A stretch of DNA of 64,000 bases from Saprospiraceae bacterium. Lineage in GTDB: Bacteria; Bacteroidota; Bacteroidia; Chitinophagales; Saprospiraceae. Shown here piece after piece: positions 1 to 64,000 of this stretch. Under the pieces are notes generated by a model, which did not search any database, was not told the DNA's origin, and was given only the letters and a program-made list of their open reading frames with translations. The stretch spans positions 1 to 64,000 of the forward strand of contig JANWXM010000019.1 of assembly GCA_025055285.1 (NCBI GenBank). The letters are read 5' to 3'. A program made the translations under genes and the position numbers. Numbering within the stretch: position 1 is the first letter of the stretch; each line of letters begins with the position of its first letter.

Positions 1-118
1 AAGCCTACTCAGAGATGAATCCTCCGATTAAGGGCCGTAGGAGACGACTACGTGGATAGGCTGTAGGTGTAAGTGTGGCAACACATTGAGCCGAGCAGTA
101 CTAATTGCCCGTAAGCTT
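1..118 (+). rRNA. rrl: 23S ribosomal RNA, 3' end (partial)
   Basis: The first ~118 bases read as the conserved 3' terminus of bacterial 23S rRNA: a GCCTACTC..AGATGAA segment, then ATTGAGCCGAGCAGTACTAAT and a closing CCCGTAAGCTT. The gene enters from the left edge and is only partly present. The exact 3' end is inferred; a run of eight T follows at 121-128. The 5S gene lies 165 bases downstream, the usual rrn order. Confidence 0.93.
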
Positions 119-282
119 CCTTTTTTTTGACTAAATTACTAAATTAAAGGAATAGAAGTTCTCCGTGCGCATCGGTGAGGTTACTTCCTCTCTTTTCCGG
201 TTTTGTTGGATGAGTTTTGGGCTTTTGGAGAAAGAAGAGATAGTTCTGGCACGGCACGGCGTGCTAGAGGTTGAAAGAAGAG

Positions 283-401
283 TTGGTTGGTGCCTATAGC
301 GACGGGGATCACCTCTTCCCATTCCGAACAGAGTCGTTAAGCCCGTCAGCGCCGATGGTACTGCGGTTGATGCCGCGGGAGAGTAGGTCGGTGCCAACCG
401 A
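283..401 (+). rRNA. rrf: 5S ribosomal RNA
   Basis: A ~119-base 5S gene. The closing helix is seen as GGTTGG (285-290) pairing with CCAACC (394-399). Conserved internal segments are present: CCCATTCCGAACAGAG, CGCCGATGGTACTG and GGGAGAGTAGGTCG. It follows 23S and precedes a strong terminator, so it is the last rRNA of the operon. Ends are accurate to a few bases. Confidence 0.95.
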
Positions 402-417
402 AAGAAATAACATCCTC

Positions 418-459
418 GCGCCCTCGCAACCACCCGTTGCAAGGGCGCTTTCCTTTTTT
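418..459 (+). terminator. Rho-independent terminator of the rRNA operon
   Basis: GC-rich stem with arms GCGCCCTCGCAAC (418-430) and GTTGCAAGGGCGC (436-448, one mismatch). It is followed by a T-rich tract with TTTTTT ending at 459. It sits directly after 5S and fits termination of the rrn transcript. Confidence 0.85.
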
Positions 460-476
460 CAAGAAGGTCTCAAACG

Positions 477-773
477 TCATTGGCGCAGTGCTTTAATTGT
501 TCTAAAAAGCCATTGTAACCAGATGAAACCCAAGGCTGGAGCGACAATAAAACTGCCTGCATTGTAATACAGAGCCATCTCAAAATCCAAATGAAGTAGG
601 TGCATGACTGCGCGCGTCATGCCACAGCCTAGACATTCTACATCAAAGAAACGTTTCGATGGACAGATACTTTCTCCCTTGTCGAAAAAATCGGCAGGCA
701 GTAAAAGTAAGGTAATGGGAACCACTACTAAAATTGCTAACCAAATCCACCAAAAGAAGCGTTTCCTAGCCAT
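477..773 (-). CDS. DUF2752 family small membrane protein
   Basis: A 98-residue protein with two or three predicted membrane segments (about residues 8-25 and 68-88). The central stretch has CP..(F)..C.GCGMTRA near residues 36-54, the signature of the DUF2752 family, which is widespread in Bacteroidota and of unknown function. Start taken at the ATG at 773. It is the second minus-strand gene after the Pmp3-like gene but is separated from it by a clear terminator at 785-817, so it probably has its own promoter. Length is normal for the family. Confidence 0.8.
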   Translation of the reverse strand: MARKRFFWWIWLAILVVVPITLLLLPADFFDKGESICPSKRFFDVECLGCGMTRAVMHLLHLDFEMALYYNAGSFIVAPALGFIWLQWLFRTIKALRQ

Positions 774-784
774 ATACTTCTCGT

Positions 785-817
785 AAAAAAATAGCCATTA
801 GCATTGCGCTAATGGCT
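785..817 (-). terminator. Intrinsic terminator after the Pmp3-like gene
   Basis: Perfect 10-bp inverted repeat AGCCATTAGC (793-802) / GCTAATGGCT (808-817) with a 5-base loop. On the minus strand it is followed by seven T (plus-strand A run 785-791). It ends transcription of the gene at 844-1299. Confidence 0.88.
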
Positions 818-843
818 CAAAAGTGTTCCACCACGAAAACGAA

Positions 844-1299
844 TTATTTATAATATTCCTTCATCTTTACGAGCGCGTGAATAAAACCTGGAAGCCAACA
901 GAGAAGCGTCAAAATCAGGTTGACTACCCAGTCAGAGCCTTTCCAGTCAGACATAACTCCCATTGCTACCCAGCCAAAGCCTAAAAAGGCCAATAGAATG
1001 TAGAGCCCTTTGCTGATGTCACCGGCCGCTTTCTTCGTTTCTTTCTTTAAAAATTTTTGGGCCGCTTTCAACTTGAGTGTGTTCTCGAAACCGAGGCGCT
1101 TCCCCGTCATTTGACGATATTTGGCCGGAGTCAGGCTCAGGAATTCCTCTACGCTCATCTGGAGCATTTCCGGAGTTAGCGCCTGAACCTCAGCAGCATG
1201 ACGAAAAGCATCTACTGTTCGATGTTCTCCTCTTTCAACGGCAAACAGAGGCGTAAGGCAGAGAAAAGTTAAGGCAAGTGTTTGAAGTAAGGCTTTCAT
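844..1299 (-). CDS. YqaE/Pmp3 family membrane protein with N-terminal extension
   Basis: 151 residues. An N-terminal signal peptide (about 1-20) is followed by a charged, Lys-rich linker (about 25-95). The C-terminal ~55 residues carry two hydrophobic segments, ending in N-LILTLLCWLPGFIHAL, the hallmark of the Pmp3/YqaE (UPF0057) proteolipid family. Canonical Pmp3 proteins are only ~50-55 residues, so the secreted N-terminal extension is an added module; the combined form is common in Bacteroidota. Pmp3 proteins are linked to membrane potential and stress in yeast; the role here is unknown. A TAATTTTG -7 element lies ~70 bases upstream. Confidence 0.82.
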   Translation of the reverse strand: MKALLQTLALTFLCLTPLFAVERGEHRTVDAFRHAAEVQALTPEMLQMSVEEFLSLTPAKYRQMTGKRLGFENTLKLKAAQKFLKKETKKAAGDISKGLYILLAFLGFGWVAMGVMSDWKGSDWVVNLILTLLCWLPGFIHALVKMKEYYK

Positions 1300-1368
1300 A
1301 ATGTAATGCTTTGTTTTAGAAGTTATGAACTTTGAATGAAGTGCTTAGCTTTGGCGTGGGTCGACGAG

Positions 1369-1376
1369 CAAAATTA
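1369..1376 (-). promoter_or_regulatory. Putative -7 element (TAATTTTG) for the Pmp3-like gene
   Basis: Plus-strand CAAAATTA reads TAATTTTG on the minus strand and matches the Bacteroidota -7 consensus TAnnTTTG. It lies ~70 bases before the ATG at 1299. No convincing -33 TTTG partner was seen. Confidence 0.4.
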
Positions 1377-1456
1377 GTTAATTAACGAAATGGTGTATGT
1401 TGAGCAGTGTTAAATAATTTTACGGAGATGTTAAGAATTGAATGAAGAATTTGAGC

Positions 1457-1464
1457 TATTTTTG
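1457..1464 (+). promoter_or_regulatory. Putative -7 element (TATTTTTG) for tRNA-Ala
   Basis: TATTTTTG matches TAnnTTTG and sits 24 bases before the first base of the tRNA, leaving room for a short leader. A TTG at 1438-1440 is a possible but closely spaced -33 element. Confidence 0.45.
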
Positions 1465-1488
1465 CACTCGCATTTTGATTTAATACCA

Positions 1489-1561
<73 letters not shown>

Positions 1562-1566
1562 CGGTG

Positions 1567-1607
1567 AAAAAGTAGCGGCTATGGGCTTTCAGCTCATAGC
1601 CGCTACT
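1567..1607 (-). terminator. Bidirectional-looking terminator between tRNA-Ala and the hydrolase operon
   Basis: A perfect 13-bp inverted repeat, AGTAGCGGCTATG (1571-1583) / CATAGCCGCTACT (1595-1607), with an 11-base loop. Five A at 1567-1571 give a T tract on the minus strand, so it should terminate the minus-strand operon ending at 1623. Its position 9 bases after the tRNA suggests it may also define the tRNA 3' side. Confidence 0.82.
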
Positions 1608-1622
1608 CTATGTAGTCAACTG

Positions 1623-3179
1623 TCAATCAAATAGCAGTTTTCTACTCGCTATTCCTTGAGCAAAGTATAGTTTAGCCACGTACATGCCGCGGGGCAAACC
1701 ATCACGCGGCATTAGGTAACTACTTGCTTGAATGCCGCGTATCTGACGCACCAGACGGCCGTTGATGTCAAAAATCTCGATCGAGAGAATAGGATGGTCG
1801 CCATCACTGCTAAACCATACTTCGCTTTGAGCAGGGTTGGGGAATACTGTTAGCACTAAACTTGGGTCGAAGATTTCTTCCGTACTTACAGAAATACCCG
1901 GGCAATTCAGCCCTAAAGCACGGCAGGCTCGTGGAGCATAATAGGCAATGATGGTATCAATTACTCGACGTGCTTCGACAGAGTCTGTATTACAGGTGGT
2001 TAGCGGTGGAGGAATAATTCTGTTCCACTCCCATGGTGCAGATTGAGTAGCAGGGCGCAAGAAGGGATAGAAGCCCTCGCGATTGCCATTAATAGTGCGC
2101 GCATAAACGGAGAGAGGATCTGTTAACAATCCTCCCTGAGAGAACACGGCGTTGCGTTTCAAGGAGTCCATAATGGGCTGTATGCCGCAGGAACCCGTGA
2201 CGTTGACCACCGGGAAGTTTACTCCAGGCACAATGACCAGGCCATCACCACAAGGCGCGAAAGGATCGGTAGGCACATGGAAAGACAAAATAGGCGGCGT
2301 ATTGTTGTCTAGCCACGCTTTGTCGCCCAAAGCTCCGCCAAGGTTAACGGCCAGCTTAAAATCCGAAGAGAAGCCAATGTGGTTAGGGACATAGAGTGTA
2401 TCGCCCACAGGAAAGCCGGTCAAAGCGGCATATTGAGCGTCTACAATTCCAGGTGCAGCTTGGATGCCGTAGGGATCGCCGTTGTATTGCTCAATCACCA
2501 TCGGCACGTTATTGATGATAAACTTGCCGGGTTCTGAGGTATTCAAAATCTCGGAATACTTGTCTAATGCAGCAGTATTCAAAGAGATGTAACCTCCTGT
2601 ACCTTGTCCGAAGAGTACAATCCGATTTGGGTCGATCCGGAACTGATTTCCTCCCGTAGCTGCATCTTTTCGGAAGAAGCGAATACATGTCCGTGCATCT
2701 TGAATAGCGCGATAAGCAGCGTTGATCAGCGTGAAACGGCGCTGCAGCTCATTCAGAAGGTCAGGGCGCCAACCCAAGCGATAATCTACAGAGGCCGCTA
2801 CATATCCCATTCGAGCTAAGCGCGTGCAGAATTCCTGCGCAGCAGGGTCATTGCGCGTGCCACCACAGGACTGGTTAACGCTTTGTCCTGTCTGTGGATT
2901 TATCCATGGTAAGAAGTTGCCCGTGTGGAAGTACAGTACCAGCGGTCTTTGGGCAAGTGTATCGCCCTCTGGCTCGTACACATCCATCACCAGGGGTTCC
3001 CTCACCGTTCTCCCTAAGGTACTAATAGTGAGTACGGTAAAGTTGGAACCATAGATGACGCCATTCGTTCTCTTTACATTCGTAAATACTGGGTCTAGGT
3101 AACGTTTAGGTTGTGCACTGGCGAAAACAGCCAGCAGCAGGAAGGAGGCTCCAAGCAGAAAGCGTCTTGAGTTTTTCAT
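1623..3179 (-). CDS. Secreted alpha/beta-hydrolase-fold protein with T9SS sorting tail, nucleophile Ser absent
   Basis: 518 residues from the ATG at 3179, chosen over one four codons upstream because a signal peptide starts there (Lys-Asn-Ser-Arg-Arg, then a hydrophobic stretch to ASAQ). The middle has a carboxylesterase-like layout: an oxyanion-hole region reading YFHTGNF instead of HGGG, a DYRLGW strand, then FGQGTGGY. In the usual G-x-S-x-G elbow the Ser position is Gly (codon 2601-2603), so classical esterase activity is unlikely. The last ~85 residues are a Por-type T9SS domain (FPNP..., DINGRLV, GMYVAKL). It lies 31 bases after the TonB receptor gene, so they are probably cotranscribed. 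I recall similar GQGTGGY proteins in other Bacteroidota, suggesting a family trait. Confidence 0.8.
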   Translation of the reverse strand: MKNSRRFLLGASFLLLAVFASAQPKRYLDPVFTNVKRTNGVIYGSNFTVLTISTLGRTVREPLVMDVYEPEGDTLAQRPLVLYFHTGNFLPWINPQTGQSVNQSCGGTRNDPAAQEFCTRLARMGYVAASVDYRLGWRPDLLNELQRRFTLINAAYRAIQDARTCIRFFRKDAATGGNQFRIDPNRIVLFGQGTGGYISLNTAALDKYSEILNTSEPGKFIINNVPMVIEQYNGDPYGIQAAPGIVDAQYAALTGFPVGDTLYVPNHIGFSSDFKLAVNLGGALGDKAWLDNNTPPILSFHVPTDPFAPCGDGLVIVPGVNFPVVNVTGSCGIQPIMDSLKRNAVFSQGGLLTDPLSVYARTINGNREGFYPFLRPATQSAPWEWNRIIPPPLTTCNTDSVEARRVIDTIIAYYAPRACRALGLNCPGISVSTEEIFDPSLVLTVFPNPAQSEVWFSSDGDHPILSIEIFDINGRLVRQIRGIQASSYLMPRDGLPRGMYVAKLYFAQGIASRKLLFD

Positions 3180-3210
3180 AAAAATCAGCATTTAGTGAAT
3201 GGTTTGATAA

Positions 3211-6024
3211 TTACTTTTCTTTGAAATCGTATACCAAGCTAATGTAGGCCAACCGGCCAATTCGCGGCCCACCGTAGGTCTGGAATTGCTTTTTATTCAG
3301 TAGGTTCGAAGCACCTATTTTCACCGTAGTATGAATACGCGGGAAGTTCACATTCACCTGAGCATCCAGCAGGTCGTAGGTAGGGATAAAACCCGTGAAT
3401 TGTGGAGAGCCTTCGAACATAAAGCCCTGAATCCACTTGTAAATCACATTAAACCCCCAAATATTTTTTCCCTTCAACGGCAAATCACGCCCGGAGATAC
3501 CTATGTTATATTTGTGTTCTGGGGTGTTGAATGCAGGTATAATAGGATCGTCAATTTGGGTGTTCAAGCGATTCCAAGAGTAGTTTGCTTGAGCCATAAA
3601 GTAGGTGGCAAAATAATAATTCAGCCCAACCGTAACGCCTTGCGTAGTGACCTGGTTGGTGGAATTAGCTGCAACGCGATAAATGCGCAACCGGCTAAAC
3701 TCTGGCCCAAAAAAGCCAATGGGAAGGTCTATACCAATGTTGTAACCGATAAAATCATTATAGAAGCTGAAATAGTAACTGGCATCCACATACAGTTTGT
3801 CGAAGAGGGTAGTGCGGATGCCACCTTCCAGCGTTCTGACTTTTTCGGGCTCAATAGGCGCTACATTAAAATACTTCAGCAAAGCAATGCTCCCTCCCGG
3901 ACTTCTGCGGTATTCCTGGAGAGATTCTAAGGTGATAAGGCTGTCAAAACCCTCGAGATTCCCTACCAAGAAGGCACGGCCCACATTTAGGTTAAGGTAT
4001 TGGTCGGTCAGGGTAGGGTTTCGCAAGGCGCTAGAGAAGGATACTCTTAAAAAGGTATTTGGCCTTGGGTTCCACACTACTGAGGCTGCCTGCGTGCTCA
4101 CCATAGGAAAGTTCTGGTTCTTATCTATACGAATGGCGCCATTAAGTTTGAACTTTCCTATACTATGCTCTATGCCTGTGTAAGCACCCCATTCTCGGTT
4201 TGTGATACGAATGCCGGCCGTGTCTTTAAAGATGGTTCCCTCGGAATACGGGCGATAAACTCGAGCGTTAGCACCAATGACCCACCGATCCAGGAATGAT
4301 GGCTTGAAGATATATTCGCCGTGAATGTGATAAAGCGCGGATTTGTCAAAAAATCGAGTACCACCTTCCGTTGATTTTCGGCTGGTTATGGCATTAAATA
4401 AAGAATCGAATCGAGCCGTACCTGGAGCGAAGAAGTCTTTCGTTGGGAAAGATCCAATTGGATTGCCTACGTTAGCTGCTGCCTCTGCCAAGCTATGCCA
4501 ATATGCCATAGAGTCGCGGTATGCCTTCATCCAGGCGTAGAGAGCCGCTGTGTCTCCAAAATCAGGATAGCCATTGGGAACCATACGGTTGTAATAGACG
4601 TATCCTAGGTTGATGGCCGTCCACCAACGCTCATAGTCATTCGCCCACTGCTCATTAGATTTAGAGGCCTCTTGAAGGCGCAATGCTGTAAAATAGGGGT
4701 CATAGGACCGGCCCGCATCTTCGTTTGTGGCATAGGCTCGAATAAAGAAACGGTCGCGCTGGCGAAATTCGATGCGGTTCTGGAAAAAGAGAATGCCGCG
4801 CAAACTGAAGCGGTTATCTCCCTGATAAACTGTAGTACCTGTCCCGAAGTTAGAGGATAAAATAAGCTCCGGTGAATCAAAGTCTTTTTCAGGTTGAGTG
4901 CGGAGATGAAAAGCAAGGTTGGCCTTGAAGTTACGAGTGTTGTAGTCTACCAAGTCTACCTCCTTGTATCCCGTGCGGTGGTAAATCCCTAGTCCTGCAC
5001 GTGTGTTGTTCCACCAGCTGCTGCCTGTGCCATCGAAGCGCGGATTATATTCATCGCCATAGATGTTTACGGCATCGTAACGCCCTGGATTTTCGCGAGT
5101 TGTGTAAAAGTAGCCACCGGACTGGGTACCCGTAACAGGCTCATAATTATCCGCTACCCAGTCGTATGCGCGTAGGTAGAAAAGGTTCAGCTTTCCAGCA
5201 AGCCATTCCTTCCCTTTGGCGTTTTTCAATGTACCTGCATAACGAATGGCTGCCTCAAAAAGATCGCGCTCGCCGCCCTTGATAGAAACGGCTAGGCCCT
5301 TATGGATAAATGGGTTCTTCGTCTCCATTGAAATGACGCCATTGAAAGCATTCGGCCCATAAAATGCAGAACTCGCTCCTTGTACTAGGTCTACACTGTT
5401 GACATCTAGATCGCTAGAGCCCAAAAAATTACCCAAGGAGAAGTTCAGCCCTGGTGCCTGGTTGTCCACACCATCAATGATTTGAAGTGTGCGTACAGGG
5501 CTGGTAGAATTAAATCCTCTAGTGTTTATGATGGTAAAGCCCAAAGAGGCGGTTGTCAGATCAACGCCCTTTAAGTTGCCCAAGCTGTTGTAAAAACTGA
5601 ACGAGGCGGCCTCTTTAATGGCAATAGGGTCGAGTTTTTCTACAGTGAGAGGAGCTGCTTTTTGTTTGTCATCTATGCGCTGTCCTCGAACCACAGTTTC
5701 TTCTATGACAAGGGTAGTGGGCTGAAGGCGAATGCTTATGCGCGCATTCGCATCAGAAACTTGAATTTCTTGAACAGAGTAACCCGTATATGAAACTTTA
5801 AGCACCGTTGGCAGGGAGGCCACCTGTAAAGCGAACTCTCCTGCATAATTAGTTAATGCTCCTCCTCCACCTACCGCGGAAACGCTTGCCCCAATCAATT
5901 CCTCTCCTGTCTCCGCATCCACCACTTTTCCCCGAAGAGTGTACTGTCCATGTGCATCTGTAGGAGATAAAAGACAGAGGAATAAACTAAGCAAAAAACA
6001 GGAGCCCAAGTAGAGTTGCTTCAT
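3211..6024 (-). CDS. TonB-dependent outer-membrane receptor with carboxypeptidase-like domain
   Basis: 937 residues. Signal peptide at about 1-27 (ends HGQ), a CarboxypepD_reg-like beta domain at about 28-105 (LRGKVVDAETGEELIGASV), a linker with an ETVVRGQR TonB-box-like segment, a plug at about 120-235 (NTRGFNS, QIIDGVDNQAPG, VDLVQGASSAFYGPNAFNGVI), then a beta barrel to the C-terminus. It imports an unidentified substrate using TonB/ExbBD energy. It is followed 31 bases later by the secreted hydrolase-like gene, an arrangement that suggests joint use of one substrate. Substrate cannot be read from sequence. Confidence 0.9.
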   Translation of the reverse strand: MKQLYLGSCFLLSLFLCLLSPTDAHGQYTLRGKVVDAETGEELIGASVSAVGGGGALTNYAGEFALQVASLPTVLKVSYTGYSVQEIQVSDANARISIRLQPTTLVIEETVVRGQRIDDKQKAAPLTVEKLDPIAIKEAASFSFYNSLGNLKGVDLTTASLGFTIINTRGFNSTSPVRTLQIIDGVDNQAPGLNFSLGNFLGSSDLDVNSVDLVQGASSAFYGPNAFNGVISMETKNPFIHKGLAVSIKGGERDLFEAAIRYAGTLKNAKGKEWLAGKLNLFYLRAYDWVADNYEPVTGTQSGGYFYTTRENPGRYDAVNIYGDEYNPRFDGTGSSWWNNTRAGLGIYHRTGYKEVDLVDYNTRNFKANLAFHLRTQPEKDFDSPELILSSNFGTGTTVYQGDNRFSLRGILFFQNRIEFRQRDRFFIRAYATNEDAGRSYDPYFTALRLQEASKSNEQWANDYERWWTAINLGYVYYNRMVPNGYPDFGDTAALYAWMKAYRDSMAYWHSLAEAAANVGNPIGSFPTKDFFAPGTARFDSLFNAITSRKSTEGGTRFFDKSALYHIHGEYIFKPSFLDRWVIGANARVYRPYSEGTIFKDTAGIRITNREWGAYTGIEHSIGKFKLNGAIRIDKNQNFPMVSTQAASVVWNPRPNTFLRVSFSSALRNPTLTDQYLNLNVGRAFLVGNLEGFDSLITLESLQEYRRSPGGSIALLKYFNVAPIEPEKVRTLEGGIRTTLFDKLYVDASYYFSFYNDFIGYNIGIDLPIGFFGPEFSRLRIYRVAANSTNQVTTQGVTVGLNYYFATYFMAQANYSWNRLNTQIDDPIIPAFNTPEHKYNIGISGRDLPLKGKNIWGFNVIYKWIQGFMFEGSPQFTGFIPTYDLLDAQVNVNFPRIHTTVKIGASNLLNKKQFQTYGGPRIGRLAYISLVYDFKEK

Positions 6025-6155
6025 AGACGTGTAGCAGACTTTTTAGACAGATTCACTTTGCTTGTGCAAAGAAAATAAGAAAGTCAAACTTTTCAGCCCA
6101 AAAAAGAAGAAACATAAAAAAATATAAACTCAGTTTCTTTTACTCATTTTATGTT

Positions 6156-7286
6156 TCATTCTGAATCTTGACAGATGGTTTCTGCGAGGCTTCTCCAAGA
6201 AAAGCGCTCCTTGACCAATTGCATGCCTTTGATAAGCGCCGCAGCGCGTCTTTGCTCGAAAAAATCCCTTATGGCTTGAGCAATGGCTCTAGGCTCAGGA
6301 GGTACAACATACCCTGAGACATCGTGCTGTACGATCTCTGGCAGCCCACCTACATTCGTCACTATCAAAGGTTTCTCGAAATGGAAAGCAATTTGAGAGA
6401 TGCCGCTCTGAGTGGCAGTGCGATACGGTTGAACGACCAGGTCTGCTGCAGAGAAGTACAGGTTTACTCGATCGTTAGGAATAAAAGAAAGATGAAGATG
6501 TACGCGCCCCTCTAGCCGCAAACGCGTGATTATTTCCTGATACGGCCGCCAGTTTTCATAACATTCGCCCGCAATAAGAGCGTGTACTTCGGGGGTCTCC
6601 CGTAGGGCTTCCAACAAGAGGTCTAAACCCTTGTAAGGGCGTATAAGGCCGAAAAAGAGCACCAGCGGTGTCTCGATAGGTAAACCTAACTGGCGGCGCG
6701 CCTCTTCTTGACTGATCGGATCGCCGTAAATGTCGTATATTGGATGAGGTGCATAACGTATGTGATGCGCAGGAGTTTCTGCGGGTAAAAGCGCGCGCAC
6801 GGCTTCGCCGACAGAGTGCGACATAACGACAAAGTCGTCGCAGGAGCGCACGAAATAGCGCGCCAAAAAGCGATCTCCTAGACGCCTCTCATGGGGTATT
6901 ATGTTGTCTATAAGGGCAGTAACACGAATAGGGTATTTAGCAAAGAGGCGCATCAGACGCAGAATACTTCCTAAACATGGCGCCAGGAATGGTAGCCAGA
7001 AGCGCACAACCACGCGTTCAGGCTGTTCGCGAACTATGGCGCGCGCGCTAAAAATCCAATTAACAGGGTGAATAGAGTTTAAACGCGTTTCAATTCGCAA
7101 GCCCTTAGGTGGTGGGTCATTGGTGTATTGGCTTTTACCGGGAAAAAGAAAAGATGGGTACTGTAAAGAGAAGCTGTAGAGTACCACTTCATGCCTCATG
7201 GCTTGAAATTCACGCGACAGCCGTTCTGATGAGGCTGCAATCCCGCCGCGAAGTGGATGAGCAGGAGTGAGCATAACAATTTTCAT
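6156..7286 (-). CDS. Glycosyltransferase family 4 (GT-B fold)
   Basis: 376 residues from the ATG at 7286 (an in-frame ATG two codons upstream is possible). The N-terminal domain has the LRGGIAASSERLSREF acceptor-side loop. The C-terminal Glycos_transf_1 domain has FFGLIRPYKGLDLLLEAL (about 215-232) and FEKPLIVTNVGGLPEIV with a following GYVVPP (about 305-330), the nucleotide-sugar binding E-x7-E-type region. It probably transfers a sugar onto a lipid, polysaccharide or protein; acceptor unknown. A TATGTTTG -7 element lies just upstream. No other sugar-assembly genes are adjacent. Confidence 0.85.
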   Translation of the reverse strand: MKIVMLTPAHPLRGGIAASSERLSREFQAMRHEVVLYSFSLQYPSFLFPGKSQYTNDPPPKGLRIETRLNSIHPVNWIFSARAIVREQPERVVVRFWLPFLAPCLGSILRLMRLFAKYPIRVTALIDNIIPHERRLGDRFLARYFVRSCDDFVVMSHSVGEAVRALLPAETPAHHIRYAPHPIYDIYGDPISQEEARRQLGLPIETPLVLFFGLIRPYKGLDLLLEALRETPEVHALIAGECYENWRPYQEIITRLRLEGRVHLHLSFIPNDRVNLYFSAADLVVQPYRTATQSGISQIAFHFEKPLIVTNVGGLPEIVQHDVSGYVVPPEPRAIAQAIRDFFEQRRAAALIKGMQLVKERFSWRSLAETICQDSE

Positions 7287-7314
7287 ACACAAATGCTGGC
7301 GTCACCTCTCGGGG

Positions 7315-7322
7315 CAAACATA
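7315..7322 (-). promoter_or_regulatory. Putative -7 element (TATGTTTG) for the glycosyltransferase
   Basis: Plus-strand CAAACATA reads TATGTTTG on the minus strand, 28 bases before the ATG at 7286. It matches TAnnTTTG. Confidence 0.5.
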
Positions 7323-7419
7323 CACGGTACTCAAGAGAGCGCCAAATTTCCTTCCTAGGGTAGGAGGGGAGCAACCCTGCTGAAGGAAATATTTTAAAGT
7401 ATAAGATATTAATATTGAA

Positions 7420-9261
7420 CTAATTCAGCTTTTGTTGCTCTTTGCGCTGCGACAGCTCTTCCACAGAACGAGGTCGCCGATGGGTTTCCCAAAAGAAACC
7501 CTCTAATTTCTGAGTTTCAGTTAGGCCTACTTGGCGCATAGGCGATAATTTCCCTTTGGGATCTCCATAGAATTTTACGCCCGTGACCCGCCTGTTCTCA
7601 AAATACAAATGCATCTCTGCGCATTCGCTTTTATTGAGACCCATGTAGCGCCTCGCCTCATCTACTACGTAATAGAGCGCTTGAGCATTTCCTTCGACGT
7701 GCATCTCTTTGGCTTCGTTTTCTTCAAAGAACACCGTGTTGAAGCGTCCCTTTATTTGGTTATACATCCGGGCGTCTTCCGACTGGATAACTAAGGTATT
7801 TTCTCGAAGGCGCAGTTCTCGGATGCGATTGTTACTTAAGCGAAGCAAAAGCGTATCTGCTGAAAATTGCGAAGTATCTGCCCACAACACAGGGAGATGT
7901 TCTTTCTTGAAAAAATAGAATATGCTATCAGTTGTATGATAGGCGAGGGAATCACACGCTGCTTGAATTTCCTGATTGAAAATGCGTACATCGCGGTACG
8001 CCAAGAAGATGCGATGGTCGCTCGCCGTATCGGTTTTAAAAGAAATGAGTGTGTCCGCGCTTAGATAAAGGGTATCCTTTTCGACGAGCGAGAGCATCAA
8101 TGGTCGACCTGCCGCGCCCATAGGGCCATATGCTCCAAAAGCATGCACGAAACCTGTTGCCCGATTGTAATCAGCTCGGTAGGCCAACAGGGTGTAATCT
8201 TGAGCAGTATCGCGCCACTCGACATTGCCTAAAGCAAGGCCATTGCCTAATTCCTGATTGAAGGCTAATGAATCCGCCTCAATAATGTAGGGTGGCTCGC
8301 TAATGCGCCCGCGTCCCCGGAGTTGGTACTGCTGAGTGCGCCGGTCATAAAATACCTCCGCAGCATTAATGATTCGAGCGCTATCGAGGTAGAATACCTT
8401 ACCCAAAAATACAGCTTTTTCCGTTTCGGCGTTGTACCGAATAACATCAGCATGTACTGAACGTCCTCGGTCAGGCTCCTCGACAAAAGCATCGCCCTCG
8501 AGTACGTATTCCTGTTTCAGGCCATTATACCGAATTTTCTTTGCACGCCCTCGCTGTCCTTCTTGCTCATATTGCGGATTACCTTCAAATATTGCGAAAT
8601 CTTGCTCCAAATCGTAGAAACCGCCTTCGCAATAAAGACGGCTACTGCGTTGACTGATGAGTGTGGGCGCCACAAAGTACACCATTTCGGTCTCAGTGCT
8701 ATACGTTAAAGTATCCGTACGCAGGTTAAATTCGGGATCAACGACGAGCACGCTACCGCTGAGGTAGACCATCTTTCGCTCTACATCGTAGTAGCCGCGT
8801 TTGCTCGTTAGTTGAGTTCTTCCATCTGTCATGGTCGCTCCTTCCCAGTATGTAGCTATCTTTTTCTGGAAATCGTAGTGCAAGCGGTTGCTAAACAGTT
8901 CGTGCTTTCCTTTTACAAGCGCTACTTCGCCAACGATATCGCAGACGCGCTGATTGCCGAAATACATTGCTGAATCTCCATATAGCCGCAGCGTATCACT
9001 TTGTTCGAAAAGGACATTACCTATTAGGCGCGCGTCGTTGACATCGAGCAAAGCTGTGTCGCAAAAGATAAGTAGATTGCCGTGGCGCAGTCGCACCATA
9101 CCGCTTAGCTTTTGAATGTAGCGGCCCTCCACGAGAAAGTATTCACCAAAAAGCGAGGTTTCTACCTGGATTTTAGATGTAGTATCTTGCCTGCCTACCG
9201 CTTGCCCAAAGAGTAGGTGAGGGACAAGTACAAACAAAGCTATCAGATAAGAAGTCTTCAT
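7420..9261 (-). CDS. OstA-like protein (LptA/LptD N-terminal type), LPS transport
   Basis: 613 residues from the ATG at 9261. An upstream in-frame ATG at 9387 would overlap the divergent DCC gene and precede the signal peptide by 42 residues, so it was rejected. Signal peptide MKTSYLIALFVLVPHLLFGQ. Then long beta-strand repeats of the OstA/LptA kind (KLSGMVRLRHGNLLIFCDTA, LIGNVLFEQSDTLRLYGDSAMYF, AYWEGATMTDGRTQL), with at least two OstA blocks. It lacks the barrel of LptD. Such OstA-like proteins in Bacteroidota are thought to bridge LPS across the periplasm. Assignment is family-level; it stands alone here, without other lpt genes. Confidence 0.8.
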   Translation of the reverse strand: MKTSYLIALFVLVPHLLFGQAVGRQDTTSKIQVETSLFGEYFLVEGRYIQKLSGMVRLRHGNLLIFCDTALLDVNDARLIGNVLFEQSDTLRLYGDSAMYFGNQRVCDIVGEVALVKGKHELFSNRLHYDFQKKIATYWEGATMTDGRTQLTSKRGYYDVERKMVYLSGSVLVVDPEFNLRTDTLTYSTETEMVYFVAPTLISQRSSRLYCEGGFYDLEQDFAIFEGNPQYEQEGQRGRAKKIRYNGLKQEYVLEGDAFVEEPDRGRSVHADVIRYNAETEKAVFLGKVFYLDSARIINAAEVFYDRRTQQYQLRGRGRISEPPYIIEADSLAFNQELGNGLALGNVEWRDTAQDYTLLAYRADYNRATGFVHAFGAYGPMGAAGRPLMLSLVEKDTLYLSADTLISFKTDTASDHRIFLAYRDVRIFNQEIQAACDSLAYHTTDSIFYFFKKEHLPVLWADTSQFSADTLLLRLSNNRIRELRLRENTLVIQSEDARMYNQIKGRFNTVFFEENEAKEMHVEGNAQALYYVVDEARRYMGLNKSECAEMHLYFENRRVTGVKFYGDPKGKLSPMRQVGLTETQKLEGFFWETHRRPRSVEELSQRKEQQKLN

Positions 9262-9336
9262 GCGCATTTCGACATAGATTCTTGGTTGAATATACAAACG
9301 AAGTAGGTATATTTTCGTTTTTTTTAGAGTATTTGG

Positions 9337-9744
9337 ATGAAGTCTATGCAAGATTCTCCGCTCCTTCTTTTCGACGGTGTATGTCATCTATGTGCGCACA
9401 CGGTGCAGTGGATACTCAAGCGCGATAGAAAAGGTATCTTTCGTTTCGCACCTTTACAATCAGAGGTCGGTCAAGAAGTACTAAAGCGTTTGGGCATAAC
9501 GGAAAAAATAAATTCTATAGTGTTGGTGGTCGGTGAACGAGCTTTTTTACGGGCAGATGCTGTGTTCGAAGTTGTTAAGCGTTTAGGTTTTCCCTGGGCG
9601 CTACTTGGGATATTCAACGTCATCCCTCGTTCGGTGTGCAATATGCTCTACGACTGCGTAGCACGTCACCGATATAAGTGGTTTGGCCGTTCGAAAACCT
9701 GTTGGGTGCCACAAAAAAAATGGGAGGAGCGGTTTTTAACATAG
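9337..9744 (+). CDS. DCC family thiol-disulfide oxidoreductase-like protein (DUF393)
   Basis: 135 residues. The N-terminal strand reads LLLFDGVCHLCAHTVQWILKRD, matching the DxxCxxC motif (here DGVCHLC at about residues 13-19) of the DCC family, and is followed by RFAPLQSEVGQE, also typical. A conserved YDxxxRHRYKWFG tail is present. The family has a predicted thioredoxin-like redox role but no firm substrate. Start could also be the ATG three codons in. It is divergent from the OstA-like gene across 75 bases. Confidence 0.85.
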   Translation: MKSMQDSPLLLFDGVCHLCAHTVQWILKRDRKGIFRFAPLQSEVGQEVLKRLGITEKINSIVLVVGERAFLRADAVFEVVKRLGFPWALLGIFNVIPRSVCNMLYDCVARHRYKWFGRSKTCWVPQKKWEERFLT

Positions 9745-10164
9745 GCCTTAGTCAGGATATCTGACAAAGTGCCAGTGCAATTGACCTAGTGACCTAGTCA
9801 GGCAAGCAAAGCACTAGGTTGAGTAACCATTGGCTAATTACTTGTGAAAATCACCTGTTAGTAAATCTTTATAATATTAATATTTTGTTTTCTATTACAG
9901 CAAAAGCCAAAGTCGATCAATTAAAGGTCTCGAATGAATAGCCTGAAAGCTCCAAGGCAAAGCATGCCTATTTGAGTGAATAGCAGGATGCTGCGCGCGA
10001 TTTCGACGGTTCGAAAGTATTTTTACCAGGCGCCTTTTGGATGTTTTTATTTAACATAATATAAATTATATTTCATTTTTACTAAAAACCACGGCTCGTA
10101 AAGGAAGAGAAAAAGTACTGTACAAGCCAGAAAATGGTCTAACATAATTTAGCTAAAGAGTTTC
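9745..10164. other. Gene-free interval, 420 bases
   Basis: AT-rich sequence between the DCC gene and the peroxiredoxin promoter. It contains a short tandem repetition GACCTAGTGACCTAGT at about 9784-9799 and no reading frame, RNA fold or strong terminator that I can support. Confidence 0.5.
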
Positions 10165-10172
10165 TACCTTTG
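10165..10172 (+). promoter_or_regulatory. Putative -7 element (TACCTTTG) for the peroxiredoxin gene
   Basis: TACCTTTG matches TAnnTTTG and lies 14 bases before the ATG at 10187, giving a very short leader. No clear -33 TTTG at the expected spacing. Confidence 0.5.
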
Positions 10173-10186
10173 TTGAGTAAAATGAT

Positions 10187-10855
10187 ATGCATATGGACAA
10201 CACAAATAGTGCTAGAATTCAGACGACGATGCCTCGCATTGGCGACCCTGCACCAGATTTTGAGGCGATGACAACGATTGGTCAGATACGTTTTTCGGAT
10301 TATGCTCGAGGACACTGGGTTATTTTTTTCTCGCATCCAGCTGATTTCACTCCTGTTTGCACGACGGAGATGAGCGGCTTTGCGCTAGAGAAAAAATTTT
10401 TCGATGAACACAACACTAAGTTGCTAGGTTTAAGCATAGACAGCATTCATGCGCATGTAGCATGGGTGCAGAACGTGCGCGAGAAAACTGGAGTGTTTTT
10501 CGACTTTCCCATTGTGGCTGACTTAGACATGTCGGTAGCCAAGTTGTACGGCATGCTACAACCAGGCGAAAGCGAGACAGCTGCAGTGCGGGCCGTATTC
10601 TTCATTGACCCAAATTTCACTATTCGCCTCATTATGTACTACCCCCTGAACGTAGGCCGTAACATGGAGGAGATTAAGCGGGCGCTAATTGCTCTGCAGA
10701 CGGCTGACCAATATAAGTGCGCTCTGCCACTCAACTGGAAGCCAGGCGACAAAGCCATCGTGCCACCGCCTAAGACGCTCGACGAGCTCAATGAGCGCCT
10801 AAGGAGCGATTACGAAATGGTGGACTTTTACCTGGCTAAATGCGATCTGAAGTAA
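10187..10855 (+). CDS. Peroxiredoxin of the Prx6/1-Cys type
   Basis: 222 residues (start could be the second ATG, two codons in). The peroxidatic Cys is in HPADFTPVCTTE (Cys58), with the upstream IGDPAPDFEA strand and a downstream Arg of the active site. The C-terminal extension NWKPGDKAIVPPP is typical of the Prx6 subfamily, longer than AhpC/BCP enzymes. It reduces hydrogen peroxide and organic peroxides in the cytoplasm. Further Cys occur in KCALPLNW and near the end (AKCDLK), so a two-Cys mechanism is possible. It is flanked by its own promoter and a strong terminator, hence a monocistronic unit. Confidence 0.92.
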   Translation: MHMDNTNSARIQTTMPRIGDPAPDFEAMTTIGQIRFSDYARGHWVIFFSHPADFTPVCTTEMSGFALEKKFFDEHNTKLLGLSIDSIHAHVAWVQNVREKTGVFFDFPIVADLDMSVAKLYGMLQPGESETAAVRAVFFIDPNFTIRLIMYYPLNVGRNMEEIKRALIALQTADQYKCALPLNWKPGDKAIVPPPKTLDELNERLRSDYEMVDFYLAKCDLK

Positions 10856-10872
10856 CCCTTGCACTGAAGATG

Positions 10873-10915
10873 TTTGGGGGCGAAGACTAGCGAGTTTTCG
10901 CCCCCAAATGCTTTC
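10873..10915 (+). terminator. Intrinsic terminator after the peroxiredoxin gene
   Basis: Perfect 12-bp stem TTTGGGGGCGAA (10873-10884) / TTCGCCCCCAAA (10897-10908) with a 12-base loop, followed by TGCTTTCTTTG. It separates the peroxiredoxin from the next gene. Confidence 0.85.
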
Positions 10916-10936
10916 TTTGTTTAAAAATTATCTTAC

Positions 10937-12244
10937 ATGGAATACGATGTGGTTATCCTTGGTGGTGGCCCAGCGGGGGTAGAGGCAGCCTTGTTGGCGG
11001 CTCGTGCGGGGTTGCATACGGCCCTTGTAACCAACATGCCTCTGGGTGGTCGTTCGGCGTGGGGGAGTTTAGTACCTTCAAAAGTCTGGTTAGAAGAGAC
11101 GCACAAGGCATGGGTAAGCGGGCGAGCGTCCTTTTCGCTGGCGCGAGTACGCGAGAAAATCAAGGCGCAGAGCCAGCGAGTTGCTAAGGACGCCCAGATG
11201 CAATTAGATGCTGCCGGCGTTGCGGTGTACGCGGGCAGGGGCGAGATTGCGTCCTCTGCAGAGGTGCGAATTTCTAGCCCAGAAACGGGAGATCTTCAGC
11301 TGAAAGCCCGATATGTGATAGTTGCTACTGGTTCGGAGCCGGTATTCACGCCGGACGTCAAGCCCGCTCCGCCGTACATCATTGCTCCGCGCCTGGCAGG
11401 AGCAATAGAGGTCCTACCCTCTCGGTTGCTTATGGTGGGCGGCGGCGTTACGGGCGTCGAGTATGCCTCAGCCTTTGCTGCGGCTGGCTCAAGTGTGGTT
11501 TTATTGCAAAAAGGCGACCGTTTGTTGCCTCGTGTAGACGCTGAAATAGTGCAGGCTTTTGAACAATGGTTAATAGAAAACCTTGGCATTGAGATTGTTA
11601 AGAATGCTCCTGTAGCCTCTTTAAAAACAGAGGGAGAGGAAGTAGTGGCCCAAACCTCTGACGGTAAGTGCTACCGCGGTTCTCACGGCTTTATTGCCGC
11701 TGGCCGAAAAGCCGACACTACCTTCTGGAAGGGCGCCCCGGAGCAGCTGACACTGACGTCAAGCGGTGCCATACAGATCAACGAATTTTGCCAGAGCAGC
11801 TTACCTAATCTCTACGCTATTGGCGACGCCACAGGCGCTCCTATGACGGTCAACCAGGCACAAATGCAGGCGCGCGTGGCCGTACAGCATATTGTGCAAG
11901 GTAGCAATACAACCCTGAGGTTAAGACCATTAGTAGAAGCGGTTTATACGCATTTACCCATCGGGCAAATAGGCGACACGACACCCTCTGAGGGGGCTCT
12001 CTTTGTGCGAAAATCGTTTAGCGAATTGCTTAAAGCACAGATCGAAGAGGAGGTACGCGGTATCCTAAAGATAAAGGTGGACAAGCGTTCTGGACAAATT
12101 TTGGGTGCTGCAGCATTCGGCTCGCACGCTATTGAAATGTTGGGAATCCTTCAAGTGAGTATACACGCTGGAATTACTTGGGAGGCACTCAAAGCCTATC
12201 CTCTACCCCACCCCACATATAGTGAGTTACTTTCAAAACTTTAA
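10937..12244 (+). CDS. FAD/NAD(P)-dependent oxidoreductase, lipoamide dehydrogenase superfamily, without redox disulfide
   Basis: 435 residues. N-terminal FAD-binding GGGPAGVEAALLAARAG, a second Rossmann motif VGGGVTGVEYASAFAAAG (about 165-185), and YAIGDATGAPMTVNQA before the C-terminal dimerisation domain with HPTYSEL. In class I disulfide oxidoreductases the segment GGTCLNVGCIPSK carries two Cys. Here residues 37-49 read GGRSAWGSLVPSK, so both are gone (Ser40, Leu45). It therefore cannot act as a dithiol enzyme. A transhydrogenase- or quinone-reductase-like role is possible but not shown. The BioD-like gene starts 6 bases downstream, so they form an operon. Confidence 0.82.
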   Translation: MEYDVVILGGGPAGVEAALLAARAGLHTALVTNMPLGGRSAWGSLVPSKVWLEETHKAWVSGRASFSLARVREKIKAQSQRVAKDAQMQLDAAGVAVYAGRGEIASSAEVRISSPETGDLQLKARYVIVATGSEPVFTPDVKPAPPYIIAPRLAGAIEVLPSRLLMVGGGVTGVEYASAFAAAGSSVVLLQKGDRLLPRVDAEIVQAFEQWLIENLGIEIVKNAPVASLKTEGEEVVAQTSDGKCYRGSHGFIAAGRKADTTFWKGAPEQLTLTSSGAIQINEFCQSSLPNLYAIGDATGAPMTVNQAQMQARVAVQHIVQGSNTTLRLRPLVEAVYTHLPIGQIGDTTPSEGALFVRKSFSELLKAQIEEEVRGILKIKVDKRSGQILGAAAFGSHAIEMLGILQVSIHAGITWEALKAYPLPHPTYSELLSKL

Positions 12245-12250
12245 TTCAAG

Positions 12251-13387
12251 ATGTCGATGCAACACCGTCTTTACGTTGCTGCTACCAATCAACACGTGGG
12301 AAAGACCACATGTACGCTCGGGATCACTTCTGCCTTACTGGAGCGCGGCTACCGAGTAGGGTACTGTAAGCCTGTAGGTCAGCAGTATATCCGTCTAGAA
12401 GAGGACATGGCTGACAAAGATGCCCTACTTTTTGCACAGGTTCTGAATTTTCCCTTAAAGCCAGCTGTGCACAGCCCTGTTATTCTGGGCGATGGCGCTA
12501 CGCAAGCCTTTTGGGATGCACCCGGTGAGTTTGCGTTCAATCAGCGACTTCTTCGAGCCGGTCAGCATTTCACTGCTGAGAAGTTTGATTGGGTTGTTTT
12601 TGAGGGCACAGGGCATCCAGGCGTAGGCAGCATCGTTGGGCTTTCCAATGCGGTTGTGGCGCGCTTATTGAATGCTCGAGTGATTCTTATCATTCGAGGA
12701 GGGATTGGCCGCACTATTGACGAGATGGCGCTAGCACTTGCTCTTTTTGGCCAAGAGGGCATTCCTATAGAAGGTGTTATTGTCAACAAAGTGTTGCCTG
12801 ACAAAATTGAGAAAATTCGCCATTATCTAGGCAAAGTATTGGGTGCCTGGGGGATTCCCTTGCTTGGCGTCATTCCTTACGATGAGAGTATGATGTTTCC
12901 ACTTTTTGAGCAAATACGAAAGGCGGTAGGCGGCCGAACGGTATTTCATCCGGAGAAAATGGAAAATCGAATTGCAACGATCGTCTCTGGGTCGTTAGTA
13001 GAAAGTTATGACTTGAAGGTGCATCGAAACATCCTTATTGTTTCCAATTCTCTTCGCCTGCCCGAAGTGTTGCGCAAAATGACGCGCATGGCGCAAACGC
13101 AAGGAATTTCTCATCCAGACGTAGCAGGTATCTTAGTAACAGGGGCTGATGACGGCCATCCACCGATTCAAAATGATCCGCTTTGTCGAGATTTTATCCT
13201 ACAGCATCACATCCCAGTAGTAGAGTGCGCCTTAGACGCATATGGCGCTGCTTTGCGCATAAGTGCTCTAGAAGTTAAGATCAATACGCGCACTCCTTGG
13301 AAGGTAAAGCGCGCCACAGAACTCATCAGAGAGTATGTAGATATAGACCAACTAGTTGCTATTATGAACACGCGCCCAAAGAAATAG
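12251..13387 (+). CDS. BioD-like P-loop protein with DRTGG domain
   Basis: 378 residues. N-terminal AAA_26/BioD-like domain with a Walker A AATNQHVGKTTCTLGI (about 11-26), a FEGTGHPGVGSI strand (about 117) and VNKVLPDK (about 178). The C-terminal half fits a DRTGG domain. This pairing is the same as the N-terminal part of long Pta phosphotransacetylases, but the acyltransferase domain is absent. It probably senses or binds a nucleotide or ligand; no enzymatic function can be assigned. It is cotranscribed with the disulfide-less flavoprotein 6 bases upstream. Confidence 0.75.
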   Translation: MSMQHRLYVAATNQHVGKTTCTLGITSALLERGYRVGYCKPVGQQYIRLEEDMADKDALLFAQVLNFPLKPAVHSPVILGDGATQAFWDAPGEFAFNQRLLRAGQHFTAEKFDWVVFEGTGHPGVGSIVGLSNAVVARLLNARVILIIRGGIGRTIDEMALALALFGQEGIPIEGVIVNKVLPDKIEKIRHYLGKVLGAWGIPLLGVIPYDESMMFPLFEQIRKAVGGRTVFHPEKMENRIATIVSGSLVESYDLKVHRNILIVSNSLRLPEVLRKMTRMAQTQGISHPDVAGILVTGADDGHPPIQNDPLCRDFILQHHIPVVECALDAYGAALRISALEVKINTRTPWKVKRATELIREYVDIDQLVAIMNTRPKK

Positions 13388-13674
13388 AGATCATTGCAAA
13401 ATTTATTACAACAAACAAAACAGTTTTCTTCCTACCCTATCGCTGTGGAAATTTTATCATGCTGTTGGTTTCGCTGGGTAGCAGAACGTTCACCGTCAAT
13501 ACCATCCTAACGGCTCTCTCCGGCGCGAATTCTAGCTCCTACACGAGAAAAACAAGCGACAACGAGGCGGACATAGTGGCATCCTCGCCATTTTTCTTTT
13601 ACAAAGAACGAACAAGCGTTCCGCAAACACCTATTGAGGTTCGGACGTGTACGCCTAACTTCCTGATAAGTAGC

Positions 13675-16371
13675 TTAGATGCCGCCCCACACTAACATAT
13701 AGTATTCATCGCGATATTCAACTCTCTTCATTTCTAGCTTATCCAAGGGCTGTATACCGTAGTATTCATTGAGAGCGTCAACATTTTCCTCGTAGCGCAA
13801 TTCTATTAGGCCGTGGGCAAATTGTTCTTTACGCCACTGATAAGTCTCCTGCATACGCTGAAAAATGCGCTGGCACGCTTCAACATGATCATCTTCGCCA
13901 CCAGGAGGCACGAAAGCTTGACGGAACGCCTTTCGGTTGCGCGCGACCATGCGCGCCTCCTCTATGATAAAATACGCCGTATGCGCCCAGATTTCATTGG
14001 GTGGTAGTAAATAGCTGTACAGAGTCAGTTGTAGATCTTCATTATTTCGAATTTGAGCCCGGCGCTTGCTCAAGCCACTCCATTTCAAGTCTACGATGGC
14101 CCATTCATTATCTGCGCGTTGAAGTACCAGATCGGCGCGTCCACGCAGCAGGCAGTTGCAGAAGAGGCCCTCAAGAGGCACTTCGGTACCATAAATATCC
14201 CAGCCTTCTGAGCGAAGCATTTCCAATAGACTCCAGGCTGCCGTTTGCACGCGAGAGAGAAGGTAGTGACGTTCGGGTTCACGCCCGTATAGAAGCAGCG
14301 TAGCTCCTTCTCTAGCCAACAAACCTGGTGCTTTTTTGAGCACCCACTGGACAACCTCTTCCCTTTCCCATTTGAGGCAGTCGGGTTCCTTTAAGAGAAG
14401 TTCGAAAAAGCGGTGGGCCAATTTGCCTAAGAGCTGCTGGTCGCGAGCGATGCTGAGCAAACTACTAGGGTAAAGATGTATTTTATGGCGAAAAAACCAG
14501 CGGTGTGGAAAGTATAGCAGCTGTTCTACTTCAGTAGGCGTTTGACAGATGGGTTCGCCCAGACACCCTGGCTGCAATATATTTAGATGAGTACCTGGCC
14601 GCGGAAGTGTTTTCGGCCTCAGCCTCACAAGTTCAGGCCAGGCCTCTTCCCTATTTCTCTCGGAATCAGCATCTACCTGACTAAATAGCAATTCAGGATT
14701 ATTAAAGATGCTTTCTAGATTATTGATTAACAGTGAGTTTTGAGCATCTTCGCCACCAATCTGCTCGGGTAGAAAAAGGATTACTTGCTGAGTACACTGT
14801 AAAATAGGTTGGCGCAGGAAGAAAAGATGCCGTTGAGTGGATAAGTCCGGCTCTGGCAGGATTATCTGGCGCTGAGACAGCCATTGGCGTTCTTCTTTGC
14901 GCCAGGGGTCAGGTGGCGGCCCGACCAGGTCGTTAGCGCAGTTCCACCAGCAGACAGCCTTTACGGGCGCTGCTACGGCACCGGGGTGTTGTACAAAAGG
15001 AAGAGCACCTTGTTGAGCTTTACAAAGGGCTAAGGGCACAGGCTCGTGAATGGTGCGCACGATACGCTCTAAAGCCAAGCGCGAGATGCGTGCATCGGGT
15101 AACAATTGCAAAACATCGCGTACGCGGCGTGCTTGCTCAGCCAGCGTTAGCAAGCCGGAGTGCTGAATGTAGCTTGAACGCTCTACTGCCCATCGGTATA
15201 GGTAGTCATAAAGTTCAGCAGCATCTGTCACCGGTGCTGTTCCATCGGCAGGATAGCGCTTTCGGAAAAACCAGAATTCATATTGCTGGCGTGCTGCTGG
15301 CGAAGTGGTTGGTCTATCTAGATATTCGTTCACAGTGGCGAACCACGTATCACTGAATAAACCAGGTTTATCGGCTAAGACGCGCGCAATTTCCAACGCC
15401 AAGCCGTCGTCGAAAGGTTTGAGCGGCTGCGTGAGGAACTCCATGATTTTAAATACGTCGGGAGGGTCCCATAAGAAGACAGCTGCCAGTTTGAGTGTTT
15501 GGAGTGAAGGACGAGCTAGCGAAGCGGAAGGCACACCTAATGCTGGCAACCCATGTTGGAGTAACGCTTGTTCGAGTAGGTCGCCCTTGCTAGACAGCAC
15601 TAACAAAGGGCGAAAATCTGGTGCTTGAGCTAACCAACTTGCTAAGAAAAGTGCTGCATCGCTATCACGGCGTACGCGCAGGAGGCGCACTGAACCATCG
15701 GCAGTTGCTGGTTTCGAGTCTACACAGAGCCCGCACAAGTGTGCTTGCCAATGGGCTAGGTCAGTTCCTGGGGTGGCTTTAGGGGTTGTAACTATATGCG
15801 TATTGACCTTCACGCCCCAGCGATTCAGGAGCGCTATCAAGCGTCTTATGTGTGGCAGCCACAGCTTTTCTGGTTCATACGAAGAGAACTGCGATAGCGT
15901 TATAGGGCGCCTCTGCAGCCAAGCTAGTGCACGCGCCCATCGGTCTGCTGTGCCCAATATTCGGCCGTCATGAGCAAGAGCCTTTAACTTGGTACTAAAT
16001 AGAACTTCTGCTTGAGCCAACTCAGCTAATCGAGGCGGGCAATCAGCATCTGCTGAAAAATCCCATCCGCTTAGAAGCAGTTCATCGCGCCAAGCGAGCA
16101 GCGTTTGGGCTACGGCCCATGGATCAGCTTCGAATGAGGCTGCGTAGAAAGGCTGCTCATTTGTTGAAGAAGAGGTTATCCTCTCCAGCAGCGCCTGCCG
16201 ATACAACTCGATCCGCAAATAGTCCGTGTTCTGCTGTTCTACTTGAAGGCCCAATTGAGCCTCAATCCAGGCAAGCAAACGGTCATTGCCCGCGTAAAGC
16301 ACGCCTTGCTGAAGCGGTAAGGAAGGAGAAAAAACCTTGCCATCGAAATGCTCGCAGTAGTGAACGTGCAT
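13675..16371 (-). CDS. AddB-like PD-(D/E)XK nuclease/inactivated helicase subunit
   Basis: 898 residues. The N-terminal ~600 residues resemble the degenerate helicase half of AddB/RexB. The C-terminal nuclease domain is intact: RGRADLVLQ (about 735), VDLKW (about 752) and QLTLYSYLL. The Cys set that binds a 4Fe-4S cluster in AddB is missing: the expected CP..FF element reads FPHRWFF and there are no C-terminal CxxC residues, so this is a RexB-like form. It should work with the AddA-like helicase at 42188 in double-strand break resection, although the two genes are 26 kb apart. Start ATG at 16371. Confidence 0.72.
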   Translation of the reverse strand: MHVHYCEHFDGKVFSPSLPLQQGVLYAGNDRLLAWIEAQLGLQVEQQNTDYLRIELYRQALLERITSSSTNEQPFYAASFEADPWAVAQTLLAWRDELLLSGWDFSADADCPPRLAELAQAEVLFSTKLKALAHDGRILGTADRWARALAWLQRRPITLSQFSSYEPEKLWLPHIRRLIALLNRWGVKVNTHIVTTPKATPGTDLAHWQAHLCGLCVDSKPATADGSVRLLRVRRDSDAALFLASWLAQAPDFRPLLVLSSKGDLLEQALLQHGLPALGVPSASLARPSLQTLKLAAVFLWDPPDVFKIMEFLTQPLKPFDDGLALEIARVLADKPGLFSDTWFATVNEYLDRPTTSPAARQQYEFWFFRKRYPADGTAPVTDAAELYDYLYRWAVERSSYIQHSGLLTLAEQARRVRDVLQLLPDARISRLALERIVRTIHEPVPLALCKAQQGALPFVQHPGAVAAPVKAVCWWNCANDLVGPPPDPWRKEERQWLSQRQIILPEPDLSTQRHLFFLRQPILQCTQQVILFLPEQIGGEDAQNSLLINNLESIFNNPELLFSQVDADSERNREEAWPELVRLRPKTLPRPGTHLNILQPGCLGEPICQTPTEVEQLLYFPHRWFFRHKIHLYPSSLLSIARDQQLLGKLAHRFFELLLKEPDCLKWEREEVVQWVLKKAPGLLAREGATLLLYGREPERHYLLSRVQTAAWSLLEMLRSEGWDIYGTEVPLEGLFCNCLLRGRADLVLQRADNEWAIVDLKWSGLSKRRAQIRNNEDLQLTLYSYLLPPNEIWAHTAYFIIEEARMVARNRKAFRQAFVPPGGEDDHVEACQRIFQRMQETYQWRKEQFAHGLIELRYEENVDALNEYYGIQPLDKLEMKRVEYRDEYYMLVWGGI

Positions 16372-16411
16372 GAAAAGAGAAAAGTGACGTGTGGAAAAAT
16401 GGGATTTTATG

Positions 16412-17923
16412 TCACCTTGAAGCAGCTATGGTTTTCCAGGCTTCTGGTAAGAAATCTACTATATCGCCCGCAATGAGGCCCGGCTGGCTTCGATAGGCAG
16501 CAGCAATGTCGCCAGCTAAGCCATGCAAATAGACGCCCAAAAGGCTAGCTTCGAATGGAGTATACCCTTGAGCGAGCAAGCCAGTTAGGATGCCTGTCAG
16601 TACGTCGCCGCTGCCACCAGTAGCCATACCAGGGTTGCCGGTGCTATTGAACCAGCATGTGCCGTCAGGTGTGCAAACACAGGTATAAGCACCCTTTAAG
16701 ATAAGGTAGACGCCCAGTTCTTGGGCTTTAGCGCGCTGTAGAGCATTGCGCTCAAAGCTGTTGGGCGTTGGCCCGAAGAGCCGCTCGAATTCTTTGGGAT
16801 GAGGAGTCAGAATAGAAGCTGGGGGCAAGTACCGGAGCCATTCCTTGCGCCGTGCCAGGATATTGATTGCGTCGGCATCAAGCACTAAGGGCACACTGGC
16901 TTTTTGCAATAAACGCTTGAGAGCCTGTGCCGTGGAGGCCGCTTGGCCTATGCCGCAGCCAATTCCAATAGCCGAGTATGGCCCTAATTCAGGTAAGGCA
17001 GTCCAGTGGTCGCTATCTATGCCGACATCGCATAGAGCTTCAGGAGCGCCCAGTTGCAAAATCTCATAACCACTAGCAGGTACATGTACTGTCAGCAGCC
17101 CTACTCCTGATCGCAAGCAGGCCCGCGCGGCCAACAGCGCAGCTCCCATGCTGCCCCGCCGACCACAAATCAATAGGGCATGCCCGTAGGTACCTTTGTG
17201 CGAGAACCGTGCCCGCGGCTTTACTAGGCTAGCTACATCCTTGGCGGTTAAGTAATAGTCCGCCGTCTCTTGTCCATTCCAAAAGTCGGGATGCAAGCCG
17301 ATGCTACCGAATGCCCACTCTCCTACCCTATCGCCATTTTCCGGAAAAAAGAACGCTTTGCGAGGAGTTTCAAAGCAAAAAGTCTTGTCGGCATGAACAC
17401 ATGGCCCGGTAGTTGGTTTGTCAGCAAATAGCCCACTGGGCAAGTCAATGGCCACCACTTCATTGGGCAAGCAATTGATTCGCTCTACTATAGCAGCCCA
17501 GCAGCCCTCCAGGGGGCGTGCCAGCCCGGTACCGAAGAGGGCATCTATTATTACTGCAGTTGTATTGATGGCGGGCAGGTCAGCGGATGAGTTAATCCAT
17601 CGCGTCGTCAGCGCACCGTGGTTGGGTAGTCGCCGGACTTGCTCTGAAAAGTCGGCACTATGGCGACCTAAAAAGTCGCATACTGTTAGTTCCACCTCAT
17701 AACCCCGCTGATGTAGCATACGCGCTGCAGCCACGCCGTCTCCGCCATTGTTTCCTGTACCCGCAAGGATGTGTATCGGGCGCCCTAAGTCAGGGTATTG
17801 GCCGACAAACCACTCGACAAATACGCTAGCCGCGCGCTCCATTAAGGCTATGGAGGCGATGGGTTCGTGCTCAATGGTATAAGCATCCCAAGCGCGCATT
17901 TGATCGGTCGTTGGTACTCGCAT
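16412..17923 (-). CDS. nnr: Bifunctional NAD(P)HX epimerase / ADP-dependent dehydratase
   Basis: 503 residues from the ATG at 17923, chosen because the family starts with xxMRxWDxxTI (here TDQMRAWDAYTI). The N-terminal YjeF_N epimerase domain has AGTGNNGGDGVAAARML (about 55-71) and DALFGTGL. The C-terminal ribokinase-like dehydratase has LTPHPKEFERLFG and TGGSGDVLTGILTGLLAQG (about 430-450). It repairs hydrated NADH/NADPH. It is 41 bases from the AddB-like gene and probably precedes it in one transcript. Confidence 0.93.
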   Translation of the reverse strand: MRVPTTDQMRAWDAYTIEHEPIASIALMERAASVFVEWFVGQYPDLGRPIHILAGTGNNGGDGVAAARMLHQRGYEVELTVCDFLGRHSADFSEQVRRLPNHGALTTRWINSSADLPAINTTAVIIDALFGTGLARPLEGCWAAIVERINCLPNEVVAIDLPSGLFADKPTTGPCVHADKTFCFETPRKAFFFPENGDRVGEWAFGSIGLHPDFWNGQETADYYLTAKDVASLVKPRARFSHKGTYGHALLICGRRGSMGAALLAARACLRSGVGLLTVHVPASGYEILQLGAPEALCDVGIDSDHWTALPELGPYSAIGIGCGIGQAASTAQALKRLLQKASVPLVLDADAINILARRKEWLRYLPPASILTPHPKEFERLFGPTPNSFERNALQRAKAQELGVYLILKGAYTCVCTPDGTCWFNSTGNPGMATGGSGDVLTGILTGLLAQGYTPFEASLLGVYLHGLAGDIAAAYRSQPGLIAGDIVDFLPEAWKTIAASR

Positions 17924-18051
17924 TCGCTGAAATACGGATTTTTTTGGTGCTATTATTATAGGAAAGGAAGAGTTAGGAGATAGAATGGTTAGAGAGAGGT
18001 AAAACACCGAAGGCTCGAAAAGGGAATGGGTTTCGAAAACGATTACCTAAG

Positions 18052-18059
18052 CAAAGATA
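18052..18059 (-). promoter_or_regulatory. Putative -7 element (TATCTTTG) for nnr
   Basis: Plus-strand CAAAGATA gives TATCTTTG on the minus strand, 129 bases before the nnr start. It lies back-to-back with the plus-strand element at 18093, indicating divergent promoters. Confidence 0.4.
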
Positions 18060-18092
18060 TGAAAATATACAGCAAGAGAAGTTGCTATATCG

Positions 18093-18100
18093 CACCTTTG
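18093..18100 (+). promoter_or_regulatory. Putative -7 element (CACCTTTG) for the CoA-transferase gene
   Basis: CACCTTTG differs from TAnnTTTG at one position and is only 6 bases before the likely start ATG at 18107. A TTG lies ~10 bases upstream. A transcript from here would be leaderless or nearly so. Confidence 0.35.
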
Positions 18101-18106
18101 TGCTAT

Positions 18107-19189
18107 ATGAAAGATACACTTTTTTCCGAATTGAAAGTAGTGGAATTTGCTTCCGTATTGGCTGGACCAGCTGTGGGAATGTTCTTCGCCGAGTTAGGTG
18201 CTAAAGTAATCAAAATTGAAAATAAAACTACGAAAGGTGATATCACGCGAGGTTGGAAATTGCCCAATGAAGACCCAGCATCTGCTATTTCGGCGTACTT
18301 CTGCAGTGTGAATTGGGGCAAGCAACACATTTTTCTCGACCTGCGCGAACCTACAGACAAGGCATTGGCACTGCAATATACGGATACTGCAGACATCGTT
18401 ATCACTAACTTTAAACCTTCATCGGCTCGGCGGCTGGGCTTAGATGCGGATACGCTGCGCGCGCGGAACTCGAAATTAATTTATGCCCATATTTCAGGCT
18501 GGGCCAACTCAGAAGACGAACGTCCGGCCTTTGACGTAGTGTTGCAAGCAGAAACAGGTTTCTTATCCATGACGGGTGAGCCCAGTCGTTCTCCAGTCAA
18601 AATGCCGGTAGCATTGATAGACCTGCTGGCTGCTCATCAACTGAAGGAAGCTATCCTGGCGGCTTTGTGGCGACGCGAACGAACAGGCCGAGGCTGCGAA
18701 GTATCTGTTTCTCTATGGGAAAGCGCCATAGCCTCGTTGGCCAATCAGGCGACAAACTGGCTTATGGTAAAACATTTACCTCAACGCATGGGCATGCAAC
18801 ACCCTAACATAGCACCCTACGGCGACTTGTATACTTGTGCTGATGGGCAACAGTTGCTTCTTGCTGTGGGTACGGAACAACAATTTGAAAACTTATGCCG
18901 CTGTTTGTCTGTTCCACAGCTGTTGAAAAATCCCATTTTTCAGACCAACGCTGCGCGGGTTAAGCATCGACACGTACTCAATGAACTTCTGCAGGCTATT
19001 TTTTCTCAAAGAAACCTATGCGATTGGCTTGACGTGTTACATGCTCATAATGTTCCCTGCGCTCAAATTCGCAACTTGGCTGCTGTGTTTGAATCGCCCG
19101 AAGCAAAGGCTTTACTTCTAGAAGAGACTTTGCCGGACGGTACGCTTACCCAACGCGTAAGCACGGCAGTATTCCGCCTTAGGGAATAA
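18107..19189 (+). CDS. CaiB/BaiF family CoA-transferase (family III)
   Basis: 360 residues from the ATG at 18107; upstream in-frame starts would add 27 non-conserved residues. The N-terminus has VVEFASVLAGPAVGMFFAELGAKVIKIE, typical of the family. The catalytic Asp is in AFDVVLQAETGFLSMTG, and VSLWESAIASLANQ follows. The enzyme moves CoA between carboxylic acids; substrates cannot be inferred. It is slightly short of the 400-430 residues of formyl-CoA transferase but normal for alpha-methylacyl-CoA-racemase-like members. It is divergent from nnr. Confidence 0.87.
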   Translation: MKDTLFSELKVVEFASVLAGPAVGMFFAELGAKVIKIENKTTKGDITRGWKLPNEDPASAISAYFCSVNWGKQHIFLDLREPTDKALALQYTDTADIVITNFKPSSARRLGLDADTLRARNSKLIYAHISGWANSEDERPAFDVVLQAETGFLSMTGEPSRSPVKMPVALIDLLAAHQLKEAILAALWRRERTGRGCEVSVSLWESAIASLANQATNWLMVKHLPQRMGMQHPNIAPYGDLYTCADGQQLLLAVGTEQQFENLCRCLSVPQLLKNPIFQTNAARVKHRHVLNELLQAIFSQRNLCDWLDVLHAHNVPCAQIRNLAAVFESPEAKALLLEETLPDGTLTQRVSTAVFRLRE

Positions 19190-19430
19190 CTATTTGTATA
19201 AAAACATTATACGCCTCTCAACTTTGCAAGGTAAGATTTGGACAAATTCCAGGGCAGTAGCCTCTCCCATGCGCGCATACAAAGCGGCATTTACCCGACC
19301 TCAAGTGCAAGGCTCTCGACGTTCTGGGCAATAGAGCTATTTGTTCTGTCGTTCGCATAAGGTAGACTCCTAAAAAGTTTGCAGTTGTTCCTTGTCTCCT
19401 CTTTTTTCACCGATTAAACAATGACTTCGC

Positions 19431-20672
19431 ATGGGTTTTAGCAGAAAAAATTTAGCAGTGTTCCTTGTAGCCTTAATGGTAGCATGCAGTACCATTTTTG
19501 GCCAACAATCGAACAAGAGCAAGTCTAAGGACCGATATCGGGAAAAAGAGCAGCCATCACGGGCGACGGTGGAACAACAGCTAGAACAGTGGGTGCCACT
19601 ACGCCAGCTAGCTGAAGAAGAATTGCCACGTGTGCTTCAGGTTCTTTCAGAAATTAGTGCAAAGAGGTTTAAAACGCCTTCAGTAGCATGCTGGTATCAG
19701 ACTTGTGCGCTTTTGGCAGCCTACGAGACAATGGCTCGTTATTCGACGCGTACTTCCTCGCTTCGAGGGGTAATTGAAGGCATGCCATCGATTCTTTCCT
19801 TCGTTTCTGCGGATTCAGTCTTCTATCCCTTTACTGCTCTGTGGGCAATGTTGGAGACGGGAAAGGTTTTTCGAGAGGCAGAGGGTTGGTTGTCAGAAAA
19901 TCAAGCTAGACTGGAAAGTGTCTTTCTAGAGCGAGGGTTGCCAAATTATTACTTGTCTACTTCTAAAAAAGCAGCTCAAGATATTGCTTATGCGTTAATT
20001 CGCTTTGCTCAAGTGAATCAAAACCAGCGATTGCTTGTGTTGCAGTCCAGTGACCCTTTAGGCTGGGCTAACCCTACGCCAGAAGACTTAAGGGAGGGTA
20101 GTCGCTATCGAGTATTCGTGCGGGAAATCTTCGAACGCGGCGGAACGAATATTTCAGAGGAACATCGCCGACAGGTGGCTGCATGGTGGAGAACAGAGCC
20201 GATGTCGGCTCGATGGCTAACCATTGCTGCAACAGTGTGCGCCCAGCAGCGCTTGCCCTTTGCTACCATGCTGCGCATCCTAACGGCGACAAGTATCGCT
20301 ATGGCCGATGCTTACACCTGGTGCGTAAATGAGAGCCGTCAATACGTGCGCAGTGCTCCACGGGTAGCCGTGAATCAATTATTTGATCCCAACTGGCAGC
20401 CGATAAATTTAACCGTTCCTGATGAACTCTGTTCTCGTGAGTGCGGATTGATACCTGCTGCTGCCGCCTCTGTGCTCTCTCAAATGGTAGGAGAAAGAAT
20501 AGCTTTTCTTGTAGACGAGCGCTCTTATGCGTCATTTCGCGAGGCAGCGCGCGAGGCAGGCATGGCGCATTTCTATGCAGGTCGTCACCTGCGCGACATT
20601 GTAGAAGCAGGGCTAGTAAGTGGCGAGCAGATAGGTATTCTGGTCGTACAGCGTTGGCCAAAAGAGCCTTAA
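19431..20672 (+). CDS. Secreted, degenerate vanadium haloperoxidase/PAP2-like protein
   Basis: 413 residues with an N-terminal signal sequence; the LMVACST stretch could also be a lipobox. Alpha-helical throughout. The C-terminal third aligns, from memory, with Bacteroidota vanadium-dependent haloperoxidases: DPNWQPI, then a region where P-S-G-H-S should be, then SFREAAREAGMAHFYAGRHLRDIVEAGLVSGEQIG, matching their SFxxAAEEAxxSRxYGGIHYRxDxExGL. The Lys and Arg-Pro of the first motif and the PSGH are replaced (SRQY..APR and RECGL), while the last His is kept. It is unlikely to bind vanadate or phosphate. Function unknown. Confidence 0.6.
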   Translation: MGFSRKNLAVFLVALMVACSTIFGQQSNKSKSKDRYREKEQPSRATVEQQLEQWVPLRQLAEEELPRVLQVLSEISAKRFKTPSVACWYQTCALLAAYETMARYSTRTSSLRGVIEGMPSILSFVSADSVFYPFTALWAMLETGKVFREAEGWLSENQARLESVFLERGLPNYYLSTSKKAAQDIAYALIRFAQVNQNQRLLVLQSSDPLGWANPTPEDLREGSRYRVFVREIFERGGTNISEEHRRQVAAWWRTEPMSARWLTIAATVCAQQRLPFATMLRILTATSIAMADAYTWCVNESRQYVRSAPRVAVNQLFDPNWQPINLTVPDELCSRECGLIPAAAASVLSQMVGERIAFLVDERSYASFREAAREAGMAHFYAGRHLRDIVEAGLVSGEQIGILVVQRWPKEP

Positions 20673-20732
20673 GAAGTTGCAGGTAATAAAAGGTTAGGGC
20701 GAGGCGAAAAAGAGGCGTTCCTCTTGTTGCAC

Positions 20733-21872
20733 ATGGATATGGCCGGGCTATATATTCACATACCTTTTTGTAAGCAAGCCTGTTTTTACTGCAACTTCCA
20801 CTTTTCTACAGTACTTCGCTTAAAGTCGGACTTGCTAAAAGCTATTTTAACTGAGTTGGAGCTGCGGCGAAATTATCTAGGTGGCTTACCGCTGTCTTCG
20901 GTCTATTTGGGCGGCGGAACACCTTCTTTGTTGGAAGCAGCTGAATTAGTGGCCTTGTTCAAGCGTATCGAAGCCCTGTTTCCCGTGCAACCCAACGCAG
21001 AAATCACGTTAGAAGCAAATCCTGACGACCTAACGAAAGAGAAATTATACGAACTACGCCAATATACACCTATTAATCGCCTGAGCATTGGTGTTCAATC
21101 GTTTTTTGACGCAGATTTGCAATGGATGAATCGAGTACATAACGCACAGCAAGCTTTGAACTGCATTTCAAACGCTCAGGCACTAGGTTTTAGCAACCTG
21201 ACAATCGACCTGATCTACGGCTTGCCTGAATCGCCAGATACGCATTGGGAAGAGAACTTGCGCTTAGCTTTTTCCCTTGAAGTACCTCACTTGTCCTGTT
21301 ATTGCCTAACGATAGAGGAAGGGACCGCTCTTGCTCATTTTGTACGAAGTGGCAAGAGTAAACCGGTAGACGAAGAGCGAGCAGCCAGGCAGTTTGAATA
21401 CCTCATGGATGAGGCGGAGCGTCACGGATATGAGCATTATGAAATTTCCAATTTCGCTCGACCTTCTTGTTACGCTCGCCATAACAGCAGTTATTGGCTT
21501 GGAGAGCCCTATTTGGGCGTTGGACCCTCAGCACATTCGTTTGATGGCGTCAGCCGGCAATGGAACATCGCTAACAACGCGCTATACATAAAAGCCATAG
21601 AAGAAAATCGCATTCCTGCTGAGCGCGAAGTGCTTTCTCTCGCCCAACGTTACAACGAATATGTGATGACGCATCTGCGCACGATGTGGGGGTGTTGTTC
21701 TTCTCACATAGCCAAGCATTTTGGAAGTGTGTATCTCGAATACTTTGAAAAGCAGGTTCAACCGTTTATTGCTCTCGGACAAGTGCACGTACATCATGAC
21801 ACCTATTCTCTAACCCGAGCAGGAAAGCTGTTGGCCGATCGTATTGCTTCAGCATTGTTCTGGGTGGAGTAG
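20733..21872 (+). CDS. hemW: HemW-like radical SAM protein
   Basis: 379 residues from the ATG at 20733; an ATG two codons later is equally plausible. The radical-SAM cluster motif CKQACFYC (CX3CX2C) follows GLYIHIPF at the N-terminus. Also seen are YLGGGTPSLL, LEANPDDLT, SIGVQSF and a C-terminal HemN_C-type domain with GVGPSAHSF. HemW binds haem and supports its transfer; it is often mislabelled as oxygen-independent coproporphyrinogen oxidase. Length fits HemW (about 380) and not HemN (about 455). Confidence 0.9.
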   Translation: MDMAGLYIHIPFCKQACFYCNFHFSTVLRLKSDLLKAILTELELRRNYLGGLPLSSVYLGGGTPSLLEAAELVALFKRIEALFPVQPNAEITLEANPDDLTKEKLYELRQYTPINRLSIGVQSFFDADLQWMNRVHNAQQALNCISNAQALGFSNLTIDLIYGLPESPDTHWEENLRLAFSLEVPHLSCYCLTIEEGTALAHFVRSGKSKPVDEERAARQFEYLMDEAERHGYEHYEISNFARPSCYARHNSSYWLGEPYLGVGPSAHSFDGVSRQWNIANNALYIKAIEENRIPAEREVLSLAQRYNEYVMTHLRTMWGCCSSHIAKHFGSVYLEYFEKQVQPFIALGQVHVHHDTYSLTRAGKLLADRIASALFWVE

Positions 21873-21936
21873 TAACTTACAAAAAATTGTCACATACTTT
21901 TAGCCCAACAAGAGTAGGACTCTTCGAAATTAAGTT

Positions 21937-21944
21937 TACTTTTG
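21937..21944 (+). promoter_or_regulatory. Putative -7 element (TACTTTTG) for mscL
   Basis: TACTTTTG matches TAnnTTTG and is 36 bases before the ATG at 21981. It lies in the 108-base gap after hemW. Confidence 0.45.
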
Positions 21945-21980
21945 CCTCAAGGATTTTCAAACATCAAAAGCGAAAGACTT

Positions 21981-22265
21981 ATGTTGCAAGAACTTAAAGC
22001 ATTTCTATTTCGTGGCGATGTCCTCGCGTTAGCAGTAGCCATTATCATCGGTGCTGCCTTCGGAAGAGTAATTGCCTCTTTTGTAGACGACATTCTATCT
22101 CCCATTATAGGGATGATTACGGGTAACCCTGACTTTTCAGCACTTGCCATTGGGACTGTAATGATTGGCAAGTTTATTAATGCGGTTATCAATTTTATAC
22201 TTGTAGGCACAGCACTGTTTTTCATTATTAGGGCTGCTGGCAAAAGCCCAAAAGACATTGGTTGA
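21981..22265 (+). CDS. mscL: Short large-conductance mechanosensitive channel (MscL)
   Basis: 94 residues from the ATG at 21981. The N-terminal amphipathic start MLQELKAFLFRGDVLALAV and TM1 with IIIGAAFGRVIASFVDDILSP match MscL, and TM2 is NAVINFILVGTALFFII. E. coli MscL has 136 residues; here the periplasmic loop is reduced to ~14 residues (GNPDFSALAIGTVM) and the C-terminal cytoplasmic helical bundle is absent. MscL opens on membrane tension to release solutes in osmotic downshock. The 3' end is 3 bases from the convergent rmuC end, with no terminator between. Confidence 0.87.
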   Translation: MLQELKAFLFRGDVLALAVAIIIGAAFGRVIASFVDDILSPIIGMITGNPDFSALAIGTVMIGKFINAVINFILVGTALFFIIRAAGKSPKDIG

Positions 22266-22268
22266 ATG

Positions 22269-23576
22269 TCAGAGAGAGCCCTCAGTTTCCGCTGCAGCAT
22301 CTTCTAGCAAGTCAGGCGGCAATTGCCGCGTAGCTCTAGCGCCTATTTCGCGAATGCGCTCAGCGCGGCCGATAAGGGTATCGCCGCGGCGAGCACCACT
22401 AGTGAGTTTTCGCATAGCCTCGTGATAAGCCTCCTGTGCACTATCTAAACGATGGCCGATGTTGCGGAGGTCTTCGACAAAAGCTACGAGTTTATCGTAC
22501 AGTAAACCACTCTGTCGCGCAATTTCTAAGGCAGAGCGGTTTTGCTTTTCTTGTCGCCAGATATACGCCACGATGCGTAAAATGACTGCTAAGGTGCTGT
22601 TCGTCACGAGAACAACGTTTCGCTCCAAACCTTCGCGGAGCAATTCAGGATAGACCTGCATGGCGAGCGAAACAGCACCATCAAGAGGTACGTAGAGCAG
22701 CACGAAATCGGGAGTTTGAAGTTGCGGAATGGACTGGTAGTTTTTACTACTCAACTGGTGAATGTGATTGCGCAAGCTTTCGACATGTGCGCGAAGATGG
22801 CGTTCGCGAGCAACAGGGTCTTCCTCATTAAAATAGCGCTCAAAAGCGACGAGCGAAACTTTAGCGTCTATAATTAAATGCCGCTGCTGAGGCAGTCGAA
22901 TGATATAATCCGGGCGTTTTGTTTGACCTTCATCGTCCGAGAAAACTTGCTGGGCAAAGAAGTGCTCGCCGGCTTGAAGGCCCGCATTTTCGAGGAGGAC
23001 TTCAAGTTGATATTCGCCCCAATCGCCTTGTATCTTACTCTGTCCTTTCAAAGCTGCAGTTAAGTTGCGGGCATCTTGGCTAAGCTGCTGATTAAGCGAA
23101 ACAAGTTGCTCGATTTCCTGACGCAGCCTGACCTTATCGCGAGTTTCTTCGGTGAATTTACGTTCTATACTTTCCTCAAACTCTCGAATTTTTTCGCGCA
23201 GCGGCGCAAGGGTTTGACGCAGTTGGTCTGCGTTTTGCTCAGTAAAGCGGCGCGATTTTTCCTCAAAAAGGCGATCCGCCAATCGTTCAAACTCGAGGCG
23301 TATGCGGCTGGTCATCTGTTCTAACTTGGTTTCCTGCTCCCGCAGCTGCTCCTGCTGGTGAAGCAAGGTGCGTTCTTGGGCGGCCAATTTTGCCGTAGCC
23401 TCGCGTAATTCGCGCTCTTTGTCTTCGAGGGCCTTTTGCAGACTCTCATTTTGCGCCTGTAGGTTGTGGTATACTTCCCAGGAAACACTCCTGTGATTGG
23501 GCAACTGCCTAACGAAGAGAATGAAGAAAGCAACTATTGCGAGGGCAATCAGTAAAAGAAAAATCGAATCGTCCAT
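22269..23576 (-). CDS. rmuC: DNA recombination protein RmuC
   Basis: 435 residues from the ATG at 23576, where an N-terminal membrane anchor begins (SIFLLLIALAIVAFFILFV). A long coiled coil follows (about 40-180, rich in E/Q/R). The RmuC nuclease-like domain has GDWGEYQLEVLLENAGL, RPDYIIRLPQQRHLIIDAKVSL (Asp..DAK, PD-(D/E)XK type) and YVPLDGAVSLAM. RmuC limits recombination at inverted repeats in E. coli. A TACCTTTG promoter lies 40 bases upstream. Confidence 0.93.
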   Translation of the reverse strand: MDDSIFLLLIALAIVAFFILFVRQLPNHRSVSWEVYHNLQAQNESLQKALEDKERELREATAKLAAQERTLLHQQEQLREQETKLEQMTSRIRLEFERLADRLFEEKSRRFTEQNADQLRQTLAPLREKIREFEESIERKFTEETRDKVRLRQEIEQLVSLNQQLSQDARNLTAALKGQSKIQGDWGEYQLEVLLENAGLQAGEHFFAQQVFSDDEGQTKRPDYIIRLPQQRHLIIDAKVSLVAFERYFNEEDPVARERHLRAHVESLRNHIHQLSSKNYQSIPQLQTPDFVLLYVPLDGAVSLAMQVYPELLREGLERNVVLVTNSTLAVILRIVAYIWRQEKQNRSALEIARQSGLLYDKLVAFVEDLRNIGHRLDSAQEAYHEAMRKLTSGARRGDTLIGRAERIREIGARATRQLPPDLLEDAAAETEGSL

Positions 23577-23615
23577 TTCTATAACGTAGAGTTTTTCTAT
23601 CACTCAACACCACGG

Positions 23616-23623
23616 CAAAGGTA
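23616..23623 (-). promoter_or_regulatory. Putative -7 element (TACCTTTG) for rmuC
   Basis: Plus-strand CAAAGGTA reads TACCTTTG on the minus strand, 40 bases before the rmuC ATG at 23576. Confidence 0.5.
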
Positions 23624-23728
23624 AAATTTATGAGACATATTGTTTTTTAATTTGATTTTAAAATAAAACAATATGTTTACCTGGAAGACTTTCGTGAACG
23701 GAAATAAAGCGCCGGGCGTCTCGTTTTT

Positions 23729-23736
23729 TACCTTTG
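23729..23736 (+). promoter_or_regulatory. Putative -7 element (TACCTTTG) for the SPOR-like membrane protein gene
   Basis: TACCTTTG 25 bases before the ATG at 23761. Its position rules out the in-frame TTG at 23734 as start, since that codon lies inside the promoter element. Confidence 0.5.
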
Positions 23737-23760
23737 TGTTCTTTCCCTCAGTACAGATGT

Positions 23761-25254
23761 ATGCTCACTGAAAACGACATAAAAAAGTTCTTTCCCATCT
23801 TCCTGCGCTCTTTTTACTTACATCGCTACGACCATATTCCAGGCACAGAGGAAGTGCTATTAGACAATGTCTCTGAAGATGGTCTAGTGGCTGATGGGCT
23901 GTTTTCTTTTGCCACTTCTGAAGGAGGTACATTTGTATGCGCTTTCGAGGCTACTTCTGCCAATAAGGCCGAGGAGGTAAAGTATCGATTAAACACTATT
24001 TATTTTTTCTGGGATTGTCTTGCTTTCAGTGGCCTTACGGCTGCAGTAGCTTATGCTATAGCATATTCCACGCGTTTCGCATGGTTGTTTCATCTAGGTT
24101 GGGAGGGCAATTTAGGGTATTTACTGGGCTTTGGACTTATCGGCTTTTTGGGCTGGTATTTTCTCATGCGCGGTTGGAAAAAATATCGCTATATCTATGC
24201 GATCGAGCAATTTAAGCAGTACCAGGCTGACGAGCAGTGGATTGCATTGGGTGAAGACGTGTTTCCCTCTCCGGCAGATCCATACTTGCAAGAATTGAGA
24301 AATCAGTGTATTTATCATGGCTTTGGTCTAGCTTTGGTTTCGCCGACCGGTCAAGTACGTCCTTTAGTAACACCCTCGCGTTTAGGAATTTATGGGAAGG
24401 ACCGGCGTATCGTGCACTGGATTACCCGCCGCGAATGGTATCAGGCCTTAACCCATGATATAAAGGTTTTGGCGAAACACCGGCCGAGGTTGCCTACGCC
24501 ATTTGCCCGCCTTTGGAATAAACTAACCCGTCCCATTCAATACTTAGTGCTTGGAAAAATTGGCCATACGGTACAGCAAACAGCAACAGATTCCCGACAA
24601 GCAATAGAGGCGGCTTGGGGGCGCTACATGAGTGCACAGGCAGTGCAGAAGTGGTTGTTCATATTTTCTCTGATTTTCATTGCCTTTTTTGCACATCGCG
24701 TATTTACCTATCATGAAGCATCTATAGAGGAACTAGTAGAACGAAGCAGCGGTTATCTTGAGAGTCAGTATAATTATCTGTATGAAGAAGAATATTCTTC
24801 TGGTTATCAGGGTCTTGCAAAACAATATCCCGGTGAACCACTAGACCAGTCTTCATCGCCCGTCTCTGTGGTTTCTCCTCGGCCCTCTCGAGATGCGAGA
24901 AACGAACAAATTCCGGAAATTGACTTATCTGGCTCTGGCATAGAGGGGGAACGAGAGTCTGCTCGGCAGTCGTGTGCTCCGTACGAAAATATACGCGGCT
25001 GGATTATCATAGACGAGTATTTTACGCGTCAGGACCTCGCCAATAAAAGGGCTGAAGAACTTAAAGGCTTGGGTATAGAAGTTACTGTAGTTCCTGAAGA
25101 ATGCCTAAGCCTAGGACGAGGCTACATAGTTATGCTAGGGAAAGCGAATATACGAAGGGAAAATGCGGAGAGTCAGAGGCGTATGTTCATGCGACAAATG
25201 GAGGACCAGGGCTTTGGAGGTCATAAGCTCACCTTGCTGGAGATAACGCGATAG
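23761..25254 (+). CDS. Conserved membrane protein with C-terminal SPOR-like domain
   Basis: 497 residues. The N-terminal ~75 residues form a soluble domain (VSEDGLVADGLFSFATSEGG then FVCAFEATSANKAEEVKY), followed by two membrane segments (about 85-105 and 118-142), a soluble region, a third membrane segment (about 295-318), an acidic Ser/Pro-rich linker and a ~75-residue C-terminal unit. The last unit (IIIDEYFTRQDLANKRAEELKGLGIEVTVV..RGYIVMLGKANIRRENAE) resembles a SPOR domain. I recall related proteins in other Bacteroidota but no named function. The EATS segment superficially resembles a nuclease strand but lacks the catalytic Lys. Confidence 0.6.
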   Translation: MLTENDIKKFFPIFLRSFYLHRYDHIPGTEEVLLDNVSEDGLVADGLFSFATSEGGTFVCAFEATSANKAEEVKYRLNTIYFFWDCLAFSGLTAAVAYAIAYSTRFAWLFHLGWEGNLGYLLGFGLIGFLGWYFLMRGWKKYRYIYAIEQFKQYQADEQWIALGEDVFPSPADPYLQELRNQCIYHGFGLALVSPTGQVRPLVTPSRLGIYGKDRRIVHWITRREWYQALTHDIKVLAKHRPRLPTPFARLWNKLTRPIQYLVLGKIGHTVQQTATDSRQAIEAAWGRYMSAQAVQKWLFIFSLIFIAFFAHRVFTYHEASIEELVERSSGYLESQYNYLYEEEYSSGYQGLAKQYPGEPLDQSSSPVSVVSPRPSRDARNEQIPEIDLSGSGIEGERESARQSCAPYENIRGWIIIDEYFTRQDLANKRAEELKGLGIEVTVVPEECLSLGRGYIVMLGKANIRRENAESQRRMFMRQMEDQGFGGHKLTLLEITR

Positions 25255-25341
25255 CTTAACGCGTACAGTTTTTCAAGGCGTTGGTGTTCACTTTTACCTG
25301 CTAGGCCAAGATATTAGGATTCAAACGAGACAGGTTGGACG

Positions 25342-26382
25342 CTATTTTCGCCTTACGACGGAAATTGGATACTGCATGGTGACGCAATGAAGGGAACCAT
25401 GTTGCTCGATGAGTGGGCGGCAATCTATGCCAATAATATCGCGGGAAGGGAAGAGTGCTTTTAAACAGGCAATTGCTTCGGCGTCCTGCGGAACGCGATA
25501 AGTAGGTACTAGGACGGCGCCATTTATCAAGAGGAAATTGGCATAGGTTGCAGGTAAGCGATGTCCATCTGCAGCATAGCATGGCTCGGGCCAAGGCAAG
25601 CGAACCAACCGATAAGGAGTGCCGTTGAGCGTAGTCCACTGCTGAAGCTGCCGCTCCATCCTCAGGAGAGGTTCGTAGTGTTCGTCCTTTGGGTCGGGGC
25701 AATGCACGTAAGCAATGGTATCTGGTGAGCAGAAGCGAGCGAGCGTATCGATATGAGCATCAGTATCGTCGCCGATCAAGAAGCCATGTTCTAGCCACAG
25801 AACTCGTTGAAGGCCAAAAAGTTCGCATAATTGTTTTTCGAGTTGCTCGCGGCTGAGATGGGGGTGTCGGTTAAGCGATAATAGGCATGTTGTCGTAGTA
25901 AGAAGTGTGCCTTGACCATCACTTTCGATGCTGCCGCCCTCGAGCAGCAGACCGACATAGCGATGTTCTGCCTGCAGCAGACCGAGCTCCCAGAGGCGCC
26001 GTGTAATGAGGTTATCCAAGTTGGCAGGAAACTTGAGCCCCCAGCCCGAAAAGAAGAAGTCGAGCACGACCGGATGTTCGTTTTCCCAGATCGTAATACC
26101 GCCGTGATCGCGTGCCCAAGTATCGTTGGAAGGAACCTCAGCAAGAAGGATTCGTTCGGGAGGGATATTGCTCAACCAAGGGCGTACAGCAGCTTCACTT
26201 TGGCAGACGATTAATACCTCTTGATATTGGGCAATGGCTGCAGCGATAGCCGAAAAGCATGAGAGAACCTCTGGAAGCATGGAGGCCCAATCGGAGTGCT
26301 CATGCGGAAAAGTCAGCTGGACCGCACTTTGCGGCTCCCATTCGGCTGGCAATCGACGAACAGGCTGACGAGGCTCAGGCAT
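25342..26382 (-). CDS. Agmatine deiminase / peptidylarginine deiminase family protein
   Basis: 346 residues, matching the family length. Catalytic features in order: NDTWARDHGG (about 87-96, substrate-binding Asp), EGGSIESDGQGTLLTT (about 147-162), HIDTLARF (about 212, catalytic His-Asp) and the nucleophile Cys in GSLHCVTMQ near the C-terminus. It hydrolyses guanidino groups, most likely agmatine to N-carbamoylputrescine; no polyamine genes are nearby to confirm this. It has no signal peptide, so it is cytoplasmic, unlike PPAD of Porphyromonas. It is 78 bases from gyrB in the same direction. Confidence 0.88.
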   Translation of the reverse strand: MPEPRQPVRRLPAEWEPQSAVQLTFPHEHSDWASMLPEVLSCFSAIAAAIAQYQEVLIVCQSEAAVRPWLSNIPPERILLAEVPSNDTWARDHGGITIWENEHPVVLDFFFSGWGLKFPANLDNLITRRLWELGLLQAEHRYVGLLLEGGSIESDGQGTLLTTTTCLLSLNRHPHLSREQLEKQLCELFGLQRVLWLEHGFLIGDDTDAHIDTLARFCSPDTIAYVHCPDPKDEHYEPLLRMERQLQQWTTLNGTPYRLVRLPWPEPCYAADGHRLPATYANFLLINGAVLVPTYRVPQDAEAIACLKALFPSRDIIGIDCRPLIEQHGSLHCVTMQYPISVVRRK

Positions 26383-26459
26383 GGAATAAGTTGCTAGGAA
26401 TCAACACCACAGAAGAGGATACTCCCTCCTCAGGACAAGCTTAAGAAAAGCCTTGGCTA

Positions 26460-28484
<2,025 letters not shown>

Positions 28485-28527
28485 CTAGTTTTCTCCGGCA
28501 GGGTTGCATTCAAACGACCGCAAGGCC

Positions 28528-28556
28528 CTTTCTCGAGCAAAACTATGTCGAGAAAG
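28528..28556. repeat. Inverted repeat between gyrB and the secreted protein gene
   Basis: CTTTCTCGA (28528-28536) and TCGAGAAAG (28548-28556) form a 9-bp stem with an 11-base loop. No T run follows on either strand. It lies 32 bases beyond the end of the secreted protein gene and could be a weak terminator or an operator for gyrB. Confidence 0.45.
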
Positions 28557-28587
28557 AGCCGAACACGGAAGAAAAAGACTCCTACAG

Positions 28588-30396
28588 TCAATACTCTATT
28601 ACCATGCGCCCTATAAAACGGCGGTTTTCTGTGAGAAGTTCTATCAAGTATATGCCCGCCTTGAGCTCTCTATTTTCCAAAATAATTTGGTCGGTGCCGA
28701 CAGGGATGACTCGGTGTTCCAACAATCGTCCGCTAATGTCCCATAGGCGAAGTTGAGCCTCGTGCGAGAGCACTTCTTCTAGGCGGATCCACGCTGGGCC
28801 AGGAGTTGGATTGGGCATTAGGGCAAGCCTTCCGAAAGTTGGATGTTCTACGCTTACTGTACAGTCAAAGTTTGGATTGACTGTAACTGTCATACTAAAT
28901 CGACTGGTGCAGCCTGTGGTTAGGTCAGTAACTTGAAGGCTATATGTGCCACTGTTGCGAGCACAGTAGCGAAAGCCATTTGCTCCCGGGATGGGCGTTC
29001 CCTGGAAATACCATTGCAAAAAGTACCGCTTGGGCAGGGCAGAAGTATCAGTCAGAATTAGGTTGTTGCGGTCATTGAAGAATACCGGTTCTGCGGGTGG
29101 CTTATGAAAAGTAATTGTCTGTGCCGTGGAAACCGCTGTACAGCCCGACGAGTCCACAATCTGTACCTGATAGGTGCCGCTTTGGGTGGGCAGATAAATG
29201 TAGTCAGTACCAGCACCTGGGATAGGTTGGCCATTTCGTAGCCATTGGTTTGGGCCTTTTGTATGGGAGGATTGAAGCACAATGACCTCATCTGGACAGG
29301 CCGCTTGCTGGCTTGCCGTAAGCGTGGGTGGTGTGGGTAAGGGAAGTACTATGACAGTATCTGTTGCGAAGATTTCCTCGACGGGGTTTTCAATCTTCAA
29401 CACCACGCGAAGCCCTCCTGCTGTCTGGAGCGTATCGTTTCCACTCAACACATTAAACGGTAGACTTCCACATAGATCGTCCGAAAGGTCTATGCCGGTG
29501 TCTTCATCCCAAACTTCTAACAAGTAGTTAGTTTGAGGCTTGAGCGGAAGGTACAAGTTAAACGTGAAGGGAGGCACCACGTTATTCACGTGAGGGTTTT
29601 GAAAGACAACTTGTGTGCCTTGCAGGATGCGCAGGTACGGATCCGGTTCGCTGAAGAGATCGGTACAACCCAGACTTACCAATGTTACGGCAGTTAGGAT
29701 ATAACCTACTGTATCAATTCGGGCCTTGTATTTAACTACATAGGTTCCTGGCTGGTTGTATTTGTGTGGCGGAGGATTTTCTCCCGTGAATTTCGTTCCG
29801 TCACCAAAATCCCATTCATAAGTAATTCCGCTCTTACCTTTGGAAGGAAGGTTGTTTAGGAAAGTTACAGTCGCGCTGCCGCAGTCCTTTGCGTTGATTG
29901 TTGTAAAGCCCTTATTAACACTCAACGGCGGCTTAATGATCAGATCGAGGTTGAAAGAAGCCTCTTGGGTAAAAATAAGCACTGTCGCGCGAAGCTTTAC
30001 CCTGAGGACAAAAGAGTCCGCTTTAAGAGGGATTCCGCACATGCGGAAACATCCGTCTGTTTCGGTGCTGGTTTCGAACACCGTCTTGTTCGCCTGCCAT
30101 TGAAGGCCAGGGGGAAGGTTTTCAACTCCCACGATTTCGATGCGAGAGATGGGCAATCCGGGTGGTGTAGTAGAATCCACCTTGCTAACGGGCGTGGTGG
30201 ATTTGGGCACCCGAAACGAAAGGGTAGCATCGTAAGGCTTGCCTCTTTCCCCTGGAGGAAGTGGAGGCAAGTAGAGGGTATCGGCTGGCAGATTGGCCGG
30301 CAAGTTGACGACACATCCCGGACAGCCTGTTTGCGCTAACAACGAGTAGGCAGGCAGCAAGAAGACGAGCACCGCCGTGAGTACTTCTTTTTTCAT
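28588..30396 (-). CDS. Secreted T9SS cargo with PKD and Ig-like domains
   Basis: 602 residues. Signal peptide ending LLAQ, then a Pro-rich region and an Ig-like module (about 75-150). A PKD domain at about 170-240 has YEWDFGDGT and HKYNQPGTYVV. Two further Ig-like repeats share the pattern WLRNGQPIPGAG..YIYLPTQSGTYQVQ and WYFQGTPIPGANGFRYC..SGTYSLQV. The C-terminal ~80 residues are a T9SS type A sorting domain (LMPNPTPG, DISGRLL, GIYLIEL). Probably displayed on or released from the cell surface for adhesion or polymer binding. It lies 78 bases after a related smaller gene. Confidence 0.82.
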   Translation of the reverse strand: MKKEVLTAVLVFLLPAYSLLAQTGCPGCVVNLPANLPADTLYLPPLPPGERGKPYDATLSFRVPKSTTPVSKVDSTTPPGLPISRIEIVGVENLPPGLQWQANKTVFETSTETDGCFRMCGIPLKADSFVLRVKLRATVLIFTQEASFNLDLIIKPPLSVNKGFTTINAKDCGSATVTFLNNLPSKGKSGITYEWDFGDGTKFTGENPPPHKYNQPGTYVVKYKARIDTVGYILTAVTLVSLGCTDLFSEPDPYLRILQGTQVVFQNPHVNNVVPPFTFNLYLPLKPQTNYLLEVWDEDTGIDLSDDLCGSLPFNVLSGNDTLQTAGGLRVVLKIENPVEEIFATDTVIVLPLPTPPTLTASQQAACPDEVIVLQSSHTKGPNQWLRNGQPIPGAGTDYIYLPTQSGTYQVQIVDSSGCTAVSTAQTITFHKPPAEPVFFNDRNNLILTDTSALPKRYFLQWYFQGTPIPGANGFRYCARNSGTYSLQVTDLTTGCTSRFSMTVTVNPNFDCTVSVEHPTFGRLALMPNPTPGPAWIRLEEVLSHEAQLRLWDISGRLLEHRVIPVGTDQIILENRELKAGIYLIELLTENRRFIGRMVIEY

Positions 30397-30474
30397 AAAA
30401 GACCGGTTTTAGTTGATGAAACCATATCCCTCGGCGAAGGGAGAAAACTCGACGGATTAAAAGCCAATGGAGCG

Positions 30475-31284
30475 TTAAAGTCTCACCAGGCGGCGCACGA
30501 CTCTGGCCTTTTCATCGCTAAGGACGACAAGGTAAGTGCCCGCTGCGAAAGTAGAGAGGTCAATAGGGATTCGGTTTTCACCCTCTTGGATCAGAATGGT
30601 CTGTTGTTGGATCAACTGACCATAAACATCCAGCACTTGCAGCTGAAAGAGTCCTCTCTGGGTACTTATTGCTTCGAGATAGCTTTTCTGAGAAGAGGGA
30701 TTAGGCATCAATCGGAGGGCAGTAAAGGGTTCTTCTAGCGTTTGAATTGAAGACGCACATTGGCCCTGTGCTCTCAGGATCAGGTAGTAGTGGTAGTTGG
30801 GATTGATATCTCTGGGTAACTTTAGCGGCACCTCGCCCAATAAAGTCTTTACTCGAACTGTAATGGCTAAATCAAAGGTATCAGGCTGGTTAATAGGCGA
30901 TGGCGTCCCATGCATGAGGATGCAGCCTAAGCTAAGGGCTTGAAAAACGCAGTTTGGAGGATCACACGTGTAGGTCATGCCTACTGGGTAATTTTCAATG
31001 GCATTTGTCAAGGGAATGCTAACAGATTGGATAGGCACTTTGAATCCCAAATACACGAAAGTATCAGGTACGAGTACAGTAACAGATTGGTTGTAAGGTT
31101 CATTGATACAAGCCACCTTTAGGTTGTAGTACGGAGAATCGGGCGAATAGGGCGCCGGAGAGAGTAGTTGCCTCGTCTTCAAGAGGTTAGAATCTCGCTC
31201 GCATCTTTGGGCAAGTGCGGACTGTTCACTTAGCACGAGCGAGCTAGTCATGCAGAGCAGCAGTAAAAAATTCTTCATAGCCAT
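30475..31284 (-). CDS. Secreted T9SS cargo, paralogue of the neighbouring PKD protein
   Basis: 269 residues (ATG at 31284, or two codons in at 31278). Signal peptide ending SALAQ. The middle has an Ig-like (He_PIG type) domain with the pattern C..NCVFQALSLGCILMHGTPSPINQPDTFDLAI, which parallels the F..TDGCFRMCGIPLKADSFVLRV segment of the downstream protein. The T9SS domain is at the C-terminus (LMPNPSSQ, DVYGQLIQ, GTYLVVLSDE). The two genes appear to come from a duplication with domain gain, and are likely cotranscribed. Function unknown. Confidence 0.75.
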   Translation of the reverse strand: MAMKNFLLLLCMTSSLVLSEQSALAQRCERDSNLLKTRQLLSPAPYSPDSPYYNLKVACINEPYNQSVTVLVPDTFVYLGFKVPIQSVSIPLTNAIENYPVGMTYTCDPPNCVFQALSLGCILMHGTPSPINQPDTFDLAITVRVKTLLGEVPLKLPRDINPNYHYYLILRAQGQCASSIQTLEEPFTALRLMPNPSSQKSYLEAISTQRGLFQLQVLDVYGQLIQQQTILIQEGENRIPIDLSTFAAGTYLVVLSDEKARVVRRLVRL

Positions 31285-31464
31285 CGTTTGTTTGCGTGAA
31301 GTAAGTTGGGAAAAGTTACGCGGCTTTGTTTGCTAGACCAGCAGGTCAGCAATATCAAAGCCCAGCAAATGTCGGATATTATTTAAAGAAAAACGATGGC
31401 GGAGGAAATTAAAAAGATGGGCTCTTGGCTGCGCCTACTTTGTTCTCATTCGAAGCATCAACTT

Positions 31465-31818
31465 CTAGGCTTGTGCCCTAACTGCATCCACAATGGCCCG
31501 GAAGGTGCTAGGATGATTGAGCGCTAGGTCTGCCAATACTTTGCGGTTAAGCGCAATGCCTTTCTGAGCGAGCGCATGAATAAAGCGGCTATACGTCAGC
31601 CCTTCGGCACGTGTGGCAGCATTGATGCGCGCTATCCACAGTCGGCGATAATTGCGTTTCTTATACTTGCGGTCGCGATAAGCATAAAGCCACCCTTTTT
31701 CGACGGCATTCTTAGCTACTGTATACACTTTAGAGCGGGCACCGAAATATCCTCGGGCGGCTTTCATAATCTTTTTACGGCGTGCCCGGCTCGCTGGGTT
31801 GTTGGTTGCTCTTGGCAT
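31465..31818 (-). CDS. rplT: 50S ribosomal protein L20
   Basis: 117 residues, standard length. [29 protein letters not shown] is the classical basic N-terminus, followed by [19 protein letters not shown]. It binds 23S rRNA and is needed for early 50S assembly. It is last in the conserved infC-rpmI-rplT order, 82 bases after rpmI. L20 represses this operon in E. coli and B. subtilis; no leader hairpin was identified here. Confidence 0.98.
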
Positions 31819-31900
31819 ATGTACTTTTTTAGTGCGACTTCGAGGCCCTTGTCTAATAGGACGCTTTGACCGAAGCCCTCGTTAAAAAATAGAGTAGCAA

Positions 31901-32095
31901 TTAGATAGTCAGTAAGCGCTCTACGCGACGACGATCTACCTTGTCCACTACAACGTCGGCACGCAGGTGGCGCTTATGTTTCTTTGTCTTCGTGGTTGCA
32001 ATATGGCGGCGCTTGGCTCGATTGCGCATGATTTTTCCTGTACCGGATACCTTAAATCGCTTCTTAGCGCCAGAGTGCGTCTTTACTTTGGGCAT
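31901..32095 (-). CDS. rpmI: 50S ribosomal protein L35
   Basis: 64 residues from the ATG at 32095, where the conserved MPKVKTHSGAKKRFKVSGTGKI begins; in-frame upstream sequence is not conserved. HKRHLR and the basic C-terminus are typical. A TACCTTTG element at 32123-32130 sits between infC and rpmI, so rpmI-rplT may be made separately from infC. Confidence 0.97.
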   Translation of the reverse strand: MPKVKTHSGAKKRFKVSGTGKIMRNRAKRRHIATTKTKKHKRHLRADVVVDKVDRRRVERLLTI

Positions 32096-32122
32096 AATCA
32101 GTGCAAATTTTGAAACGAGGCG

Positions 32123-32130
32123 CAAAGGTA
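32123..32130 (-). promoter_or_regulatory. Putative -7 element (TACCTTTG) for rpmI-rplT
   Basis: Plus-strand CAAAGGTA, 28 bases before the rpmI ATG and after the infC stop. It is the same octamer found upstream of infC, priA, rmuC and others. Confidence 0.5.
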
Positions 32131-32167
32131 AGGCTTCGAGTTGCAGGCGCAAAAATTTCCAGCTTTT

Positions 32168-32824
32168 TTATGAAGAAGTTTTCTTGCCCGATGACTTTCT
32201 AGGCGATACGATCACTGACATTCGCTTACCATCTAAGCGAGGCAATTGTTCAGCAAAACCATATTCTTCTAGCTCCTTGATTAAACGCAACAGCAGCAAC
32301 TCGCCGCGGTCTTTAAACACAATCGCGCGCCCTCGGAATTGAACGTATGCCTTAACTTTATTGCCTTCGGAGAGGAAATTCTTTGCGTGGCGTAGTTTAA
32401 ATTCAAAATCGTGCTCTCCTGTATCAGGACCAAAGCGAATTTCCTTTACTTGTTGCCTAGCAGCGTTAGCTTTTAGCTCTTTTTCTTTTTTCTTTCTCTG
32501 ATAGAGATACTTGCTGTAGTCGATGATTTTTACGACGGGCGGGTTTGCATTGGGAGAAATTTCGACGACATCCAATCCGAGTTCTTCGGCCCAGCGCAGA
32601 AGGTCGGAAGTTCGATAAATGCCCGACTCTACGGGCCGACCCGCTACCTCACTTATCGCAGCGAGGTTATCACCTACTAACCGAACTTCGGGTGCCGTAA
32701 TGTTGCCGTTTATGCGGTGTTCAACTTGACTTCCCCGCTTTTTAGGCTCGCTGGTTTCGGACTTGTTCACTGAACGCGAAGTAGGGATATCTTCGTCCAA
32801 ATTCGGCGTCTTTTTTATTGCCAA
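32168..32824 (-). CDS. infC: Translation initiation factor IF-3 with non-AUG start
   Basis: 218 residues. The N-domain starts around HRINGNITAPEVRLVGDN; a linker with DYSKYLYQRKKKEKE and the C-domain VKEIRFGPDTGEHDFEFKLRHAKNFL..KAYVQFRGR follow. There is no in-frame ATG before the C-domain. The frame opens with TTG at 32824-32822 directly after an in-frame TGA, so initiation must use this TTG or the ATA two codons on. Rare starts on infC are known (AUU in E. coli), where they allow IF-3 autoregulation. The C-terminus is extended with Ser/Lys. Confidence 0.95.
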   Translation of the reverse strand: MAIKKTPNLDEDIPTSRSVNKSETSEPKKRGSQVEHRINGNITAPEVRLVGDNLAAISEVAGRPVESGIYRTSDLLRWAEELGLDVVEISPNANPPVVKIIDYSKYLYQRKKKEKELKANAARQQVKEIRFGPDTGEHDFEFKLRHAKNFLSEGNKVKAYVQFRGRAIVFKDRGELLLLRLIKELEEYGFAEQLPRLDGKRMSVIVSPRKSSGKKTSS

Positions 32825-32907
32825 TCAACTCAAGAGTTTAGTGAAAGAATAGGTTTGCTTCCGTGCAAATTCAGCCTCTTTCTAGAGAACAAAGGCTATT
32901 CGATGGG

Positions 32908-32915
32908 CAAAGGTA
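32908..32915 (-). promoter_or_regulatory. Putative -7 element (TACCTTTG) for the infC operon
   Basis: Plus-strand CAAAGGTA, 84 bases before the infC TTG, giving a leader of about 75 bases. It is divergent from the priA element at 32976. Confidence 0.5.
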
Positions 32916-32975
32916 CGACATTAATTGTATATCCTCTGAGCAGCGATAAAATTTTTACTCTATCTTTTACCAATC

Positions 32976-32983
32976 TACCTTTG
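32976..32983 (+). promoter_or_regulatory. Putative -7 element (TACCTTTG) for priA
   Basis: TACCTTTG 40 bases before the GTG at 33023. Its location within the upstream part of the longer priA frame supports the later start. Confidence 0.5.
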
Positions 32984-33022
32984 CTTCTTGCACCAAAGCG
33001 TGAAGCAAAATATCGTGTAGTC

Positions 33023-35473
33023 GTGTCTTACTTTGCTGACGTTATTTTACCTCTAGCGTTACCCAAACCGTTCTTTACCTACGCTGTTCCGGACGAATGG
33101 ACAGAGGTACTGCGCCCAGGATGGCAGGTAGAGGTTTCTTTCGGGAAAAACAAGCACTATGCAGGGATTGTACGCCGAATACATCAAGAGACTCCTTCTT
33201 ACGCGACTAAGCCAATTCTCTCTGTTTTGTCCAAGGAGGCGCTCCTCTCTGAGCAACAGCTTTCCTTTTGGGAGTGGATAGCTCGCTACTACTGTTGTAG
33301 TTTGGGTGAAGTAATGCAGGCTGCTTTGCCGGCTCAACTGAAATTGAGCAGCGAAACACGTTTGGTACGTTGTTTGGACTATGGTGAAGATTTTTCGGTG
33401 CTAGACGCCGAAGAGCAACTCGTTGCCGAAGCCTTACGCTTGCGCGAGGAAATTGCGCTGGCTGACGTGCAAAAAATTTTACAGAAGAAAACAACGCTGC
33501 CTGTAATACAGCGCCTTATAAGCAAAGGTGTCTTGACCTTGCACGAACAATTGCGTGAGCGCTATCGCCCTAAAAAAGTTTATGCAGTCCGTTTAGCAGA
33601 GCCGTATCGGACGCATCTCGAACTCCTAGCACCTGTGCTAGACGAATTGCTGCGCTATGAACGACAGCATGAGATCTTACTTGCTTATTTACACTTAAGT
33701 CGGCAACGACCCTGGGTGAGTCGACAAGAGCTCTTGGCTAAGGCGAATGCCTCAGAAGCCAGCCTGAAGGCATTGGTCAAAAAAGGGCTCCTAGAGCTCT
33801 ACGAGCGACCAGCAGCAGGCGCCGGAGCGGAATATTCTCAAGAAGAAGCGGTTTCGGCAACCTTATCAGAAGCCCAACGTCGAGCTATTCAGGAAATTGC
33901 CGCTTTTTTTAACCAGCAAAAACCTGTCTTGCTCTACGGCGTAACAGGTAGCGGCAAGACGCAGGTGTACATAGAATGGATTCGGCAAATCATCCGCTCT
34001 GGTGGTCAGGTGCTGTATTTGCTGCCTGAAATTGCTCTTACCGCTCAGCTTATCGAACGGCTTCGGAGTGTTTTTGGCGCTGATGTGAGCGTTTATCATT
34101 CAAGGGTTAGCGACCGCGAGCGTGTAGAGCTGTGGCGTGCTGCTGCTGCGGGCAAGCCTGTTTTTCTAACAGCGCGTTCAGGACTTTTTTTGCCGTTTAA
34201 AAACTTGCAGCTTGTTATTGTAGACGAGGAGCATGATCCTTCGTTTAAGCAGCAAGACCCCGCTCCGCGTTATCACGCTCGCGATGCTGCTATTTATTTG
34301 GCTCGACAGTGTGGTGCTAATGCAATTTTAGGTACAGCCACGCCCTCGCTAGAAAGTTGGCACAACGCTCTTACGGGTAAATATGGCCTCGTCCACATGC
34401 CGGAGCGTTTTGGCGAGTTGCCTTTGCCAGAGATTCGGCTTCTCGACTTGCGTGAACAGCACAGAAAGCGCCAGATGCAGAACTTGTTTGCCCAGCCTTT
34501 GCTCGAAGCTATTCAACAAGCGCTCGACCGAGGAGAGCAAGTTATCCTTTTCCAAAATCGCCGCGGTTACGCGCCTATCTTGGAGTGTCAAGTGTGTGGT
34601 TGGACGGCGGAGTGTCGTCACTGTGATGTAAGCCTAACCTATCACAAACAACAGCATACTTTGCGCTGTCATTACTGCGGGTATGCCGTCCCGATGCCCG
34701 CTACATGTCCCGCTTGCCATAGCGGCAAAATTGCGTTGCTAGGCTCTGGTACTGAAAAGATCGAGGACGAACTAAAAATTTTCTTTCCAAAGGCGCGCGT
34801 TGCTCGTTTGGACCTGGATGCTGTTAGCAGCAAAAATCGCCTCAATGAATTGTTGAGTGATTTTGAGGAGAGACGCATCGATATCTTGGTAGGCACCCAG
34901 ATGATTACCAAGGGACTAGATTTTGACAACGTGGCTCTCGTGGGTGTAGTGGGAGCTGACCAAATGGTTCGTTTCCCGGACTTTCGCGCGGGCGAGCGCG
35001 CTTTTCAATTGCTTACGCAGGTAGCTGGACGTGCTGGCCGCAAACATCGCCGCGGATTGGTGATGATTCAAGCCTGGAACCCTATGCATCCTATCTTTCA
35101 AGAGGTGCTTAAAGACGATTTTCAAGCACATGTTCGACGAGAACTCGAAGAGCGCCAGCGCTTTTTCTATCCTCCCTTTTCGCGTCTTATTCGCTTACAC
35201 GTTCGCCATCCTAAAGAACAGATTGCTATAGAGATAGCCCAAGAATTTGCCGCAATTCTGCGTCAACGCTTAGCGCATCGCGTACTTGGCCCAACATCTC
35301 CGCTTATTGGGCGGATTCGCAACCAGTACATTCAGGAAATCCTTTTAAAGTTAGAAAAAAATGCTGCGCTCCTGGAGGATGTCAAACATTTCATCCGGAA
35401 TACCATCGAGCAATTGACGGCGCAACCTGGTAGGTCAAGGGCGCGAATCTATGCAGACGTAGATCCAGTATGA
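33023..35473 (+). CDS. priA: Primosomal protein N' (replication restart helicase PriA)
   Basis: 816 residues from the GTG at 33023. This start is chosen because the family begins with xYFADVILPLALPKPFTY, because a TACCTTTG promoter lies at 32976-32983, and because upstream residues are not conserved. Walker A GVTGSGKTQVY, DEEH box VDEEHDPSFKQ and motif VI AGRAGRKHRRG are present, as are eight zinc-binding Cys (CQVCGWTAECRHC and CHYCGYAVP..CPACH). PriA reloads the replisome at stalled forks. It is divergent from infC and ends 336 bases before the next gene. Confidence 0.95.
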   Translation: MSYFADVILPLALPKPFFTYAVPDEWTEVLRPGWQVEVSFGKNKHYAGIVRRIHQETPSYATKPILSVLSKEALLSEQQLSFWEWIARYYCCSLGEVMQAALPAQLKLSSETRLVRCLDYGEDFSVLDAEEQLVAEALRLREEIALADVQKILQKKTTLPVIQRLISKGVLTLHEQLRERYRPKKVYAVRLAEPYRTHLELLAPVLDELLRYERQHEILLAYLHLSRQRPWVSRQELLAKANASEASLKALVKKGLLELYERPAAGAGAEYSQEEAVSATLSEAQRRAIQEIAAFFNQQKPVLLYGVTGSGKTQVYIEWIRQIIRSGGQVLYLLPEIALTAQLIERLRSVFGADVSVYHSRVSDRERVELWRAAAAGKPVFLTARSGLFLPFKNLQLVIVDEEHDPSFKQQDPAPRYHARDAAIYLARQCGANAILGTATPSLESWHNALTGKYGLVHMPERFGELPLPEIRLLDLREQHRKRQMQNLFAQPLLEAIQQALDRGEQVILFQNRRGYAPILECQVCGWTAECRHCDVSLTYHKQQHTLRCHYCGYAVPMPATCPACHSGKIALLGSGTEKIEDELKIFFPKARVARLDLDAVSSKNRLNELLSDFEERRIDILVGTQMITKGLDFDNVALVGVVGADQMVRFPDFRAGERAFQLLTQVAGRAGRKHRRGLVMIQAWNPMHPIFQEVLKDDFQAHVRRELEERQRFFYPPFSRLIRLHVRHPKEQIAIEIAQEFAAILRQRLAHRVLGPTSPLIGRIRNQYIQEILLKLEKNAALLEDVKHFIRNTIEQLTAQPGRSRARIYADVDPV

Positions 35474-35697
35474 CTCAGCAAAAATACTTATAAAAATTTT
35501 AGTGCTGACTGACCGAAGCTGAGCATGGCTCGAAGGGAGAGAATCTATCGGCATCTAACCTCTTTTTAAAACTAAAGCGGCTATTTTACGTATAACGCAT
35601 ACATTGGAAATTACACGGTGATGAGTGTGCCTATAAACCGAACGAATGTGGCTTCAACCAGGGAGCATTCTGCCGTGCCTACACAGAGGTAGAAGCA

Positions 35698-35740
35698 CAT
35701 TTTTCGCTGTTTAAAGCAAAATATGCTTAGGCGAAAAATG
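35698..35740. repeat. Perfect inverted repeat with nested stem upstream of the nucleotidyltransferase
   Basis: CATTTTTCGC (35698-35707) and GCGAAAAATG (35731-35740) are perfect complements. The 23-base spacer contains a nested AAGC/GCTT pairing. It is followed by TCTTTCG and seven T. It could terminate priA transcription or act as an operator, since it ends 33 bases before the next promoter element. Confidence 0.6.
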
Positions 35741-35773
35741 TCTTTCGTGTTTTTTTAACAGGTATCACACTAC

Positions 35774-35781
35774 TACCTTTG
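35774..35781 (+). promoter_or_regulatory. Putative -7 element (TACCTTTG) for the nucleotidyltransferase gene
   Basis: TACCTTTG 28 bases before the GTG start at 35810. Confidence 0.5.
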
Positions 35782-35809
35782 CCTAGTAACACTATTACAA
35801 AGCAAATTT

Positions 35810-36811
35810 GTGAAAGTTGTTATTCCTGTCGCTGGTGCGGGAGCACGTTTGCGACCGCATACTTACACGCAGCCCAAGCCACTCCTACCGGTAGCGGGTA
35901 AGCCTATCATTTGTTTTATCATCGACAAACTTGTCGAGGCCGGGCTAAAAGATTTTGTTTTCGTCATTGGGTACTTGGGCGAGAAAGTCCGCGATTTCAT
36001 TGAGATTCAATATCCTCACTTAAATGCCGAATTCGTTTACCAGGAGAGCCGTGAGGGCTCGGGCCATGCTGTCTGGACGGCGCGCGAGGCTATAGAGGAT
36101 GAAGATGAGGTTTTCATTGCCTTTGGAGACACCATCTTCGAGGCTGACTTACAACAGATGCTTGATTGCTCGTTTTCCTGCATAGGTGTGAAAAAGGTAG
36201 ACAATCCCCGTGAGTTTGGCGTCGCCGAGATAGATAAAGAGGATTTTGTTACACGCGTGGTGGAGAAACCGCGTATCCCAAAGAGCAACATGGCCATCGT
36301 AGGGTTGTATAAAGTAAGGCAGGTACCGCTATTGCTGCGCAGTATCGAGCATCTCATTCGAGAAAATATACGCACTTTTGGCGAAATTCAACTGACGGAT
36401 GCGCTTCAGTTTATGATTGAGCAAGGCGAAGCGTTCAAAGCAGTATCCGTGCAGAATTGGTTTGATTGCGGACGCAAAGAGGTTTTGCTAGAAACTAATG
36501 CCATGCTTTTGAATCAACGCGGATATGCTGCGGAGGCCCTCAACTTACCGCTTTTTGAAAACACCATTATCGTTCACCCTGTAGCTATTGGCGATGGTTG
36601 TCGCATTGAGAATAGTATCATTGGCCCGAACGTCACCATTGGCAGTGGTGTAACGATTCGCGATAGTATTATTCGCGATAGCATTATCGGTAATCAAGCA
36701 TCGCTAGCCGACACTGTATTGCGCCACTCTGTTGTTGGTACCGGTGCCTCCGTGCGCGGAATGAATTTGGCGCTCAACCTCGGCGATGATACGGAAATTG
36801 ATTTCCGTTAA
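35810..36811 (+). CDS. Sugar-phosphate nucleotidyltransferase with left-handed beta-helix tail
   Basis: 333 residues, GTG start. NTP_transferase domain with the signature GAGARLRPHTYTQPKPLLPVAGKP (about 9-32), EGSGHAVW and FGDTIF for metal binding, and VEKP. The last ~80 residues contain hexapeptide-type repeats (IENSIIGPNVTIGSGVTIRDSIIRDSIIG), forming a left-handed beta-helix. It most likely makes an NDP-sugar such as dTDP- or UDP-glucose, similar to RmlA-long or archaeal GlmU-like enzymes; the sugar cannot be decided. Only 66 bases separate it from purB, which may be cotranscribed. Confidence 0.88.
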   Translation: MKVVIPVAGAGARLRPHTYTQPKPLLPVAGKPIICFIIDKLVEAGLKDFVFVIGYLGEKVRDFIEIQYPHLNAEFVYQESREGSGHAVWTAREAIEDEDEVFIAFGDTIFEADLQQMLDCSFSCIGVKKVDNPREFGVAEIDKEDFVTRVVEKPRIPKSNMAIVGLYKVRQVPLLLRSIEHLIRENIRTFGEIQLTDALQFMIEQGEAFKAVSVQNWFDCGRKEVLLETNAMLLNQRGYAAEALNLPLFENTIIVHPVAIGDGCRIENSIIGPNVTIGSGVTIRDSIIRDSIIGNQASLADTVLRHSVVGTGASVRGMNLALNLGDDTEIDFR

Positions 36812-36877
36812 TTTTTCAATAATATTTTGATTTACAGGCATTTTAGAAATGTGCAACTGTCTGTCCCTCTCAAAGGT

Positions 36878-38221
36878 ATGCTTCACGCTATCTCTCCTAT
36901 TGATGGTCGCTACGCCGCCGCAACGCGCGAACTAACAAAATACTTCAGCGAATACGCGCTCATACGATATCGAGTTTTCGTTGAAATTCAATATTTTATC
37001 GCTCTATGGCAGTACGGGCTACCTCAGCTGGCCAGCTTCGATGAAACCAAAATAGATGACTTGAATGCTATTTTTGAACGCTTTAGCGAAGCCGACGCAG
37101 AGACGATAAAGGCCATCGAGCGCACGACCAATCACGACGTGAAGGCCGTAGAATACTTCCTTAAAGAACGCCTAGAAGCATTAGAACTTGGTCACTTGCG
37201 CGAGTTTGTCCACTTTGGTCTCACGTCACAAGACATCAACAATACTGCTCTTCCGTTGCTTTTCAAAGGAGCCCTGGAAGAAGTTTACTATCCTCTTCTT
37301 CAACGTGTTCGCGATCAACTGCATTATCTTGCTCAGGAGTGGGCCCATGTACCGATGTTGGCTCGGACTCACGGCCAACCGGCTTCGCCAACGTTTGTCG
37401 GCAAGGAATTAGCTGTCTTTGTTGTTCGCTTAGACGAGCAAGTGCGCCAATTGAAGGCGATCCCTCATCGAGCTAAATTCGGAGGTGCGACGGGAAATTT
37501 TAATGCCCACTACGCTGCTTATCCAGATTACGACTGGCATCAATTTGGCGATGACTTTGTGCGTGAGTTTCTAGGCTTAGAGCGATCAAATCCGACTACC
37601 CAAATTGAGCATTACGATTGCCTAGCCGCTCAATGCCACGCCCTAAGCCGAATCAATACCATCTTAATAAATTTTTGCCGCGACGTGTGGACATATATCT
37701 CTCTAGAATATTTCCACCAACAGGTCATTGAAGAAGAAGTTGGCTCCTCTGCTATGCCACATAAAGTCAACCCCATTGATTTTGAAAATGCAGAAGGCAA
37801 TTTAGGGATTGCTAACGCCTTGTTTCAACATTTAGCAGAAAAGCTGCCAATTAGCCGTTTGCAGCGCGACCTGACAGACAGCACGGTGCTGCGCAATTTA
37901 GGCGTACCCGTCGCCCACACGGTCATCGCCCTAAAGGCCATCCTCAGAGGCTTGAGCAAGATTGCACTTAATGAGGGAAAAGTATATAGTGACCTGGAAG
38001 ACAATTGGTCTGTTATTGCTGAAGGCATCCAGGCTATTCTACGGCGCGAGGGTTATCCGCGTGCTTATGAGGTGCTTAAGGAGTTCACCCGTGGGCGACT
38101 TACGCTCTCCTCCGCTGATTTACATGCTTTCATCCGTCGGCTAGACGTGAGCGAAGCAGTAAAAGAGGAGCTGCTCCAGCTGACACCGCACAACTACACA
38201 GGCCAATGGCGAGTAATATAG
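36878..38221 (+). CDS. purB: Adenylosuccinate lyase
   Basis: 447 residues from the ATG at 36878, where the family start LHAISPIDGRYA begins. Fumarase/aspartase superfamily motifs: TTNHDVKAVEYFLK, FVHFGLTSQDINNTA (about 100), ARTHGQPASPT (His general acid) and SSAMPHKVNPIDFENAEGN (about 278, signature with catalytic Ser). It acts twice in purine synthesis, splitting SAICAR and adenylosuccinate. The length fits the E. coli-like class (about 456). Confidence 0.96.
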   Translation: MLHAISPIDGRYAAATRELTKYFSEYALIRYRVFVEIQYFIALWQYGLPQLASFDETKIDDLNAIFERFSEADAETIKAIERTTNHDVKAVEYFLKERLEALELGHLREFVHFGLTSQDINNTALPLLFKGALEEVYYPLLQRVRDQLHYLAQEWAHVPMLARTHGQPASPTFVGKELAVFVVRLDEQVRQLKAIPHRAKFGGATGNFNAHYAAYPDYDWHQFGDDFVREFLGLERSNPTTQIEHYDCLAAQCHALSRINTILINFCRDVWTYISLEYFHQQVIEEEVGSSAMPHKVNPIDFENAEGNLGIANALFQHLAEKLPISRLQRDLTDSTVLRNLGVPVAHTVIALKAILRGLSKIALNEGKVYSDLEDNWSVIAEGIQAILRREGYPRAYEVLKEFTRGRLTLSSADLHAFIRRLDVSEAVKEELLQLTPHNYTGQWRVI

Positions 38222-38369
38222 ACTGTTTAACCCTTCATGGGAACTGGTCCAAAGAGGAGACTCCTTGCTGGAGCTTTCTCACTCTTCAACGCATTTGCGC
38301 TGTCGAAACGGTTCGCTGCTTTGAAAAGAGAACTGCATGCCTTTGGTGCGCAATAAGCTGAGGGAGGTA

Positions 38370-38377
38370 TAGGTTTG
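38370..38377 (+). promoter_or_regulatory. Putative -7 element (TAGGTTTG) for the four-gene cluster
   Basis: TAGGTTTG matches TAnnTTTG, ~95 bases before the signal-peptide start at 38473. Confidence 0.35.
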
Positions 38378-38472
38378 CTTATTTACCCTACGCTGGACAG
38401 GTTTTTATCGTGTTGGACGAGTCTGTATCAAACTCTCGTGTGTTTACGGAAATCTTAGGCATACTTTCCATG

Positions 38473-39921
38473 ATGGCCGAATTTTATCAAAAAAAGTTTT
38501 TGGCTGCAATCATCCTTTTTCTGCTAATCCCTCAGGGGGTACAGGGGCAGCCGTTTCCTGTCGGTACTCGGGTGGTTACGTACCAAGATCCTATGCGCAA
38601 TAACCGCAACATTCAGACATACATTTATTATCCAGCGAGGGCAGGAGGCGCCAACGAACTAGTGCAGCATGGGCGATTTCCTGTAGTTGTCATCGGACAT
38701 GGTTTTACGATGAATTACGCGCCTTACGTCTTTTGGGGCAATGCGTTGGCCGAGGCCGGTTATATTGTAGCTATTCCTAATACGGAAACAGGCTTTTTGC
38801 CTAGTCATACAGCTCTTGCCGCTGACATGGCTTTTTTGGTGAACAAGTTATACTCAGAAAACCGAGACAGCAATTCACCTTTTTACCAACGTGTTCAAAC
38901 GAAAGCTTGCCTTATGGGCCACTCTATGGGCGGTGGCTGTGTATATCTAGCGGCGCAAAACAACTCCAACATATCGGCTACAATCACCTTTGCTCCGGCA
39001 GAAACCAGCCCTTCAGCTATTGCAGCGGCAGCTAACGTAAGCTGCCCGAGCCTTGTGTTTAGCGGTTCGGCCGATTGTGTTACGCCACCGGCACAACATC
39101 AAATACCTATATATCATGCTTTGCCCGAATGTAGGGCATTCATCTCACTTCTGGGCGGAGGCCACTGTAGTTTTGCTGGCTTTAATTTCAATTGCTGGTT
39201 TGGTGAGGCCACGTGCAATCCAAGTGGTCCACCCATGCCAGCTGATACACAACGCACTGTCACGCTATCTTTCGTACGGGCATGGTTAGACCGCTTTTTA
39301 AAAACAGATTACTCGGCAGGGCACACGTTTATGACGCTCTTTACGCAGTATACCTCAGCGAAAAGAGTTGCCGGTTCCATTGCTTGTATGCCAATGCCTG
39401 CTGCATTGATTTCATTTCGTCCTCCTAAATCTAGGAGTGGAAATCACTGTGTAGAGTGCTACCACAAGCCAAAGCTCGAGACCAATCTTGTTGCCCTAGA
39501 ACCATGGGCTAATGGTGAATACATTGGGTCTATCAGCGGTACCTACAACTCGCCTTTGGGGCAATATTTTGACAAGAACTCTTCGTTAGCCGAAAATCGC
39601 CTCTATTTCTCTGAGACAGCGGACGAAGAGGAGAGCACGACCCATTCGACGTCAGTTCGCGAATGTGCAAGTAAGCGCCTTTGGCGCGCCTCGTTTGCGC
39701 TCGAAAGTTGCACGTTGTTTCTTCACGCTGATAAGACCGAAAGAGCCGAATCCCTTGTATTATACGATACAACTGGTCGCCTTGTTTGGAGCCACCTGCT
39801 GCGAGACGAGAGCCCGCCCATTCGCATAAATTTGCCTTCGCTAAGGCCGGGGTTCTATCGAATAGATATTCACACAAGGGATTGTGCGATATCCATTCCT
39901 CTCGTCCTTCCTCAACGCTAA
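38473..39921 (+). CDS. Secreted alpha/beta hydrolase (chlorophyllase/dienelactone-hydrolase-like) with C-terminal sorting-like tail
   Basis: 482 residues from the ATG at 38473, just before the signal peptide (AAIILFLLIPQGVQGQ). The hydrolase domain has VVVIGHGF for the oxyanion hole, nucleophile elbow MGHSMGGG (Ser), acid SADCVTPP and His in GGHCSF, so the triad is complete. After ~300 residues comes a Cys-containing linker, then a tail with LVLYDTTGRLVWSHLL and RPGFYRIDI that resembles a T9SS domain but lacks a clear PNP motif. Ester or polyester hydrolysis outside the cell is likely; the substrate is unknown. It leads a tight plus-strand cluster. Confidence 0.82.
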   Translation: MAEFYQKKFLAAIILFLLIPQGVQGQPFPVGTRVVTYQDPMRNNRNIQTYIYYPARAGGANELVQHGRFPVVVIGHGFTMNYAPYVFWGNALAEAGYIVAIPNTETGFLPSHTALAADMAFLVNKLYSENRDSNSPFYQRVQTKACLMGHSMGGGCVYLAAQNNSNISATITFAPAETSPSAIAAAANVSCPSLVFSGSADCVTPPAQHQIPIYHALPECRAFISLLGGGHCSFAGFNFNCWFGEATCNPSGPPMPADTQRTVTLSFVRAWLDRFLKTDYSAGHTFMTLFTQYTSAKRVAGSIACMPMPAALISFRPPKSRSGNHCVECYHKPKLETNLVALEPWANGEYIGSISGTYNSPLGQYFDKNSSLAENRLYFSETADEEESTTHSTSVRECASKRLWRASFALESCTLFLHADKTERAESLVLYDTTGRLVWSHLLRDESPPIRINLPSLRPGFYRIDIHTRDCAISIPLVLPQR

Positions 39922-39929
39922 ATTTACCC

Positions 39930-40553
39930 ATGCCGCGTCTTTTATTAGTTTTCGCTCATCCTGCCTACGACCATTCTCGCGTCCATAGGCACCTGCTTCA
40001 GTACCTACCGGATGACCTGCACCTTACTTTCCGAGACTTATATGAATTGTATCCCGATTTCTATATTGAGATAGAGGAGGAAAAACAATTGTTGCGCGAC
40101 CACGACATTGTCATTTGGCAGCATCCGCTTTACTGGTACAGCTGTCCGCCGCTGTTGAAGCAGTGGATAGATTTAGTGTTGGAATTCGGTTGGGCCTATG
40201 GGCCAGGAGGCTTTGCTTTAAAGGGTAAACGCCTATTGCAAGTGCTCTCTACGGGAGGAGGGCGACATGCATATCAGCCAGATGGTTTTCATCGGCATAC
40301 GCTGCGGCAGTTCTTAATTCCATTCGAACGCACCGCTCATCTATGCGGTATGGAGTATTTACCTCCGTTTGTGGCTTTTGGTGCGCATCGCCTGACCGAC
40401 CGGACGCTCTTTGACCTTTCGCTGGATTACGCTCGTTTGCTGCGTCATCTCATGGATGATGAGGACGGGTCGTTTGTGCAGGCCTTAATGCGGTGCGAGT
40501 ATGCCAACGACTGCTTGCCAACTCTGCACCCTACCCTACCCTCTACCTCCTAG
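39930..40553 (+). CDS. Flavodoxin-like NAD(P)H-dependent oxidoreductase (KefF/MdaB type)
   Basis: 207 residues from the ATG at 39930, 8 bases after the hydrolase stop. LLLVFAHPAYDHSRVHRHLL is the FMN-phosphate loop and IVIWQHPLYWYSCPPLLKQWIDLVL the diagnostic quinone-reductase segment; LSTGGGRHAY follows. Members reduce quinones or serve as KefC ancillary proteins; no kefC is seen here. It overlaps no neighbour and sits 5 bases before the next gene, in an operon. Confidence 0.87.
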   Translation: MPRLLLVFAHPAYDHSRVHRHLLQYLPDDLHLTFRDLYELYPDFYIEIEEEKQLLRDHDIVIWQHPLYWYSCPPLLKQWIDLVLEFGWAYGPGGFALKGKRLLQVLSTGGGRHAYQPDGFHRHTLRQFLIPFERTAHLCGMEYLPPFVAFGAHRLTDRTLFDLSLDYARLLRHLMDDEDGSFVQALMRCEYANDCLPTLHPTLPSTS

Positions 40554-40558
40554 TACCT

Positions 40559-41101
40559 ATGCCTTCCGTCTTTGGCCATCTTCTTGCCTCTTCGACGATG
40601 GGTTGTGTCTTCTTCCCTAAGGAAGTAGATCGACGCGCTTTGCTCATCGCAGGCCTGTGTGCTGTAATACCAGACGCTGATATTGTGGCTTTTTCGCTCG
40701 GCATCCCGTATGAAAGCCCGTGGGGACATCGAGGGTGGACGCACTCGTTGGTTTTTGCCGTTTTTCTCGGTAGCAGTGCTGGTTGGCTTTTTTACAGGCG
40801 GCAACGCTATTGGCTGCGCATGGCATTATGGTTCATACTCGCAGTTGCTTCGCATCCTTTATTGGATATGCTCACTACAGGCGGTCTAGGATGTGCCCTT
40901 TTGTGGCCTTTTAGTGCCGAGCGATTATTTTTCCCAGTACGAGTTATTCGGGTATCGCCTCTAGAGGCGGGAGCGTTCTTCAGCACATGGGGGCTAAAAG
41001 TACTGCTAAGCGAAGGAGTTTGGATCGGATTGCCGGCCGCGGGATTAATCCTGGCGAGGTTTTTTTGGATGAAGATAAGAGATGGCTTCGCGAAAAAGTA
41101 G
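40559..41101 (+). CDS. YdjM/DUF457 family membrane-bound metal-dependent hydrolase
   Basis: 180 residues from the ATG at 40559. Membrane segments alternate with conserved polar motifs: an early H (FGHLLASS), PDAD (IPDADIV, about 40), HRGWTHSL (about 60) and HPLLDMLTTGG (about 100), the putative metal ligands of the family. E. coli YdjM is SOS-induced, but its activity is unclear. The start lies 5 bases after the oxidoreductase gene. Confidence 0.85.
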   Translation: MPSVFGHLLASSTMGCVFFPKEVDRRALLIAGLCAVIPDADIVAFSLGIPYESPWGHRGWTHSLVFAVFLGSSAGWLFYRRQRYWLRMALWFILAVASHPLLDMLTTGGLGCALLWPFSAERLFFPVRVIRVSPLEAGAFFSTWGLKVLLSEGVWIGLPAAGLILARFFWMKIRDGFAKK

Positions 41102-41139
41102 GCATCTCTTTCCAATGGTAGCCCTACTTTTGGCTTCAA

Positions 41140-42174
41140 ATGAGAGACGTCGTCTTTCGCATTACGGCACTATGGGCTTTTTCTGAATGTGCACTAGGCG
41201 GGCTGATGCACGCGATCAAAACGCCTTTTACGGGTATTGTTGTGGGTGGCTTCGCTGTTCTGTGCGTAGGCTTGTTGGCTCATGCGAGCCATCGGAATCC
41301 GTCAGTGATCCTTCGCGCCACAATGTTGGTTATTTTAGTCAAAGCTATAGTCAGCCCACATTCCCCGCCGCAAGCGTATATAGCAGTAGCGTTTCAGGGT
41401 GTATTAGGTGCCCTGATGTTAGGGTTTCTCCGACCATATTTCGCAGCGGCATTTTTGTATGGATTACTGGCCCTTGCCGAATCCGCACTGCAAAAGTTAT
41501 TGATGCTGTACATTTTTTTTGGAAAGCCGCTCTTTGAAGCAGCAGACTTGTTCGTAGCCGATGTACTTAAAAAATTTGGGCTGGAGGCCGAGGTATCTTG
41601 GGCGGCAGTGGCAGCTGGAGTATATGTGGGCATATACGCGCTATGGGGGGCGGTATTGGGATATTGGATACCACGTTTACCCAATCTGTTGGAGAGCCGA
41701 GCGCATCAATACGTTGATACGGAGGCAAGTTCAGCTGAAATCGACAGCGTAGGAAGGCGCAAGCCCTTTTGGAAGAAGATGGTGCTCTTGCTTGGCGTGT
41801 TGCTGTTTATTGCTACGACCTTTCTACTTACGAGTTCGGCAGAAGGTGGCGGTAGTCGGAAAGCATTATATGCCGTTGTGCGCACCTTAGCCGTATTCGC
41901 TGCGTGGCTTTTCATTGTACGGCCCTTAGTACAGATGCTCATTCAACGTTGGGCAAAGCGAAAATCCGCTGAGGAGCAGGGCGTTTTGCAGCAGCTTCTG
42001 GTTGCTATGCCTGACCTGCGCAGCAGGGCGAGTAGTCTGCTTGCTGCTGTAAACCAACGGTACAGTGGATGGCGCCGATGGCCAGAACTTGCTCTGGCTC
42101 TCCTAGCGCTAGCCCTTTATGAGCATCCGCAGGCTGTCGACACGGAAAGCGTTAGTCAAGGGAAAGCACCTTGA
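41140..42174 (+). CDS. Polytopic membrane protein of unknown function
   Basis: 344 residues with about seven hydrophobic segments, grouped in two blocks (about 5-185 and 212-270, plus a C-terminal one near 325). The N-terminal block, LWAFSECALGGLMHAIKTPFTGIVVGGFAVLCVGLL, with ILRATMLVILVKAIVSPHSPPQAYIAVAFQG and LAESALQKLLML, recalls the S-components of ECF vitamin transporters, but I cannot place it in a named family. The middle has a charged linker (about 185-210). It is last in the four-gene cluster, 38 bases after the YdjM-like gene, and ends 13 bases from the convergent addA-like gene. Confidence 0.6.
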   Translation: MRDVVFRITALWAFSECALGGLMHAIKTPFTGIVVGGFAVLCVGLLAHASHRNPSVILRATMLVILVKAIVSPHSPPQAYIAVAFQGVLGALMLGFLRPYFAAAFLYGLLALAESALQKLLMLYIFFGKPLFEAADLFVADVLKKFGLEAEVSWAAVAAGVYVGIYALWGAVLGYWIPRLPNLLESRAHQYVDTEASSAEIDSVGRRKPFWKKMVLLLGVLLFIATTFLLTSSAEGGGSRKALYAVVRTLAVFAAWLFIVRPLVQMLIQRWAKRKSAEEQGVLQQLLVAMPDLRSRASSLLAAVNQRYSGWRRWPELALALLALALYEHPQAVDTESVSQGKAP

Positions 42175-42187
42175 AGAAATGCGTGCT

Positions 42188-45100
42188 TCATTCGAAAATG
42201 CAATCTGGCATTTTGCCTGTAAATTGCACAGCCTGCCCTTCAACGGCGAATAGGCCCCACCAGGAAATGGCTTTACAAGGCTGGCTTTTCGTCCACAAGA
42301 ATGCGGCCCATGCAATTCGAGGAGCAAGGCTGCGAATGCAGTCTTTCCAATTGCTCTTATCTTTGGCCAAATCAGCCCAAAAAATGCCAATGGCCTGTTT
42401 GTCGTCTTCCCAGAGTAAATCTATCGTTATGCGGATGCGGCGCTGGTCAACGAAGCCTTCTATCGGAAAATCCGCAACTATTGAGGGCGTTGAAGCGCAG
42501 TGCGGCCAGAACCAACGACGAAAGGCCTCGCTGTGTTGGATCAAAGCGAGTGGTTCGATATGACGCATTCCCCAATTTTGTATGATAGCAATAGCCAATT
42601 GGAGGCGCTGTTCTTCGTCGAGGTCTGGCCTATCTGCTGTGAGAAAAGCTTGAGTGACTTCTCTCAGGGCTATGGAGTGTTCTTCTCGGAACGGCAACGG
42701 CTGAGCAAAGGAAATGGGCTCATCCCAGTGCAAGGAAAAGTCTGGGGGAAGTTCGGCCGATGGGTCTATCCAGAGGTTAGGCGGTGATTTTACGGGTATC
42801 TCTGATGAAGGCTTAAAATAAGTCTGCACTTCTTTTAAAGGAGGGAGAGCCTCGGGCGTTCGCGTGGGCTCGAACAGAACTTTTAGGGTACAGCGCAGGG
42901 AGTGGCCGTTCCAGGTCAAAGGAAGTTCTTCGCTTTGAGAATCAAAAAGTGGGACACTTTCATCTTGAAAGAGAACACGACTAATCCAGGGGGTGCCCTT
43001 TGCAGTGGTCGGAAGTACTAAATAGTCGCGGGCTCGCGTAAGCCCTACATAAAGGAGACGGGCCTCCTCTTCGTGCATTCGCTGGACTTCCAAGCGCCAG
43101 AGATCTGACTGTTGAATGGCCTTTGCAAGGCTGGTTCCTTTCCACTGGTCAGCGTAAGGATTGACCCAAAAACGCACCCATCGGCCGGCGAGCACATTGT
43201 TAAGGTCAAGACAAGAAAAGTCAGTTTGCATGCTTACGCTCCACAGCTGCTCCTTGGGCTTGGTATCCAATTGGCAACAAACCACGAGCGGAAACTCCAA
43301 CCCTTTGCTGCGGTGATAAGTCATGACCCGAATAGTATCAGGGCTCTGGCCACTGCCTTGGAGGTCTTCATTTGCGTGAGCTAAATCGTCGAGCCACAGA
43401 AGAAAACCACCTATTGAAGCTCCGGCGTGCACGCGCTGACAAGCAGACTCGTATTCTACAGCATAGTAACGCAAGCGGTCGAGGTTGTCTAGGCGGCGCT
43501 CGGCTTGTCCCCATTGGGCAACCAAGTGCTGCAGGTGGAGTTTGGTCATTAAAAGATGGAGTATTTCCACTGGACTCATGTCGGCCGTTTGAGCGCGCAA
43601 CTGATTCAATTCATACAACGGGCTATTTTCGTTTAAAGGAGGCCAGTGCAGTGAACTTTGCTCTTGCAGGCCGCTCAAACGTTGGTTTACAAGTTCATCT
43701 AGCGTTTGAGCTCCGCTTAAAACGAGAATCTCGGCGGCGCTAAGTGCATCGCCAGGGTTGAGAAGGTATTTTAAGCAAGCCACCACAAGGCGCCCTTCTG
43801 TGGTTTGTAACAATCCTTCCCGTTCGAGGGCCGCCTTAAGACCCATGTGGTGAAGGGCCTTGGCCATGATTTTACAGTCCTGATTGGTCCGACACAACAC
43901 AGCAATGTCTCCCGGTTGTAAGGGGCGCGTATGGGTGCGTTTTTTGTTCCAGACAGGAATAGGCTCTTCCAGTAAATGTCGAATTTGACGAGCGATGCAG
44001 TGCTCTATCCACGGCTTTCCTGGCACTTTTCGATGGTCATCCTGACATAAAAAGTGCCAGTGCAGAATGCCTGTCGGTGCCGCAGGATGCGTATATCTTT
44101 CGGCAGGCAGAGCTGGTTCCAAAGTGACTTGATCAGTTGGCAAAGAGCGGAATGCCTGGCTGAAGAGCGCGTTAACGAAGTGAATTATTTCAGGTCGGCT
44201 ACGCCAAGAGTGGCGCAGGATATTTTCCGGCTGAATTCCACCTGTTGCTTCGACTACAGCTTGCATAAGGGCGGGCTCAGCACCTCGGAAGCCGTAAATG
44301 CTCTGCTTTTGGTCGCCTACCCAAATTGCCTGGCGAGCTAGTCGACTCAGCTGGAGAAAGATGTCGAGCTGAATAGGAGACGTATCCTGGAATTCGTCTA
44401 CCAGTAAAAGGTCTATCTCATTAGCAAGCGTTTGACGCACCGCAGGTATACGCAAGAGCTGAGCTACCTGCGTTTCCATATCGATGTAGTCAATAAGGCC
44501 GCGTTTTCGCTTGTAGTTTTGATATTCTTTTAGCGCATCAGCAGCGATTTCAAAGGCCAAGCACACGTATTGGCGAATGTCTTCGCGAAAAGCAGGATGC
44601 TCGCTGTGGCGTTGGGCAAAGGTTTGCAACGGCTCTAGCAGGTTACGGCTCTTAGCAGCTACTTCGATTTTTTCAAGTTTTGCCCACTCGTACCAGTAAA
44701 GGAAGCCGCGTTGCTGTAGAGAGGTGTACAAAGCGCGTAATTCTTCTACGGCCTCTCGAGTTTTTCGCGTGTCGTCAGCTGTATTGGTTTCTATTGCCTG
44801 AATAGTTTGCTTTAGAAGGGTGCCAAGTTGGGCTTCCCAACTTTCCCTCGAAGGAATTACAGGAGCAGGGAGAAAAGCAAAGAAAGTTTCAAGGGAACGC
44901 GATTTACTCCACTGAAGTTCTTCAGCTGAGATCATGTTGGCCCGTGCCGCATTAGTAATGTCCTGCACGTGAGCGCGCCAGTCAAATGTTTCGTTACTGC
45001 CCTTTTTGTTCAAGCCGAGGCGGTCAGCTAGTTGGTTCATGGTGTTGACGCGCGTTGGCGTAAGGATGCGGGCTAAAGACTCATTAAAGAGGCGTTTGTG

Positions 45101-45412
45101 TTCACTCGCTGGGATAATTTCTACTCGAGGAGAGGCACCAGCTTCGAAAGCGAAGCGCTGAATTAGGCGGGCACCGATGCTGTGTACAGTTCCGATGAGC
45201 GCGCTACTGAGGGCATGAGCAGCCTCAGCCCTACCGCTCTTGAGCAGGCGGGCGCGAACGCGCTCGTATAGTTCGATAGCCGCTTTCTGAGTGAAAGTAG
45301 TAGCAATAATACCTGAAGGCCGCACTCCTTGTTCGATAAGAGCAGCCATTCGTTCAGTGAGGGCGTAGGTTTTACCACTGCCGGCGCCGGCGGAAAGCAC
45401 GGTAATGGCCAT
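42188..45412 (-). CDS. AddA-like UvrD-family helicase, nuclease domain degenerate
   Basis: 1074 residues. SF1 motifs: I AGAGSGKTYALTERM (8-22), Ia ATTFTQKAAIEL, II LLLVDEFQDTSPIQ (about 330), III IWVGDQKQSIYGFRGAE, V VMTYHRSKGLEFPLVV (about 700) and VI LLYVGLTRARDYLVL. AddA usually ends in a PD-(D/E)XK nuclease with VDYKT. Here the equivalent stretch reads RITIDLLWEDD..IGIFWADLAKD, with no catalytic Lys, so nuclease activity is probably lost. The partner AddB-like protein (13675-16371) keeps its nuclease. Together they should resect DNA ends. Confidence 0.85.
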   Translation of the reverse strand: MAITVLSAGAGSGKTYALTERMAALIEQGVRPSGIIATTFTQKAAIELYERVRARLLKSGRAEAAHALSSALIGTVHSIGARLIQRFAFEAGASPRVEIIPASEHKRLFNESLARILTPTRVNTMNQLADRLGLNKKGSNETFDWRAHVQDITNAARANMISAEELQWSKSRSLETFFAFLPAPVIPSRESWEAQLGTLLKQTIQAIETNTADDTRKTREAVEELRALYTSLQQRGFLYWYEWAKLEKIEVAAKSRNLLEPLQTFAQRHSEHPAFREDIRQYVCLAFEIAADALKEYQNYKRKRGLIDYIDMETQVAQLLRIPAVRQTLANEIDLLLVDEFQDTSPIQLDIFLQLSRLARQAIWVGDQKQSIYGFRGAEPALMQAVVEATGGIQPENILRHSWRSRPEIIHFVNALFSQAFRSLPTDQVTLEPALPAERYTHPAAPTGILHWHFLCQDDHRKVPGKPWIEHCIARQIRHLLEEPIPVWNKKRTHTRPLQPGDIAVLCRTNQDCKIMAKALHHMGLKAALEREGLLQTTEGRLVVACLKYLLNPGDALSAAEILVLSGAQTLDELVNQRLSGLQEQSSLHWPPLNENSPLYELNQLRAQTADMSPVEILHLLMTKLHLQHLVAQWGQAERRLDNLDRLRYYAVEYESACQRVHAGASIGGFLLWLDDLAHANEDLQGSGQSPDTIRVMTYHRSKGLEFPLVVCCQLDTKPKEQLWSVSMQTDFSCLDLNNVLAGRWVRFWVNPYADQWKGTSLAKAIQQSDLWRLEVQRMHEEEARLLYVGLTRARDYLVLPTTAKGTPWISRVLFQDESVPLFDSQSEELPLTWNGHSLRCTLKVLFEPTRTPEALPPLKEVQTYFKPSSEIPVKSPPNLWIDPSAELPPDFSLHWDEPISFAQPLPFREEHSIALREVTQAFLTADRPDLDEEQRLQLAIAIIQNWGMRHIEPLALIQHSEAFRRWFWPHCASTPSIVADFPIEGFVDQRRIRITIDLLWEDDKQAIGIFWADLAKDKSNWKDCIRSLAPRIAWAAFLWTKSQPCKAISWWGLFAVEGQAVQFTGKMPDCIFE

Positions 45413-45473
45413 AACTTCTTTCGCTCTAGCAAAAGTGCGAAGGAGACCAGTTTTAAGCGAGAGTTTTCTCTCC

Positions 45474-45513
45474 TAAAAAAACGCCGCTCCAGAAATTCAC
45501 TGGAGCGGCGTTT
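45474..45513 (-). terminator. Intrinsic terminator of the Oar-like receptor gene
   Basis: Perfect 14-bp stem AAACGCCGCTCCAG (45479-45492) / CTGGAGCGGCGTTT (45500-45513), 7-base loop. On the minus strand the stem runs into a T tract (plus-strand A run from 45475). It ends the gene at 45544. Confidence 0.93.
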
Positions 45514-45543
45514 CGTTTGATTGCTAAGTGCGTAGAGGTCTTT

Positions 45544-48500
45544 TTAATTAAACGTGTAACGGATACCCACTTGGAGGTTCCATACGTCATTAATCGTTGC
45601 ACTCCAGTCAGTCGTGCGACGCGTTGTTGGGCTAAGTAACTGGCTAGTGACGCGGTAGATGGGCACACCGTCTGGGCCTACGCCGCGGCTGGTCAAAGGA
45701 ACATTCGCAACGATACGTTGACCTACGCCCCAATTAGAATTGATTAGGTTGCCCACGTTAAACACGTCCACCCGGAACTGCAATGCATTGCGCTTGCCGC
45801 CTATAGTGATGAAGAAATCGCGCGAAACAGCTAGGTCGAAACGATGTAGCATTGGGCGCAAGCCGCCGTTGCGCTCTGTATACTTGCCGCGGCGGCTGCT
45901 GAGGTACTTGTCGTTGTTGATGTATTCTTCGAAGAAAGCAGCCTGTTGCTCAGGAGTGTAAGTCACGTTGCCGCTCGTAAACTGCTCAAAGCGAAGATCG
46001 GAGGCCTTTTCTGGCACAAAGAGGAGGTCGTTACCTACAACACCGTCGCCATTCATATCGCCAGCGTAAGTATAAGAGAAGCGGTTGGTTTGGATACCCT
46101 CGTAGCCGATAGTAAATTGCGTGGAGCCGCCGCGCTTTTCGCCGAAATTCGTACGGTAGCTGAGCAGGCCAATGAGGCGGTGCGGCACATCGCGATCTGC
46201 AAAGGAAAGTTCTAGGCGGTTGTTCCCGTTAACCGAGCGGGCACTCGTCCAGGAGCCAATGGCGATAGAGCCGGCGCTCATTAAGTCTCGAGCACGGCTA
46301 TAGGTGTAGGCAAACAGGCCATACAACCCTTTGCGCTCAGGATATTCTAATTTAAAGGTCAGTCCGATGTAGTCGCCCTCATCAGTAGTCGTTAACACTG
46401 CCAGACTCGATACATTGCTTACAACTCGAGTAGCAGGCGTAAACTGGGCTGTTCCGCCTGGTGTGCCCGGATAGCGCAAACGGCGGTCAGGACCTTTGAA
46501 GCTGTCAATAGGCGGCCTAGAATTGGCGTTGTAATATAGTACGGCGTTGATATTCTTTGTGTAAATGACTTCAGCAGTGGCAACTAAGTTGAGCGGTAGT
46601 TTCTGGTCAATGGCAAAGTTAGCCTTGAGCACCTGCGGAAAGCGATAATCCCTGTCCGTGTAGGCGATCTCGAAGGTGGAAGGCAGCGTTGGCTTCTCCG
46701 GAGTAAAGCGTCTAATTACCTCTTCAGTAGGAAGAAGTGGGTACTGCCGTGTATTTGTGTTCGACACATCGATAAAGCCGGTTAGCACGCCATTATTGCC
46801 GACTTGGTTAGAGAGCCATACGTATGGTGGGCGCCCTGTAAAAATACCCACCCCACCGCGAAACTGAGTAGTTTTTCTGCCTGACACGTCGTAGTTGAAA
46901 CCTAAGCGTGGTTCCCATAGGAGCTGAGGTTTAGGCAATTGACCCGTATTAACCTTCAGGGGCTTGCCATTTATGTCTAAGAACGTTGAGTCTATAATTA
47001 TTTGATTGGTGAGGGCTTGAGGACTGCTAAGCGTTATATAGCTGCCTCGTATGCCAGCTGTAAGGGTCAAATTGCCAAAGCTAATTTGGTCTTGAAGGTA
47101 TAAGTCATACTTGTTAGCTATGAGCACCTGCAAGGGATCTGCGCCTCCGGGAAGTGCCGAATAGCGATACTGGAAGCGACGTACCCCCGCCGAGTCACCG
47201 CGGACTGCCCGAAAGAAGTCGTCCAAAGAGTTAAAGATATATACGCCGTTGGAACCTGGGAAGAAGAGGTTATTTGACTTAAAGCGTTCATAATTGAAGC
47301 CAGCGGTAAAGGCATGCTTTCCTGCATAAATGGACAGGTTATTTGTCACATGGAATGTGCCGTAGTTGAGCTGGTTCTTCGGTGTGAAGGGGTCAAAACC
47401 TACTGAGATGTAGGTCTGATTATCCTTGAGAATGTCGATGGTCGGGAAAATCGCAGCTTTGTAGCGGCGGTCTTCGTTCTGATAATCATAGCCAATGCTA
47501 AACAAGTTCGATATACGGTCGCCGAGCATGGAGTTTAGTTCGGCTACGATTGAACGCGTATTGTCCGTGATGATGTAACCTGAGTTTTGGTAAGACATGG
47601 AATTAATGTTTGTCGTGCGGTTACCAAAGCCCAGCGAAGCACTGTTGCTGATGTTTATATCTGCATCTGAATCGTGATGCGTGTAGCGGAGCATCAACTT
47701 TTGGCGATCGCTCAGGTTAAAGTCTAAACGAGCCAAGAACTTGCGTGAATTAGTGAGGTTATTGTAGGCTTCGTATGGGCCAGTAACGTAACCAAAGCGA
47801 TTTAGGAGCACTCTGCTAACAGAGTCCAAATCACTTTTCAGCACGCGGGTTACTTGGCCAGGATTTGTGCTTCCATTAGCTACCCATGGTGTAGCCGGCT
47901 CCGATTTTGCCACTACTTCGCCGTTAAGGAAGAAGAACACTTTGTTCTTGATAATGGGGCCTCCGATGCGCGCTCCGTAAATATTTTCTTCAAACTGAGT
48001 TGACACGACGTTTTCCTTGCGTGCTTTGTTGCCGTACATATTCGCTGAACGACGGAAGCCATAGACCGAGCCTTTGAGCTCGTTGGTGCCTGAGCGCGTC
48101 ACGGCATTAATACCAGCACCTACGAAACCCGTCTGGCGCACGTCGAAAGGCGCTACGTTGACCTGGATCTCTTCAATAGCATCCAAAGAAATAGCTGTGG
48201 AGCCAGTACGACCGCCTGCTTGCGCCTCAGCACCCAAGCCGAAGCCATTGTTAAACACAGACCCGTCGATGGTGAAGTTGTTTAGACGAGCGTCCTGGGC
48301 GCCAAATGAACGACCGTCGCCGTTAGGGTTATACTTCGTAACTGAACTAACAGCGCGGCTACCTAGGGCTGGTACCGAGGTTACTACACGCTCAGAGAAC
48401 GTCGAGGCCGCGCCTGTGCGCTCTGAAGAAAAAAGGTCGGCTCGAGAGGCACGAACTGTTACTTCTTCTAGAGACAGGCCCGCCTCCCGCATTTTAAAGT

Positions 48501-48846
48501 TGACGTTGGAGGCTACCCCTAGGTTCGTGTAAATATTCTCCTGGGTTTGAGGTTCAAAGCCCGTATACGTAACAGTGACCGAAAACGGCCCGCCTACGCG
48601 CACTCCAGGGAGAGTGTAACGACCAGAAGCGTTCGTCGTGGTGCCATAGCGCGTGCCAGAAGGAACGTGTGTAGCTACTACCGTAGCGCCAATGAGTGCC
48701 TCACCGCGCTCGTCCGTAACTAGGCCCGTAATTGTAGAGGTAGTCACCTGGCCATAAGCTGTCAGGCTGCCCAAAAGCAGGGCTGCAACCACCCACAATT
48801 TCTGAGCTTGAACAGCTGCAAAGCGAGTAAATGTCGCGAAGTCCAT
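45544..48846 (-). CDS. Oar-like TonB-dependent outer-membrane receptor
   Basis: 1100 residues. Signal peptide ending LTAYGQ, then a carboxypeptidase-like regulatory domain (about 35-120: ITGLVTDERGEALIGATVVA, GRYTLPGVRVGGPF). The plug has SLEEVTVRASR (TonB-box region), NPNGDGRSFGAQDARLNNFTIDGSVFNN and EIQVNVAPFDVRQTGFVGAGINAVTRSGTN, characteristic of Oar/TonB receptors. The barrel follows, ending in YTFN. Oar-type proteins are linked to outer-membrane protein export or protease-related functions in Myxococcus and to substrate import in others. It is a single-gene unit with a strong terminator. Confidence 0.9.
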   Translation of the reverse strand: MDFATFTRFAAVQAQKLWVVAALLLGSLTAYGQVTTSTITGLVTDERGEALIGATVVATHVPSGTRYGTTTNASGRYTLPGVRVGGPFSVTVTYTGFEPQTQENIYTNLGVASNVNFKMREAGLSLEEVTVRASRADLFSSERTGAASTFSERVVTSVPALGSRAVSSVTKYNPNGDGRSFGAQDARLNNFTIDGSVFNNGFGLGAEAQAGGRTGSTAISLDAIEEIQVNVAPFDVRQTGFVGAGINAVTRSGTNELKGSVYGFRRSANMYGNKARKENVVSTQFEENIYGARIGGPIIKNKVFFFLNGEVVAKSEPATPWVANGSTNPGQVTRVLKSDLDSVSRVLLNRFGYVTGPYEAYNNLTNSRKFLARLDFNLSDRQKLMLRYTHHDSDADINISNSASLGFGNRTTNINSMSYQNSGYIITDNTRSIVAELNSMLGDRISNLFSIGYDYQNEDRRYKAAIFPTIDILKDNQTYISVGFDPFTPKNQLNYGTFHVTNNLSIYAGKHAFTAGFNYERFKSNNLFFPGSNGVYIFNSLDDFFRAVRGDSAGVRRFQYRYSALPGGADPLQVLIANKYDLYLQDQISFGNLTLTAGIRGSYITLSSPQALTNQIIIDSTFLDINGKPLKVNTGQLPKPQLLWEPRLGFNYDVSGRKTTQFRGGVGIFTGRPPYVWLSNQVGNNGVLTGFIDVSNTNTRQYPLLPTEEVIRRFTPEKPTLPSTFEIAYTDRDYRFPQVLKANFAIDQKLPLNLVATAEVIYTKNINAVLYYNANSRPPIDSFKGPDRRLRYPGTPGGTAQFTPATRVVSNVSSLAVLTTTDEGDYIGLTFKLEYPERKGLYGLFAYTYSRARDLMSAGSIAIGSWTSARSVNGNNRLELSFADRDVPHRLIGLLSYRTNFGEKRGGSTQFTIGYEGIQTNRFSYTYAGDMNGDGVVGNDLLFVPEKASDLRFEQFTSGNVTYTPEQQAAFFEEYINNDKYLSSRRGKYTERNGGLRPMLHRFDLAVSRDFFITIGGKRNALQFRVDVFNVGNLINSNWGVGQRIVANVPLTSRGVGPDGVPIYRVTSQLLSPTTRRTTDWSATINDVWNLQVGIRYTFN

Positions 48847-48889
48847 ACGATAAAGAGTTTTGTGAAAGAAATAGTTGAAAATTTCACGG

Positions 48890-48897
48890 CGAAGGTA
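48890..48897 (-). promoter_or_regulatory. Putative -7 element (TACCTTCG) for the Oar-like gene
   Basis: Plus-strand CGAAGGTA reads TACCTTCG on the minus strand, one base off TAnnTTTG, 44 bases before the ATG at 48846. Confidence 0.4.
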
Positions 48898-49073
48898 TGG
48901 GCTGAAATGTTAATCATTAATTAAGTTTAATCGCTCGTCAAGGCACCTACTGCACATATAATATTTTGAAAAAATGCTTAATATTATTTAGTAAAAAAAT
49001 ATTGTTTGGCAACGCTCTTTACTAAATAGAGTTGCTGTCTTTCGACCTATTGAATATCAATCTTTTATTTTCT

Positions 49074-49160
49074 ATGAAAGAAAGACTTACGGTACTCAGT
49101 TACGAAAACCTGAAAAACGATCGCCAATGGCGGTCAAGCATTAGCCTAGCGCAAGCATAA
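49074..49160 (+). pseudogene. Probable transposase N-terminal remnant
   Basis: A 28-codon frame reading MKERLTVLSYENLKNDRQWR then SSISLAQA and a stop. The same frame continues past the stop as FRYLIKYFANMHE before another stop. The pattern (Y-E-x-L-K..R-x-W-R-x..S-L-x..F..L..F) resembles the N-terminus of IS5-type DDE transposases in Bacteroidota. No catalytic DDE region or terminal repeats were found nearby, so this is at most a decayed end. Assignment is from memory and uncertain. Confidence 0.35.
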
Positions 49161-49342
49161 TTTCGCTATTTGATTAAGTACTTTGCCAACATGCACGAAT
49201 AAATGTATTGATAAATCATTAAATATAGAAATAAAAATTATATCCAGCCTTCTAAATTTACTTCCTATGAGAAATTGTTTTTTCCCTTTTCAGTCTTAGA
49301 AGCGGTCTAACGTGTGATAACCTCGCCTAGCTTTCGACATAA

Positions 49343-49474
49343 ATGGCTTCTACTACGCACAAGAACCAGTCAGCCAGTTTAGCCGTTTTGCGAAGTGCTT
49401 TGGTTAAAGCTGGAGCATCGTATTTTGTCCGTCTGGACAAACGAGGTTCGCGACAACCGCACACATATAACTAA
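49343..49474 (+). other. Small open frame of uncertain status
   Basis: 43 codons, ATG to TAA, encoding a basic peptide (MASTTHKNQSASLAVLRSAL, later YFVRLDKRGSRQ). It lies in the AT-rich gap, has no clear promoter and no recognised homologue. It may be noncoding or decayed sequence. Confidence 0.2.
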
Positions 49475-49610
49475 CTTATTGAGGGGAGCGCGTGCCAGTT
49501 TGTGGAATCATTTTATTGCATAAGTAAGTTATTTTCAGTAATTTTTAAGTCAAATCTCTAGGGATTTTTCTCCAGTGGAATGTTTCGCAAGAGAGATGAG
49601 CATTTCTCTC

Positions 49611-49618
49611 TATCTTTG
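49611..49618 (+). promoter_or_regulatory. Putative -7 element (TATCTTTG) for the lamin-tail protein gene
   Basis: TATCTTTG 40 bases before the ATG at 49659, preceded by a GAGAGA..TCTCTC inverted repeat (49591-49610) and a TTTCG at 49583. Confidence 0.5.
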
Positions 49619-49658
49619 AGCTAGTTCTAGTGAAAAGCCTGGAAAAAACTCTCGACGT

Positions 49659-51356
49659 ATGAAAAAACACCTCGTCCTCTCGCTCGTTGGCTGCTGTCTG
49701 TCGTGGGCGGTCTATGCTCAGATCGTTCTAACTGAAATCATGTACAATCCTCCAGAAGCCGGTGTAGATTCGCTCGAATACTTGGAATTCTACAACAAGA
49801 GCAATGCCCCCGTGAACTTAGGGGGATGGTACCTGTATGGGGTCAACTTCACCTTTCCCAATGTAGTGCTTAATCCAGGGCAGTACATCGTCACAGGTGT
49901 GAGAGCTAGTGCCCTTCTGAATCAATTTGGTGTAACAGCCTTGCAGTGGGGCCCAAACAGCGCCCTAAGTAACACCGGAGAGCTGCTCTTGCTGCTCAAC
50001 CCAGCGGGTGATACCATTTGTCGGGTACAATACAGCAACACAGCTCCTTGGCCCACGGAAGCCGCTGGAAATGGTGCTTCTCTTGTTTTGTGCGATCCGA
50101 ATTCCGACCCAAGCCAACCCTCTAATTGGAGGGCCGCTACTACTTTTACAGGCGTGACCATTAATAATATAAAGGTGTATGCCAATCCCGGTGGGCCCTC
50201 CCAATGTCCTACCAAAGTGGTAGCCAATGATGATACGGCTATTGCTCCATCAGGAGAAAATACTACCATCTTCATTCTACAAAATGATATCCTTCCCGGC
50301 CAGGGAGGTTTTACTGTGACTATTATCGTGTCACCTAAAAACGGAAATGTTACCGTCAATCCCAACGGTAGCATCACCTACGTTTCAAATAGTGGTTATT
50401 GTGGCACTGACAGCTTGACGTATCAGCTTTGTCAAGGCAACGATTGTGCTCAGGCCAAGGTACGCATTACTGTGCGCTGTTATCCGCCATATGCTATTAA
50501 ACAGATCAACAAAGTAAATGCTAGCGGTATAGCAGATTCCCTCGGTGTCTACTGTCAATTAACGGGTACGGTCTACGGTGTCAACTTGCGTGGCACCACA
50601 GGGCTGCAATTTTTTATGATTGACGATGAGCACAATGGAATCACTGCCTTTAGCACGACGCGTAACTTTGGCTACACGGTCAGGGAGGGCGACCGAATAA
50701 CCGTTCGAGGAGCTATCAGCCAGTTCAACGGTCTATTGCAAATTTTACCCGATACAATTTTTCGCTTATCAGCAAATCAACCGCTCTTACCTCCCATTGA
50801 AGTCAATAAACCCAGCGAAAGCACAGAAAATAAACTTATCCGCATCCGAAAACTTCGCTACGTAAATGTCGATCAATGGTCGCCAGGAGTAGGTTCGGGC
50901 TTCAATGTGTTTATGGTTTCTGACGATCGTCCGAATGATACAGTATTGGTACGTATTGACAACGATGTAAATCTATTTAATCAGGCGCCACCGCCCGTAC
51001 CTTTTGATCTAACAGGTCTTGGCTCTCAGTTCGACGTAGATACTCCTTACACAGGAGGCTACCAAATTCTTCCTCGCTATATTCCGGATGTGAGCACCTT
51101 AGTAACCACTAGCGAGGCAGACTTCAGCGATGCAGTTCGTTTAATGCCCAATCCAGCGAGTAATTCGTTGCGCCTGCAGCTCGCTGAAATGTTTGATACG
51201 GTTAGCTTATTAATGGCGGATGGCCGGCTAGTGATGGCACTCTTTCAAGTGAGCGGAGAAGTAAACCTCCCTATCCATACGATACCTGCAGGAGTGTACC
51301 TGTTGCGCTTTGACAAAGGACGAAGTTTTTGGACAACTCGCTTCGTCAAACAATAA
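49659..51356 (+). CDS. Secreted lamin-tail-domain protein with T9SS sorting tail
   Basis: 565 residues. Signal peptide ending AVYAQ. Lamin tail domain at about 21-140 (IVLTEIMYNPPEAGVDSLEYLEFYNKS, VNLGGWYL, LNPGQYIVTG). A cadherin-like tandem module follows at about 190-275 (VANDDTAIAPSGENTTIFIL, NGSITYV..YCGTDSLTYQLC). An OB-fold-like unit at about 290-390 has YGVNLRGTTGLQFFMIDD and GDRITVRGAISQFNGLLQI. The T9SS domain is at the end (LMPNPASN, GVYLLRFD). Probably a surface or extracellular structural or nuclease-associated protein. Confidence 0.85.
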   Translation: MKKHLVLSLVGCCLSWAVYAQIVLTEIMYNPPEAGVDSLEYLEFYNKSNAPVNLGGWYLYGVNFTFPNVVLNPGQYIVTGVRASALLNQFGVTALQWGPNSALSNTGELLLLLNPAGDTICRVQYSNTAPWPTEAAGNGASLVLCDPNSDPSQPSNWRAATTFTGVTINNIKVYANPGGPSQCPTKVVANDDTAIAPSGENTTIFILQNDILPGQGGFTVTIIVSPKNGNVTVNPNGSITYVSNSGYCGTDSLTYQLCQGNDCAQAKVRITVRCYPPYAIKQINKVNASGIADSLGVYCQLTGTVYGVNLRGTTGLQFFMIDDEHNGITAFSTTRNFGYTVREGDRITVRGAISQFNGLLQILPDTIFRLSANQPLLPPIEVNKPSESTENKLIRIRKLRYVNVDQWSPGVGSGFNVFMVSDDRPNDTVLVRIDNDVNLFNQAPPPVPFDLTGLGSQFDVDTPYTGGYQILPRYIPDVSTLVTTSEADFSDAVRLMPNPASNSLRLQLAEMFDTVSLLMADGRLVMALFQVSGEVNLPIHTIPAGVYLLRFDKGRSFWTTRFVKQ

Positions 51357-51526
51357 TCTTTTGTTGTACAACAGAACGGCTTAAGACGAACATAGGTACA
51401 AGTTTTCTTGCAAACACTTCGTTTACAAAAGTGTTAATAAGGTCGCGTCTTGCGTCATTGGGCTACACATTATTAGCCGAAAGAGGTATTCGACACGTCC
51501 GGCAGGCATATGAGTATTTTTACCGC

Positions 51527-52546
51527 ATGAAATACCGACTATTTGGTAAATCAGGCCTTCGCATTTCTGAGCTGTGCTTTGGCGCTATGACTTTCGGCAC
51601 TGAATGGGGATGGGGCGCTGATTATGAAGAAAGTAAGCGCATGTTTGATACTTACGCCGAAGCAGGCGGCAATTTTTTAGATACTGCGAATCGCTACACA
51701 GAGGGCACGAGCGAGCGCTGGTTGGGAGAATTTATTCACTCTGACCGACACCACTTCGTGGTGGCGACGAAGTATACTTTGCGCGACCGAATGGGCGACC
51801 CAAATTTTTGCGGAAACCACCGTAAAAACCTGATGCGGTCAGTAGAAGATAGCTTGCGCCGCTTAAATACGGAGTTTGTGGATATTCTTTGGGTACATGC
51901 CTGGGATGGCATCACGCCTACGGAAGAGGTCATGCGTGGACTAGACGACCTAGTGCGCAGCGGAAAGGTGCAATACATCGGTGTATCGGATACGCCTGCT
52001 TGGGTAGTGAGTCATGCCAATACACTAGCCGAGTTGCGCGGCTGGACGGCCTACACAGGGCTTCAGATCGAGTATTCTCTATTGCAGCGCACGCCCGAAC
52101 GCGACCTATTGCCTATGGCTCGTCATTTCGACATGGCCATTACGCCCTGGGGAGTTATTGGAGGAGGTGCGCTAACCGGCAAATACCTTCGTGGCGAAAA
52201 CGGGCGCGTTCCCGAAAACAGTAGTCGTCGCAGCGAGCGGGCCAATCGAATTGCCGCAGAAGTCGTGCGCATAGCCGCCCAACTTGGTGTTCCGCCAAGT
52301 CAGGTAGCTATTAACTGGACGCGTCAACGAGACCCTAGCCTCAACATCATACCAATCATCGGAGCGCGAAATGCCGCGCAACTGCGCGAGTCGCTGGGAT
52401 GCTTGAATTTCCAGTTGCCCCCTGAGGCCATAAAAGCATTAGACGAGATCAGCGCTATCGAACTAGGGTTTCCTCACGATTTTCTAGCCTCCGACGGGAT
52501 TAAAGAAATCGTCTTTGCTGGACAATATCACAACATTATTCGCTAA
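51527..52546 (+). CDS. Aldo/keto reductase
   Basis: 339 residues from the ATG at 51527, where MKYRLFGKSGLRISELCFGAMTFG begins; an upstream in-frame region of 66 codons is not conserved and overlaps the previous gene. Active-site residues: Asp/Tyr in NFLDTANRYTEGTSE, Lys in VVATKYTL and His in LWVHAWDG. The NADPH site is IIPIIGARNAAQLRESLG. It resembles the YajO/YhdN group; substrate unknown. IscX starts 27 bases downstream. Confidence 0.92.
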   Translation: MKYRLFGKSGLRISELCFGAMTFGTEWGWGADYEESKRMFDTYAEAGGNFLDTANRYTEGTSERWLGEFIHSDRHHFVVATKYTLRDRMGDPNFCGNHRKNLMRSVEDSLRRLNTEFVDILWVHAWDGITPTEEVMRGLDDLVRSGKVQYIGVSDTPAWVVSHANTLAELRGWTAYTGLQIEYSLLQRTPERDLLPMARHFDMAITPWGVIGGGALTGKYLRGENGRVPENSSRRSERANRIAAEVVRIAAQLGVPPSQVAINWTRQRDPSLNIIPIIGARNAAQLRESLGCLNFQLPPEAIKALDEISAIELGFPHDFLASDGIKEIVFAGQYHNIIR

Positions 52547-52573
52547 CTTAACCTAAACAGTCGTTGCCCTGTT

Positions 52574-52822
52574 ATGCCTTTCGAGGACATTGACAACATG
52601 CCCATCACGTGGAATGACCACGAAGATATTGCTATGAAGCTTTATGAGCGCTTCGGCGATGAGTTCGACGAAAGTAAAATTTACCGCATTCGCTTTACGG
52701 ACTTGCTGCAGTGGATTCTGGAAATTCCCAACTTTGTAGGAAAGAGGGAGGAATGCAACGAGAGTCACTTGGAGCAAATTCAGGCTAAATGGGTCTATGA
52801 ATGGAGAGATCACAACTTATAA
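52574..52822 (+). CDS. iscX: IscX family Fe-S cluster accessory protein
   Basis: 82 residues (or 74 from an ATG at 52598). It matches IscX/YfhJ: ITWNDHEDIAMKLYERFG, YRIRFTDLLQWILEIPNF and SHLEQIQAKWVYEW. The Trp, the RFTD..QWI core and the C-terminal Trp are family signatures. IscX binds IscS and iron and tunes cluster assembly. It normally sits at the end of isc operons; here no other isc gene is present, and it overlaps kdsC by 22 bases. Confidence 0.9.
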   Translation: MPFEDIDNMPITWNDHEDIAMKLYERFGDEFDESKIYRIRFTDLLQWILEIPNFVGKREECNESHLEQIQAKWVYEWRDHNL

Positions 52823-53376
52823 AGTTCAATGAGCCAGCTTTGCCGGCTCTAAGCGAAGAGAAACAAGTCGAGTTGATTCACCTCTTCGACAAGTTTCGAG
52901 CTGTACGTGCTTTTGTGCTCGACGTAGACGGGGTGCTCACTGACAATCGCGTGCACCTAACCGAAAGCGGCGAGCAACTCCGCACCATGAACATTCGCGA
53001 CGGGCATGGCATCCGCATCGCCCTTCAAAACGGCTATCCCTTTTGCGTTATCACAGGCGGACGCTCGATGGGGGTGATCAAGCGGCTTACTATCCTAGGC
53101 ATAGAACACATATATTCCGGTGTTTCAGAAAAGCTCCCTGTTTTAGAGCAATTTCTGGAAATTTTTCGCTTCCAACCTACCGAGGTATGTTACATGGGTG
53201 ACGACGTGCCCGATTTGGAGGTAATGCGAAAGGTAGGATTAGCGGCATGTCCCGCTGACGCTATTCCAGAGGTGCGCGCCGTGGCAGATTACATTTCTCC
53301 CTTCATGGGCGGTAGTGGCTGCGTCCGCGATCTCATCGAAAAGGTACTCAAAACTCAAGGGAAATGGCAATTTTGA
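52801..53376 (+). CDS. kdsC: KdsC-like HAD phosphatase (3-deoxy-D-manno-octulosonate-8-phosphatase)
   Basis: 191 residues. HAD motif I FVLDVDGVLTDN, then NIRDGHGIRIALQNGY and motif II VITGGRS. IYSGVSEKLPVLEQ holds motif III Lys, and motif IV is MGDDVPDLEVMRKVGLAACPADA. The C-terminal GGSGCVRDLIEKVL is typical of KdsC. It dephosphorylates KDO-8-P in lipopolysaccharide core synthesis. It starts inside the last codons of iscX, so translation is probably coupled. The N-terminal ~30 residues are extra relative to many KdsC proteins. Confidence 0.88.
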   Translation: MERSQLIKFNEPALPALSEEKQVELIHLFDKFRAVRAFVLDVDGVLTDNRVHLTESGEQLRTMNIRDGHGIRIALQNGYPFCVITGGRSMGVIKRLTILGIEHIYSGVSEKLPVLEQFLEIFRFQPTEVCYMGDDVPDLEVMRKVGLAACPADAIPEVRAVADYISPFMGGSGCVRDLIEKVLKTQGKWQF

Positions 53377-53483
53377 AGGCAGTAACATTTTTGTTCATTT
53401 TTATAACTCGATTATGGCATAATACTTAAACAAAGGAGTCTTCGCGTCGTTATAATAGCTGTTTATGAGCGAAGACCAACCAC

Positions 53484-54956
53484 ATGAAAAGGGTTGTTAT
53501 AATTGGATCTGGATTTGCTGGGCTTTCGGCAGCCTGCTACTTAGCCGCAGAAGGGTATGACGTTACCGTTCTGGAGAAAAATGCAATGCCTGGTGGTCGA
53601 GCGTGCCAATGGAAATCGAACGGCTTTTCGTTCGACATGGGCCCTTCTTGGTATTGGATGCCTGAAGTATTTGAACAATTCTTTGCCCACTTTGGCAAGA
53701 AAGTGTCTGACTACTACAAGCTAACTCGCCTAGACCCATCGTATGCCATCTATTTTGGCGCACAGGATCGCATAGACGTTCCTGCGAGTTTGGAGGAACT
53801 AGAGGCGCTCTTCGAACGAATAGAGCCCGGAAGCGCCCGGCACTTGCGCAAGTTTTTGGAAGAAGCCGCCTACAAATACCGCGTGGGTATGGGTGAGTTT
53901 GTCTATAAACCAAGCCATAGCATTTGGGAGTTTGCTGACATGCGCATTCTAACTAGTTTGATACGGCTGCACATGTTCAGCTCTCTATCGAGCCAAGTGC
54001 GCAAACGCTTTCGAAATAAGCGCCTCCGCCAATTGCTCGAATTCCCTGTGCTCTTTCTAGGCGCCACTCCTGAAAAGACTCCAGCTTTGTACAGCCTGAT
54101 GAATTACGCTGATTTGGTTCTAGGCACGTGGTATCCAATGGGTGGGATGTACAAAATTGTAGAGGGTATGGCTACTTTGGCCCAGGAGCTAGGAGTGAAG
54201 TTTCATTTTAATTGCCCTGCAAAACGAATTCTCGTATCGAATGGTCGGGCCACAGGCGTACTGACGTCAAGTGAAGAGATCGTGCCCGCAGATGCTGTGG
54301 TTGGAGCGGCGGATTATCATCATGTTGAACAGGAGTTGCTCGCACCTGAGCAGCGCCAGTACAGTGAGCGCTATTGGCAGACGCGCACCCTTGCGCCCTC
54401 TAGCCTACTCTATTATGTGGGCTTTAATAAGCGCTTAAAAAATTTGCTCCACCACACGCTCTTTTTCGACGAAGACTTCGGGCGTCATGCTCGCGAAATT
54501 TACGAAACGCCAACCTGGCCTGAACGACCTCTCTTTTACGTAAGTGTGCCTTCCATCACTGATCCCTCAGTGGCGCCTGAAGGCTGCGAAAACATGACTA
54601 TTCTCATTCCCGTTGCACCAGGTTTGCAGGATACTGTCGAAATTCGTCAGCACTATTACGATGTAGCCATGAGGCGCTTAGAGCATCTTACTGAGCAGCC
54701 TATTCGAGACGCGGTCGTTTACAGCCGATCGTTTGCCTGTTCCGACTTCGTTGAAGCATACAACTCCTTTAAAGGAAATGCTTATGGTCTGGCCAACACC
54801 TTATGGCAAACAGCCTTTTTAAAGCCCAAGATGCGCAGTGCGAAGGTGAAAAACCTCTTCTATGCGGGCCAACTTACTGTGCCTGGGCCGGGTGTTCCAC
54901 CTTCAATTATCAGTGGGCAAATTGCTGCTTCTGAAATTAAAAAGGCGCTCGTATGA
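53484..54956 (+). CDS. crtI: Phytoene desaturase (CrtI family)
   Basis: 490 residues. N-terminal FAD motif VVIIGSGFAGLSAACYLAAEGYDVTVLEK, then GGRACQWKSNGFSFDMGPSWYWMPEVF. The C-terminal signature AKVKNLFYAGQLTVPGPGVPPSIISGQIA is diagnostic. It desaturates phytoene, probably to lycopene, in carotenoid synthesis. The phytoene synthase gene overlaps its stop by 4 bases (ATGA), so the two are translationally coupled. No cyclase or ketolase follows here. Confidence 0.94.
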   Translation: MKRVVIIGSGFAGLSAACYLAAEGYDVTVLEKNAMPGGRACQWKSNGFSFDMGPSWYWMPEVFEQFFAHFGKKVSDYYKLTRLDPSYAIYFGAQDRIDVPASLEELEALFERIEPGSARHLRKFLEEAAYKYRVGMGEFVYKPSHSIWEFADMRILTSLIRLHMFSSLSSQVRKRFRNKRLRQLLEFPVLFLGATPEKTPALYSLMNYADLVLGTWYPMGGMYKIVEGMATLAQELGVKFHFNCPAKRILVSNGRATGVLTSSEEIVPADAVVGAADYHHVEQELLAPEQRQYSERYWQTRTLAPSSLLYYVGFNKRLKNLLHHTLFFDEDFGRHAREIYETPTWPERPLFYVSVPSITDPSVAPEGCENMTILIPVAPGLQDTVEIRQHYYDVAMRRLEHLTEQPIRDAVVYSRSFACSDFVEAYNSFKGNAYGLANTLWQTAFLKPKMRSAKVKNLFYAGQLTVPGPGVPPSIISGQIAASEIKKALV

Positions 54957-55795
54957 ATCATATTGAACTTTACAATACAACTTGCTTGGCGTGTAGTAGC
55001 CTTATCACCCGCCGCTATTCGACGTCATTCTCGTTGGGCATACGGCTTTTCCATCCGCGCTTCCGAGGACCTATTTACGGCATCTACGGCTTTGTGCGTT
55101 TTGCTGATGAAATTGTGGATACCTTTCACCATTGCGACAAGAGAACGCTACTTGAGCGTTTTCGACAAGATACTTACCGCGCCTTAGACGAGCGTATTAG
55201 CCTCAATCCAGTGCTTCATGCTTTTCAGGAAGTAGTCCATCGATACAACATCGACCGCGAGCTGATTGACGCTTTCCTGTATAGCATGGAAATGGATCTG
55301 TATAACACTACGTATGATACAGATGGCTATCGCAAGTATATCTACGGCTCTGCGGAGGTAGTGGGTCTTATGTGTCTACGCGTGTTTTGCGAGGGCGATG
55401 AAGAACTATACTACAGGCTCAAGGAGCCGGCGCGCCGTTTAGGGTCGGCGTTTCAGAAGATCAATTTTCTTCGCGACATCCGGAGTGACTATTATGAGCG
55501 TGGTCGAGTTTATTTCCCAGGCGTAGATTTTAGGCATTTCGATAATGAGGCAAAGCGCCGCATCGAGGCCGATATTCAAGCCGACTTTGATGCTGCTCTG
55601 GAAGGCATTCGCCTCTTGCCTAAAGGTGCACGGTTGGGCGTCTATTTGGCGTACAAGTACTACACCCAGTTGTTTGCCAAGATAAAACGAGCTCCAGCCC
55701 AGTGCGTTGCTCAAGAGCGTTTTCGCGTCTCTGACCGCCGCAAAATGCTCTTGCTTTTTAGCTCAGCCTTGCGGCATCAGCTGAATTTTCTGTAA
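54953..55795 (+). CDS. crtB: Phytoene/squalene synthase family protein (CrtB)
   Basis: 280 residues. Two Asp-rich Mg-binding motifs: YGFVRFADEIVDTF (about 44) and FLRDIRSDYYERGRVYFP (about 165). TRRYSTSFSLGIRLF at the N-terminus fits CrtB and SQS proteins. It condenses two GGPP to phytoene, consistent with the adjacent crtI. The gene overlaps the crtI stop by 4 bases and its 3' end overlaps the convergent ppk2 end by 19 bases. Confidence 0.93.
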   Translation: MNHIELYNTTCLACSSLITRRYSTSFSLGIRLFHPRFRGPIYGIYGFVRFADEIVDTFHHCDKRTLLERFRQDTYRALDERISLNPVLHAFQEVVHRYNIDRELIDAFLYSMEMDLYNTTYDTDGYRKYIYGSAEVVGLMCLRVFCEGDEELYYRLKEPARRLGSAFQKINFLRDIRSDYYERGRVYFPGVDFRHFDNEAKRRIEADIQADFDAALEGIRLLPKGARLGVYLAYKYYTQLFAKIKRAPAQCVAQERFRVSDRRKMLLLFSSALRHQLNFL

Positions 55796-56557
55796 TCTCC
55801 ACTTAAGAAATTGACTTCAGGTCTCGAGGGTTGCATGGGCAACTGCTCCAAGCCTTCTACTAGAGCGCGCGCAACAAAGTAGTCGCGATACCAGCGGTCA
55901 CCTGCAGGGCAGATATGCCAGGGTATAACACTTTGATTAATAGCGTATTCATAAGCTGTCATGTAAGCATCCCAGTGCTCGCGCTCTTTCCAGTCATTAG
56001 GATTGTGTTTCCAATATTTATCAGGGTCTTCCAAGCGTTCTAACAGTTGTTTCTTTTGTTCTTCCTTTGAAATGTGAAGATAAAATTTAAAAATTTGTGT
56101 GTTGTTGTCAAAAGCCAGCAGTTCTTCGAAGGCGTTAATAGCATTCATGCGCTGTTCGACGCGTTTTTGGTCGATCCATCCATGGACGCGCTGAATGAGT
56201 ATATCCTCGTAATGGCTGCGATTGAAGATAGCAATCATACCGCGCCGAGGCGTTGCCTTGTGAACCCGCCAGAGAAAATCGTGGGCAAGTTCTTCCTCTG
56301 TCGGCTTTTTGAAGGCCGTCAGGGTTAGCCCTGTAATACGGCAAGCGCTAAAAACACGGTGCACTACGCTGTCTTTTCCGCTGCCATCCATACCTTGGAG
56401 CACTACAAGCACGGCGTATTTCCCTTCCGCATACAAAACATTGCTGTAAATCGCCCAGACGCTTTACTAGTTTATGCGTTTGCCGTTCAATTTCGTCTTT
56501 GTCCAAACCTTTTGGCGCACTAGTAGCTATTTCGTTCAATCGAATTAGTTTCTGCAT
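55777..56557 (-). pseudogene. Polyphosphate kinase 2 family gene, frameshifted
   Basis: Two frames together make a PPK2 of about 260 residues. The upstream part (from the ATG at 56557) has LIRLNEIATSAPKGLDKDEIERQ and ends near RLGDLQ. The downstream part continues LYAEGKYAVLVVLQGMDGSGKD (Walker A GMDGSGKD), then HDFLWRVHKATPRRG and IFNRSHYEDILIQRVH. Joining needs a one-base change, either just after the CAG at 56443-56445 or in the four-A run at 56435-56438. After it, the family spacing LQ-x-x-LYAE is restored. The downstream frame lacks an ATG. Cause: real mutation, sequencing slip or programmed frameshift. PPK2 phosphorylates nucleotides from polyphosphate. Confidence 0.85.
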
Positions 56558-56573
56558 AAAAACCACTTTATTA

Positions 56574-56960
56574 GAAGAATTAGCTGAATACTATCCTTGC
56601 AACCTTGCAAAAGATTTCGCTGTAGGGACAAAACTCATACAACACGAATAGTTTAAACAGATCTCTAATTCCTCTGATGCCTTCGCTGCTGGGCAAAGTA
56701 CAATACAGTTTTGTTGGTCACAAATTTGAGGCACTTTCTGCATTGAACCTATCTTGCTGAATCTTAAGTTAAAGGGTCTTATGTAAAATTTTGCTGAAGT
56801 TAGCTAGCCTTTTTACGCCTATTCCTCATTGATTAAGTTGACCACAAGGGTCCATGAGTTTGACATTTTTGTGCAAAAACTGGTTAGAAGAGAACATGAG
56901 CTGAACTTTTCAAGGTAGTTTGTCGTTATGCCTTAAGTGCATTAAAACGTACCCATACCG
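56574..56960. other. Gene-free interval, 387 bases
   Basis: AT-rich sequence between ppk2 and the conserved helical protein, with no frame, hairpin with T run, or promoter octamer that I can support. Confidence 0.45.
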
Positions 56961-57485
56961 ATGTCTCCTGAAGGCTTCTCTACACTGACCGCTCAAGAGT
57001 TTGACACCCTTCGCCAGGTACCCCTTTGGATAACGCTCCTCATCGGGGGTGCCGACGATACTTTCGATCGCTCTGAACGCGATTGGGCAGCCCGTATCGT
57101 ACGCATCCGTACTTATGCTCGCGAAGGCAGTTTCGACGAATACTATCGCCAAGTAGCGGAAAACTTTGTCAACCGTCTAGATGAACTTTGGGAGAGCCTA
57201 CCCTCTGATGCTGAAAGCCGAAACCAACTCCTTGCCGAAAAGATTGCAGAGGTTAATCCTATCTTGGCCAAATTGCATCCTCCTCTCGGTGCATTACTCT
57301 ACCAAAGCTACTGTAAATTGGCCGATGAAGTAGCCAAAGCTTCTGGTGGTTTTCTTCGCATAGGCGCTGTCAGTCCGGAGGAAAACCGCTGGGTAAAGCT
57401 GCCCATGCTCACGCCTATCTACTCCGAGGAAGCAAGTTTATTCGCTAAATGGGAAGAAGATGACTCTTCTGGCCTGAAAACTTGA
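56961..57485 (+). CDS. Conserved alpha-helical protein of unknown function
   Basis: 174 residues, no signal peptide or membrane segment, predicted mostly helical. Notable stretches are VPLWITLLIGGADDTFDRSERDWAARIVR near the N-terminus, which resembles TerB-like helical domains with acidic metal-binding loops, and FLRIGAVSPEENRWVKLPMLTPI at the C-terminus. I do not recognise a named family. It is convergent with nuoM and stands alone. Confidence 0.6.
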   Translation: MSPEGFSTLTAQEFDTLRQVPLWITLLIGGADDTFDRSERDWAARIVRIRTYAREGSFDEYYRQVAENFVNRLDELWESLPSDAESRNQLLAEKIAEVNPILAKLHPPLGALLYQSYCKLADEVAKASGGFLRIGAVSPEENRWVKLPMLTPIYSEEASLFAKWEEDDSSGLKT

Positions 57486-57630
57486 AATACTTTCTCAGCG
57501 TAGCGGAGTTTGAAAACGCATGTTGCGCATCCTAGCCAAGGGGTTAACGCCTTATTTGAAGGTGCAAAAATGCACTCCCGATGAACATCTTCCTCAATAG
57601 AGAATACTTTGGTGGAAGGGCTCTATCTCC

Positions 57631-59103
57631 TTACAGCTGAACTGCTCCTAAAATGCGATTGACACTTTCATCAGTCAACATTAGCACCCAATTGGGCAAA
57701 AGACCTAGGATAAGGACAAGTGCAGCAATGCTACTTAGCACAACGGTTTCGAAGCGGTCAGCGTCTTTGAAGGAAGAAGAATGCGATCCAAGAGGGCCAA
57801 ATACGGCTAAGCCATAGGCTCGGAGCAGATAAGTTGCTCGGAGGATAAAGTTCACGCTTATTGCAATTCCCAGGAGGTAATGGTACTTCCAGACGCCATT
57901 TAGCAGCAGGAATTCCCCTGCAAAGCCGTTGGTCAAGGGAGCTGCAATGGCACCTAGAACAATAACGAAATAAAGCGTTGCCAATAGTGGCGCGGGGCGA
58001 GCCAGGCCGCCCATATCAAAAAGGTCGCGCGAGCCAAGGCGACGCTCTAAGGTTTCTGCGACAAAGAGTAGCCCCACTACATTAATGCCTTGAGCCAGCA
58101 CTTGAAGGAAGCAGCTCTGTAAACTTGCCTTATTCCAAACCAATGCACTGACAGTAATTAGTCCTACATATGCCATGGACGAGTAGGCAAGCATACGTTT
58201 TAGATCGCTCTGCTTCAGGGCGATAAGGCTAGCGTATAGGGTTCCAAACACGGTTATGCCCAAAAGTATCGGCACCTCTGCATGCCAGGCCTCCGGCACT
58301 AATGGTATCATCCAGCGTACAATACCATAGAGGCCCATTTTGAGTACAATGCCCGACAATAGCATAGCGCCGCCCAGCGGTGCACTTACAAATAGGTCTG
58401 GTAGCCAGCTGTGCAAGGGAAACAGCGACATGCTTGCAGCAAACGCTGCGAAAAAGCTCCACATCACCCAACTTGCTAGGCGAGTATCGAGTTCAGCAGC
58501 GACTAACGTCTCCCACGTAAAAGAGTGAGTCCCTGCTTCTTCAGAATGCAGTTGATTGTGCACTGTCAGCAAGGCCACAAGGAGGAGCAGCGAGCTAAGG
58601 AAGGCGTGTAGAAAAAATCGAAATGCAATTCGAGTAGAGGTTTCTCTACGGTTCAGCGCCCAAATGAAATAAATAAGCACAAATGCGGCTGTGTAGAAGA
58701 CATAAAATAACAGTCCGTCTAATGCTGTGAACAATCCATTCAAGGCAGCCAACATGAGTAATGTTAGCCTGTAATAGTGCGCCTCTTGAAGATGGTGGCG
58801 CGTACTAAAAGCCAAAACGACGAAACATGCCAGCGCGTTGGTTAGCAGCAGCATTAACACGCTGACACCATCTAAACCTAATCGAAAAGACACTCCCGTG
58901 TGCGGTATTTTGAATAGGTCAAACGCATAGGCGTATTGGCCATCTGCCTGAAGGCCCAAGAGTAGGTAAACAGTGAGCAACATATTGGCCACGACTATGC
59001 CTCCCGCAACTTTACGTGCTGGCAATGCCCAAACTCGAAGGATGATAGACCCAATAAGTGGTAGGAGAATAAGAAAAACTAGCACGGCAAAATAAGACTT
59101 CAA
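57631..59103 (-). CDS. nuoM: NuoM-like subunit, key proton-path residues missing
   Basis: 490 residues, about 14 predicted membrane segments, alignable along its length with E. coli NuoM (ALDGLLFYVF; SLFPLHSWLPDLFVSAPLGG; SDLKRMLAYSSMAYVGL; GFAGEFLLLNG). However, the TM5 Glu144 of E. coli is Thr138 (FYTAAF instead of FWEMML), the TM7 Lys234 is Ser224 (FAASMSLFPLH instead of FAVKMPVVPLH) and the later His is Gln338. Lys265 (here Lys255) and Glu407 (here Glu397) are kept. In E. coli, Glu144 and Lys234 are essential. It follows nuoL by 68 bases with no other nuo gene in the window. Confidence 0.85.
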   Translation of the reverse strand: MKSYFAVLVFLILLPLIGSIILRVWALPARKVAGGIVVANMLLTVYLLLGLQADGQYAYAFDLFKIPHTGVSFRLGLDGVSVLMLLLTNALACFVVLAFSTRHHLQEAHYYRLTLLMLAALNGLFTALDGLLFYVFYTAAFVLIYFIWALNRRETSTRIAFRFFLHAFLSSLLLLVALLTVHNQLHSEEAGTHSFTWETLVAAELDTRLASWVMWSFFAAFAASMSLFPLHSWLPDLFVSAPLGGAMLLSGIVLKMGLYGIVRWMIPLVPEAWHAEVPILLGITVFGTLYASLIALKQSDLKRMLAYSSMAYVGLITVSALVWNKASLQSCFLQVLAQGINVVGLLFVAETLERRLGSRDLFDMGGLARPAPLLATLYFVIVLGAIAAPLTNGFAGEFLLLNGVWKYHYLLGIAISVNFILRATYLLRAYGLAVFGPLGSHSSSFKDADRFETVVLSSIAALVLILGLLPNWVLMLTDESVNRILGAVQL

Positions 59104-59171
59104 GAGAGATAGGTGAGTGAATTTTCTTTTACTAAGGAATTACCTCAGCGAAGAACGCTAGAGGCCTCTAC

Positions 59172-61013
59172 TTAAGAGCTGTTGCTAGTATTTTGTCGAC
59201 GGCGGAATATTGTGCCTAGACGTTGTACTGCCTTGCCGATCCCACTAATAGAACCTTCCATAGCCTGCACCTCGACGTAGTAGTACAACAGCTGGGATAG
59301 ACGTTCCATAGGGCGGACGACCATCCAGTCGTAAAACTTGTCGAGATAAAAGTTCTCAGTAAGGATACGTTCTACCTTAGAAGAAGAGGTTGTATAGACG
59401 GGCATGTGCCTGTGCACGACGTAGAACCAGTAAGCTCCAACGATAGCACCCAAAACTAACAACATAGCTGGGCTGACAAACAACCATACCATCGAGGCAG
59501 GCAAGGCGGGCTTCGCATGAGTTTCTCCGAACAAACGATGTAGGAAAGGTATTAGCCAATCTGCTCCTACTGCAGGCATTAAAGGTGAGAAACATAAGAA
59601 ACCACTTACCAAAGAAAGCGAAGCCAACACCAACGGAGGTATTGCCATCGCATGTGGATACTTTCTTAAATGTATGCGATGTTCTTCTGTTCCGCGAGAA
59701 GCGTTGAAGAACATCGCGAAAAACAGACGGCTCAGGTACAATGCTGATAGACCACTGCTCATTGTCACTAATAACCAGCCGCTTATGCCTAGACTGGCAC
59801 GGGTATTGGCTAGAAGTTCGCCCCAAATGGATACACCTGACAATACAGGTACTGCAACTATGATTAAAGCGCCCCACAGAAACGTCCAATAAGCTATGGG
59901 AAGAGCCTGGCAAAGCCCGCCCATCCGTCGAATGTCTTGTTCGCCGCCTAGCGCGTAGACGATCAAACCTGCAGATGCAAAGAGCGTTGCCTTAGACAGA
60001 GCATGTGCTGTTGCGCAAAGCATTGCCAGCAAAGGAAGCCCTGTTCCAAGTGCAAGAAAGGTCAGACCTAACTGCGCAACCGTCGAGTAAGTAAGTATCC
60101 TGTTAACATCGTGCTGTCGCAGAGCTATTAGACCCGCCAACAGGGAAGTGACTAGACCAATAAGGGCCAAGCTCTCATGTATCAAAGGTGCTACAGTAAG
60201 AAGAGGATAACAGCGCATGGCTAGGTAAAGGCCTCCCATAACTCCCGCGGTTGTCTGCATAAGGGCCAAAGCAGGCATCGGAGCGATTGCACTATCGGGT
60301 AACCATGTAAAGAGTGGCACTTGTGCACTTTTGCTCACTACACTTACAAGCAGCAGTCCTCCCAGGGCTACTCCCGTAGCCGAGTCGAGTCGAAGCCGCG
60401 GCAACAGTTCAAAAACCTCGCTATATGCGTATGAATTAAAAGCGCCAAAAATGACAAGTAAACCTAGAAGCAATCCTACGTCGCCAATACTATTTACGAA
60501 AAACAATTTGCGAGCTGCTCTCGTCGAGACTCGATTAGCATACTGAAAACTCACGAGCAAATACGAACTCAAGCTCAAGCCCATCCACCCAGCAAACATC
60601 ATAACTAGGTTATCGCTCATGACGAGGAGCAACATCGAGACAAGTGATAGATTAACATAGGCAAAAAAACGCCAAAGACTTGGCTGGTCTTTCAGGTATC
60701 CCGAAGAGTATACTTGAATGAGTGAACCTATGCCCGTAACGAGGAGCATCATCCAAGCCGACAGCCCATCTATTCGAAGGGAGAAGTGCACGCGGAGACT
60801 GTCTACAGCCAAAAAAGTGTACACAGGCGTACGAATGGGTTCGCCTCCGCCATACAGGTGCACGAAGAAGTACAAGCTAAGTAAAAACGACAGGAGGACT
60901 AATCCGGCACTGAGCCAACTCATGGCATGCACCGAGAGCCGGCCATTTAGTAGCCCATTTGCCACGGCTCCTATCAAAGGCAACAGCAGGACGAGAATGG
61001 CAACAATATCCAT
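59172..61013 (-). CDS. nuoL: NuoL-like subunit, several proton-path residues missing
   Basis: 613 residues with the NuoL layout: about 14 core membrane segments, a long amphipathic lateral helix region and a final segment (about 545-600). It aligns with E. coli NuoL through DGLSAWMMLLVTGIGSLI, RFFAYVNL, SKSAQVPLFTWLPD and DVNRILTYSTVAQLG. The conserved Glu144 is Met144 (GWMGLSLSSYLL for GWEGVGLCSYLL), His254 is Gln253, His334 is Cys333, Arg175 is Ser175, and the SKDE motif near position 400 is replaced by IWGE. Lys229, His338 and Lys342 equivalents remain (228, 337, 341). The start lies next to a gene-free region; nuoK is not adjacent. Confidence 0.85.
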   Translation of the reverse strand: MDIVAILVLLLPLIGAVANGLLNGRLSVHAMSWLSAGLVLLSFLLSLYFFVHLYGGGEPIRTPVYTFLAVDSLRVHFSLRIDGLSAWMMLLVTGIGSLIQVYSSGYLKDQPSLWRFFAYVNLSLVSMLLLVMSDNLVMMFAGWMGLSLSSYLLVSFQYANRVSTRAARKLFFVNSIGDVGLLLGLLVIFGAFNSYAYSEVFELLPRLRLDSATGVALGGLLLVSVVSKSAQVPLFTWLPDSAIAPMPALALMQTTAGVMGGLYLAMRCYPLLTVAPLIHESLALIGLVTSLLAGLIALRQHDVNRILTYSTVAQLGLTFLALGTGLPLLAMLCATAHALSKATLFASAGLIVYALGGEQDIRRMGGLCQALPIAYWTFLWGALIIVAVPVLSGVSIWGELLANTRASLGISGWLLVTMSSGLSALYLSRLFFAMFFNASRGTEEHRIHLRKYPHAMAIPPLVLASLSLVSGFLCFSPLMPAVGADWLIPFLHRLFGETHAKPALPASMVWLFVSPAMLLVLGAIVGAYWFYVVHRHMPVYTTSSSKVERILTENFYLDKFYDWMVVRPMERLSQLLYYYVEVQAMEGSISGIGKAVQRLGTIFRRRQNTSNSS

Positions 61014-61389
61014 ATAGGCTAGAACAATGTTTCGTCAAATTAGCCGAGCATCAATAGCGTTTTCCTCGAATTTCTGCTGGATGCCATTTCACGGTCTGTC
61101 CTTCTAGACGCGAGGACAGGACCGCTCGTGTGCTTCATTGATCGCGATGAAATTTTTATTGAGGCGAATGCAGATCTTTCAGTCGACACATTCACCGCAA
61201 AAAATTTCCCTCTATTTGCGCTAAAGTGCATACGAGGGTAATTTTCGCTTTTTCTGACCCTGTCGTCCGATGGTTGACTCAAGAGAGCTCGATTACTGGT
61301 CAAACTGCGTGAAAAATGTAGCATAATAAAATTGACTTATTAGTCCTATTCTACGGGTAGTTCCAAAAATGAAAGGAAGTTCGCTTCTA
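61014..61389. other. Intergenic region upstream of nuoL, 376 bases
   Basis: No convincing gene; short minus-strand frames here are not credible. It contains the stem at 61092-61124. No TAnnTTTG element was found for nuoL. Confidence 0.5.
61092..61124. repeat. Imperfect inverted repeat upstream of nuoL
   Basis: CGGTCTGTCCT (61092-61102) pairs with AGGACAGGACCG (61113-61124) with one bulged G, across a 10-base loop. No T run follows. It could be a leader structure of nuoL or a weak terminator of the mannosidase gene upstream. Confidence 0.4.
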
Positions 61390-64000
61390 TTACTCTATCA
61401 TTACCTCATCGGCGAATATCCAGCAAGGCTTTCCGGCGCCTTTGTGGCCCGGCGGACAGACACCTAGACTTTCACCTACGAAGCGCACATAACGGGCTGG
61501 AATGCCGTTGAGCGGTATGCGCAACGTTTGTTGCAGCGCGCCTTTAGCAGTAGGGGGTACATCATTGAAGACTTCACCGGCGAAGTGAAACGTTTTGCCG
61601 TCGTCTGAGACCTCGACACGGAGTCCTTTTGGGAAGAAGATCCAGGCGTTTTCGTCTTGAAGGAAGCGAACGCCGGCCAACATCAGCGCTCGAGGAGTGT
61701 CTAACTCCACAACTATGTCTAAATTGACGCCCTCATAACCTTGCCATCCGATCGATCGGAAGTCCATTCCACCCGCCTGCTGGTCTACTAGTGCTTGGTT
61801 GCCACCGCCTGTATACAGTGGGCTGTAAGGATGGGCAATGTGCACGACACGCAAAAAAGAGCGCAAAGGGAAGAAATAGGCCTCCTCTACGGCGCTGCGA
61901 CGGCCCTCACATATGGCGACAAACCGCAAATGGGTACTGTCGGCAATGACAATCGGTTTTTCGTAGCGGTGTGCAGTGTTGACCTCAGGCTCGCTGCCAT
62001 CAAGGGTGTAGTAAATGACGGCTTTGGGGTCGGCGCAGCCAAGGCGTATGGTCTGGGTTTTTTCAAAAACGCGTTTAACCTCACCGTAGACAAACGGCAT
62101 GGGTACAAGAGGTTCTGCTTCAATGCTTGCTACAGGGCGGTCACCTTCGGCCTTTCCCCAAGCAGTTGGTCGGTCGCTCATCTCGAAGCGCAGCTCTCCG
62201 CCGCTTGTAATCATTTCGTGCGTAAGGTATGAGCGCGACCATGGTTTGCCATTCCAGTAAGTTCGAGCGACGTAGCGGCGTTTCGAGGAAACACCCTCAG
62301 CAAGTATGGTGAGGGTCCGACCATTTTCCAAACGAATCACCGCTTTCTCAAAAAGCGGAGTGCCAATGGCATAGTGGTCACTCCCCGGCACGACAGGGTA
62401 AAAGCCGAGAGCAGAGAAAACATACCAAGCCGACATTTGACCACAGTCCTCATTGCCGCTAAGGCCGTCCGGGCGGTCAGCATAGAGTTCATCCATAATT
62501 TGGCGCACGCTGTGTTGAGTTTTCCAGGGTTGGCCAGCGTAGTTGTATAGATAGGCAATATGATGACTAGGCTCATTGCCGTGCACGTATTGCCCGATGA
62601 GCCCAGTGATATCGGCCTGTTGACGCCCTGAAGTCCGACTAGGAGCGGTGAAGAGGGAATCTAGCGCGCGGCAAAAAGCCTCTGGGCCGCCGAAAAGGCG
62701 TATCATGCCTGAAATATCGTGTGGAGCAGCAAAGCGGTACTGCCAGGCGTTAGCTTCCGTATAATGGTTGTTGACTTCGAAAGGGTCAAAAGGAGCATGC
62801 CAGGTGCCATTGTGGCGCGCGCGAAAGAAGCATGTTGTAGGGTCAAAGAGATTTTTGTAGTACTGCGCTCGTCGTAGAAAGGTATCGGCAACGTCCTTTT
62901 CGCCCAAGGCTAAAGCCATTTGTGCTACGCACCAGTCGTCGAAAGCGTATTCCAAGGTTTTCGATACAGATTCCGGCTCGCGATCTGAAGGGATATAGCC
63001 TATTGACTTGTATGCATCTAGCCCGCGATGATCTTGATGAACGCTAGCAAGCATAGCTTTCAAGGCCAACTGCCCGTCAAAGTTGCGAATACCCTTGCGC
63101 CAGGCGTCTGTGATGACGGGTATGGCGTGATTTCCGATCATGCAATAGGTTTCACAGGCACTCAGTTCCCAAACTGGCAACAAACCGCCCTGCTCGTATT
63201 GGCGCAAGAAGGTCTGGATAAAGTCAGCCGTTCGCTTTGGCTCTAAAATATTTAGCAGGGGATGTAGGGCGCGATAAGTATCCCACAGCGAAAAAACAGT
63301 GTAATAGTCAAAGCCTTCTGTTTTGTAGATCTTTTTGTCGCGCCCTCGGTATTCGCCGTTGATATCGCAATATAGGTTCGGCGCCAGCATAGTATGATAA
63401 AGAGCAGTGTAGAACGTGCGCAATTGCGCTTCATTCTCGGCACCTTCTACGTCGATTTTGCTCAATTGCATAGCCCATTTGCGCTGCGTCTCGAAGCGAA
63501 CGGAGTCAAAATTGAAGTGATTGCACTCTGCATCTAAATTTTGTCGAGCATTTTGTACGCTGACAGGCGATAGAGCAACCGTTACAGTAAGAGGAGTACC
63601 ACCGTAGTTGTAAAAATCTATCAATGCTGTAATAGCGCGACTCGTAACAGTACGCATCGAACGAATGGGGTTTTGGGTCATGTCGAAGATGCGCAACTGA
63701 AAAAATGGCCGTGAGAAGCGAATAGCGAAGTAGAGGCGTTGGTCGTTTGCCCAAGCGCTCGAAATACGGTACCCAACCAATTCGCGGTCGCTAACCATAG
63801 AAAGACTAGACAACAGCACCTCGTCGCGATGGCGCAAGTCAATGAATAGATGGGCAAATTCGCGATTGGCAGGGAACGTATATCGGTGTACACCTACGCG
63901 CTCTGTGGCAGTGAGTTCAGCGAAAATTTCATCCGCGGTATTTGGATTCAGTGTCACAGCATAATAGCCAGGTTCAGCTACCTCCGTCCCCTTGTCGAAA
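61390..64000 (-). CDS. Glycoside hydrolase family 92 (alpha-1,2-mannosidase type), N-terminus beyond window
   Basis: The frame is open to the right edge (FDKG..EVAEPGYYAVTL), so the N-terminus is missing; at least 870 residues are present. GH92 features: AELTATERVGVHRYTFP at the N-terminal beta domain, WDTYRALHPL, RPDGLSGNEDCGQMSAWYVF (Glu/Asp catalytic region) and the (alpha/alpha)6 barrel around it. After about residue 640 come a chitobiase/FN3-like piece (YYTLDGSEPE) and a C-terminal F5/8-type carbohydrate-binding domain ending in ARYVRFVGES. It removes mannose from N-glycans or mannans, usually outside or at the cell surface. No sugar-uptake genes are adjacent here. Confidence 0.92.
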   Translation of the reverse strand, partial: FDKGTEVAEPGYYAVTLNPNTADEIFAELTATERVGVHRYTFPANREFAHLFIDLRHRDEVLLSSLSMVSDRELVGYRISSAWANDQRLYFAIRFSRPFFQLRIFDMTQNPIRSMRTVTSRAITALIDFYNYGGTPLTVTVALSPVSVQNARQNLDAECNHFNFDSVRFETQRKWAMQLSKIDVEGAENEAQLRTFYTALYHTMLAPNLYCDINGEYRGRDKKIYKTEGFDYYTVFSLWDTYRALHPLLNILEPKRTADFIQTFLRQYEQGGLLPVWELSACETYCMIGNHAIPVITDAWRKGIRNFDGQLALKAMLASVHQDHRGLDAYKSIGYIPSDREPESVSKTLEYAFDDWCVAQMALALGEKDVADTFLRRAQYYKNLFDPTTCFFRARHNGTWHAPFDPFEVNNHYTEANAWQYRFAAPHDISGMIRLFGGPEAFCRALDSLFTAPSRTSGRQQADITGLIGQYVHGNEPSHHIAYLYNYAGQPWKTQHSVRQIMDELYADRPDGLSGNEDCGQMSAWYVFSALGFYPVVPGSDHYAIGTPLFEKAVIRLENGRTLTILAEGVSSKRRYVARTYWNGKPWSRSYLTHEMITSGGELRFEMSDRPTAWGKAEGDRPVASIEAEPLVPMPFVYGEVKRVFEKTQTIRLGCADPKAVIYYTLDGSEPEVNTAHRYEKPIVIADSTHLRFVAICEGRRSAVEEAYFFPLRSFLRVVHIAHPYSPLYTGGGNQALVDQQAGGMDFRSIGWQGYEGVNLDIVVELDTPRALMLAGVRFLQDENAWIFFPKGLRVEVSDDGKTFHFAGEVFNDVPPTAKGALQQTLRIPLNGIPARYVRFVGESLGVCPPGHKGAGKPCWIFADEVMIE

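Follow-up and report, generated by a model that had tools for sequence, protein, structure and literature searches.

The window, by which we mean the whole stretch of 64,000 nucleotides analysed here from a Saprospiraceae genome (G000), carries on its reverse strand two adjacent genes derived from nuoL and nuoM of complex I (Table 1). The NuoL reading frame scores above the curated cut-off of its family profile (TIGR01974; 451.3 versus 407.5 bits) and below that of the stricter equivalog NF005141 (442.3 versus 556), and its best solved relative is subunit 12 of a known structure (4he8 chain L; E = 2.5e-85). nuoM follows after a spacing of 68 bases and likewise exceeds its curated cut-off (TIGR01972; 339.8 versus 263.8 bits). 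The 174-aa protein encoded convergently with nuoM also adjoins nuoM in the sister genome G002 (69% identity over 165 aa) and was not found in the searched stretches of two further sisters, G035 and G018; this common neighbour suggests that the nuoL–nuoM pair sits at its ancestral place. Upstream of nuoL the nearest gene on the same strand encodes a GH92 glycosidase, and the 376 bp between them give no match to the nuo frames of G035 at E 0.01. When the window and positions 49000-68328 of its contig (G000:C10) were compared with the G035 frames, weak hits only were returned besides nuoL, nuoM and the frames overlapping them. A scan with what we take to be the Bacteroidota-type promoter pattern found six matches in the window (2.3 expected) and none in the 376-bp gap, and a scan for sigma-70-type promoters gave four matches versus 4.5 in shuffles. 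Elsewhere in the window a polyphosphate kinase 2 (PPK2) gene (55777-56436) is convergent with a phytoene synthase gene, and the ends of the two overlap by 19 bases.

Table 1. Features of the nuoL–nuoM locus (positions of the window; residues in window numbering unless E. coli is named).
Feature	Position	Strand	Basis
Gene for a 174-aa protein without Pfam family, convergent with nuoM	56961-57485	+	
nuoM-derived gene, 490 aa, TTG start	57631-59103	-	TIGR01972 profile and alignment
nuoL-derived gene, 613 aa	59172-61013	-	TIGR01974 profile and residue alignment
Shortened NuoL C-terminus, six residues and stop after Gln607	59172-59192	-	alignment
IWGE replacing SKDE, TM12 Lys399/Asp400 of E. coli numbering lost	59817-59828	-	alignment and codons
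Codons of Trp397, Gly398 and Glu399 of NuoL	59817-59825	-	columns of E. coli K399, D400 and E401
Cys333 codon of NuoL	60015-60017	-	column of E. coli H334
Gln253 codon of NuoL	60255-60257	-	column of E. coli H254
Ser175 codon of NuoL	60489-60491	-	column of E. coli R175
ATG codon (Met144), site of the NuoL TM5 glutamate	60582-60584	-	codon and alignment
376 bp separating nuoL from the GH92 gene on its strand, expected site of nuoK	61014-61389	-	
94-aa ORF in the 376-bp gap, without Pfam family, probably spurious	61040-61324		

Seven residues taken as part of the NuoL proton path are lost from the window protein (E144M, R175S, H254Q, K305N, H334C, K399W and D400G in E. coli numbering), and four are kept (D178, K229, H338 and K342). 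An earlier note on this DNA had read the replacements of E144, R175, H254, H334 and SKDE, the ATG at the site of the glutamate and the retention of the Lys229, His338 and Lys342 equivalents; codons and alignment bear all of these out, and the loss of K305 (Asn304 here) is added to them. Glu144 and the TM7 lysine Lys229 are described as residues of the path, and earlier work cited in the same source found that replacing E144 by Ala or Gln in either L or M kills activity, for which the TM7 lysines are likewise required (PMC3046159). K399/D400 and the pairs R175/E144 and K229/D178 are treated in a further study (PMC13144422).

In an alignment that includes E. coli K-12 NuoL, the standard residue stands at each of these lost or kept columns in 29 of 29 congeners, namely those of the 36 same-genus relatives that yielded loci (in four of them a contig end truncates the locus). 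All 80 named Bacteroidota loci examined are likewise standard at these columns, one of them (L129) being the database entry for congener G018; the E401 column was scored in the congener alignment alone. This conservation argues that the NuoL substitutions are neither chance nor family variation, and the recurrence across the clade for which the earlier note had proposed to look is not seen among these loci. A register shift behind the substitutions is ruled out: the alignment of the window NuoL with that of G035 has zero internal gaps across 610 columns.

The C-terminus of NuoL is altered as well. Six residues lie beyond Gln607 in the window protein versus 24-31 in 80 others; the lateral-helix region is kept up to its own end and the protein closes in a short polar tail, whereas in the relatives the lateral helix is followed by a further helix, hydrophobic and some 20 residues long, the TM16 anchor. 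No TM16-like helix was found in any of the three frames of the nuoL strand up to nuoM. E. coli NuoL cut short by a stop at Y590, where TM16 begins, is reported to leave 42% of complex I and negligible quinone reductase activity (PMC3274701).

The window NuoM has lost E144, K234, H322 and H348 (E144T, K234S, H322Y and H348Q in E. coli numbering; the first two are Thr138 and Ser224 in the window protein) and also carries K173R, while H241, K265 and E407 are kept. All five replaced residues are intact in the NuoM of 29 of 29 congeners with loci. Frames of more than 400 aa were obtained from 78 of the 80 named Bacteroidota loci, and E144, K234, H322 and H348 are kept in all 78 and K173 in 77. The alignment of the window NuoM with that of G035 holds a single internal gap of one codon. 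NuoM thus looks disarmed in the same way as the adjacent NuoL.

Judged from the columns that are otherwise invariant, the losses are broad and not confined to the proton path. NuoL keeps 161 of 280 genus-invariant columns and NuoM 150 of 208. Among these columns titratable residues were lost at 22 of 39 positions in NuoL versus 97 of 241 for the others (p = 0.08), and at 7 of 28 versus 51 of 180 in NuoM (p = 0.82); for Bacteroidota-invariant columns the NuoM counts are 4/8 versus 12/41 (p = 0.41). A loss specific to titratable residues is therefore unsupported in either protein. The earlier statement that NuoL has lost most of its proton-path residues stands for the seven named above, which are nevertheless part of a broad change (13/26 titratable versus 46/121 other Bacteroidota-invariant columns lost; p = 0.28).

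The two halves of NuoM differ in how well they are preserved. TM9-13, taken as the NuoL-facing half and including E407, keep 69 of 88 genus-invariant columns, versus 56 of 86 in TM4-8, taken as the half towards NuoN. This difference of +0.13 is above all values in 77 other Bacteroidota (-0.18 to +0.05); the Fisher p of the polarity is 0.064, with half boundaries that were chosen after the profile was seen, and for Bacteroidota-invariant columns the losses in the two halves are 12/28 versus 4/17 (p = 0.22). The NuoL halves are without polarity (58/97 versus 50/85; a value as large occurs in 3 of 79 others). NuoM E144 has been placed at the NuoN interface, with NuoN K395 as its counter-ion (PMC8357420), and TM12 of the MrpD/NuoM type opposes TM5 of the MrpA/NuoL type (PMC5703873). 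Since the NuoL-facing half of NuoM is better kept than the NuoN-facing half, we infer that NuoL and NuoM probably still pair.

Both genes descend with their genome. Among 30 genomes of the genus, the GyrB tree joins G000 to G018, G035 and G002 at 100/100 on an ordinary branch of 0.09. The window NuoL joins the same three sisters at 100/100 in a tree of 27 rows, on a branch of 7.3 that is not trustworthy as a length, and the window NuoM joins them in a tree of 24 rows on a branch of 1.44. Identity to these sisters is 91-92% for GyrB, 51-54% for NuoL and 62-65% for NuoM. Together with the neighbour shared with G002, the trees indicate that the pair is most likely the native copy and in place, with other genes now standing where the operon once continued upstream. 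Neither trees nor synteny support the acquisition of a foreign NuoL by horizontal transfer; the tree program flags the placement of the long branch as unsure. Between G000 and G035 the first, second and third codon positions differ by 37.7, 22.5 and 58.3% in nuoL (530 codons), by 31.9, 15.1 and 60.9% in nuoM (458 codons) and by 7.2, 3.0 and 54.2% in gyrB (642 codons), counted over codons that are gap-free in every row, a rule that excludes the end of nuoL. The GC3 of the window nuoL and nuoM is 0.48-0.50 versus 0.67-0.81 in the nuoL and nuoM of relatives. When gyrB of the window (26460-28451) is taken with the pair (57631-61013), the values are 0.48-0.50 versus 0.61-0.81 in the aligned relatives, and a genome-wide shift of base composition in G000, sampled here in three genes, is possible.

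Selection on the pair was estimated with a home-made codon model in six species, the G000 branch being set against the background. Omega on this branch is 0.24 for nuoL (background 0.047), 0.15 for nuoM (background 0.053) and 0.0095 for gyrB (background 0.025). For the pair both limiting values are rejected, omega = 1 with 2dlnL of 36.5 (nuoL) and 54.0 (nuoM) and omega = background with 63.4 and 19.3, respectively; the omegas are rough because synonymous sites are near saturation and GC3 is shifted from that of the relatives, and, with one genome only, constraint after the loss of complex I is not cleanly separable from constraint before it. The roughly 1,100 codons of the two genes contain no stop and one internal one-codon indel. 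In a neutral simulation the codons of G035 were mutated 200 times until identity had fallen by the observed excess, under an assumed identity of 0.87 before the loss and with base composition not matched. Simulated nuoL acquired a mean of 7.5 stops (minimum 2) versus none observed and 14.2 charges in membrane segments (minimum 7) versus four, and its mean hydropathy was 1.37 (maximum 1.86) versus 1.89 observed and 1.96 in G035. For nuoM the simulated means were 5.0 stops (minimum 0) versus none observed and 7.6 membrane-segment charges (minimum 3) versus two, and the observed hydropathy of 1.83 lies within the neutral range (mean 1.53, maximum 1.93). The omega tests, the simulations and the near-absence of indels together indicate that the fold of the pair was under selection during much of the change. 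The earlier view that nuoL is under selection and otherwise well conserved is thus upheld as to purifying selection, with segments and frame better kept than in all 200 neutral runs, and has to be revised as to its degree: constraint on the pair is relaxed, though not absent, and for nuoL the relaxation is about five-fold relative to the relatives.

The genome (3.62 Mb in 93 contigs, with an estimated completeness of 100% and contamination of 0.2%) contains two PF00361 proteins, both at this locus, and therefore neither NuoN nor a second protein of the NuoL/MrpA/MrpD type. Family searches of the whole genome for NuoD, NuoH, NuoK and NuoB gave no match, and DabA (PF10070) was likewise not found; as positive controls among 14 named genomes, PF00361 was matched in 13, NuoD in 11, NuoH in 11, NuoK in 13, NuoB in 11 and DabA in two. 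These searches cover five of the 12 other subunits (NuoB, D, H and K, and N via PF00361). Over the five families tested, the genome appears to lack complex I. NuoD is matched in 32 of 36 same-genus relatives and in 26 of the 27 that are at least 90% complete; those without a match are G010, G014 and G024 (77-82% complete) and G029. The last of these, which is 99% complete (GyrB locus L072), gave two matches to PF03116 (NQR/Rnf) but none to NuoL, NuoM or NuoD; in this congener complex I has apparently been lost entirely and independently. G000 and eight of the nine relatives tested encode a PF03116 (NQR/Rnf-type) protein, so that an alternative route of NADH oxidation is possible in G000.

In the sisters G035 and G018 the genes from nuoA to nuoM lie together, and in G002 nuoA to nuoL do so, while a second contig carries nuoM. 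Each of the three also encodes, at another place, a third subunit of the antiporter type that is presumably NuoN. The nuo operon of G018 (L059:2894-6878) holds restriction-modification genes on both sides of nuoG, namely two genes for N6/N4 DNA methylases and one for a TdeIII-type restriction endonuclease, together with an unassigned 166-aa ORF. A 357-aa frame with 25-27% identity to both of these methylase genes occurs in the 4.3 kb past the window (G000:C10 64001-68328), so that a gene of this type lies within several kb of the disrupted nuo genes of G000. An orphan pair like the present one was not seen among 41 other species of the genus, a survey that drew residues from 29 species for NuoL and 29 for NuoM, with G060-G064 outside the NuoD search. 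When contigs were scanned with peptides taken from the window NuoL, 30 pattern matches were obtained, none of them relatives, records near its own genome possibly being excluded, and no orphan NuoL–NuoM pair is reported in the literature searched (titles and abstract openings, with subscription journals thinly covered). Beyond what the earlier note had described are the residues lost from NuoM, the absence of the other complex I subunits searched for, the lost TM16 and the fast evolution of both genes; more important than the NuoL substitutions is that, of the complex I families searched, none but NuoL and NuoM were found, with NuoM changed in like manner.

The pair can be compared with three known systems. 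With NuoL and NuoM of complex I it shares direct descent, full-length antiporter-type sequence, the order nuoL–nuoM and the lateral-helix region; it differs in having none of the five tested other subunits in its genome, in the loss of the TM5 glutamate from both proteins, of the NuoM TM7 lysine, and of the TM12 Lys-Asp and TM16 of NuoL, and in a rate of change that is raised several-fold. DabB2, of the DAB2 inorganic-carbon complex, is likewise a NuoL-type protein outside complex I, has a hydrophobic residue at the E144 position, lacks Lys399/Asp400 and keeps the Lys229-Asp178 pair, but its counterparts of R175, H254, K305 and H334 are retained, whereas here these residues are lost, DabA is absent and a NuoM-type gene is kept beside NuoL. 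The Mrp system also places two antiporter-type subunits (MrpA and MrpD) side by side without redox subunits; G000, in contrast, has no protein of the MrpC/NuoK family (PF00420) and has lost the conserved glutamate. With neither PF10070 nor PF00420 in the genome, a DAB or Mrp system is ruled out.

Gated proton pumping by NuoL–NuoM as in complex I is very unlikely because NuoN and the arm that reduces quinone are missing, as are the glutamates of TM5 and the outer lysine of TM12, which agrees with the earlier suggestion that this NuoL does not pump protons in the standard way. Our preferred interpretation, which we would give an even chance of being correct, is that nuoL–nuoM is the distal module of complex I left behind and kept as a pair that no longer serves as a redox-driven pump. 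The remainder of the ancestral complex would have been lost on the G000 lineage while the module stayed in place, and the two proteins would since have been retained as a two-subunit membrane assembly. What would remain is a hydrophobic pair with central buried residues (K265 and E407 of NuoM; D178, K229, H338 and K342 of NuoL) from which both ends of the axis have been removed; its likeliest use might be a passive or slow ion path around these residues, or else a structural one within the membrane. Transport of Na+ has been reported for NuoL apart from complex I (PMC5703873, PMC4938563). Judged from the constraint, an L–M pair with such a passive path or structural role is the most likely reading, at a probability of about one half, and the pair probably does something other than complex I pumping.

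The main rival, which we consider unlikely without dismissing it, is slow decay: complex I would have been lost recently, nuoL and nuoM would be dying remnants whose frames are so far unbroken, and the intermediate omega would average a strictly selected period before the loss with an unselected one since. An omega raised three- to five-fold fits this account, as do the absence of TM16, changes that reach all residue classes, including glycines and the near-invariant positions 241-260, and a NuoM whose hydropathy and stop count fall inside the range of the 200 neutral runs. It is hard to reconcile with a nuoL free of stops where every neutral run had some, with membrane segments of both proteins carrying fewer charges than any simulated copy, and with a single indel across the pair. 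The assembly of the genome bears on a different objection, that the rest of complex I is merely missing through an assembly or binning artefact. We regard this as scarcely credible; 93 contigs and a search restricted to five subunits leave it some room, but the contig that encloses the pair is 68 kb long and has a GH92 gene at the place of nuoK, the five subunits are missing although they occupy two places in the sisters, and the residue losses would stay unexplained.

Two further proposals grant the pair a function of another kind. It could be an ion/proton exchanger with a rewired path, comparable to a minimal Mrp antiporter, as the retained K229, D178, H338 and K342 of NuoL and K265, E407 and H241 of NuoM would allow; NuoL can replace MrpA in Bacillus subtilis (PMC4938563), and DabB2 is functional with Ile at the E144 position (PMC13144422). 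We nevertheless hold this to be improbable, given that both TM5 glutamates, NuoM K234 and any protein of the MrpC/NuoK family are missing, and that NuoL has lost H254, K305, H334 and R175, whose counterparts in DabB2, by our own mapping H260, K310, H339 and R182, give impaired alanine mutants (PMC13144422). Less probable still by a clear step is that an unrelated soluble or membrane partner supplies the missing TM12 charge, as DabA does for DabB. The precedent is DabB2 itself, for which Glu444 of DabA2 provides the charge (PMC13144422); G000, however, has no DabA, and no candidate stands beside the pair, where the nearest gene on the same strand is the GH92 gene and the 94-aa ORF is without Pfam family.

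A common view holds that complex I arose by the assembly of modules. The state of G000 resembles the reverse of that process, a disassembly that leaves the distal L–M module. That this module can survive the loss of complex I as an independent, selected two-subunit device, with the pumping residues gone from both subunits, is a tentative proposal to which we assign somewhat less than an even chance; if it holds, NuoL–NuoM would put the antiporter fold to a use unlike those in complex I, Mrp, hydrogenases and DAB. The two genes caution that an annotation as nuoL or nuoM is not evidence of complex I. If the pair is functional, it would mean that the module can stand alone, and its roughly 1,100 codons, which vary naturally at many sites that are fixed elsewhere, would show which residues serve the fold and the pairing of these subunits and not pumping.
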